IMG/VR virus record: IMGVR_UViG_3300017755_000082 | Span: 1-26,539 of that record | Strand: one strand, 5' to 3' | Source: a virus | DNA length: 26,539 nt | Shown: piece by piece, positions 1 to 26,539 of the stretch | Layout of the letters: each line of letters begins with the position of its first letter | How positions within the stretch are numbered: the stretch's first letter is position 1 | Made by a program: the position numbers and the translations under genes | Notes under the pieces: generated by a model | What the model was told of the DNA's origin: nothing | The model's input: only the letters and a program-made list of their open reading frames with translations | The model's database searches: none

Positions 1-71
1 GGTGTTGGTACAAAAGGTTCTACTATTTCATTTGGTATTACTTTTTTTAATATTTTTTTGGCTTTGCCCAT
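1..71 (-). CDS. N-terminal fragment of an unrecognised gene, cut by the window edge
   Basis: An ATG at 71..69 lies directly after the TAA stop (74..72) of the upstream gene. The frame is open to base 1, giving about 23 residues beginning MGKAKKILKKVIPNE, which are strongly basic at first. The preceding gene ends GGAGAAAATAA, so GGAG sits 7 nt from this ATG and makes a good ribosome-binding site. The lysine-rich start resembles the small basic proteins just upstream in the same operon. Too little is visible to name a family. Confidence 0.7.
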   Translation of the reverse strand, partial: MGKAKKILKKVIPNEIVEPFVPT

Positions 72-473
72 TTATTTTCTCCATTGATAGGGTAATTGAA
101 TTGCAACTGTTTGGTCATTTTGATTTGACCAGCCAATGCGTTCATATAGTTTTATAAGTTCAGGATCTATTTCGTCTGTTTGCAACGCAACAGCTCCAAG
201 CTGATAACTTATTTGATAAAATTTATTTACCGTGTGTCTGGTAAACACACGACCTTGATGTTCTGGTGCTACACACATGTGCGTAACAAAATTGTTTTCG
301 TATCCTTGCAACTCATACAACCACACATAACCTAATGTTGTGTCATGTTTTACCAGTCGAAAGATGTAAGCATAAATCAAATTATCTTTATGCTCAGGTA
401 GATACTTGTAGTTTTCTTCTGTTAAGAAATCTAGTAAAGCATCAGTGTCTTGACTTAGTTCTATATCAAGCAC
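72..473 (-). CDS. GNAT-like N-acetyltransferase family protein
   Basis: This protein of about 133 residues has the feel of a GNAT fold. A central beta-strand region (YVWLYELQGYENNFVTHMCV) is followed by APEHQGRV, in the place where GNAT proteins carry the acetyl-CoA-binding loop. The C-terminal part ends in KLYERIGW, as in many GNAT proteins. The loop is degenerate compared with the usual R/QxxGxG/A, so catalytic activity is uncertain. I chose the GTG at 473, which overlaps the upstream stop by 8 bp in the compact style of this operon. A longer reading from a TTG at 521 (149 aa) is possible. Such proteins occur among small genes near phage structural modules; the substrate is unknown. Confidence 0.6.
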   Translation of the reverse strand: MLDIELSQDTDALLDFLTEENYKYLPEHKDNLIYAYIFRLVKHDTTLGYVWLYELQGYENNFVTHMCVAPEHQGRVFTRHTVNKFYQISYQLGAVALQTDEIDPELIKLYERIGWSNQNDQTVAIQLPYQWRK

Positions 474-723
474 TCTGCTTGTTTTTATTAGCAAAACTTC
501 TAGCAGACGATACTGAACCAAAACCCCATTTCTTTAGAGCTAAGGCTTTACGAGTTGGACTACCATCAGGTTTCTTCATTGGTCCTTTCATGCCAGCAAA
601 GCGTGCAGCAAAAGATACTCGTCTAGGGTTAGTGCCTTTGTTAACTGGAGCTTTAACCCCATGATGTTTTCTACCAGCAGCATTAAGACCACCTGATGGA
701 CTTTGGTGTTTCTTTAACGCCAT
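466..723 (-). CDS. small basic conserved phage protein (85 aa)
   Basis: An 85-residue, very basic protein. It has a Gly/Lys/Pro-rich first half (GGLNAAGRKHHGVKAPV) and a conserved-looking core with PRRVSFAARFAGM, then PTRKALALKKWGFGS. From memory, this core recurs in small proteins of marine phages, sitting next to structural or packaging genes. I cannot assign a function; a virion-associated or nucleic-acid-binding role would fit the charge. The ATG directly follows the stop of the 30-aa gene, and the 3' end overlaps the GNAT-like gene by 8 bp. Confidence 0.75.
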   Translation of the reverse strand: MALKKHQSPSGGLNAAGRKHHGVKAPVNKGTNPRRVSFAARFAGMKGPMKKPDGSPTRKALALKKWGFGSVSSARSFANKNKQSA

Positions 724-816
724 TTAACCCATCAAGGTTTTCTTTTTAGTTTTTTTCTTTTTTTTCATTGGTGGTCTACCTTTAGTAGAGCCATATGTTC
801 CAGGACCGTAAGGCAT
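724..816 (-). CDS. 30-aa basic peptide (MPYGPGTYG type)
   Basis: A 30-codon gene beginning MPYGPGTYGSTKGRPP and ending in a run of lysines and TLMG. Small proteins starting with a Gly/Tyr/Pro stretch followed by GRPPKKK recur in marine phages (my recollection, not searched). A clear RBS (AGGA, 7 nt before the ATG) supports translation and lies inside the final codons of the upstream gene. The TAA stop is immediately followed by the ATG of the 85-aa gene. Function unknown. Confidence 0.7.
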   Translation of the reverse strand: MPYGPGTYGSTKGRPPMKKKKKTKKKTLMG

Positions 817-820
817 AGTG

Positions 821-946
821 TTATCCTAATAATGTTTGTTTTTTTGGTTTTTGTTTTTTTCTTAACATAGCAAGGTCTTGAGCATCTACTCTGTTATTAT
901 TATTAACATCAATCTTTTTTTGCTTACCTTTTAATTTACCTGTCAT
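821..946 (-). CDS. 41-aa basic protein with an EF-hand/dockerin-like loop
   Basis: A 41-residue gene. The middle reads KIDVNNNNRVDAQDLAML, with D/N at the alternating positions expected of a single calcium-binding loop of the EF-hand/dockerin type (DxNxNxxVxxxD) followed by a short helix. Lysine-rich stretches surround it, and the protein ends QTLLG. AGGA lies 7 nt upstream of the ATG, within the end of the preceding gene. Calcium binding is inferred from the loop spacing only. The protein is probably structural or virion-associated like its neighbours. Confidence 0.7.
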   Translation of the reverse strand: MTGKLKGKQKKIDVNNNNRVDAQDLAMLRKKQKPKKQTLLG

Positions 947-950
947 AAAA

Positions 951-1115
951 TTATCCTAATAAAGTTTTTGGTTTCTTGGCTGTCTTAGCAGCTTGTTTAA
1001 AGTTTTTTGCAGATGGTGAACCAGCTGATCCTGGTTTACGCATTTTTTCTCCTGAGCCAGCTGCAATGCGTTTTCTTTTTGCGTGTATGTTTGCGTAGAG
1101 TCCTGGTTTTGCCAT
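951..1115 (-). CDS. 54-aa basic protein (MAKPGLYANIHAKRKRI type)
   Basis: A 54-residue, highly basic protein starting MAKPGLYANIHAKRKRIAA, followed by GSGEKMRKPGS. I recall this as a very widespread small protein of cyanophages, pelagiphages and other marine phages; its function is not known to me. It ends KTLLG. AGGA lies 7 nt before the ATG, embedded in the terminal LG-stop codons of the upstream gene. The family likeness makes this one of the surer genes in the cassette. Confidence 0.85.
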   Translation of the reverse strand: MAKPGLYANIHAKRKRIAAGSGEKMRKPGSAGSPSAKNFKQAAKTAKKPKTLLG

Positions 1116-1119
1116 AATG

Positions 1120-1416
1120 TTATCCTAGTAAAGTTGAGCCAGCACCAGTGTTAGCTGCTACTGAATTTCGTAGATTTCTTCTTTTTATTTCTTCCTCTGA
1201 AAGACTTTCTGCTGAATTTCTTAGATTTCTTCTTTTTATTTCTTCCTCTGAAAGACTTTCTACATCGTTCTGAGCTTGGTTCTCAGGTTGAGCTGCTATT
1301 TGTTGTACAGGCAGTTCTTTTTCTTCACTACCACCTGTTGCCATTTTTTTTACTTGTTGTATTGGTAGCTTTTTTTTATCTGCTAATTTTTTTATAACTC
1401 GTGACATTAATCCCAT
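1120..1416 (-). CDS. 98-aa charged protein with a 17-residue tandem duplication
   Basis: The N-terminus is basic (MGLMSRVIKKLADKKKLP). A Gln-rich linker follows, then two back-to-back copies of a charged helical 17-mer beginning ESLSEEEIKRRNLRNS, and a short tail ending GSTLLG. The duplication is nearly perfect in the DNA (51-bp unit), so it is recent. The repeat looks like an amphipathic helix. No family recognised. AGGA is 7 nt before the ATG. It sits between the proline-rich gene and the small basic genes in one operon, so a virion-associated or linker role is plausible but unproven. Confidence 0.75.
   Translation of the reverse strand: MGLMSRVIKKLADKKKLPIQQVKKMATGGSEEKELPVQQIAAQPENQAQNDVESLSEEEIKRRNLRNSAESLSEEEIKRRNLRNSVAANTGAGSTLLG
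1161..1262. repeat. 51-bp tandem duplication
   Basis: Two adjacent 51-bp units (1161-1211 and 1212-1262) match except for an internal G/T (1170 versus 1221) and the last base. They encode the two 17-residue repeats of the 98-aa protein. The near identity, including third codon positions, points to a recent in-frame slippage or duplication. Confidence 0.93.
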
Positions 1417-1420
1417 AATA

Positions 1421-1711
1421 TTATCCTAGTAAAGTTGGTTGATAAGTTTCAGCTTCTGTAGTCAAACCTTGTGGTCCTGTTAGGATGGTTGACTTTCTGC
1501 CTTTTTTCTTTTTGTTAACTGATGCTATTGCAGCTTCTTCAGCATCTTCATTGATAGCTCCTGTTGGATCAGCTGCTGCTATTTCAGATTCTGTTGGGGT
1601 ATTTGTAATTTGTTCTTCGGTGTTACCACTGCTTGGTGGATTGTAAGCTACAGGCTTTGGTGCTGGTGGCACAGGTGGCATACTTACTTTTGGTTTAAAA
1701 ATTCTGCTCAT
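1421..1711 (-). CDS. proline-rich small phage structural-type protein (96 aa)
   Basis: The protein starts MSRIFKPKVSMPPVPPAPKP. A Thr/Glu/Ala-rich acidic middle follows, then a basic patch (NKKKKGRKSTILTGPQGL) and a TLLG end. Small podovirus proteins with a Pro-rich N-terminus, a GR(K/S)STILT patch and a (K/T)TLLG-like end are familiar to me from T7-like and marine phages, next to portal, tail or terminase genes. Their exact role is unclear. The start codon lies within the 3' end of the terminase gene (17-bp overlap), with TTAGGA 7 nt upstream, which indicates translational coupling. Confidence 0.8.
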   Translation of the reverse strand: MSRIFKPKVSMPPVPPAPKPVAYNPPSSGNTEEQITNTPTESEIAAADPTGAINEDAEEAAIASVNKKKKGRKSTILTGPQGLTTEAETYQPTLLG

Positions 1712-2990
1712 GGTTCATTCCTAATGGGTTGTAATTATTGTCAGCTATACGCTGGGTTATTTCTTTATCATCTCGTAATTCTTCTAAGCCGACAGCTAAA
1801 CAGCGTAGGCTGTCACATGCGTGACTGCTCCAGTCGTGGACTGGTTTCATATTAAAAACTTGTAAGGTGTCGTTAAACTTACGGTGATAGTTACGCAAAG
1901 CATCTATAAGTTTCTTGCAAGTATCAACGTCTAGCCAGCAACGGTTTAGCAAGAGTTGCGTATAATGAATACCATCCTCTATACTTAGTTTAGGTACAAT
2001 CTTAAAACGTAAACCTAACTCGTAGGCTATTTCACGCCTGGACTTACCATTAGTAAACTCACGTTGTTCTAGATCGTGTGGTCCATAATGGTTCTTGTAA
2101 ACGTAATCCTTGCCGTTAATCACATTAATGTAATGGGGTAAGCCCTCATTACTGTTTTCATAATAATCTATAATCTGTACAGCTCGACCTACTTGCTGAA
2201 AAAACAAGATAACGGTTTTATCAGAGATGCCTATATCCCATGCCGTACTAACAGGATAAGTCGGATCATATGGCACTCGACCAACTTGACCTTTGTTTTC
2301 AATCTTTTCTACTATATCTCCATAGATAGCACCTTCTAGAGCTGCTACCCAATCACACTCGAACTCTTGTCGGTATTTATTTTTACCCATGAGTTCTAAA
2401 GCTGCATCTAATTCTTCTTGGTCAACAATGCCTGTTTGAGATGCTTTAGCAATCTTGGTGTACCAAGTCTTATCTTTCAGGCCGTGTTGGTACTTATTGT
2501 AAAAATCATTACTCATGCCTTGTGGTGTACCCACAAAATAACAAAAGCCTTTACGATCTGACAGAGCTGGTCGAATAATCTCAGGAAACAATCGTGGATT
2601 GATCTGAGCATATTCGTCACAGATAATACCATCGTAGTAATTACCACGAAGGCTATCAGGATTTTCAGAACCTAAGAGGGAGATCTTTGCTCCGTTAGGC
2701 AGAGTGCAACTAAGTTCTTGTTCATTAAACTTTGATCCAGGTATGACACCAGCATAGAATTTTAAGTAGTCAAAAATAATTGACTTTGTTTGTTTATAAG
2801 TTGGTCCGATGTATGCGTACCGTGGATTCCATTTGTCGTTAGTTAACGCCCTTTTAATTAGTTCATTGATGCACAATACGGATTTACCAGCACGCCTGTG
2901 AATGCTGAGTACAGCCCATCTATGTTTACTTAGTTGTGTATGTATGTCTTGTTGTAATGGTCGTGGACTATACGGAATAGTTATCTGCAT
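1695..2990 (-). CDS. terL: terminase large subunit (packaging ATPase/nuclease)
   Basis: This 431-residue protein is the motor that pumps and cuts DNA during head filling. The N-terminal ATPase has a deviant Walker A, HRRAGKS (residues 31-37), a Walker B, GIICDE (121-126), and the coupling motif FVGTPQG (152-158). The C-terminal nuclease domain begins at TAWDIG (Asp242), the first acidic residue of the RNase-H-like fold. A late acidic residue lies in VHDWSSHACDSLR (Asp393). The length is normal for a phage TerL. The ATG overlaps the upstream stop as TAATG. The small subunit lies about 500 bp upstream, separated by the 60-aa gene and a gene-free stretch. Confidence 0.95.
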   Translation of the reverse strand: MQITIPYSPRPLQQDIHTQLSKHRWAVLSIHRRAGKSVLCINELIKRALTNDKWNPRYAYIGPTYKQTKSIIFDYLKFYAGVIPGSKFNEQELSCTLPNGAKISLLGSENPDSLRGNYYDGIICDEYAQINPRLFPEIIRPALSDRKGFCYFVGTPQGMSNDFYNKYQHGLKDKTWYTKIAKASQTGIVDQEELDAALELMGKNKYRQEFECDWVAALEGAIYGDIVEKIENKGQVGRVPYDPTYPVSTAWDIGISDKTVILFFQQVGRAVQIIDYYENSNEGLPHYINVINGKDYVYKNHYGPHDLEQREFTNGKSRREIAYELGLRFKIVPKLSIEDGIHYTQLLLNRCWLDVDTCKKLIDALRNYHRKFNDTLQVFNMKPVHDWSSHACDSLRCLAVGLEELRDDKEITQRIADNNYNPLGMNHEQNF

Positions 2991-3172
2991 TAATGGACCG
3001 TTGGTTGTTTGCCATCTATATCTAGCAGATCAATATTTAAATTGTTGCAAATCCAATTAGACACATCTTTGCCGTGAATATTATTACGAAAGCCTGTAAC
3101 GCTAATTATTAAACTTTTGCTAGTTTCATCGTAAACGATCATTGCTAGCAGATCTTTTAAATCTTCATCCAT
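2990..3172 (-). CDS. 60-aa hypothetical protein upstream of terL
   Basis: A 60-residue, mildly acidic protein with alternating hydrophobic residues (SKSLIISVTGF, NLNIDLLDID) suggesting a small alpha/beta fold. No family recognised. Its stop codon overlaps the terL start (TAATG), so the two are very likely translated from one message. It is the first gene downstream of the gene-free stretch at 3173-3476. The ribosome-binding site is weak (A/G-rich GGAAATTAATAGAACC). Confidence 0.65.
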   Translation of the reverse strand: MDEDLKDLLAMIVYDETSKSLIISVTGFRNNIHGKDVSNWICNNLNIDLLDIDGKQPTVH

Positions 3173-3476
3173 ATGCGTGGTTCTATTAATTTCCTATTCT
3201 ATATACGCTACAACCGCAGCCCGACTTTTCGGGGTGTGGGTGGTCGGTGTTTCCAAAACACATGCCAAAAAAAATAAGGCTTTACCTAGCGTGATAATAA
3301 AAAAAAGATCGGCAGTCCTTATCGTGTCCCAGGATTACCAACAAATAATTTTAAAAAGTACCTGACCTAGTACCTCGAGCTGCCATACATCGTTGCACTT
3401 TAGTATCATTCCAATCTATCGAACTCCATGACGTGTGTGCGTAATCATACAGCTCTGTGTAATATATGGGAGATCA
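3173..3476 (-). promoter_or_regulatory. gene-free stretch between terS and terL operon, with repeats and hairpins
   Basis: About 300 bp with no convincing gene between the small terminase and the 60-aa gene upstream of terL. It contains two AGTACCT boxes 12 bp apart (3357, 3369) and a CAGTCCTT box (3313), an arrangement repeated near the integrase. It also has a 5-bp CCCGA/TCGGG hairpin (3220-3233) and a 6-bp GTGTTT/AAACAC hairpin (3247-3261). Poly-A/poly-T tracts lie at 3267-3274 and 3299-3306. Its place upstream of terL suggests late-gene control. I see no convincing -35/-10 pair. Confidence 0.5.
3313..3378 (+). repeat. copy A of the CAGTCCTT / AGTACCT box element
   Basis: CAGTCCTT at 3313-3320, AGTACCTG at 3357-3364 and AGTACCTCGA at 3369-3378. 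The same order and nearly the same spacings (43 and 12 bp) recur at 12004-12063, and AGTACCTCGA itself recurs at 12070-12079. A related copy (spacing 41) lies at 11845-11893. The boxes look like protein-binding sites; the protein is unknown. Confidence 0.6.
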
Positions 3477-3866
3477 TCACTTGATCTCTGGTATTACCTC
3501 ACTACTCCAAGCAATAGTCATCTTGGTATCAGCCTTAACATCTGCTTGTATCTTATCACCAAATGTACCAGCTAATAGTTTACTACTCATCCAACGTGCA
3601 TGATGTAGACGTTCTCTGTTCCATTGTACTGCTTGTGGTTCACACTCTTGTTGCAGTAACTCCATCATACTATCGAGGTAAGTCCATGCTCCAAGTTGTC
3701 TAGCATCAGCTATCTCTTTACGAATATCATCGTCATCCTTCATCCAGGAATACACAGTTGTGACTGCTGGAAAGCTCTTGTCACTACATATCTTAGATAG
3801 TGGAATGCCTTGCTGAAGTTTCTCCAATATTACAGGGATCTTGTCTTTTAAGTTTGTCTTTGACAT
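3477..3866 (-). CDS. terS: terminase small subunit
   Basis: A 129-residue protein of the small-terminase type. The N-terminal HTH region (LQQGIPLSKICSDKSFPAVTTVYSWMKDD) would recognise the packaging site. A helical centre (ARQLGAWTYLDSMMELL) follows, then the characteristic HHARWMSSKLLAGTFGDK segment seen in many phage small terminases. The ATG lies inside the upstream HGG-motif gene (74-bp overlap, different frame). The gene ends in two consecutive stops (TGA TGA), after which the same frame stays open for 40 codons (see findings). It partners TerL at 1695-2990. Confidence 0.85.
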   Translation of the reverse strand: MSKTNLKDKIPVILEKLQQGIPLSKICSDKSFPAVTTVYSWMKDDDDIRKEIADARQLGAWTYLDSMMELLQQECEPQAVQWNRERLHHARWMSSKLLAGTFGDKIQADVKADTKMTIAWSSEVIPEIK

Positions 3867-4035
3867 GTTTTAAATTCATTAATGCTTTTAGTTTGCCTTC
3901 AGGTGTCTTTGGTCCTGTCGATAACCCACCATGTAACTTACACTTACCATTAGCAAGTGCTTTAGCTTTACAAGGTAATCGAGTGGAACGAGCATAAGCT
4001 CCACACTCTTTTTTATGAAGTGGTCTACCTACCAT
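3793..4035 (-). CDS. HGG-motif phage protein (HGGLSTGPKT)
   Basis: An 80-residue protein with two cysteines and a histidine in CGAYARSTRLPCKAKAL and CKLHGG, then the hallmark GLSTGPKTPEGK. This Cys/His plus HGGxSTGPKTxEGK pattern recurs in many phage genomes, often just upstream of the small terminase, as here. A small zinc-binding domain is likely from the Cys-x-His pattern. The function is not established to my knowledge. The 3' part overlaps terS by 74 bp in another frame, an unusually long overlap for this phage. Confidence 0.8.
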   Translation of the reverse strand: MVGRPLHKKECGAYARSTRLPCKAKALANGKCKLHGGLSTGPKTPEGKLKALMNLKHVKDKLKRQDPCNIGETSARHSTI

Positions 4036-4087
4036 GATGGGCTATCTTAACAAAGAAAGGAATATCAAATACAATGATTTGCAAATG

Positions 4088-4103
4088 ATAGTTAAATAAC
4101 TAT
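4088..4103. repeat. 16-bp near-perfect palindrome at a gene end
   Basis: ATAGTTA-AA-TAACTAT, a 7-bp inverted repeat with a 2-bp spacer, spans the stop codon of the gene at 4100-4513. It lies in the 64-bp gap before the HGG gene. No T-run follows on either strand, so it is not a standard terminator. It could be an operator or a 3'-end stabilising element. Confidence 0.4.
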
Positions 4104-4513
4104 TTGATTTTGTCATACTTGTCTAACAAATATTTGTCATAAGCTACCAAATACTTAATATAAATTAGAACTTCTAAGTACATTTCTTTAACCTTGTGTC
4201 GATGCATGCCAAGTTTCTTTCCAATGTGTACATATGGCATACCCATACCTCTGGACCAAACTAGTTTACGTTCTGTAGTATCAAGCAATGGTGTGATGTG
4301 ATAAAGCAAAAAATCATACCGTGCTATTTCTTTTGACGATGCAGCACTGCGTGTTGGTTTCTTATCCCAGGCATTGTGTTCAGTGACATCGTGCTTGATG
4401 TCAAACTTCATACCATTGTAACCTTTCTTATATGCAGCTGGAAGTTTACGATCCGTAGCTATTGCTTCTTCGAAGGCATCAACTAACCAAGTTGTGGAAA
4501 CTGTTTGAGCCAT
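4100..4513 (-). CDS. DUF6362-like phage protein with C-terminal HTH
   Basis: A 137-residue protein. It starts with VDAFEEAIATDRKLP. The C-terminal half has a short HTH-like segment (ERKLVWSRGMGMPYVHIGKKLGMHRHKVKEMYLEVL) resembling a sigma region 4-type recognition helix. This layout matches the phage family I know as DUF6362, which lies in early or middle operons and is thought to bind DNA. A strong RBS (AAAGGAG) precedes the ATG. The start overlaps the end of the HTH/iteron gene by 31 bp. A packaging or late-transcription accessory role is possible. Confidence 0.65.
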   Translation of the reverse strand: MAQTVSTTWLVDAFEEAIATDRKLPAAYKKGYNGMKFDIKHDVTEHNAWDKKPTRSAASSKEIARYDFLLYHITPLLDTTERKLVWSRGMGMPYVHIGKKLGMHRHKVKEMYLEVLIYIKYLVAYDKYLLDKYDKIK

Positions 4514-5034
4514 TTCTTATCTCCTTTCATTACATCATCCCAGAACTGTTTTTTACGATCAGATGATAGGTTTTTTAAAAAGTTGTAGAGCTTGTCCTTC
4601 TGGGCTTTAGGCACTCGTGCTTTCTTAGCAGCGGTCTGCTTCACAGCAGACCTGTAATGCACATTGCTATGTTTAGCAGTGGATTGGATGAGAGATTTAA
4701 CCTTACCCCCTCGTAAATCATGTCTAGATATATCTGTTCTAGATATATCTAGTTTAGATATATATTGTTTATTAATATATACACTTTTTGTCACATCATT
4801 GACTGGGAAGTAACGACACGTTGACGCTAACCGTTTAGATACAATGAATTCCTTATCCCTTAGTTCTTTAATACATCGGATAACAGTACGCCTAGAGATG
4901 TGCAAATCTGACGCAATGGTAGCTTGACGTGGCAAGCACTTACCGTATCGATAGTACAAGCTCTCTAGATAAATATAAACTATCTTAGCCTGGGGGGTGA
5001 TGTCCTCACGAATAAATCGATCTAATGGATTCAT
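4483..5034 (-). CDS. HTH protein, candidate replication initiator (lambda O-like layout)
   Basis: A 183-residue protein. Residues 1-75 form a winged-helix/HTH domain: DITPQAKIVYIYLESLYY, then CLPRQATIASDLHISRRTVIRCIKELRDKEFI, as in HTH_36 and phage replication-protein N-termini. A low-complexity middle (three SxxDI/L units, residues 92-105) is encoded by three 15-bp iterons. The basic C-terminus (KKARVPKAQKDKLYNFLKNL) looks helical. A DNA-binding N-domain with repeats inside the gene is exactly how lambda O carries its origin, so I propose an initiator, without proof. No DnaB/DnaC-type partner is seen nearby. The start overlaps the upstream stop as ATGA. Confidence 0.7.
   Translation of the reverse strand: MNPLDRFIREDITPQAKIVYIYLESLYYRYGKCLPRQATIASDLHISRRTVIRCIKELRDKEFIVSKRLASTCRYFPVNDVTKSVYINKQYISKLDISRTDISRHDLRGGKVKSLIQSTAKHSNVHYRSAVKQTAAKKARVPKAQKDKLYNFLKNLSSDRKKQFWDDVMKGDKKWLKQFPQLG
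4723..4767. repeat. three 15-bp iterons, possible replication origin
   Basis: Three direct repeats start at 4723, 4738 and 4753 (exact 15-bp period). The first two share TCTAGATATATCT and the third is TTTAGATATATAT. Each core contains the palindrome AGATATATCT or a variant. An AT-only-rich stretch (4761-4790) adjoins the array, like a DNA-unwinding element. The repeats are in frame (5 codons each) within the candidate initiator gene. Confidence 0.7.
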
Positions 5035-5522
5035 TTAGGCAACAGCCTTATGTCTGTCAGGTCCTCAGCTGGTATCCCGTAGAACTTTGGTCGTGTTCCG
5101 ACCTGGCGTTCATAACGTGCTACCTTAGCATCACTAGCTTTCATAAACCCAACTACCTCATACCTGGTGTTAGAATGTGACAGCACTAACACATGCAAGA
5201 GGTCATCAGGTGCATTAGGTTTGATAACTAAGAAGTTGCTATGTTTGTTTGGATCAATCGTATGATGCAGCTGTGCTTTAATCTCGTAGTCACCAAGATC
5301 AGGTCGACTAAAAGTGTTAATTGAACCATCCCAATACATGCCGAGAGCTTTAGCTACAGCACATTCTGCCACTGCCGATACCACTGACCAGCCAACATCT
5401 GATATGGGTGTCCAGACGCTACCATAACGATCCTTATGCCCATTTAAAATTGATTGCACCTTACGATCTAGGCCGACCTGAGCCGCCATTTTATATTCGT
5501 ACCACTCCAGTTCAACGATCAT
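5031..5522 (-). CDS. PD-(D/E)XK nuclease-like phage protein
   Basis: About 163 residues. The pattern fits a PD-(D/E)XK core: a helix with a conserved acidic residue (VAECAVAKAL, Glu53), then RPDLGDYEIKA, where Asp75 or Asp78 and EIK (Glu80, Lys82) supply the metal-binding signature, followed by strands (FLVIKP, VLVLS, YEVVGFM). Many phage proteins of this shape have lost the lysine; here it is present, so activity is plausible. I start at the ATG at 5522, which has GGAAAG upstream and overlaps the previous gene by 11 bp. A GTG at 5552 would add ten residues. It may act in host DNA degradation, recombination or repair. Confidence 0.6.
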   Translation of the reverse strand: MIVELEWYEYKMAAQVGLDRKVQSILNGHKDRYGSVWTPISDVGWSVVSAVAECAVAKALGMYWDGSINTFSRPDLGDYEIKAQLHHTIDPNKHSNFLVIKPNAPDDLLHVLVLSHSNTRYEVVGFMKASDAKVARYERQVGTRPKFYGIPAEDLTDIRLLPK

Positions 5523-5781
5523 TGGCTTTGGCTTTCCAAAATAATACTTCACGCTTTAAATCATCGATTTGATTTTCTAATAACATCAAAGCTCGTTCAT
5601 CACTAATCTCAGGAATGTATGGCACATAGTCATTGATCTGCCGTGCAAACTGACCAGTCATGTCGTGCTTCGGTTCACAGCCACCACAGACATAGCGTCT
5701 TTCATTGTTGTAGCTGTACAATGCAATTCCACAATACTTACACTTGCCTTGCTTGTGCAGATTTGTCACATTACCAACCAT
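5512..5781 (-). CDS. small zinc-ribbon protein
   Basis: About 89 residues. The N-terminal zinc ribbon has two CxxC pairs, CKYC and CGGC, 17 residues apart. A C-terminal helix with a heptad-like pattern follows (ALMLLENQIDDLKREVLFWKAKA), suggesting dimerisation through a coiled coil. The function is unknown; a nucleic-acid-binding role is usual for such phage proteins. I prefer the second ATG (5781), because AGAGG lies 6 nt before it and only touches the first ATG at 5787. The gene overlaps the nuclease-like gene downstream. Confidence 0.65.
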   Translation of the reverse strand: MVGNVTNLHKQGKCKYCGIALYSYNNERRYVCGGCEPKHDMTGQFARQINDYVPYIPEISDERALMLLENQIDDLKREVLFWKAKANDR

Positions 5782-5805
5782 ACTCATCCTCTGGATTTAA
5801 TGGCA

Positions 5806-6075
5806 TTAGTTCTTACCTACTTTTAATGTGGTTATGTTTTCACAGCATGCTCTAGTGATAGCTATGGCTCTGCCTGTTGTGCCATCACTGCAAAAGTCAG
5901 CACTTAAAACTATGCGGTCAGCTTCATCAGTAATTAACCAACCAACTGACACGACAGGCTCAGTCTTTGCAGCCTGGACCTTCTTCAGATCATTCCAACC
6001 TGTTTCAAAGTCACATGGATCATGCCATTTAACTTTGACCAATCTAAATTGATTAAGGTTGAACTTCTTGCTCAT
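5806..6075 (-). CDS. 89-aa hypothetical protein
   Basis: Reading from ATG 6075 (GGGAG 5 nt upstream) gives 89 residues starting MSKKFNLNQFRLVKVKWHDP. The pattern of strands (VVSVGWLITDEADRIVLSADF) followed by a helix suggests a small alpha/beta domain. The middle (VSVGWL.....DRIVLS) recurs in small phage early proteins. A longer reading from 6105 adds ten residues inside the upstream gene but has no RBS. It overlaps the Cro-like gene by 23 bp and is thus the second gene of the leftward operon. No function assigned. Confidence 0.65.
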   Translation of the reverse strand: MSKKFNLNQFRLVKVKWHDPCDFETGWNDLKKVQAAKTEPVVSVGWLITDEADRIVLSADFCSDGTTGRAIAITRACCENITTLKVGKN

Positions 6076-6277
6076 GCAGCTCCCTGTACTTGGCAACAAA
6101 GTCATTAGCAGTTACTGCCTGTTTAGTTTTGTCTTGTATCCGAATCAGTATGTTGAGCTTGGGATAGCGTGTGCCAATACAATAACGCATAGCCGAAGTG
6201 GGGGATTTTAAGCCTAAAAAGGTAGCTAACTCCTTATAGCTCATGTTATTTAGTGTCCGATAATCCTCTAAAAGCAT
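6053..6277 (-). CDS. Cro-like HTH regulator
   Basis: A 74-residue protein that is essentially a single helix-turn-helix domain: LNNMSYKELATFLGLKSPTSAMRYCIGTRYPKLNILIRIQDKT, then AVTANDF. The VTANDF ending after the HTH is typical of phage Cro/CI-type regulators. It is the first gene of the leftward operon (nuclease-like, initiator-like, terminase), is transcribed divergently from the CI-like gene, and is separated from it by the TTTAC/GTAAA array. It probably antagonises the repressor and autoregulates. Lacking any C-terminal oligomerisation domain, it resembles Cro more than CI. Confidence 0.8.
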   Translation of the reverse strand: MLLEDYRTLNNMSYKELATFLGLKSPTSAMRYCIGTRYPKLNILIRIQDKTKQAVTANDFVAKYRELHEQEVQP

Positions 6278-6377
6278 AATAGAATCAACGCTAGTGTAGC
6301 TTTTACTGTCTGTAAATAGAACGGTTTACTACATTTCGTAAACATGATAGTTTTTCCATTAGGGATACATAATAACT
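6278..6377. promoter_or_regulatory. divergent lysis/lysogeny control region with operator array
   Basis: This 100-bp divergent gap holds four half-sites in alternating orientation: TTTAC 6302-6306, GTAAA 6312-6316, TTTAC 6325-6329, GTAAA 6338-6342. The last pair is extended to GTTTAC/GTAAAC. A possible leftward promoter is TTTACG (complement of 6336-6341) with TATTTA 18 bp on, inside the array. No good -35/-10 pair is seen for the rightward gene. The arrangement fits operators shared by CI-like and Cro-like proteins. Confidence 0.7.
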
Positions 6378-6989
6378 ATGAATACAGATACTGGCACACC
6401 ATTTGACGGCAATATGATTGTCAAAAATGTTCTACACCGTTATCAAATATCACAAACAGACTTGTGTCAAAAACTTGGCTACAGTCGTGAAGCCTTTAGC
6501 AAAGTTGTTAATGGACATAGAGCTTTGTCAGTTGTTAAGGCTAAAGAAATTGCTTTGGCGTATGATTTAGATTGGCGTAGCTTTTATGAAACGCCAGCTG
6601 ATCGTTTTGTACCAGCTACTGCGTGCATAGATGCACTTTATGTACGCAAATTAAAACAAACTTGGATGATAAAGTGTCCTAAAGAATGGCACAATAACTC
6701 AGTATTTTATGCAATTTGTAATAAAGGTTTTGAGTATGACGAATACTGTTATGTCATTACTAAGAAAACCATACCGTTTGATGACAAAAAACAAGTTAAC
6801 GCTTGGACATTGTTTACCTTAAAAGATGGTAGTCAACTAATTGGTCATGCTGATGGTTATGCTGATCCACAAGGTAAAATGATTCGGTTTTATAATTGTG
6901 AAACTAAAGCCATGATGACTTTAGCAACTAAAAAAATTCTGACTATGCAAAAAGGCAGAGCTTTATTGTCACCAACAGACAACAAATAA
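6378..6989 (+). CDS. CI-like phage repressor, XRE-type HTH
   Basis: A 203-residue protein. The N-terminal XRE HTH (VKNVLHRYQISQTDLCQKLGYSREAFSKVVNGHRALSVVKAKEIALAYDLD, about residues 15-66) includes the usual VVNGHR turn. The C-terminal half (residues 75-200) has strands and a GHADGYADPQG loop near the position of the LexA/S24 fold, but I see no clear Ser-Lys catalytic pair. It may therefore be a non-cleavable repressor induced another way. Transcription is divergent from the Cro-like gene. The RBS is weak or distant (AGGGAT 12-13 nt before ATG), consistent with low expression. Confidence 0.78.
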   Translation: MNTDTGTPFDGNMIVKNVLHRYQISQTDLCQKLGYSREAFSKVVNGHRALSVVKAKEIALAYDLDWRSFYETPADRFVPATACIDALYVRKLKQTWMIKCPKEWHNNSVFYAICNKGFEYDEYCYVITKKTIPFDDKKQVNAWTLFTLKDGSQLIGHADGYADPQGKMIRFYNCETKAMMTLATKKILTMQKGRALLSPTDNK

Positions 6990-7137
6990 ACTCACCGATT
7001 CTCAACTATTTTCTATGTATGTTCTATACATATAAAAGAACTAATATTTAGTAGTTATATTTTTTTCACGAAATGGGTTTTTTTTTATTTACAAAGTAGC
7101 TTTTTTGTTTATTTTTTATATCAACAAAGATAGAAAA
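6990..7137 (+). promoter_or_regulatory. intergenic control region before the recombination operon
   Basis: About 148 bp, AT-rich. It holds a 7-bp inverted repeat TATGTAT-N5-ATACATA (7014-7032), which could be an operator or part of a promoter (TATAAA at 7031-7036). A weak AACTA/TAGTT hairpin followed by ATATTTTTTT (7039-7064) could act as a poor terminator for the repressor gene. A second T-rich run lies at 7079-7090. No gene fits here; the in-frame upstream TTG at 7105 is not a convincing start. Confidence 0.45.
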
Positions 7138-8076
7138 ATGAACGCACAAATTAGTACAGACTTTAAACAATTAATTGACTCACCAAATGCAGAATTATTT
7201 GGCACATGGAACTTCGATCATCACTCAGCATCACAGCTGAACTTGCCAGAAGGTAATTGGGCATGGAAATACTTTTGTTGCAGTCAAGAAGATAGACGCA
7301 AATTTAAATTTACTGCTAAGCCAAGACTTGGTGTAGCAGTCGGTGGTGCAATAGCTTTAATGTATGCTGACATCATCTGGACTTACAATTCAGAAAAAAT
7401 AGAAAACACTAAAATAACTTTTAAAGATTACTTACGAGTTGTTGATGAAGATTTAGCTGCTTACGAGCCTATGTTTGATGACAAAGAAGAAGCTCAACAT
7501 GCATACCATAAAACGATTGCTCACAAGATGGCTCACCAATTACATAAAGGTATTAAAAGCCTGGCATTACAAGGTGTAGTCGAGTCAGAAGCTAATCGGT
7601 ATTACAATGTCGGCACAGAGATTGACCTGTTAGGTCGAACTGACCTAGAAAACGATACCTGTGTAGTAGAGATCAAGACTTTACCACCAAGACGTGGCAA
7701 ACTTAAAAAGGATGGCACTTACGGTTTCAGTACGCAATCTATTAAAGAACCAAAGATAGATGCAGCTCGACAAATTGCATTGTATTGGGCAGCAACAGGC
7801 AAAAAACCGTTCCTGGTGTATGCCAATGAAAACGAATATACGATATTTGATCCTAGCAATTCAGACTTACTGACTAAAGCTGCCATGAGAGATCACCTCA
7901 AGTTCTATAAGTCCAAAGCTAAACTGCGTGAGAACTTACTCATACAAGCAGATGGCAACATCAATAAACTATTGAGTTTGGTAAGCCCTGATTGGGAGCA
8001 TCCGTTCTATTGGGATATTGGTGATGAATTTGTAGAACAAGCAAAGATTGATTTTAACAAAGCAATGGAAGGATAG
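7138..8076 (+). CDS. PD-(D/E)XK recombination exonuclease (RecE/Cas4-like)
   Basis: 312 residues from ATG 7138. It carries the full PD-(D/E)XK signature: GRTDL (Asp169), then VVEIKT (Glu178, Lys180), and the downstream RQIALYWAATG giving the QxxxY motif (Gln212, Tyr216) of RecB/Cas4-like exonucleases. The upstream helices (HKTIAHKMAHQLHKG) supply the conserved His/Gln region. Such enzymes resect double-strand ends to give ssDNA for the annealing protein next door. The gene lies 1 bp before that gene, whose RBS is inside its last codons. It would act in phage recombination, and perhaps in concatemer formation or repair. Confidence 0.85.
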   Translation: MNAQISTDFKQLIDSPNAELFGTWNFDHHSASQLNLPEGNWAWKYFCCSQEDRRKFKFTAKPRLGVAVGGAIALMYADIIWTYNSEKIENTKITFKDYLRVVDEDLAAYEPMFDDKEEAQHAYHKTIAHKMAHQLHKGIKSLALQGVVESEANRYYNVGTEIDLLGRTDLENDTCVVEIKTLPPRRGKLKKDGTYGFSTQSIKEPKIDAARQIALYWAATGKKPFLVYANENEYTIFDPSNSDLLTKAAMRDHLKFYKSKAKLRENLLIQADGNINKLLSLVSPDWEHPFYWDIGDEFVEQAKIDFNKAMEG

Positions 8077-8077
8077 T

Positions 8078-8686
8078 ATGACTACCAAGAAAAAAGAAAT
8101 CGTTTGGGATAATCTTAGTAAGATTGATTGCAACGAACACACCGAGAAAAAAGGTAACTTAACTTACCTGTCTTGGGCATGGGCATGGGGTATGATGATG
8201 CAAAACTACCCTGATGCAACTTATAAATTTAAAGAGTGGGAAGGTTATGATGTCTTGTATTACAAGAATGGCACAGCTGCCGTGTCTTGTGAGATGACCG
8301 TAAACAATACTACTCATACGATGTGGCTAGCTGTCATGGACCATAAGAACCAAGCAGTAGTTAATCCAACAGCTACACAAATATCTAATACCAAAATGAG
8401 ATGCCTGGTAAAAGCCATGGCCATGTTTGGGTTAGGTCATTACATCTACGCTAGTGAAGATGTACCTGAAGATTTATCCGTATCGGATGAAGAACGGCAA
8501 GCAGAACTTATTAAGTTAATGAGTGGTGCTAGTCAGGTTGCTAAATTAAAGGCAGTTATAACGCAGCAATCTAAGTGGGTAAAATCCATGGAAACTAAGA
8601 ACCCTGAGATCTTTCATAAAGTTCACGAGGTTTATTCTTTAAAAACACAAGAACTGTCAGAAGGAAAAATAGCAAATGGCAAATGA
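8078..8686 (+). CDS. Sak/DUF1071-type single-strand annealing protein
   Basis: 202 residues from ATG 8078, with GGAAGGA just upstream. The core matches the DUF1071/Sak group of Rad52-like annealing proteins: NLTYLSWAWAWGMMMQNYPDATYKF, then ...TMWLAVMDHKNQAVVNPTATQISNTKMRCLVKAMAMFGLGHYIY. The Rad52-like fold sits in the first 130 residues; the remainder is a charged helical tail. It anneals complementary strands exposed by the exonuclease encoded upstream. Order exonuclease - annealing protein - SSB is a common phage recombination operon. Confidence 0.9.
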   Translation: MTTKKKEIVWDNLSKIDCNEHTEKKGNLTYLSWAWAWGMMMQNYPDATYKFKEWEGYDVLYYKNGTAAVSCEMTVNNTTHTMWLAVMDHKNQAVVNPTATQISNTKMRCLVKAMAMFGLGHYIYASEDVPEDLSVSDEERQAELIKLMSGASQVAKLKAVITQQSKWVKSMETKNPEIFHKVHEVYSLKTQELSEGKIANGK

Positions 8687-8933
8687 AAAAGTAGCAACAA
8701 TTAAGTTGTACCCAGCAGATCCATCTAAATATAAATCTAATCCACCAGCCTATACAGGACCAGCAACGGTGAATGGAGATCAAAACTTTAGAGCTTCTGC
8801 CTGGAAACAAGAAGATAAAAGTGGCAACACACACTTGTCTGTATCAGTACAGGCAAAGATGGAGTCAACAGCACCATCAGGTGGTTATCAAAAAAATGAT
8901 CTAGAAGAACTAGATGACAAGATTCCTTTTTAA
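8676..8933 (+). CDS. small SSB-like protein with acidic C-terminal tip
   Basis: An 85-residue basic-to-neutral protein whose last residues are DLEELDDKIPF. This is the acidic plus IPF tip by which bacterial single-stranded DNA-binding proteins recruit partners. The body (YPADPSKYKSNPPAYTGPATVNG, then FRASAWKQEDKSGNTHLSVSVQ) has the strand pattern of a short OB-like domain, but is far shorter than normal SSB. It overlaps the annealing gene by 11 bp, as expected for a partner. Binding to ssDNA and to the exonuclease or annealing protein is inferred. Confidence 0.75.
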   Translation: MANEKVATIKLYPADPSKYKSNPPAYTGPATVNGDQNFRASAWKQEDKSGNTHLSVSVQAKMESTAPSGGYQKNDLEELDDKIPF

Positions 8934-8948
8934 TTGATCAAGGATAGT

Positions 8949-8991
8949 CTAACTCACACTCCCCCCATTAACGATTCTCAGTGTGGGTTAG
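8949..8991 (+). other. 12-bp stem, 19-nt loop hairpin after the SSB-like gene
   Basis: CTAACTCACACT (8949-8960) pairs with AGTGTGGGTTAG (8980-8991), all twelve positions including one G-T wobble. The 19-nt loop begins CCCCCC. The sequence after it is GCAAAAAATAATTT, so the U-run of an intrinsic terminator is missing. It could be an mRNA stability element, a protein-binding site or a ssDNA structure. Confidence 0.65.
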
Positions 8992-9022
8992 GCAAAAAAT
9001 AATTTAACTAAGGATAAAAAAA

Positions 9023-9292
9023 ATGCCAAAAGAAAACAAATCAAGGGATGATCTTTTAATAGAAAATCACGATTTAAAAAAATTATACAAAAGATTAGCA
9101 CATAAATATTGTCAAGATATGGGTGAAGGATATTACGAAACTATCAATTTTGATAAAACAATAATTTTTCATAGTTTAAATTATGGTGTTGTATCTGTAT
9201 CTATGAATGACACATGGTTAGAAACCGATCAATCAGTTCATGGCAAATACACTACTGATAATTTAAATAAAGCATACGAAAAATCTTTTTAA
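9023..9292 (+). CDS. 89-aa hypothetical protein
   Basis: An 89-residue, charged protein. The N-terminal helix (DDLLIENHDLKKLYKRLAHKYCQ) has a heptad-like pattern, followed by strands (TIIFHSLNYGVVSVSMND). A good RBS (AAGGA, 10 nt before ATG) supports it. No family recognised. It is the first gene after the 8949-8991 hairpin, with a 16-bp gap to the next gene, so it belongs to the same operon. Confidence 0.6.
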   Translation: MPKENKSRDDLLIENHDLKKLYKRLAHKYCQDMGEGYYETINFDKTIIFHSLNYGVVSVSMNDTWLETDQSVHGKYTTDNLNKAYEKSF

Positions 9293-9308
9293 AAAAAGCA
9301 GATTAAAA

Positions 9309-9596
9309 ATGGAAATATTAAAAGAAGCAGAAAAAATATTTAAACAACGGCACAATCAGTATGGTGATTTTGTACCAAGATTTAAAAAGACCGCAGCTCT
9401 GTACGCAGCTTTACTTGGTATCAAGGTCGTAGGCTCAACCATCTGCAAACTAATTATATTAGAAAAACTAAGTAGGTCAGGACACACATACATAAAAGAT
9501 AACTGGCTAGACATTATTAACTATTCATTGATGGGAGAGATTTTACAAAAGCTCGAAGATCAAGAGAAGAAGCAAAAGGTACAACCAATAAAATGA
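9309..9596 (+). CDS. DUF6378-like (MazG/nucleotide-associated-like) protein
   Basis: 95 residues. It matches a family I recall as DUF6378: EAEKIFKQRHNQYGDFVPRFKKTAALYAALLG at the start and DNWLDIINYSLMGEILQKL at the end. The second part, with its DxxxDIxNY pattern in a helix, recalls the acidic metal-binding helices of MazG-like and nucleotide-associated domains. A nucleotide-handling role is inferred, not proven. The RBS is weak. The stop overlaps the start of the LexA-like gene (ATGA), so translation is coupled. Confidence 0.7.
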   Translation: MEILKEAEKIFKQRHNQYGDFVPRFKKTAALYAALLGIKVVGSTICKLIILEKLSRSGHTYIKDNWLDIINYSLMGEILQKLEDQEKKQKVQPIK

Positions 9597-9796
9597 CACT
9601 AAACCAAGTTAAAGTTTTAGAATTTATTAAGAAGTTTATAGCTAACAATAGCTATTCACCAAGCTATGAAGAAATAGCTTTGCACATGAATTGGAAGGCT
9701 CGTAGTCAGGTGCATAACGTCATCAGGCAATTAGAAAAACGTAAGTACATAACGTATCTACCTAACCACTCAAGATCGGTTGTTATCAATGAGTAA
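9593..9796 (+). CDS. LexA-type winged HTH without a peptidase domain
   Basis: 67 residues that correspond to the LexA DNA-binding domain alone: TLNQVKVLEFIKKFIANN, then YSPSYEEIALHMNWKARSQVHNVIRQLEKRKYI and a wing ending NHSRSVVI. Full LexA adds a self-cleaving peptidase domain, which is absent. It could bind a LexA-like (SOS) operator without being cleaved on DNA damage, or simply regulate phage genes. It overlaps the preceding gene by 4 bp and the next by 8 bp. Confidence 0.82.
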   Translation: MTLNQVKVLEFIKKFIANNSYSPSYEEIALHMNWKARSQVHNVIRQLEKRKYITYLPNHSRSVVINE

Positions 9797-10142
9797 CAGT
9801 AACCCTGAACAATTTGAAATCAAATCTAACAGACGGCCAGGTAAACGTAAACCGTTTTACCACGACAATCAAAAAACTTATGTTGAGATAGAAGTTGATC
9901 CTAAAACTGGACAAGTAAGAGTAGTTAATTTTTGGCCAACAACAAAAGAAGGTACTGTGTTGTATTCAATGTTAATTGAGTGCGGCTATGATCTATCATC
10001 AATACTAAGCTCGTGGCCTGATCCGATGGATGGGTTGGCGGTATTAAAGACAAGGTGCTTGCGTAGAGGTGATGGCTCACCGATCACTCTGCGTGGAGCT
10101 GTGATCGATCATTTAAATAAAGATCCATATTTAGAAAAGTAA
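9789..10142 (+). CDS. 117-aa hypothetical protein
   Basis: 117 residues from the ATG at 9789, which overlaps the LexA-like gene's stop by 8 bp. A TTG at 9780 would add three residues. It has strands (YVEIEVDPKTGQVRVVNFWP) and helical parts rich in acidic, polar and hydrophobic residues, but no motif that I recognise. The stop codon is followed at once by the GTG start of the next gene, so they share a message. Confidence 0.6.
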   Translation: MSNSNPEQFEIKSNRRPGKRKPFYHDNQKTYVEIEVDPKTGQVRVVNFWPTTKEGTVLYSMLIECGYDLSSILSSWPDPMDGLAVLKTRCLRRGDGSPITLRGAVIDHLNKDPYLEK

Positions 10143-10454
10143 GTGGAGAACCTAAAGGTCCATCTACAATGTGACTTGTGTCACCATAGATTTAATCCAT
10201 TTAAACGTCATACAAAGTTTACCTGGGAATACGACTATCGAGGTATAGAACGTGTATTTTGCCAAACTTGCTCAAAAAAAGAAGCTCTGAGAGCTACGAG
10301 GATTAACGAAAAGAGGGCAGCTGATACTACAGCATACCCTCAAAACAGCCAAATTAGAGTGAAATCTGCTGTGAAAAAGCAGCAGCCAAACTTTGTGAGA
10401 TCTGCTGCTTATCCTCAACAGTATCAAGTGAGTGTCCGTAAACAGAAGCAGTAA
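10143..10454 (+). CDS. zinc-finger protein, 3' end antisense to integrase
   Basis: 103 residues from a GTG (10143) directly after the upstream TAA. The N-terminal CxxC pair (LQCDLCHHRF) and a second pair (FCQTCSKKEAL) suggest a small zinc-binding domain. The C-terminal part is basic and low-complexity with two related units beginning TAYPQNSQ and AAYPQQYQ. The last 101 bp run antisense to the 3' end of the integrase gene. Function unknown; it closes the rightward operon. Confidence 0.65.
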   Translation: MENLKVHLQCDLCHHRFNPFKRHTKFTWEYDYRGIERVFCQTCSKKEALRATRINEKRAADTTAYPQNSQIRVKSAVKKQQPNFVRSAAYPQQYQVSVRKQKQ

Positions 10455-11484
10455 AGCCAAAGTCTTTGTGTCCTAAGATAGTAGGTATTTGTTTAAAGTC
10501 TAAACCTAGCTGCACTTGTCGTTTCAACAACATACTAGCATAGAAGTGTCTAAACGAATGCAATCCAACCCAGCCTGTAATACCTAGTTTAGTTTTTAAC
10601 TTATCTAAACTTTGAGATATTTGATTGTGTGGAAGTGGGTTACATAATCTTGTATGTAAGACTAAGTCTTTAGGATTGTGCTTGCCTTTGTTAGCTTCTT
10701 GCCAGGCAAACAATGCATCAGCTAGCTGTGGCACTAACGGCACTTCTCGTCTAGCATTATTGTTTTTCAAACGATAGCTAACTACATTGTTTTCATCAGC
10801 TTTAGATCTAACCCAGATTTGATTTGATGAATACTTAACATTTTCCCATTTCAAACCACGGATCTCCGATGGTCTTAGTCCAGTAGTTATAGCAATTAGA
10901 ATGTACATAGCTAAGTAGCCATCAGCCTGGTTAAGCAATAGTTTAACATCAGCTTGATCTGGTATTGGTCGTTCAATCACACGGTGTTTTGTTTCTATGC
11001 TTTTCTCAAACTCATACAAAGCAATCCTGTTCTTAAAGTTATGTGTCTTTTCAGATTTCTTAGCTGCTTCTTTTAGCCTGGTAACTGACCGATCAATAGC
11101 ATCATCACTATACTTAAATGCTTTTAGTTCTTTCTCAGCAGCTTCCATGTCAACCACATTGACTTGTTTGATTTTCATATTCCACAGCTTAGTTTTTTCC
11201 CATCGAGCTAAGACTATTTTAATCTGTCGGTAAGTTGAATCTTCTACCTTACCTTCACGACTAGCAATCAGATCTTGTATTGATTTACCAACAGTAGGGC
11301 TTTCAGTTTCTATAACTGCCTGGTCAATGTTTTTGTTAATGTCATTGGCAGCTTGCGTAGATAATAGTTTAGCTAATCCTGTACCATGTTTGACAGTTGA
11401 CCACGATTGGGTTTTGTTAGTTCTTGGATCTCTTACACGATAGTATAAGACACCAGCCTTGTGTATTTTTTGAGCTTCAATCAT
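10354..11484 (-). CDS. int: tyrosine-family site-specific integrase
   Basis: 376 residues. Domains: N-terminal arm-binding region (about 1-60), core-binding SAM-like helices (about 65-160), catalytic domain (about 170-376). Catalytic residues seen: Arg204 in TTGLRPSEIRG, His309 and Arg312 in LHSFRHFYAS, His339 in LGHKDF, and Tyr349 in ASVYGHS, the nucleophile. The ATG overlaps the upstream 34-aa gene as TAATG, and translation is probably coupled to the two small genes before it. It would recombine attP with the host site; the adjoining 11801-12208 region carries a tRNA-Cys and repeated boxes, fitting an attachment site. The 3' end overlaps the convergent zinc-finger gene. Confidence 0.95.
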   Translation of the reverse strand: MIEAQKIHKAGVLYYRVRDPRTNKTQSWSTVKHGTGLAKLLSTQAANDINKNIDQAVIETESPTVGKSIQDLIASREGKVEDSTYRQIKIVLARWEKTKLWNMKIKQVNVVDMEAAEKELKAFKYSDDAIDRSVTRLKEAAKKSEKTHNFKNRIALYEFEKSIETKHRVIERPIPDQADVKLLLNQADGYLAMYILIAITTGLRPSEIRGLKWENVKYSSNQIWVRSKADENNVVSYRLKNNNARREVPLVPQLADALFAWQEANKGKHNPKDLVLHTRLCNPLPHNQISQSLDKLKTKLGITGWVGLHSFRHFYASMLLKRQVQLGLDFKQIPTILGHKDFGFTASVYGHSLDTVEDKQQISQSLAAAFSQQISL

Positions 11485-11588
11485 TATAGATCTCCAAATT
11501 CTTTGTTAAACATTATAAAATAAAGTACCACAACCCCACAGCCAAGGATGGCTGTGAGAGTTATAAAAGTCCACATTAAGATTTCCAT
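11484..11588 (-). CDS. 34-aa membrane microprotein coupled to integrase
   Basis: 34 residues with a single hydrophobic stretch (LMWTFITLTAILGCGVVVLYFIM) and a short charged end (NKEFGDL). Its TAATG stop/start overlaps tie it to the integrase downstream and to the 70-aa gene upstream. A one-pass membrane peptide, orientation unknown. It is real in the sense of consistent overlaps on both sides; function unknown. Confidence 0.6.
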   Translation of the reverse strand: MEILMWTFITLTAILGCGVVVLYFIMFNKEFGDL

Positions 11589-11800
11589 TATATGTTTTTT
11601 ATTTTTTTTAAGTCGTAACCAATACTATTAAAAAGCTCGATAACTTGAATTTTATCATCGTTACTTAATGATAAGGCTTCTTGATACCAATTATTTTTTT
11701 CTTCAATAGTTGCAAAACCAAGACACTCATTCAGCATCATGCCTTTGTGCAAACCTTTATTAAAATTATCAATCTTAATTTCTTTATAATTATCGTTCAT
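11588..11800 (-). CDS. 70-aa acidic hypothetical protein in the integrase operon
   Basis: From the ATG at 11800 (AGGA 7 nt upstream) the protein has 70 residues, mostly helical and acidic (EEKNNWYQEALSLSNDDKIQVIELFNSIGYDL). A longer in-frame ATG at 11881 would run through the palindrome at 11829-11846 and lacks an RBS. An excisionase or integrase-regulating role is conceivable from position alone, but there is no HTH or basic wing to support it. Its stop overlaps the 34-aa gene as TAATG. Confidence 0.65.
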   Translation of the reverse strand: MNDNYKEIKIDNFNKGLHKGMMLNECLGFATIEEKNNWYQEALSLSNDDKIQVIELFNSIGYDLKKIKNI

Positions 11801-11844
11801 ATTACTTTCCTTTTTTCCTATGTTAAAATGTAGCTTATTTGCTA

Positions 11845-11906
11845 CAGTCCTTAACGTAATACCTAAGTGGGAATATGTCAATACTAGTACCTGGTACAGT
11901 ACTTTT
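11845..11906 (+). repeat. copy C of the CAGTCCTT / AGTACCT box element
   Basis: CAGTCCTTAACG at 11845-11856 and AGTACCTG at 11886-11893, spaced 41 bp. The boxes are followed by the palindrome GTACCTGGTAC (11887-11897) and AGTACTTTT (11898-11906). The order and approximate spacing match copies A (3313) and B (12004). It lies directly upstream of the integrase operon promoter region. Confidence 0.55.
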
Positions 11907-12003
11907 GGTGTATTTTTTGTTAGTATTTATGGGGTTTTTTAGGGAAATTTATTTTGGGTGGGATATTAAAATTTGTTACTTTTTAAGGATCTCTGTAGAT
12001 TTG

Positions 12004-12132
12004 CAGTCCTTTTTGATTCGTTGCTACAACTCAAATACTAATAAGAAGTACCTCAACTAGTACTAAAGTAGTACCTCGATTATTATTGAAAGTGCCAAAG
12101 TGGGAATGTATAAGAAGTACTTTAGAGGTACT
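12004..12132 (+). repeat. copy B of the box element plus inverted box
   Basis: CAGTCCTT at 12004-12011, AGTACCTC at 12047-12054, AGTAC at 12059-12063, AGTACCTCGA at 12070-12079, and the reverse-complement box GAGGTACT at 12125-12132. AGTAGTACCTC (12067-12077) pairs as an 11-bp inverted repeat with 12125-12135. ACCTCGATTA at 12073-12082 recurs at 12205-12214, just after the tRNA acceptor stem. Confidence 0.6.
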
Positions 12133-12137
12133 ACTAT

Positions 12138-12208
12138 GGTCCAGTGGGAGAATGGTTATCCGATGGATTGCAAATCCATTTACATCAGTTCGATTCTGAT
12201 CTGGACCT
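12138..12208 (+). tRNA. tRNA-Cys (anticodon GCA)
   Basis: A complete cloverleaf. The 7-bp acceptor stem GGTCCAG (12138-12144) pairs perfectly with CTGGACC (12201-12207). The D-arm is GGA/TCC. The 5-bp anticodon stem ATGGA/TCCAT encloses the loop TTGCAAA with anticodon GCA at 12170-12172. The 5-bp T-stem ATCAG/CTGAT encloses TTCGATT. The discriminator is U (12208), the identity base expected for cysteine tRNA. CCA is not encoded. It lies next to the attachment-like region and on the opposite strand to the late genes. It could be a phage tRNA or the host-derived integration target carried in attP. Confidence 0.95.
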
Positions 12209-12211
12209 CGA

Positions 12212-12397
12212 TTAGTCTATGATGTAGTCACATCTTATATGGTCAGTAAAGCATGTAGTTTCTTGCCGAGCATCATGGCATAAAAACCTTTTACGAAAAC
12301 CATCATATTCTTCAACTACCCAGCCTTTATCGTTACGCCAGATTTCTTTCTCACACTCAGAACATGTGCCAAGCAAAGCATCCTTTACTTTACGCAT
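12212..12397 (-). CDS. 61-aa cysteine-rich protein
   Basis: 61 residues with five cysteines: GTCSECEKEIW near the N-terminus, then FLCHDARQETTCFTDHIRC. The CxxC followed by CH and later C suggest a small zinc-binding module. It is the last gene of the long leftward late operon, and its stop lies within the ACCTCGATTA repeat next to tRNA-Cys. The start overlaps the upstream stop as TAATG. No family recognised. Confidence 0.6.
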   Translation of the reverse strand: MRKVKDALLGTCSECEKEIWRNDKGWVVEEYDGFRKRFLCHDARQETTCFTDHIRCDYIID

Positions 12398-12675
12398 TAG
12401 TTAAGCAGTGGATTATCCAGTTTAGTTGCAAGCTCATTCATACGCATCTCTAGGTATTTAATTAAACTTTCCTGTACGCCAAGAGTTTCTTTTAAGGTTG
12501 ATAGATCTGCATTGACCTTAGACAGATCTACAGTTTCATTGACTACAAATTCTTTGTTTTCCATTTGGCTTAGTCGTTCTTCAAAACTACCAATGGATAT
12601 AAATACACCACCAATAGTTAATACGACACCAATCAAGGCAGCTATGCCTGTTAATTTAGATACCATTGAGTTCAT
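12397..12675 (-). CDS. 92-aa membrane-anchored coiled-coil protein
   Basis: One N-terminal transmembrane segment (LTGIAALIGVVLTIGGVFISIG, about residues 8-29) is followed by a helical, heptad-like region (SFEERLSQMENKEF, later LSTLKETLGVQESLIKYLEMRMNELATKL). This single-TM plus coiled-coil shape resembles phage lysis accessory proteins (spanin/Rz-like) or small holin-type proteins. A strong RBS (AAGGAG, 7 nt spacing) precedes the ATG, which lies 20 bp inside the upstream gene. Identity as a spanin is only a possibility. Confidence 0.65.
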   Translation of the reverse strand: MNSMVSKLTGIAALIGVVLTIGGVFISIGSFEERLSQMENKEFVVNETVDLSKVNADLSTLKETLGVQESLIKYLEMRMNELATKLDNPLLN

Positions 12676-14374
12676 TTAGTTTCTCCTTATAGATTAGATA
12701 TGCTTTTAAAGACGCATCACTAGCCTTTTTAAGCTCGATATTGTGATTAGTAATAGGATCATTAGCACCTAATGATACCTGGTTGTTATAGATCGTTTTG
12801 TCATAGCCAGCTAAGACTACTTGGTTGAAGAAGTCAGGGTTGCCATCAGACAGCTCTCGGTTATCAAACAGAGCTGCGTTCATAGTAGCATAGCTTGATA
12901 GGTCAGCTTGGTTGGCTATCATAGCTCGGCTGACTAATTCATTTACTACCACCAGGGTTGCTTCTACTTTTTCTACCTGGCTCTTAACTTTGCCATCAAT
13001 AAACTTTTCAATCTTAGCAACATCTATAGTTACTTCAGGCTGGTCCTCAGTGACCTCAGCTTCTATTGTTTCAGGTTCTTCTTCTACAGCTGCTACAGCT
13101 ATATCTTCTTCCACTGGTTCAGCAGCTTCTTCTTCTGGTTGGCTTTCGATAATGGTTTCTTCTTCGATAATTTCTTCTTCTTCAATAGTTTCTTCTTGGA
13201 CAATTTCTTCTTCGATGGTTTCTGACACTGGCACTGTGGGTTCTTCTGACACGGACATAGTTTCTTCTGCCATAGCCATTGCTTCAGGTTCTGCCACCAC
13301 CTCAATAGACTCGGCAACTGGTTCTGTAGTTGTGGGTTCATCTTGTATTGTAACTTCCATAGTTGGCTCAGGATCGTAGGCATCAATCATCTCCTCAGTA
13401 TTAAGTTGCTCATTCACCAGTTCAGGTTCAGGCATTGGCATATCTATTGGTATGCTCATAATCTCTACCGTGTCCATGTCAGGCATCATGTCTACAGTTT
13501 CAACACTAAACAGTTCTAGTTCTAGTGTTGGTTCATCTACTATTATTTCTTCAGCTTCCCATTGAAAGTCAGGCATGATTAAATCATCAGGTACATCGAT
13601 AGCTATAGTTTCTATATCTTTAAATATAATTTCAAAACTATCTTCAAAATTTTCTATGATGTTGGTGACTTCTTCTATCTCATCTTGACCTGGACAAGTC
13701 GGTGGATTTTTTTGCCAGCAATATTCTATGGTGGTTCTAGTGGCAGATGTCAAAGCTGTGTAATCAATCGTAAGTGTTGGATCAGTTACATCTACTCCAG
13801 CATGACCACCGTTGTAATTAATATTACCTTGTATATCAAAACTAAACCCAGCTGTTAATGTGCCATGAGTATTGTCAGGGTTTGGTCCAACAATAAGAGT
13901 GTTGCCATAGTCATTGTATTGATAGTTATGGTTGGTGGTATCTGTCAGGGTTACACTCTGACTAATTGTATCATTACCATTAGTTGCATGCTGATACATA
14001 GTCACAGTAGATTCTTCACTGTTCCACCATCTAATCTCAGCATTAAAGTTGCTGGTAAATCCTTGTTGGATTTCAGCTTCAGTTAGTAAATCATTACTGC
14101 TAACTGTTGTTTCTGCATACTTCTTATGCTTGCCAGTAAGTATGTTAGCTTCATTTAAATCAGAGCTGTCAGGAAACATCGTGCCGTTCCATGAGCCATC
14201 ATTAAAGGTTTGAGATATTATGTTGTTAGAAGTAGCTGCCGTACCTGTGGAGTAAGTTGTGGTACAAGTTGAGTCACCAGGGTTGGGTATGTCTTGTATG
14301 CAAATCGTTTCAGCTTTACTTATCGTTGCCCAACTTAATAGTACCGCCACTATAATTAATAACCTGACCATCAT
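12656..14374 (-). CDS. secreted protein with a large acidic low-complexity region (572 aa)
   Basis: An N-terminal signal peptide (MMVRLLIIVAVLLSWATISKA, cleavage near residue 21) precedes a domain rich in Thr/Asn/Asp with strand-like repeats. That domain contains ETICIQDIPNPGDSTC and EYCWQKNPPTC, two probable disulphide pairs. The middle (about 220-450) is extremely acidic, with runs of Glu/Pro/Val/Ile and no clear globular core. The C-terminal 120 residues are helical (IEKFIDGKVKSQVEKVEATLVV). An exported phage protein next to a second exported gene (59-bp overlap) could bind cell wall, cations or the outer membrane. I know similar acidic exported proteins in marine phages but no function. 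Confidence 0.7.
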   Translation of the reverse strand: MMVRLLIIVAVLLSWATISKAETICIQDIPNPGDSTCTTTYSTGTAATSNNIISQTFNDGSWNGTMFPDSSDLNEANILTGKHKKYAETTVSSNDLLTEAEIQQGFTSNFNAEIRWWNSEESTVTMYQHATNGNDTISQSVTLTDTTNHNYQYNDYGNTLIVGPNPDNTHGTLTAGFSFDIQGNINYNGGHAGVDVTDPTLTIDYTALTSATRTTIEYCWQKNPPTCPGQDEIEEVTNIIENFEDSFEIIFKDIETIAIDVPDDLIMPDFQWEAEEIIVDEPTLELELFSVETVDMMPDMDTVEIMSIPIDMPMPEPELVNEQLNTEEMIDAYDPEPTMEVTIQDEPTTTEPVAESIEVVAEPEAMAMAEETMSVSEEPTVPVSETIEEEIVQEETIEEEEIIEEETIIESQPEEEAAEPVEEDIAVAAVEEEPETIEAEVTEDQPEVTIDVAKIEKFIDGKVKSQVEKVEATLVVVNELVSRAMIANQADLSSYATMNAALFDNRELSDGNPDFFNQVVLAGYDKTIYNNQVSLGANDPITNHNIELKKASDASLKAYLIYKEKLNELNGI

Positions 14375-15020
14375 CCATATCCTTTAATATTTTATTATCT
14401 ATCTGTTCTGTTATGCGTAACGTCTTAACGTACTCCTCGTAGTCAGGTCGTAGCTTGCCGTACTTCTCCCACTTACCTTTAGCATCAGCACCGATTGATC
14501 CATCGTATGGGCAGTAAGTACCAGCACTATGCATAGCTGCAAAGACACGGCTGTCCTGGCACATGATAGCAATAGCTGCTACTTTCATATTCATATCGTG
14601 TAGAGCTTTAGCAAGTTTCAGTCGTTCACAATTAAGATCACGTTTTGTAAAGCCCAGGCTTGCACCAAACGAAAAGGTTTGACCACCAGCAGATATACCT
14701 ACCGTACATAAGTCTTGGCTCATTGAGCTGATAGCTGGACTAGATGCACTTGGTACTACTCGTGAGTCACCAGTGTATGCATTAGTAGTATTGTTAGTTG
14801 TGTTGGTAGTATTAGCTGATGAACCTGATTGATAGTTAGTAGTAGCTTCACTATTATAGCCACCTGATATACTTGTGTTGCTGCCTGTACTATTAGTTTG
14901 GTCGATGTCAGTTGCTCCACTAGATGTTACATCATTGTCAGCCATAGCTGAGTCCATGACACAGCTGAAAGCTAACAGCATAACCACGCATAGTGCAGCT
15001 GGTATTAATATTGTTTTCAT
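14316..15020 (-). CDS. secreted Thr/Asn-rich protein with conserved C-terminal Cys domain (234 aa)
   Basis: The signal peptide (MKTILIPAALCVVMLLAFSC) is followed by a Ser/Thr/Asn-rich stretch. A compact C-terminal domain (about residues 100-234) has four cysteines in DLCTVG, LNCERLK, IMCQDSRVF and TYCPYDG. That domain also contains KLAKALHDMNMKVAAIA. I recall this C-terminal domain as a recurring exported protein of marine and Vibrio phages, encoded near lysis or tail genes. Function unknown. It overlaps the acidic exported gene by 59 bp, so the two are probably made together. The first 20 residues also look like a lipobox-type end (AFSC), only weakly. Confidence 0.7.
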   Translation of the reverse strand: MKTILIPAALCVVMLLAFSCVMDSAMADNDVTSSGATDIDQTNSTGSNTSISGGYNSEATTNYQSGSSANTTNTTNNTTNAYTGDSRVVPSASSPAISSMSQDLCTVGISAGGQTFSFGASLGFTKRDLNCERLKLAKALHDMNMKVAAIAIMCQDSRVFAAMHSAGTYCPYDGSIGADAKGKWEKYGKLRPDYEEYVKTLRITEQIDNKILKDMDDGQVINYSGGTIKLGNDK

Positions 15021-15232
15021 ACTTCTTGTCCGTATCTATTCTCACAAAACAACTCAAATGATTTTAAAGCATCACCATAATCCTCTATGTGTTGTTCCAG
15101 CAGAGTCATTTTTTCATTATGAATAAATTTGTGACAACTCCAATCATCGTGGAATTGTTTTAATTTGTATTCTCGTTCCACCACAGCATCAGTGCCATGG
15201 AACATAAGCATTATGGTTATTACCCAATACAT
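15017..15232 (-). CDS. 71-aa exported or membrane-anchored small protein
   Basis: 71 residues with a short hydrophobic start (MYWVITIMLMF), then HGTDAVVEREYKLKQFHDDW, and two cysteines in a charged remainder. It may be a signal-peptide or single-TM protein. It overlaps the neighbours by a few bases on each side. Its position between the holin and the two exported proteins suggests a lysis or envelope role. No family recognised. Confidence 0.6.
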   Translation of the reverse strand: MYWVITIMLMFHGTDAVVEREYKLKQFHDDWSCHKFIHNEKMTLLEQHIEDYGDALKSFELFCENRYGQEV

Positions 15233-15609
15233 TATTTTTTCCTAAATATATCTGCACCCTTCAATCCGTAGATCGAAGCAACAATGCCGATGAATAATGA
15301 TTGATACCAGAAAGGTAAGTTAGCAAACTTATCAAAGAATATATCAATCTTTTCTTGTATGTTTGGATCATCACTAAAGATACTCCATATTAATAATAGA
15401 ATAGGCATTGACACCAAGATAAGTACAAACTCATCTTTATACCCTTGGTCATTTGATTGTCGTACTTGTGCTTGAAACTCTACTTCACCAGATGCCATCT
15501 TCTGTGCATGTAGTAACTCTGCATCGGACATTAGTATCTTAGCTTTTTGTTTGTTAGCAAAGATAGCAGCTCCAGTTTTTAAAACGGTTGGCAATAGTTG
15601 TAACCACAT
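15232..15609 (-). CDS. 3-TM type phage holin
   Basis: 125 residues. Two clear hydrophobic segments (DEFVLILVSMPILLLIWSIF and FWYQSLFIGIVASIYGLKG) follow a first, more amphipathic helix (LQLLPTVLKTGAAIF). This is the architecture of the 3-TM holin family also used by gene transfer agents (Holin_3TM). The holin opens the inner membrane so that the endolysin can reach the wall. It lies one base upstream (minus strand) of the endolysin gene's stop, so the pair forms the core lysis cassette. Confidence 0.85.
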   Translation of the reverse strand: MWLQLLPTVLKTGAAIFANKQKAKILMSDAELLHAQKMASGEVEFQAQVRQSNDQGYKDEFVLILVSMPILLLIWSIFSDDPNIQEKIDIFFDKFANLPFWYQSLFIGIVASIYGLKGADIFRKK

Positions 15610-15610
15610 A

Positions 15611-15997
15611 TTAATATTTCCACAAAGTTGGTTTTGATCTACGGTCCAAGTGTATGAATGATGGCACGTTAATACCGATACCCGTCCAGCCTAGATTTAA
15701 TGCCACTGTTAATAGCTGAACTGCATCTTCACCACTCACGGCAACATCGATAGCTCCCTTAGAATGATAACCTGGACTGGACTTCTTAGCTTCTATTGGA
15801 TGCTCAGGTGATCGATAGCCTGATGTTATGGTCATGGCTTTACCGTAAGCATCTCTTAGCTCTTGCAGAGCTATCAAAAAATCTTTTGATAAATTCATCG
15901 TGCCAGTATGTTGGCAAGCAAGTTCTTCGTAAGAGAAATTACTCCACTGATCTTGCATCTCGTTGAATTGTGATTTGTTTGTTATCGACATCGACAT
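15611..15997 (-). CDS. M15-type peptidase endolysin
   Basis: 128 residues, with the zinc motifs of the peptidase M15 family: SGYRSPEHP, then YHSKGAIDVAV (His, Asp ligands) and IHLD (third ligand His) near the end. Enzymes of this family cut peptide cross-links in peptidoglycan (L-alanyl-D-Glu or D,D-carboxypeptidase type). The length matches the catalytic domain alone, without a cell-wall-binding extension. The 5' end overlaps the upstream nuclease gene by 59 bp. It pairs with the holin encoded just downstream. Confidence 0.88.
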   Translation of the reverse strand: MSMSITNKSQFNEMQDQWSNFSYEELACQHTGTMNLSKDFLIALQELRDAYGKAMTITSGYRSPEHPIEAKKSSPGYHSKGAIDVAVSGEDAVQLLTVALNLGWTGIGINVPSFIHLDRRSKPTLWKY

Positions 15998-16265
15998 ATA
16001 AAATTTCTACCATTACTGGTAGCTCCAGTTGTGCTTTAGACAAGCAACGGTTAATGTTTGGGTTGTGTGTTGGTTTGTGGTTCTTGCGTTGAGATTGATA
16101 CTTCACATCAAAGTATCTTCTCTCTCCAGTAGTTTTGTTAAAGGTAATTATATCTATTGGTCCTAATCCACCAGCAGCTGTGAAGCATAAGATGTTAGGA
16201 TCGTTGGCTAAGTGAGCCAAAGCTAGAGCTTCAGCTACCAAACCCCTGACATTACTTAAAGCCAT
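15939..16265 (-). CDS. PD-(D/E)XK nuclease, Holliday-junction-resolvase-like
   Basis: 108 residues. The signature reads AEALALAHL (Glu12), GPIDIITF (Asp38), then YFDVKY (Asp53, Lys55), i.e. E - D - DxK with the spacing of small archaeal-type (Hjc-like) and phage resolvases. The aromatic GGLGPIDII loop is typical of that group. Resolving branched DNA before packaging is the expected role. It sits in the late, lysis-proximal part of the operon rather than with the recombination genes, and overlaps the endolysin by 59 bp. Confidence 0.75.
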   Translation of the reverse strand: MALSNVRGLVAEALALAHLANDPNILCFTAAGGLGPIDIITFNKTTGERRYFDVKYQSQRKNHKPTHNPNINRCLSKAQLELPVMVEILYVDVDNKQITIQRDARSVE

Positions 16266-16469
16266 CTACATAAATGATCGATACAGTAGGGTTATCAATC
16301 CACTAAATAATATAGTAGATACAGTTATCAAAAATTTTGTGATTCGAGATAGGTCCAAGGAAAAATGATACATATGATTATTTGTAAGAGTATCTATCTT
16401 TTGATGAATGAGTTTGATTTCACCACGGAGTTCTATAATCATCTCCTTGTTGGATTGCTCCCCAGACAT
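16266..16469 (-). CDS. 67-aa membrane protein, possible second holin or lysis accessory
   Basis: 67 residues. A charged, helical N-terminus (NKEMIIELRGEIKLIHQKIDTL) is followed by a C-terminal transmembrane segment (FLITVSTILFSGLITLLY) and a short basic end. The TM is at the C-terminus, so the protein is probably a tail-anchored type. It overlaps the start of the 104-aa gene by one base. Position next to the lysis cassette suggests an accessory role. No family recognised. Confidence 0.6.
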   Translation of the reverse strand: MSGEQSNKEMIIELRGEIKLIHQKIDTLTNNHMYHFSLDLSRITKFLITVSTILFSGLITLLYRSFM

Positions 16470-16783
16470 TAGCTGTCACTAAGGGTGGACACATCAAAAC
16501 TACTATCAGTAGTTTCTACTACAGCGTCAGAAGTCCATACTGTGTACTTTTTATTGTACATATCGTCCCAATGAGCTACGTCAAATAAGCCAAGTATCTC
16601 AGCTTTGGTATAACTACCAGGTGCTTTAGATGGCGTGTCTATTTTAACAGAACCACTGAAGGTGTGTGGGTGTGTAGTCTTGGTGTACTTATATTTAACA
16701 GACCATTCGATCACATTCCCGTCAGCATTTTTTTTAGGGATTGCTGATACCCATGCTTTCGTTGCGTCAGATGCGTGTGACAT
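16469..16783 (-). CDS. 104-aa hypothetical protein downstream of the tail fibres
   Basis: 104 residues with strand-like stretches (VIEWSVKYKYTKTTHPHTFSGSVKI) and no membrane segment. No family recognised. It lies one base downstream of the S74 fibre (542 aa) with AAAGGAG before its ATG, so it is co-translated. Proteins in this position are often fibre-associated or fibre chaperones, but there is no direct support here. Confidence 0.6.
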   Translation of the reverse strand: MSHASDATKAWVSAIPKKNADGNVIEWSVKYKYTKTTHPHTFSGSVKIDTPSKAPGSYTKAEILGLFDVAHWDDMYNKKYTVWTSDAVVETTDSSFDVSTLSDS

Positions 16784-16784
16784 A

Positions 16785-18413
16785 TTATTCTCCTTTAAGA
16801 GTGTTTATTTCTTGTTGTAGAGTTGTAACAGTAGCCGACAACTCTTGTACGGCTTTTACTAAGATAGGTACAATAGCAGTTTCACCTACTTCTTGTTGTC
16901 CATCAGGTCTTTCATCCCACATAGTAAAACCATTTTTTAATTCAGAATGTGAATCAATTACAGCTTTTACTTCTTGTGCTATAAAACCGTGATTAAGTTT
17001 AGAGTTCTTATATTGTTCATTAGAACCTGCTTCATAAATTTTTGACCATTCAGGCACTTCACCTTTAGTTTTCCAGTTGTAAGTTACAGGTCTAAGGTCA
17101 TTAATAACCGCCAATCCAGCATCTGAAGTTTGTATATTCTTTTTAAATCTTTCATCAGATACAGTAGTCCAATTTGCAACACCGTGTTGTGCTCTAATAT
17201 CATCGGTAGTTTTTCCTATTGTGGTATATCCAGCAGTTCCTCCTACTTGAAAGCCTATTGCAGTTGTAAAATCAGCAGCACCATCAGCTACATCAGCACC
17301 AGAACCTAAACAAATATTTCCACTACCACCAACTACAACAGACATAGCGTCTTTGCCAATAGCAACATTGTCTGTTCCTGATGTAATATTTGTACCACTA
17401 TTATAACCAGCTGCAAGATTGTCATCACCTGAAGTCACAGCATCTAGTGATTGATTACCAATAGCTACATTAAATTCTCCACCAGCTATTGTTCCAGCAA
17501 GAGCATTATAACCTATACCTACGTTGTCATTTTCTGTATCAGGATATTCTACAGCATTTTGTCCAAGGGCAACATTTCTAGAGCCACTTGTGTTTGTAAC
17601 TAAACTATTTCTTCCTACAGCAACATTACCAGTTCCTGAATTAGTAGCTTTTCCAGCTATCTGACCAACAAAAACATTAAAACCACCATCTTGAATACCA
17701 CTACCAGCTTCATAACCAATAGCTACATTAGAATCAGCCGAAGTCAAAGCATCGAGTGAGTAGTTACCGATTGCTACGTTATATTCTCCACCAGCTATTG
17801 AGCCACCGAGAGAAGCAACTCCAATACCTAAGTTATGTGTTTCAGTATCGTGACCATCACCAGCAGAAGCACCCATAAATATATTTCTGTTTCCACTTGT
17901 TAAAGAACTACCAGCACCATTTCCTACTAATGTATTATAAAGGTCTCCAGTAGTCATAGCGGCACCAGCGTTATTACCAATAGCAACATTATAAGAAGCA
18001 CTTGTGCTACCTGACATTGCACCTCTACCTAAAGCTGTGTTTTCAGTGCCTGTATTATTTCCTGAAAGTGATAAATAACCAATAGCTGTATTGTTATCTC
18101 CAGTTGTAATTGCGTCTAATGCATTAACACCATAAGCGGTGTTACTTCTAGCAAGGTTATCTGTGCCTGATACATCGTGAGTATATATAGAAGTACTATC
18201 ATCATCACTATTTAAGTGAAAAGGTATACCATTAATAGTTGTACCACTAATTGCACCACTTGATGTGATTGCACCTGAGCCAACTGTACCCAAGGTTGCT
18301 ATATTCTTACTAGCATCCAGGACCACAGCTTTGGAAGCTGCGGCTGTACCAGCTGTTACGTCTAAGACAGTAGCTTCACCAGCACTGTCTGCTATTGTTC
18401 TTGCGTTTGTCAT
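16785..18413 (-). CDS. tail-fibre/spike with YadA-head-like repeats and S74 chaperone (542 aa)
   Basis: The central part (about 80-400) is built from many GxxNxAIG-type repeats (NTAIGYLSL, NVAIGNNAG, NVAIGYEAG, NVAVGRNSL), the motif of YadA-like beta-roll heads. The C-terminus is a peptidase S74 intramolecular chaperone: SDERFKKN (cleavage Ser419), then NDLRPVTYNWK and GFIAQEV. The last 35 residues form a coiled coil (VQELSATVTTLQQEINTL). S74 domains trimerise the fibre and then cut themselves off. It is the downstream partner of the 1149-aa fibre, 3 bp away. Confidence 0.88.
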   Translation of the reverse strand: MTNARTIADSAGEATVLDVTAGTAAASKAVVLDASKNIATLGTVGSGAITSSGAISGTTINGIPFHLNSDDDSTSIYTHDVSGTDNLARSNTAYGVNALDAITTGDNNTAIGYLSLSGNNTGTENTALGRGAMSGSTSASYNVAIGNNAGAAMTTGDLYNTLVGNGAGSSLTSGNRNIFMGASAGDGHDTETHNLGIGVASLGGSIAGGEYNVAIGNYSLDALTSADSNVAIGYEAGSGIQDGGFNVFVGQIAGKATNSGTGNVAVGRNSLVTNTSGSRNVALGQNAVEYPDTENDNVGIGYNALAGTIAGGEFNVAIGNQSLDAVTSGDDNLAAGYNSGTNITSGTDNVAIGKDAMSVVVGGSGNICLGSGADVADGAADFTTAIGFQVGGTAGYTTIGKTTDDIRAQHGVANWTTVSDERFKKNIQTSDAGLAVINDLRPVTYNWKTKGEVPEWSKIYEAGSNEQYKNSKLNHGFIAQEVKAVIDSHSELKNGFTMWDERPDGQQEVGETAIVPILVKAVQELSATVTTLQQEINTLKGE

Positions 18414-18416
18414 AGT

Positions 18417-21400
18417 TTATCCTTCTAGTGCTGCCACTTTAGTTTCTAAGGTTTCAATTCTTGTTTGTGCTTCTTGTAAAGCCTTGATAGCTTTCATATA
18501 TAATACAGAATAGCTAACAGATTTAACTTGTTCGGTAACTTCTTTGACATCACCAATAGCTTTACCTTCAGGAATATCATCACCATCTTCATAAAGTGTA
18601 CCAAATTCAGATGAAGAAATAATATCAGATTTTTCTGGGTCACGAGACTTAACTAATCCAGGACTAACTGTTTCAGTTTCTTGTGCTACTAAACCTAAAT
18701 AAGTTTTTGCAGCTTGACCACCACCTTCTTCAGTTCTAGCTTCGTCTTTAAGTTTAAAGTTTCTAACTTTTAAACCTTTGATATCATCCCATTGAGAATT
18801 AGCATCAGTTATGTTTTGTTTAATTCTTTCGTCAGAAGTTGCACCATAACTATTAGTGGCACTATCAAAATCACCATTAGCATAAATTACAGCTCTAACA
18901 GTGCTATTATTATTGCCCACACATCTAAAGAAATAACTACCTGTGTCATTTACAGTAGAGCTAAAATTTATTTGTTGTCCAAAAACATTACCACTTGTTT
19001 TGGTGTTTTTTACATAAAGTATCACATCATTTAAATCTGTAGTAAGTGTATGTTGACCATCATAACGAATAGTTAATCTATTTATATCGTGTGTTTTTAA
19101 ATTTAAGTTTTGTTGTGAAGTCGGACCAAAACCAAAACCCCTGTTTCCTGAAGCATCTAAATATTCTACTTCCATTTTACAGTTATCAGAGCCTACATTC
19201 CATTGTTGTAGTTTTTCATCACTACCACCACCAACAGAAACAGATCCTTGTACTTCAAGTAGCATATCAGGAGAACTTGTACCAATACCTACTCTATTAT
19301 TTTCACCATCAACAACAAACATTGTAGCATTATCATTGGATTCTATACGAAAATTTCTGTCAACCGAAGCGTCATTAAAAACAGTTTCAGTTGGACTTAT
19401 ATGAAAAGCATCAACTACCGCACCAGCAGTTAGCATATTAAATGTTAATTGAGCATCTTCAGTACCATCACTTGCATCTCGTATTAATGCATTAATAGAA
19501 ATATGGTCTAAGGCTTCACCAGCATCATTATCAGCAACAAATCTTATTCTACCAAGTGAATCATCATCTGCTGGAGAACCACTATCTCTTTGTAAAACAA
19601 AATCAGGACCTACGCTTGCGTCAGCATCAGTAGATTTTAGAGTAAGTTGAGCTGTGTTATCAGCAGTTGTGATTGTAGAAGCTGCTGTTGCAGAAATTGC
19701 ACCTGTTACACTCAATGCTCCAGTTGCTACTGCACCAGTTGTAGTAATGGTAGATGATCCAGTATCAATGTTACCAAAGCCCGATGTAATTGTACCAGCG
19801 TTTAATGCACCTGTGCCTGTGACGCTAGTGTAAGAACCAGCAACTCGTGCTACTGGTACTGTGCCACTACTTAAATTATCAGCATTTATTGATGCTACAC
19901 TAAATGTACCAAAAGCTACAATGTCAACTTCATCACCATTAGTAAGAGCTGAAGCAAACGTAACAGTATCACCTGATGTTACCGTCACATCAGCTGTACT
20001 CATTCTCACACCATTTAGATAAACGTCTACAAACCCAGCATCATACGCAAGAGTATTACCAGCAGCGTCACTGCCTGTAACAGCTGTCGGTGTACCTGAA
20101 ATATCGTAGTGGTATCGTTGAGCTGTACCATTGACAGATGAACCAGCATTTTGCCAGCCACTTGCACCGTACACATTCAACACATTAGTTGACGTATTAA
20201 AATAAAGATCACCAGCTGTCAGTGAGCTAGTGGGAGCTGATGATGCTATTCGATAAACGTCACCAAAATTATTTACCGCAGATAAATTAGATGCAACAGT
20301 ATTAACATTAGAGATTGAGCCACCAACATTATTAACATTACTTACAGCACCAGCCACAGTTGCAATATTAGCTACAACACCACTACCATTTAAGTTAGCA
20401 ATGTTAGTTAAAACACCACTAGCATTTAAGTTAGCCATGTTTGTTACATTAGTAGATGTGCCTAGTGTATTTAAATCAGAAACAAAGTCGGATGTTGCTA
20501 GTAAATTTAAATCCGTAACAATGTCAGACGTTGCCAGGGTATTGATGTCAGAAACAATATCGGATGTTGCAAGTGTATTTAAGTCACTCACAATGTCAGA
20601 CGTTGCTAAAGTATTAATGTCAGAAACAATATCAGAAGTAGCTAAGGTATTTAAATCTGAAACAATATCAGAAGTAGCTAGTGTGTTTATATCAGAGATC
20701 ACATCAGATACAGCCAATGCGTTCATGTCAGAAATAACATCAGATGTAGCAAGCAATGCCATATCTGCAATCACATCAGTTGTAGCAAGCAATGCCATGT
20801 CCGCAACCACGGCACTAGCAGCTAGAGTATTAATGTTAGTTTGATTGGATGAAGTAGGGGTTGTAGCTTGCCAAGCAGATCCACTATACACCATTAATAG
20901 GTTGTTGGTTGTATTGAAATATAATGCACCTGTAAGTAAAGAGTCACCATCATTGTCAGCAGATGGATCAGAAGATTTTTGTCCTAGGTATCTATCGTCA
21001 AAATTATCTAAACTTGTAGCTGCACTGGTAGCTGAGGTAGCAGCTGCTGATGCTGAAGTAGCTGCTTCACTAGCTTTAGTTGTAGCTGTGTCTTTATGAC
21101 CTGAAGCTGTCGATGCACTGGATGCCGCAGCTGTAGCAGAACTAGCAGCAGCCGTAGCACTTGATGCGGCAGCAGTTTGACTTGTAGTTGACGATGCAGC
21201 ATCTACTAATAAACTCCATTTAGCAGAATCTGTATTAGTTGTAAGTGGCTGTGAGCCTGAAGAAGTATGAGCTGTTAGTGCAATAAAAATATTATTAGTT
21301 GAAGTATCTTTAACTATATCTCTTGGCACATAAGATGTAGACGCACCCCAGTTGCCTTTAAATGTACCTAATTCTTGAGTAACGGATAATTCACCTGAGC

Positions 21401-21866
21401 TGTCAAAAGCTAGGATTTTAGAAGCACGATCCGTAGCTGAGTTGGTAAACTCAGTAGAGGTCATAGTATTCGTTCTTGATAGTTTCATAGAACGATCAAC
21501 TTCTTCTTGCACTTCTTGAATTTGCATTTGTAATTTGTCTAATGCATCTTCATGGGTTTCAGCTGCAAATGGATCGTTCTCAACGTAATCAGATTCTTGC
21601 GTCAAACTAGTGTCACGGATTAGCACCAGGGTAGTACCAGAAGCTGGAGCTGTTACCATAGTGACTGTGCCACCAGATGCTCCGTTGTCTACAATAGAAT
21701 AATTAGCAGAACCTGTGCCTTCACTTTTTACAGTTTCTGTTCCGTTAGCTGATCTCTCAATTACTTTTAGTTCTGACGTTGAATTGATTGGGAACGTAAA
21801 CGTAAAAGCTGTAGTTGAACCATTACCAGAATACGATTGTGATACGGTTGTCGTAGATAGTGTCAT
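18417..21866 (-). CDS. tail fibre with T7-fibre-like N-terminus and S74 chaperone (1149 aa)
   Basis: The N-terminal about 150 residues match the virion-attachment domain of T7-type fibres (YSGNGSTTAFTFTFPI, later TLVLIRDTSLTQESDYVE, ending in a coiled coil DKLQMQIQEVQEEVDRSMKL). The Ala/Ser/Thr-rich shaft follows. A run of 12-residue repeats (ATSDIVSDLNTL type) encoded at about 20385-20860 comes next. The C-terminus is a second S74 domain with SDERIKQN (cleavage Ser1011) and GLVAQE, ending in a coiled coil. It probably forms the long host-binding fibre. The gene lies 3 bp downstream of the 993-residue gene. Confidence 0.9.
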   Translation of the reverse strand: MTLSTTTVSQSYSGNGSTTAFTFTFPINSTSELKVIERSANGTETVKSEGTGSANYSIVDNGASGGTVTMVTAPASGTTLVLIRDTSLTQESDYVENDPFAAETHEDALDKLQMQIQEVQEEVDRSMKLSRTNTMTSTEFTNSATDRASKILAFDSSGELSVTQELGTFKGNWGASTSYVPRDIVKDTSTNNIFIALTAHTSSGSQPLTTNTDSAKWSLLVDAASSTTSQTAAASSATAAASSATAAASSASTASGHKDTATTKASEAATSASAAATSATSAATSLDNFDDRYLGQKSSDPSADNDGDSLLTGALYFNTTNNLLMVYSGSAWQATTPTSSNQTNINTLAASAVVADMALLATTDVIADMALLATSDVISDMNALAVSDVISDINTLATSDIVSDLNTLATSDIVSDINTLATSDIVSDLNTLATSDIVSDINTLATSDIVTDLNLLATSDFVSDLNTLGTSTNVTNMANLNASGVLTNIANLNGSGVVANIATVAGAVSNVNNVGGSISNVNTVASNLSAVNNFGDVYRIASSAPTSSLTAGDLYFNTSTNVLNVYGASGWQNAGSSVNGTAQRYHYDISGTPTAVTGSDAAGNTLAYDAGFVDVYLNGVRMSTADVTVTSGDTVTFASALTNGDEVDIVAFGTFSVASINADNLSSGTVPVARVAGSYTSVTGTGALNAGTITSGFGNIDTGSSTITTTGAVATGALSVTGAISATAASTITTADNTAQLTLKSTDADASVGPDFVLQRDSGSPADDDSLGRIRFVADNDAGEALDHISINALIRDASDGTEDAQLTFNMLTAGAVVDAFHISPTETVFNDASVDRNFRIESNDNATMFVVDGENNRVGIGTSSPDMLLEVQGSVSVGGGSDEKLQQWNVGSDNCKMEVEYLDASGNRGFGFGPTSQQNLNLKTHDINRLTIRYDGQHTLTTDLNDVILYVKNTKTSGNVFGQQINFSSTVNDTGSYFFRCVGNNNSTVRAVIYANGDFDSATNSYGATSDERIKQNITDANSQWDDIKGLKVRNFKLKDEARTEEGGGQAAKTYLGLVAQETETVSPGLVKSRDPEKSDIISSSEFGTLYEDGDDIPEGKAIGDVKEVTEQVKSVSYSVLYMKAIKALQEAQTRIETLETKVAALEG
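20385..20860. repeat. 36-bp in-frame repeats in the tail fibre gene
   Basis: Around fourteen diverged copies of a 36-bp unit encode the 12-residue motif [L-A-T-S-D-I-V-S-D-L-N-T]. Central copies (about 20470-20700) are the most alike. The antisense strand stays open over this stretch, but only as a shadow of the repeats. Slippage here could change fibre length. Confidence 0.75.
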
Positions 21867-21869
21867 ATA

Positions 21870-24851
21870 TTAAAACCTCGAAAGTTCATTGTTGTCTAAG
21901 TATTTTTGTTTTTGTTTAATTGCTTGTTGCATGTCGTAAAACTCATCATCTTCTTCAGCTAAACTGTCAAAAGCAATTTTAAGATATTCTTGTCGAATAC
22001 CAGCTAGTGTTGCTCTACGCAAATCATCATTGCCACCTGTGTTACCAGATCTGCGTAAGAATTTTTTAGAGTGTGGCTTAATGCCATCGTATAAAGTTTC
22101 AAGAGCTTCGGTGAATGTATTATTTCTATTAACTCCAGTGCCAACAACTTCACCAGCTCGTGCATTTAACCTACTCCATTGTCTATCGGAAAAGTTTAAA
22201 TTTTTATATTTCTTTATAGTCGAATAGCCTGGTACATTTAATCGATATATGTCTGCTTGATATTCTTTAATCTCAGCACCTTGCTTATAAGTAAATGGTA
22301 CAAACGCATTATAAATTCTTTGTCCAATACCTTGTTTCATGCCATTGCTGCCATCTATGGGTTTAAATTCATAACTATAAACTGGAGCAAAAGCAGATGA
22401 CGCTACTGGATAAGTACCAATAACATTATTAGCAAAAGATTTAGCACCAATCATTAATGAATTATCTTTTGGATAACCTTCATTCGGATTTCGTTTTCCA
22501 ACACCATCTTCGTTAAAAATAATTTTACCCTCAGCATCTCTAGCAAATGGTTCTAAATCTAATTCGTAATCTGGTCCAATGTATCTTTTGGTTGGATCAA
22601 AAATTCGTTCTATATCACGACCAATACCACTAAAAGGAGCTACAGTTTTTGCGTATTGTTGTATAATTTTTTCAAAATTAATTAATTGATCTTCACTATA
22701 ACTTGATAATCCTAACATCTCATAAATTGATGATAAGCCATGTAGAAAGGGTATTTCTTTAAAATAAGTAGCACCAGCAACTACACATGATGTAGCTAAA
22801 TTATCTCTAAATGCTGCGTTGTCAGAGTTTTCCATTAAATCAACACAGTTAGCTGTAATACCAAAAAATGATCCAAATGGTTCAATACCTAAATATGACA
22901 CATATTTTAAATCACCATTAGGCACACCATTGTCATCAAACTTAGGTTTGCTTGTATCAGAGTTTGGTCCGTAAAACACAAAGCTGTGAGGTTGAATACC
23001 TAACACATCCATTTGATAAGCACGTTTGCGTGGATCTCGTTCTGGTGGTCCTGTAATGCTACCGTTTTGTTTTAAGTTGTAAGCAAACGAAAACGCACCA
23101 GCAGACATGGAATACTTACCCATTTCCATAGTTCTAAACTGTGCATCTTCTGCAAATTTTTTACCATAATCAGTATAAGGTTTGCCAGTAAAAGTGGCAT
23201 AAATAGAATCAAAACTTAATTTACCAGCCTTAACCACACCACCATAACTACGGTCATAGACAGCTTTGAAAATATTAACTGGCGTTTTAAAAAACGGCAT
23301 GACAACACGAGCTACAGGAAAATTACCAATTTTCACTTCACCCAATAAGTCTTGTATTTTACTTAAACTAGGTCCTAAATCATCTTGGAATACAGCAGCT
23401 TTTCTAGCTTCATCTATTTGTTTTAATGCAACTGGATTAGTATAAGTAAAATCAGTCACAGCTTCTTTTATATAAGCATCATCAAAACCTTGCTTTTGTA
23501 AATCAATAGCATGTTGCACAGCTAAATCTGCTTCTTCAGAATACTTAGCCATGGTTTTAAAAAACTCATCACCCCACACAAGGGCTGTACCAGGCATACG
23601 AATAGCTTTGCCTAAAACATCAATTCCATATCCTATACCACTGTTTTCAAACCTTGTGCCAGTTGCAGTAATAGTTTTTTTTTGATATTGTGAAATTTCT
23701 AATTTGTCGACACTTGGTCCTTCACGCACTGCCACAGACGCTGCATCCCAGGCTTTTTTCCAACTGTAAGTGTATGAATACATACGAGCATACAATTGTT
23801 CAAATGCTACGCCTTGAGCTTCAGTCTTAAAATAATTTTTATTTTTTAGTATTGGTATTTTTTTACCTACAGCCTTAATGCCTTTTTCACCTAAATTAAA
23901 TGTAGCTGCTGCTGCTGTTTCAGGTATTTTCCATCCTTGGTAAAATGCATTACCAAACATATTTCTAAATTGTGTACGAGGTGATGACAACAAACCATTC
24001 ATGTATATTTCCATGATAGTATCTGATGTTTTGCTACCCCAAGTTTTAGATGCAAAATCATTAAGTTGAGCTAAAGATTTCTTAGGATCTAAAATAGTTT
24101 CAGCCATTATTGTAGCAGCTTCTGATCCACCTAATTCATTAACTATTAACTTTTCAAAATCAGCTTGGCTACCAACATAGTCACCAGGTATCTTAAATGC
24201 ATTTAAAGCTCGTGCTACATTAGCTCGACCTTTTTTATAAGTTTCTACAATAGATGCATGTCGTGCTACTTGCTGTCTAAATAAAAATAAAGTAGCAGAA
24301 TCATCTTTACCATCTTTAATTGCTTGTGCAATTTTTTTTAAAGTTTCCGATGAATTAACTAGAGTTTGTTTAGCAGCTACTACTTGTGATGCATTAAATA
24401 AGGTATTATCTTTATTCCAATTCCCACTCATGTTAAGAATTGCACCCATTTCTTCATTAGCACCAGCTGCTGATTCAGCTTGGGTTATTTTATTAATAGG
24501 TGTTTCTATATTATCAGTTGATGCTTTTAAATTGCTAATAATATCTTCGGAAGTTTCAAAACCTTTTAGAGAAGTGTCACCTTGATCTAATATTTCTTGA
24601 GCTTTGTTTACTTGAGTAATAGCTTCATCAACAGTTTCTACGTTTTTGGGTACTACAGGTTTTATTTTTTTCTTTTTAGTTGCACCTTCAGCACCTTCTT
24701 TGACTATTTGATTTACAATACCAGTTAGACTAGCTAATTGAACTAAATCAGAATCTTGATTCCCTGACGCTGTTTTTTGCATATCTGCTATGCCTGATTG
24801 TGCATCAGCAGCCAATAGATCCGTTGGATCTTGGGGTTGTTTAATAGCCAT
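21870..24851 (-). CDS. large internal-virion/ejection-like protein (993 aa)
   Basis: 993 residues, mostly helical and alanine/lysine-rich at the N-terminus. The middle has the IYMNGLLSSPRTQFRNMFGNAFYQ motif (about residue 280-300) found in large phage virion proteins thought to enter the cell with the DNA. Hydrophobic stretches (FPVARVVMPFF, SMSAGAFSFAYN) and the position immediately upstream of the fibre gene match the T7-like order of ejection proteins followed by fibre. No lysozyme or transglycosylase motif is apparent to me. The RBS region is partly enclosed by a hairpin (24865-24886). Assignment rests on the motif, size and order. Confidence 0.7.
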   Translation of the reverse strand: MAIKQPQDPTDLLAADAQSGIADMQKTASGNQDSDLVQLASLTGIVNQIVKEGAEGATKKKKIKPVVPKNVETVDEAITQVNKAQEILDQGDTSLKGFETSEDIISNLKASTDNIETPINKITQAESAAGANEEMGAILNMSGNWNKDNTLFNASQVVAAKQTLVNSSETLKKIAQAIKDGKDDSATLFLFRQQVARHASIVETYKKGRANVARALNAFKIPGDYVGSQADFEKLIVNELGGSEAATIMAETILDPKKSLAQLNDFASKTWGSKTSDTIMEIYMNGLLSSPRTQFRNMFGNAFYQGWKIPETAAAATFNLGEKGIKAVGKKIPILKNKNYFKTEAQGVAFEQLYARMYSYTYSWKKAWDAASVAVREGPSVDKLEISQYQKKTITATGTRFENSGIGYGIDVLGKAIRMPGTALVWGDEFFKTMAKYSEEADLAVQHAIDLQKQGFDDAYIKEAVTDFTYTNPVALKQIDEARKAAVFQDDLGPSLSKIQDLLGEVKIGNFPVARVVMPFFKTPVNIFKAVYDRSYGGVVKAGKLSFDSIYATFTGKPYTDYGKKFAEDAQFRTMEMGKYSMSAGAFSFAYNLKQNGSITGPPERDPRKRAYQMDVLGIQPHSFVFYGPNSDTSKPKFDDNGVPNGDLKYVSYLGIEPFGSFFGITANCVDLMENSDNAAFRDNLATSCVVAGATYFKEIPFLHGLSSIYEMLGLSSYSEDQLINFEKIIQQYAKTVAPFSGIGRDIERIFDPTKRYIGPDYELDLEPFARDAEGKIIFNEDGVGKRNPNEGYPKDNSLMIGAKSFANNVIGTYPVASSAFAPVYSYEFKPIDGSNGMKQGIGQRIYNAFVPFTYKQGAEIKEYQADIYRLNVPGYSTIKKYKNLNFSDRQWSRLNARAGEVVGTGVNRNNTFTEALETLYDGIKPHSKKFLRRSGNTGGNDDLRRATLAGIRQEYLKIAFDSLAEEDDEFYDMQQAIKQKQKYLDNNELSRF

Positions 24852-24864
24852 GTAATGAAATCCT

Positions 24865-24886
24865 TTAGGAACATAAACATTCCTAA
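24865..24886 (-). other. 7-bp hairpin overlapping the RBS of the 993-aa gene
   Basis: TTAGGAA and TTCCTAA (24865-24871 and 24880-24886) form a perfect 7-bp stem with an 8-nt loop. The RBS AAAGGA (complement of 24861-24866) overlaps the last bases of the stem by two. It could modulate translation or mark an RNA processing site. The remaining gap to the upstream gene (24887-24929) is AT-rich with no gene. Confidence 0.5.
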
Positions 24887-24929
24887 TTTTAAATATTTAT
24901 AATTGATTTGTTGTAACTTGTGTAGTTTT

Positions 24930-25853
24930 TTATTTTTCTAAACTTAAATTATTTGTATTAGTATTTTCTATGTTTGTTTGTATTTCAAACTCTTGTTGAT
25001 CTTGAACAGCTGTTTCAGTTAAATCATCACTGACTAAACCAACTGTACCTGATACACCAATCATTCCATACAAACTAAATAGCATTGGCATGATTGCTTC
25101 AAAAGCACTACCAGTAGCAAAACCATCAGCTGCAAATAATAATCGTTTTTGTATTTTATCCCAGGGTTCTTGTGTTGCTACACCTTGTTGAAAGATCTCT
25201 CGTATTTGAGTTAAATCATTTTCATCAGTAATACCTGTTAAATCAGAAATCATTAGCACGAATGGTTTTTCATCATTACGAGCAATAGCTGCAGCTGTGC
25301 CTTCAGCTACTCCCCAACGTAAAGCACTAGATGCTACATTTTTAAAATACGTTGCAAATTTTTGACTGTTTTTTGCTATGCCAGATAATGGTTTTATTTT
25401 TTTTAACAAAGCATTATTAACCACCATGATGCTAAGTTCCGATGCTACATCTCTTACAACTCTGCCTGTTTCTGTTTGTGGTTCAAATTTACTTTTTAGT
25501 TTTCTAAAATCATCTAATGATCTATACACCATAACTCCTAGCAACGGATGCGTTTTGGTCAGCAAGTGATTGGTAGACTCATCTATATCTTGATAAGTTG
25601 TGCCTAATTCATCACCAATATCTGCTATAAGTGATCTTGTAACATTTTTTGTTTCACTTAAAAATGTTGGCTCGGCTACTGTTTGTATATCGATAACGCC
25701 ATTGCCAAAATCTATTTTTTGTTTAGTTGATTTAGTATTGGCATCATAATATTCTTCTGGAGCTGGACTATTAGGATTATCAAATGAATAATTTTTAGCC
25801 TTGTCCATACTTTCATAAATCGGCAATAAGGTATTTTCTAATGTATCTTCCAT
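24930..25853 (-). CDS. virion-associated/internal-virion-like protein (307 aa)
   Basis: 307 residues. A hydrophobic region (AFEAIMPMLFSLYGMIGVSGTVGLV, about 255-280) could be a membrane or channel segment. The rest is mixed helix with acidic and amide-rich ends. There is a further amphipathic stretch (WGVAEGTAAAIARN). It lies between the 993-aa protein and another virion-like gene in the region where T7-like phages encode internal core and ejection proteins. I infer that role from order and the hydrophobic segment, not from a family match. Confidence 0.55.
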   Translation of the reverse strand: MEDTLENTLLPIYESMDKAKNYSFDNPNSPAPEEYYDANTKSTKQKIDFGNGVIDIQTVAEPTFLSETKNVTRSLIADIGDELGTTYQDIDESTNHLLTKTHPLLGVMVYRSLDDFRKLKSKFEPQTETGRVVRDVASELSIMVVNNALLKKIKPLSGIAKNSQKFATYFKNVASSALRWGVAEGTAAAIARNDEKPFVLMISDLTGITDENDLTQIREIFQQGVATQEPWDKIQKRLLFAADGFATGSAFEAIMPMLFSLYGMIGVSGTVGLVSDDLTETAVQDQQEFEIQTNIENTNTNNLSLEK

Positions 25854-25855
25854 TA

Positions 25856-26539
25856 TTACTGATTAGCCAATCTATCATATATATCTGCACCATAAGTAGT
25901 TTTCAGCATATCAATTTCATCTATAATGTCATTTTGTCTACGTTCAGGAATCTGACTGGCTTTTATATCAAGTTTAGATTGAGTAATATTATTGACATCA
26001 ATTAAAATATTATTGTCAGTCATAGCTGCACTACCATTTATATCAGTAATTACATTTTGAGCAGACGTTAATAATTTAGTTTGAACAAAACTATCAGCTT
26101 CTATCATAACTTGATTAAATATTTCTATTGGACTTAGTTTACCTTCCATTACTAAATCATCAAATCTTTTTACATATATGCTAGTAGCATCATTATAGGC
26201 ATCAGCTCTAGTTGGATCATTTTCTTGTAAACTTTCAATGTAAGCATTGTTAGTAGAAAATATTTGACCTTTAATATTATTACGCAAACGATTGACCAAT
26301 GGTGATGATATACTTGTTACCGACACATGAGTATCGTGCAAATCTTTGAAAGTTGCTTCAGTTACAGTTGGTCTTAGTGCAAGTATTTCAGCATAATCAT
26401 AATTACCTTTATTAATTTCTGCTTTTTCTATAATGACATCAATCGTGTCAACATCAGCATAATTAAAATTATTTTTTGATGCAGCTATTAATTGTAGTGC
26501 TGTGCTATCACCAAGATTGTCTGTTTCTAGTTGTTTATA
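25856..26539 (-). CDS. partial virion-like protein, 5' end cut by the window edge
   Basis: The frame is open from the stop at 25856 to base 26539 without a stop, at least 227 residues. The TTG at 26341 is therefore only an internal codon, not a reliable start. The visible part is helical and Asn/Asp/Thr-rich (for example KLDIKASQIPERRQNDIIDEIDML at the end), with no membrane segment. Its stop is followed after 2 bp by the ATG of the 307-aa gene, so it is the upstream gene of the same operon. A structural or ejection-protein role is plausible by position. Confidence 0.6.
   Translation of the reverse strand, partial: YKQLETDNLGDSTALQLIAASKNNFNYADVDTIDVIIEKAEINKGNYDYAEILALRPTVTEATFKDLHDTHVSVTSISSPLVNRLRNNIKGQIFSTNNAYIESLQENDPTRADAYNDATSIYVKRFDDLVMEGKLSPIEIFNQVMIEADSFVQTKLLTSAQNVITDINGSAAMTDNNILIDVNNITQSKLDIKASQIPERRQNDIIDEIDMLKTTYGADIYDRLANQ

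Follow-up and report, generated by a model that had tools for sequence, protein, structure and literature searches.

Genes and repeated boxes in the window

The window analysed here is the linear IMG/VR virus record IMGVR_UViG_3300017755_000082 (26,539 bp), which stems from a temperate phage. The record is incomplete: contig L078 links base 26539 of the window to base 1 via ~9.9 kb that are absent from the record. The large terminase subunit (TerL) is 59–62% identical to that of HTVC010P-type pelagiphages, which form the Ubiqueviridae (PMC10504331), and the phage belongs to a family of ocean phages that are kin of the phages of SAR11 bacteria. The genes and sites relevant to this study are listed in Table 1; Cro-like and LexA-like regulators are also encoded in the window. 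A tandem duplication of ~51 bp was seen in the sequence at 1150–1260, inside a small ORF (1120–1416, minus strand).

Table 1. Positions of genes and sequence elements in the window.
Feature	Position	Strand	Basis or remarks
terL (terminase large subunit)	1695..2990	-	gene search
p60, small conserved ORF lying between site T and terL	2990..3172	-	
Conserved CACACCCCGAAAA block	3225..3241	-	alignment; precedes TA-rich stretch and p60
Site T overall, terS-terL spacer	3307-3375	- (direction of terS/terL)	arm pair, spacer and half core
Site T half core AAGGACTGCCGATC	3307..3320	-	12/14 positions as in attP core
Site T spacer	3321..3356	-	AT-rich, ~36 bp, length constant in relatives
Site T arm pair AGGTACT-N5-AGGTACT	3357..3375	-	12-bp spacing; top 12-bp-spaced pair of whole window
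terS (terminase small subunit)	3477..3866	-	phrog_1482, E 1e-19
CI-like regulator	6378-6989	+	
Tyrosine integrase (int), predicted N-terminal three-stranded arm-binding sheet	10354..11484	-	PF00589, E 1.3e-21, and model
Putative attP overall, beside integrase gene	11845-12132		same parts as site T
Second core-like box AAGGACTG (unit A), upstream of int	11845..11852	-	41 bp from P-side arms
P-side arm pair	11886..11904	-	adjoins TTGACA of likely int promoter
Presumed attP core AAGGACTGCAAATC	11998..12011	-	tRNA-Cys anticodon arm likeness; by analogy with relatives
P'-side arm boxes AGGTACT, AGTACT, AGGTACT	12047..12076	-	
Outer arm boxes, AGTACT and inverted AGGTACT	12116..12132	+	
Complete phage-borne tRNA-Cys	12138..12209	+	

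A sequence-only reading of the window had described three copies of a box element, at 3313–3378, 12004–12063 and 11845–11893, and all of these positions proved correct. The first box, CAGTCCTT, occurs at 3313, 11845 and 12004 only. The second, AGTACCT, is found on the plus strand at 3357, 3369, 11886, 12047 and 12070 and on the minus strand at 12126 and 9950; as that reading had it, the copy at 9950 alone falls in a likely gene, and the order of the boxes is common to both loci with nearly equal box-to-box distances (44, 43 and 41 bp). A single AGTACCT is weak evidence: 7 copies were observed where 3.4 are expected, and a count of 7 was reached in 10 of 100 shuffles. The spaced pattern AGTACCT-N5-AGTAC has exactly three matches in the window, all at the terS-terL and integrase loci, and a control pattern has none. 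Among 53,040 scored positions of the window, the best three AGGTACT pairs with 12-bp spacing were likewise one at the terS-terL locus (site T) and two in attP, and the boxes were less dense in coding sequence. Overall, the repeat is genuine, and more pronounced than had been supposed. A pair of AGTACCT boxes 161 bp apart in contigs L043 and L057, a spacing also present in the window, was rejected; it sits in apparent coding sequence.

Site T between terS and terL

Site T is conserved in related phages and its layout is rigid in 20 related contigs. The distance from the first box to GGACT is 60 bp in 20 of the 21 sequences (window included) and 59 bp in L027; the spacer sequence itself varies. 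The T boxes of relatives read AGGTWCT, CGTACY, TGTACY or CGTTCY, with the 12-bp spacing retained in nearly all, and an IHF-like CAANNNNTTR was read by eye in the spacer of some relatives only. Matches to a consensus sigma-70 promoter or a terminator at T were at chance level only; the conserved CACACCCCGAAAA block is, judged from its sequence, a candidate late promoter or hairpin. By eye, no T-like module was seen upstream of terL in HTVC010P, HTVC035P and HTVC106P.

Site T also holds an imperfect palindrome, TCCT-N11-AGGA. Contig L078 (identical to L011) starts inside it (GGACACGATAAGGACTG), and 16 of 17 contigs cross T; the start of L078 at this point could mark a cos end, a break made by recombination or an accident of assembly. 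Apparent sequencing-adapter or vector sequence is present at the start of two other contigs (L012, 1–27; L060, 1–40). Four contigs (L026, L043, L044 and L057) have an additional gene between p60 and terL. Upstream of p60 in HTVC028P (L098, ~186–206) and in a prophage from a single amplified genome (SAG; L113, ~9772–9792), TAATACGATTAATTATAGG shows a likeness to T7-type promoters; according to the Skadi paper, however, these phages rely on the host RNA polymerase.

attP and its presumed tRNA-derived core

In the window, arm-type repeats flank the presumed attP core on both sides, about 9–10 kb from site T. The P-side arms adjoin the TTGACW box of int in several of these phages. The core of the window has a likeness of 12–14 nt to the anticodon arm of tRNA-Cys, and relatives hold clear tRNA pieces (tRNA identities assigned by eye): a 3'-end piece in G001, G005 and G010 (GGCGGGAGTGACGGGACTCGAAC or GGTGCGGATAGAGGGACTCGAAC) and the 5' half of tRNA-Asn (...GTAGAGCAGTTGACTGTTAA) in HTVC028P and the SAG prophages. 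The tRNA-Cys of the phage (GGATTGCAAATCC) lies ~130 bp from the presumed core GGACTGCAAATC (window 11998–12209). It may replace a disrupted host tRNA, and a C-to-T change may avoid self-integration. A similar plan has been described for CRP-810, whose 13-bp core falls midway along the host tRNA-Thr and which carries a phage tRNA-Thr (PMC11288001); exact tandem arm pairs were not found at the int gene of CRP-810. Contig L004 departs from the window, L005 and L006 just beyond the 3' end of tRNA-Cys (3690–4041), after which phage homology returns. This divergence is possibly a trace of recombination at the tRNA; a host junction was rejected, as phage genes continue on the far side.

The half core at T reads TGACGGGACTC in G001, TGACAGGACTC in G005, TAGGAGGACTC in G010 and TAGAGTARTTGAYT in the Asn types. 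It matches the attP core of the same phage, and the tRNA-derived core word changes together with the boxes; in HTVC028P both box and core are the same in attP as at T. Site T was among the best 2–7 core matches in each genome, and the core pairing was maximal in a permutation test, with 12 of 5,040 pairings as good, as many as ties among identical cores would produce. In the phages compared, T and attP disagree in the overlap bases beside the half core. As strand exchange requires an identical overlap, T is not classed as a functional att site; since the overlap is not conserved, T probably binds integrase without recombining.

Co-variation of the boxes at T and attP

The DNA flanking the integrase gene was compared in relatives with differing integrases, and the word at T was set against the word at the integrase. 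Relatives with other integrases have a different box that is identical at both loci (CCGTACY, ACGTTCY, CCMTACY, GGTGCCA, ATTCATCA or ATTCACTAT). The words are the same in G001 (CCGTACY) and G010 (ACGTTCY) and also agree in G021 and G023; G005 and G004 have CC(A/C)TACY at both loci with one mismatch at T, and in G009 (TerL 55%) pairs of GGTGCCA occur at the integrase and at T, where they are inverted. When whole contigs were scanned, with a G005 word that allowed for T, pairs of a phage's own word ranked top at T and attP and foreign words mostly failed to single out T; the exception was CCGTACY, which came first at T in G005 and G004 as well, two phages with a similar word of their own.

Two Pelagibacteraceae (SAR11) single-cell prophages were chosen via terL only. 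Their T repeats, ATTCATCA (11-bp spacing) and ATTCACTAT (10-bp spacing), predicted the words at the integrase, which were found there in both cases. In the cultured phage HTVC028P, the ATTCACTAT pair at T is the best pair in the genome; its attP, like that of G023, holds single and inverted copies and no tandem pair as at T. The match in G002 is weak: of the three CCGTAGYG copies on the strand, two precede int and one lies in T. The most striking T repeat of G002, a tandem GGCATAGC at 11-bp spacing (L046 reverse, 20129–20150), has no match near its own integrase. In a permutation test without hand-picked words, 8 of 40,320 pairings were as good as the true pairing; word discovery from attP alone was clean for the window, G010 and G021 and partly for G001 only, and some of the T regions compared are homologous to one another.

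Outside this group, a tandem repeat marks the start of int in a Tropicibacter prophage (TerL 33%), whose related pair stands 3.7 kb upstream of terL and not immediately before it. In L123/G019, the integrase is 91% identical to that of G010 and the late module is a different one; there was no match to Terminase_6N, and no arm pair stands out except in attP. The lack of a T-like pair despite a G010-like integrase suggests that T is tied to this terminase and late module.

The correspondence of words and their joint change at the two loci are well supported by these sequence comparisons. Co-variation across ~7 integrase types favours the earlier suggestion of integrase arm sites with a second locus.

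The protein likely to bind the boxes

The boxes change with the integrase. Contig L018 has a different word and an integrase only 24% identical to that of the window; TerS (92%), TerL (97%) and the LexA-like (97%) and CI (88%) proteins have remained similar, Cro (70%) is more variable, and the other phage proteins compared are mostly 70–99% identical. Among annotated phages, only distant integrase homologues were found for the window and G010 types, and none for the G001 type.

The part of the integrase concerned is indicated by natural variation. The integrases of L122 and L123 are 97–98% identical outside the N-terminus (98% in the catalytic domain), and their five N-terminal differences all lie in residues 7–27. 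The attP arms differ (ACGTTCC in L122 versus RGTGCAR in L123), and the core is the same; L123 carries a different late module, so the comparison bears on attP and not on T. Conversely, the 60 N-terminal residues and the arms are the same in G010 and L122, whose catalytic domains are 90% identical. Fisher p values for the L122/L123 and G010/L122 integrase comparisons were 0.027 and 0.008. The structure predicted for the integrase of the window (pLDDT 75) has strands at residues 5–9, 12–18 and 25–29 followed by a helix at 35–54, and the closest solved structure in the PDB is lambda Int on core DNA. In this model, residues 7–27 would be within the arm-binding sheet. It is thus well supported that the attP words track the N-terminal domain of the integrase.

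The best reading is that the AGTACCT/AGGTACT boxes are arm-type sites of the phage integrase and that CAGTCCTT/AAGGACTG is a core-type half-site. Site T is, with high probability, an integrase site. The sequence-only reading had also proposed a single protein controlling both loci; the integrase is now indicated as that protein, and its control of late genes from T is plausible.

Possible function of site T

We propose that the boxes at 11845–12132 make up attP, served by the phage's own lambda-type tyrosine integrase, and that 3307–3375 would be a separate half-att module with arm pair, ~43 bp and half core, in which the second half core and the strand-exchange overlap are not retained. The integrase, probably with a DNA-bending protein, would bridge arms and core at T in a complex that does not recombine. 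Such a complex could lower transcription of the late genes, or packaging, when integrase levels are high, that is, during the establishment of lysogeny. Taken as a whole, an integrase-bound half-att module that lowers late transcription or packaging is the probable explanation of T. Physical binding of the integrase is what the matched words suggest; the regulatory outcome is the less certain part. Regulation is favoured by the fact that integrases repress promoters via att sites, as with IntS of KplE1, and by the P-side arms lying beside the TTGACW box of int; it is disfavoured by T having no visible consensus promoter. A role in late transcription has somewhat less than an even chance, and one in packaging is rather unlikely. 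Tentatively, the integrase might double as a direct switch of the late and packaging module, tying the integration decision to the shut-off of virion production, with selection rewriting T whenever the specificity changes.

Other proteins could in principle read the boxes. An excisionase (RDF) or other small regulator resembling Apl, binding direct repeats at both loci and controlling excision as well as late genes, would agree with the 10–12 bp spacing of the repeats at T and attP, as Apl combines the roles of excisionase and regulator and recognises direct repeats spaced by roughly one helical turn (PMC7498355). However, the repeats lie on both sides of the core and the half core co-varies at T, as an integrase predicts, and the differing arm words of L122 and L123 go along with changes in the integrase N-terminus. 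The small protein p70, encoded next to int, was rejected as the binder, being absent from L004 and L005, where the sites are kept, and present in L018 and L030, where the words differ. An Apl-like regulator is therefore improbable. The presence of CI-like, Cro-like and LexA-like proteins in the window makes operators a further candidate, yet the intergenic region 6278–6377 has its own inverted repeat (GTTTAC...GTAAAC) without AGTACCT, and the word differs in L018 despite the similar LexA-like and CI proteins, Cro being more variable; we regard operators as extremely improbable. Overall, CI, Cro, TerS, the LexA-like protein and p70 are all unlikely binders.

The location between terS and terL, the palindromic layout and the start of L078 within the palindrome would also fit a site T that is chiefly cos or pac, with terminase cutting at TCCT-N11-AGGA, the repeats serving as TerS sites and the likeness to attP being secondary. 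This is improbable: 16 other contigs cross T, which leaves the support from a contig end weak, the repeats differ between the window and L018 in spite of the similar TerS, and they also occur at attP, which is not a packaging site. Control of packaging by integrase at an overlapping cos is still conceivable. Active recombination between T and attP, which would split the genome into two circles, one running from int to terS and the other holding the late genes, or would let modules be swapped, is suggested by the same orientation of arms and half core at both sites and by the break of L078 at T. The overlap bases beside the half core differ and a rearranged contig was not seen, so this is very improbable. 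Binding of the integrase at T without recombination thus accounts best for the co-varying boxes and half core.

Comparison with known systems

The choice between lysogeny and lysis is poorly understood in temperate phages that infect ocean bacteria of the SAR11 type. If true, an integrase site that is conserved at the boundary of the late genes and tracks changes in specificity would be direct evidence of a recombinase role in the lysogeny decision. The matched arm words and N-terminal domains also form a natural series for decoding arm recognition by integrases, and a cultured phage with matching T and attP is at hand in HTVC028P on HTCC1062. HTVC028P, of the HTVC010P type, has an integrase, a T pair and a matching attP box and core. 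The elements of the system are already known: arm and core sites, integrase autoregulation and recombination proteins that regulate, such as Apl (PMC7498355). A co-evolving integrase half-att module between the terminase genes was unreported in the literature searched, and its novelty is provisional.

Site T resembles lambda-type attP and attL in having arm sites in tandem, a spacer long enough to accommodate a bending protein and a core half-site, together with the Int-like predicted fold of the integrase. Unlike these, T is detached from attP, lies between terS and terL, and has one-sided arms and an overlap mismatched to attP. In KplE1, IntS lowers transcription at att-type sites (PMC2951348), and there, as here, arms adjoin the int promoter; that promoter is in attL, whereas T is a detached site in the late and packaging region. 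Cluster J mycobacteriophages have arm-like sites at the start of int that were proposed to be regulatory (PMC3706429). These share with T the occurrence of arm-type words outside an attP arrangement, but they are inverted and at int, whereas T is at the terminase genes, has a core half-site and co-varies with the integrase type. Apl of phage 186 provides the precedent for one recombination protein acting through direct repeats at both att and a regulatory region (PMC7498355); Apl is an RDF that acts at early promoters, whereas the present evidence indicates the integrase, and a site in the late region.

Follow-up and report, generated by a model that had tools for sequence, protein, structure and literature searches.

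Why should the middle of a helix–turn–helix (HTH) gene carry a short and strictly periodic array of direct repeats? The question is raised by a stretch of viral DNA of 26,539 bp (an IMG/VR virus record, called the window below). The original prediction described three 15 bp repeats next to an AT-rich stretch within an HTH gene and read them as a replication origin on the logic of lambda O, in a phage without visible replication genes; an autoregulatory operator was offered as the alternative. Our analysis suggests that the repeats are probably iterons of an intragenic replication origin, bound by the initiator that the gene itself would encode.

The features of the locus are collected in Table 1. 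Three exact ATATATCTA(A/G) units, read in the coding direction (minus strand), start at 4763, 4748 and 4733 and have a strict 15 bp period. TRF scores the array as 2.7 copies with 92% matches, and protein-preserving codon shuffles of the gene reached the repeat score in 0 of 200 trials; the repeats are thus present, with the period and in the place claimed for them. Allowing at most one mismatch, AGATATATCT has seven matches in the window (1.44 expected, with a maximum of five in 100 shuffles), and a spaced AGATATATCT pair is found once against an expectation of 0.00 (100 shuffles). No further exact copies of the repeat units occur elsewhere in the window. On the plus strand AGATATATCT is exact at 4726-4735 and 4741-4750 and has one mismatch at 4756-4765, so that two units have the perfect palindromic form and the third departs from it by one base. 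Read directly from the sequence, positions 4739-4752 form a perfect 14 bp palindrome, CTAGATATATCTAG. In our table of units the ATATCTA core is fixed by construction and information resides only in the flanking columns.

Table 1. Positions of the repeat units, the gene that carries them and its neighbours in the window
Feature	Position	Strand	Basis
Putative iteron unit 1 (ATATATCTAAACTAG)	4749..4763	-	ATATATCTAR scan
Putative iteron unit 2 (ATATATCTAGAACAG); with flanking bases makes the 14 bp palindrome	4734..4748	-	ATATATCTAR scan
Putative iteron unit 3 (ATATATCTAGACATG)	4719..4733	-	ATATATCTAR scan
AT-rich stretch, 80-90% AT; overlaps unit 1; candidate unwinding element	4750..4794 (coding nt 241-285)	-	30-nt window composition
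Frozen DNA block: AT tract and repeats, residues 80-105	4720..4797	-	Synonymous-codon identity between groups A-D
Winged-HTH (HTH_36) replication-initiator-like gene, 183 aa	4483..5034	-	Pfam PF13730 E 1.7e-12; PHROG
Winged-HTH domain part, residues 11-64	4843..5004	-	HTH_36 match; AF2 model
Cro-like HTH gene, head of leftward cluster	6053..6277	-	HTH_3 E 7e-4, under curated cut-off
DUF6362 gene, downstream, overlaps HTH_36 gene	4100..4513	-	PF19889 E 2.5e-9; weak sigma-factor-family match phrog_1740 E 0.087
Terminase small subunit	3477-3866	leftward	phrog_1482 1e-19
Large-terminase match	1695-2990	leftward	DNA-level match to large terminases of HTVC010P-type pelagiphages

The AT-rich stretch adjoins the repeats as described, and its role as a candidate unwinding element is suggested by analogy with lambda. 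Skew along the molecule, one of the checks that had been recommended, was uninformative. GC and AT skew in the window track gene direction and do not single out the repeats, and neither Greip nor HTVC010P, cultured phages considered below, has a skew extreme on its repeats. Detrended AT skew does have its minimum at 4791, a value that means little in a fragment with such a gene layout.

The placement of the repeats inside an HTH gene is borne out by the HTH_36 match, which is accompanied in Pfam by weaker HTH families. The best PHROG matches of the protein are 'replication initiation' families, namely phrog_270 (2.8e-10, residues about 9-171), phrog_428 (4.4e-8) and the 'O-like' phrog_678 (4.7e-7). 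NCBIfam gave regulator matches only, all of them sub-threshold, and a sequence search of solved structures returned no match at E 0.1. An AlphaFold2 model built on 26 aligned sequences presents a winged helix over residues 1-80 (block-mean pLDDT about 68-88, and about 74-88 for the winged-HTH domain part; helices 14-30, 37-44 and 48-60, strands 64-68 and 73-77), a linker at 83-139 with pLDDT <50 and then a small helical C-terminal part, with low confidence outside residues 1-80 (mean pLDDT 62.5). Foldseek recognizes the N-terminal part as a generic winged helix with best matches to MarR/ArsR-type regulators. The repeats are encoded by the beginning of the linker, where the units translate as ISKL-DISRT-DISRHD.

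Relatives were sought with the winged-HTH part alone as the query (alignment A2), the repeats having no role in the search, and the resulting 37 viral loci were sorted into groups A (the window's own), B, C, D and E. Some members of B and C had first been met in a DNA-pattern search, and their winged-HTH parts were in the A2 query; that search gave 43 stretches, 21 of them in groups A–C, one (L066) in another HTH replication-type gene and the remaining 21, which were not used, in different genes or outside open frames. Before counting we dropped two truncated loci (L017, L124), one with a frameshift (L018) and three with gene DNA identical to other rows (L011, L014, L015), and group E was kept outside the A–D codon counts. 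The one-base frameshift in the initiator gene of L018 (4001-4548), where the repeats are intact, may be an assembly error. Genome contigs yielded no relative in a first scan and, in a second, one distant locus (L125, 41% identity over 59 residues) without such an array. A weak phage match, H1, was rejected as a relative; its 98-residue open frame has no such repeat.

The relatives compared share 46-62% protein identity. In the 30 distinct genes of groups A–D, ATA TCT is used in 86/86 IS(K/R/N) linker units, while elsewhere in those genes ATA makes up 85 of 364 Ile codons and TCT 124 of 446 Ser codons; the genes are related, and the counts are therefore not independent trials. Five ATT/AGT cases that resemble repeats come from the YISK that immediately precedes the array in group D and are excluded from the 86. 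Where two groups have the same amino acid, the fraction of identical codons is 0.90 in residues 84-105, compared with 0.43 in residues 1-80 and 0.43 in residues 106-183. The codons of the AT tract (GAT GTG, AGT GTA TAT ATT AAT AAA) are also frozen or nearly so. The best 20-column window of codon identity reaches 0.86 at this block of the HTH_36 gene, against 0.56 to 0.74 in seven neighbouring genes. Recent transfer of the block as the cause of the frozen codons is ruled out, since the spacer codons between the units vary. Eight genes (L105-L109, L112, L113 and L118) carry units though they are without the double motif of the DNA-pattern search. In several relatives taken singly (L105, L113, L118) the score of the repeat does not differ significantly from that of codon shuffles, so that the case there rests on the conservation across groups. 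The original prediction would have been undermined by relatives that keep the protein and scramble the DNA repeats; groups A–D do the opposite and keep the DNA more strictly than the protein requires. Judged from sequence comparison, the DNA itself is under selection at the frozen block, beyond the need of the protein.

Number and spacing of the units are variable. Genes with three units have them at 15+15 bp (ten genes), 18+15 bp (11 genes), 21+15 bp (two genes) or 18+12 bp (one gene), group D has two units at 15 bp in five genes, and L110 has a fourth, ISK, unit 45 bp further on. Across A–D the copy number is thus 2-4 and the spacing, besides the 45 bp of L110, 12-21 bp, with all steps multiples of three and in frame. 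Group E has the recognition helix SKRT where the others have SRRT. Here, two ATATCTAAG units persist in L135 at 15 bp, L132 has two shorter TATCTAAG at 12 bp, and the motif is absent from L121-L123 and L136-L137, so that not every member of the wider family has the element; in L121 no significant repeat was found, and in L136 an ATACTA-type repeat takes the place of the motif. Group E is compatible with iterons that change together with the binding domain, as far as its few sequences go, and is too little for proof. A different HTH_36 replication-type gene on another viral contig (L066, 2564-2661) has 15 bp tandem repeats of the CCGTCAACGGAAAAC type after its winged HTH and then two AGATAT units.

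The surroundings of the gene were also considered. Read leftward, the order is 6053-6277 (cro-like), 5806-6105, 5512-5787, 5031-5552, the HTH_36 gene, 4100-4513, 3793-4035, 3477-3866 and 1695-2990. A repressor-like HTH gene (6378-6989) diverges from this cluster, and beyond it come 7105-8076, a gene for a Sak annealing protein and one that is SSB-like. The HTH_36 gene sits in the kind of position that gene O has in lambda, in the succession of cro-like gene, small genes, HTH_36 gene, DUF6362 gene and terminase; the DUF6362 product, to judge by this position only, is possibly a late-gene regulator. The phrase 'without visible replication genes' was wrong, because the HTH gene is initiator-like, as its PHROG families indicate, and Sak and SSB-like genes lie nearby. 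A better wording is that an initiator-like gene and recombination genes are present and that helicase and loader were not found in six records. Profiles for DnaB_C helicases and IstB/DnaC-type loaders had matches in 0/6 virus records (the window and five relatives, some of them fragments), having detected DnaB_C in 14/14 and the IstB/DnaC type in 13/14 control genomes. With neither in any of the six, one would expect the initiator to rely on the helicase of the host.

Several other features of the window deserve mention. A small HTH protein is encoded at 9593-9796 (+), with matches to the repressor family phrog_362 (4.9e-7) and, weakly, to phrog_270 (0.0025). Three successive small proteins (951-1115, 1120-1416 and 1421-1711, minus strand) have a common C-terminal tetrapeptide, TLLG, which could be a shared docking tag beside the terminase gene; within the second of them, a 98-aa ORF, a 51 bp unit is tandemly duplicated at 1161-1261 with 98% matches. 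A long array of 36 bp repeats (20358-20810), which looks protein-driven, lies within a 1149-aa ORF (18417-21866).

Within the phage collection, the nearest terminases belong to HTVC010P-type pelagiphages. In 19 records of this type the gene syntenic with the HTH_36 gene is annotated 'putative transcriptional regulator' or 'hypothetical protein', and we examined 11 distinct phages out of these 19. The gene (Greip gp33, HTVC010P AGE60327.1 and others) diverges from nuclease and annealing-protein genes and precedes those of the two terminase subunits. Compared with the window family in hhalign, it aligns over the winged HTH only (probability 96, E 2.8e-9), and Greip gp33 has a match to the O-like phrog_678 (1e-4). 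When each gene was scanned over its full length, the strongest direct repeat fell in the linker in ten of the 11 genes, at 22 bp in nine and 21 bp in one; in Greip this part of gp33 is at about 26,085-26,117. For those ten, between 0 and 22 of 200 codon shuffles scored as high as the real gene; HTVC203P has no repeat. AGATAGCCGTT is common to Greip, HTVC100P, HTVC024P and HTVC035P, AGATAGCTCA occurs twice in HTVC204P and CAAGATAGCCAC twice in HTVC010P, Lederberg has three copies of a GATAGCCGT core, and the repeats of Skadi-1, Skadi-4 and HTVC034P are unrelated. A step of 22 bp, which three does not divide, puts the second copy in another reading frame, and the pair is translated into different peptides (QIAV and QDSR in Greip); this argues for selection on the DNA in these phages. 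No further occurrence of the repeat motif was found elsewhere in the genomes of Greip or HTVC010P. The six genes with the recognition helix LCRTTIK have GATAGCC-type repeats and the others differ; these genes are related, which makes this an observation and not a test. Set beside the window, the pelagiphage gene is syntenic, with a homologous winged HTH and intragenic putative iterons in the linker; it differs in the iterons themselves (AGATAGCC-type and others), in their 22 bp spacing and in the longer protein. A lambda-like helicase loader is reported in the Skadi paper, together with the absence of helicase and primase genes (PMC10504331). Titles and abstract openings in the literature contained no report that we could find of such an origin in HTVC010P-type phages. 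A further gene of Greip, gp42 (L150, 29919-30440), is annotated as Bac_DnaA_C domain-containing, and its product could be a phage DnaA-box binder relevant to Greip replication.

What else might the repeats be? They could form a control site for the same HTH protein or for another phage regulator, either by road-block autoregulation or through control of an intragenic promoter for the DUF6362 and terminase genes, with no origin involved. A winged-HTH protein with regulators as its top structural matches is at hand, relatives of the HTVC010P type carry a regulator annotation, and any binding site would fit selection at the DNA level. Against this, the array lies about 240-315 nt inside the gene with no copy before the gene or elsewhere in the window, no sigma-70-like promoter is reported in or near 4720-4797, and PHROG groups the protein with replication initiators, the proven case of lambda O having the same layout. 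We regard such a control site, the operator allowed for at the outset included, as less likely than an origin and as unlikely overall. The lambda O logic, in turn, is strengthened at the level of sequence by the initiator-like family, the O-like gene position, a synonymous freeze confined to the repeat and AT block, the in-frame variation of copy number and spacing, the lack of other exact copies in the window and the analogues in HTVC010P-type phages.

The remaining readings fare worse. Were the repeats there for the protein, as a repeated ISRxD linker peptide with the DNA repetition a by-product of recent tandem duplication, one would understand the in-frame placing of every unit and the repetition of the peptide, and the array at 20358-20810 offers a parallel. 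This is, on the sequences, already contradicted by synonymous sites that are frozen across groups with about half of their residues different, by an ATATCTA core that is constant while peptide spacing and copy number vary freely, and by the different reading frames of the HTVC010P-type copies, and we give it very little credence. Conservation of an mRNA hairpin formed by the self-complementary repeats is also highly improbable: of the five sequences folded, the RNA folds better than shuffles in the window (z -3.37) and somewhat so in L110 (z -2.02), but not significantly in L012 (z +0.67), L105 (-0.57) or L113 (-1.33), the stem is altered or lost as the spacing changes, and the adjacent AT tract is frozen too. 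There is scarcely more to recommend a partition or centromere-like site with the winged-HTH protein as its centromere-binding protein. Centromere-binding winged-HTH proteins of the AspA/pNOB8 kind are among the weak Foldseek matches, but these are generic (E 2e-3 to 6e-3) in a list headed by MarR-type regulators, no ParA-like match was seen among the window proteins scanned (part of the ORFs), and the phage carries an integrase.

We return to the repeats as iterons of an origin. Building on what the analysis establishes, namely the repeats, the domain, where the gene sits and the DNA-level selection, we propose that the N-terminal winged-HTH domain (residues about 11-80) would bind the ATATATCTA(A/G) / AGATATATCT units in its own gene, where they code for part of the flexible linker after the domain (residues about 83-139). 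The adjoining AT-rich tract would then be unwound, the small helical C-terminal domain may recruit the replicative helicase of the host, a step that lambda O performs with its partner, and replication would start at the repeats.

A wider generalization, for which we see about an even chance from the sequences at hand, is that in a broad group of small marine phages, including the HTVC010P type, the initiator linker is a dual-coded replication-specificity cassette, protein linker and origin at once, in which the iterons (sequence, number and phase) turn over with the recognition helix and the layout is fixed. If so, the unannotated origin of HTVC010P-type phages would lie within a gene labelled transcriptional regulator, and the 'putative transcriptional regulator' of the cultured pelagiphages (Greip and others) is suggested to be an initiator that carries the origin. 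This provides a group of marine phages with a testable candidate origin and initiator, and, since isolates of the HTVC010P type exist, the prediction can be checked. The locus is also a clean case of a single DNA stretch selected both as protein and as a putative binding site, the latter measurable from synonymous codons. In this small marine phage a start site for DNA copying is apparently hidden in the gene of the protein that would recognize it, as in lambda, with an unrelated-looking protein.

Lambda O served as the positive control, its annotated iterons (nt 349-433 of 900) being recovered by the same script with 0/200 shuffles reaching the score. In both phages the repeats lie in the middle of the initiator gene (four 18 bp iterons in lambda), the gene has a similar location in the early cluster, and both proteins match phrog_678 (lambda O with E 1.7e-35), which is an indirect link. 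The differences are substantial. Lambda O matches PF04492 (Phage_rep_O) with E 5.7e-36 whereas the window protein has no PF04492 match, and a direct profile comparison of the two with hhalign indicated no homology (probability 0.3, E 0.17). Iteron starts in lambda are 20/24/23 bp apart, while the window units are 15 bp apart and in frame. The AT-rich region of lambda is on the C-terminal-coding side of the iterons and that of the window on the opposite, winged-HTH-coding side, and no lambda-P-like gene was identified in the window. The window protein lies outside the lambda O protein family; that it works in a lambda-O-like manner is proposed by analogy.

As described in PMC7466680, an AT-rich tract adjoins the iterons of lambda, and the O proteins of the Stx phages P27 and 933W have two extra iterons in frame, giving six iterons and 13 additional residues. 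The gain of in-frame iterons lengthens the protein there, much as copy number and spacing vary in the window family, although the Stx-phage proteins belong to the lambda O family and the window protein does not. In SPP1 the initiator gp38 binds direct repeats within its own gene, at oriL, beside an AT-rich unwinding element (PMC6316719). SPP1 differs in that it also has oriR as a second origin and encodes both a helicase and a loader of its own; none of these was found in the window phage. Among the features of the intragenic-iteron-origin class exemplified by lambda O and SPP1 oriL, an initiator-like protein, direct repeats in its gene, an AT tract beside them and conservation at the DNA level are present at the locus described here.
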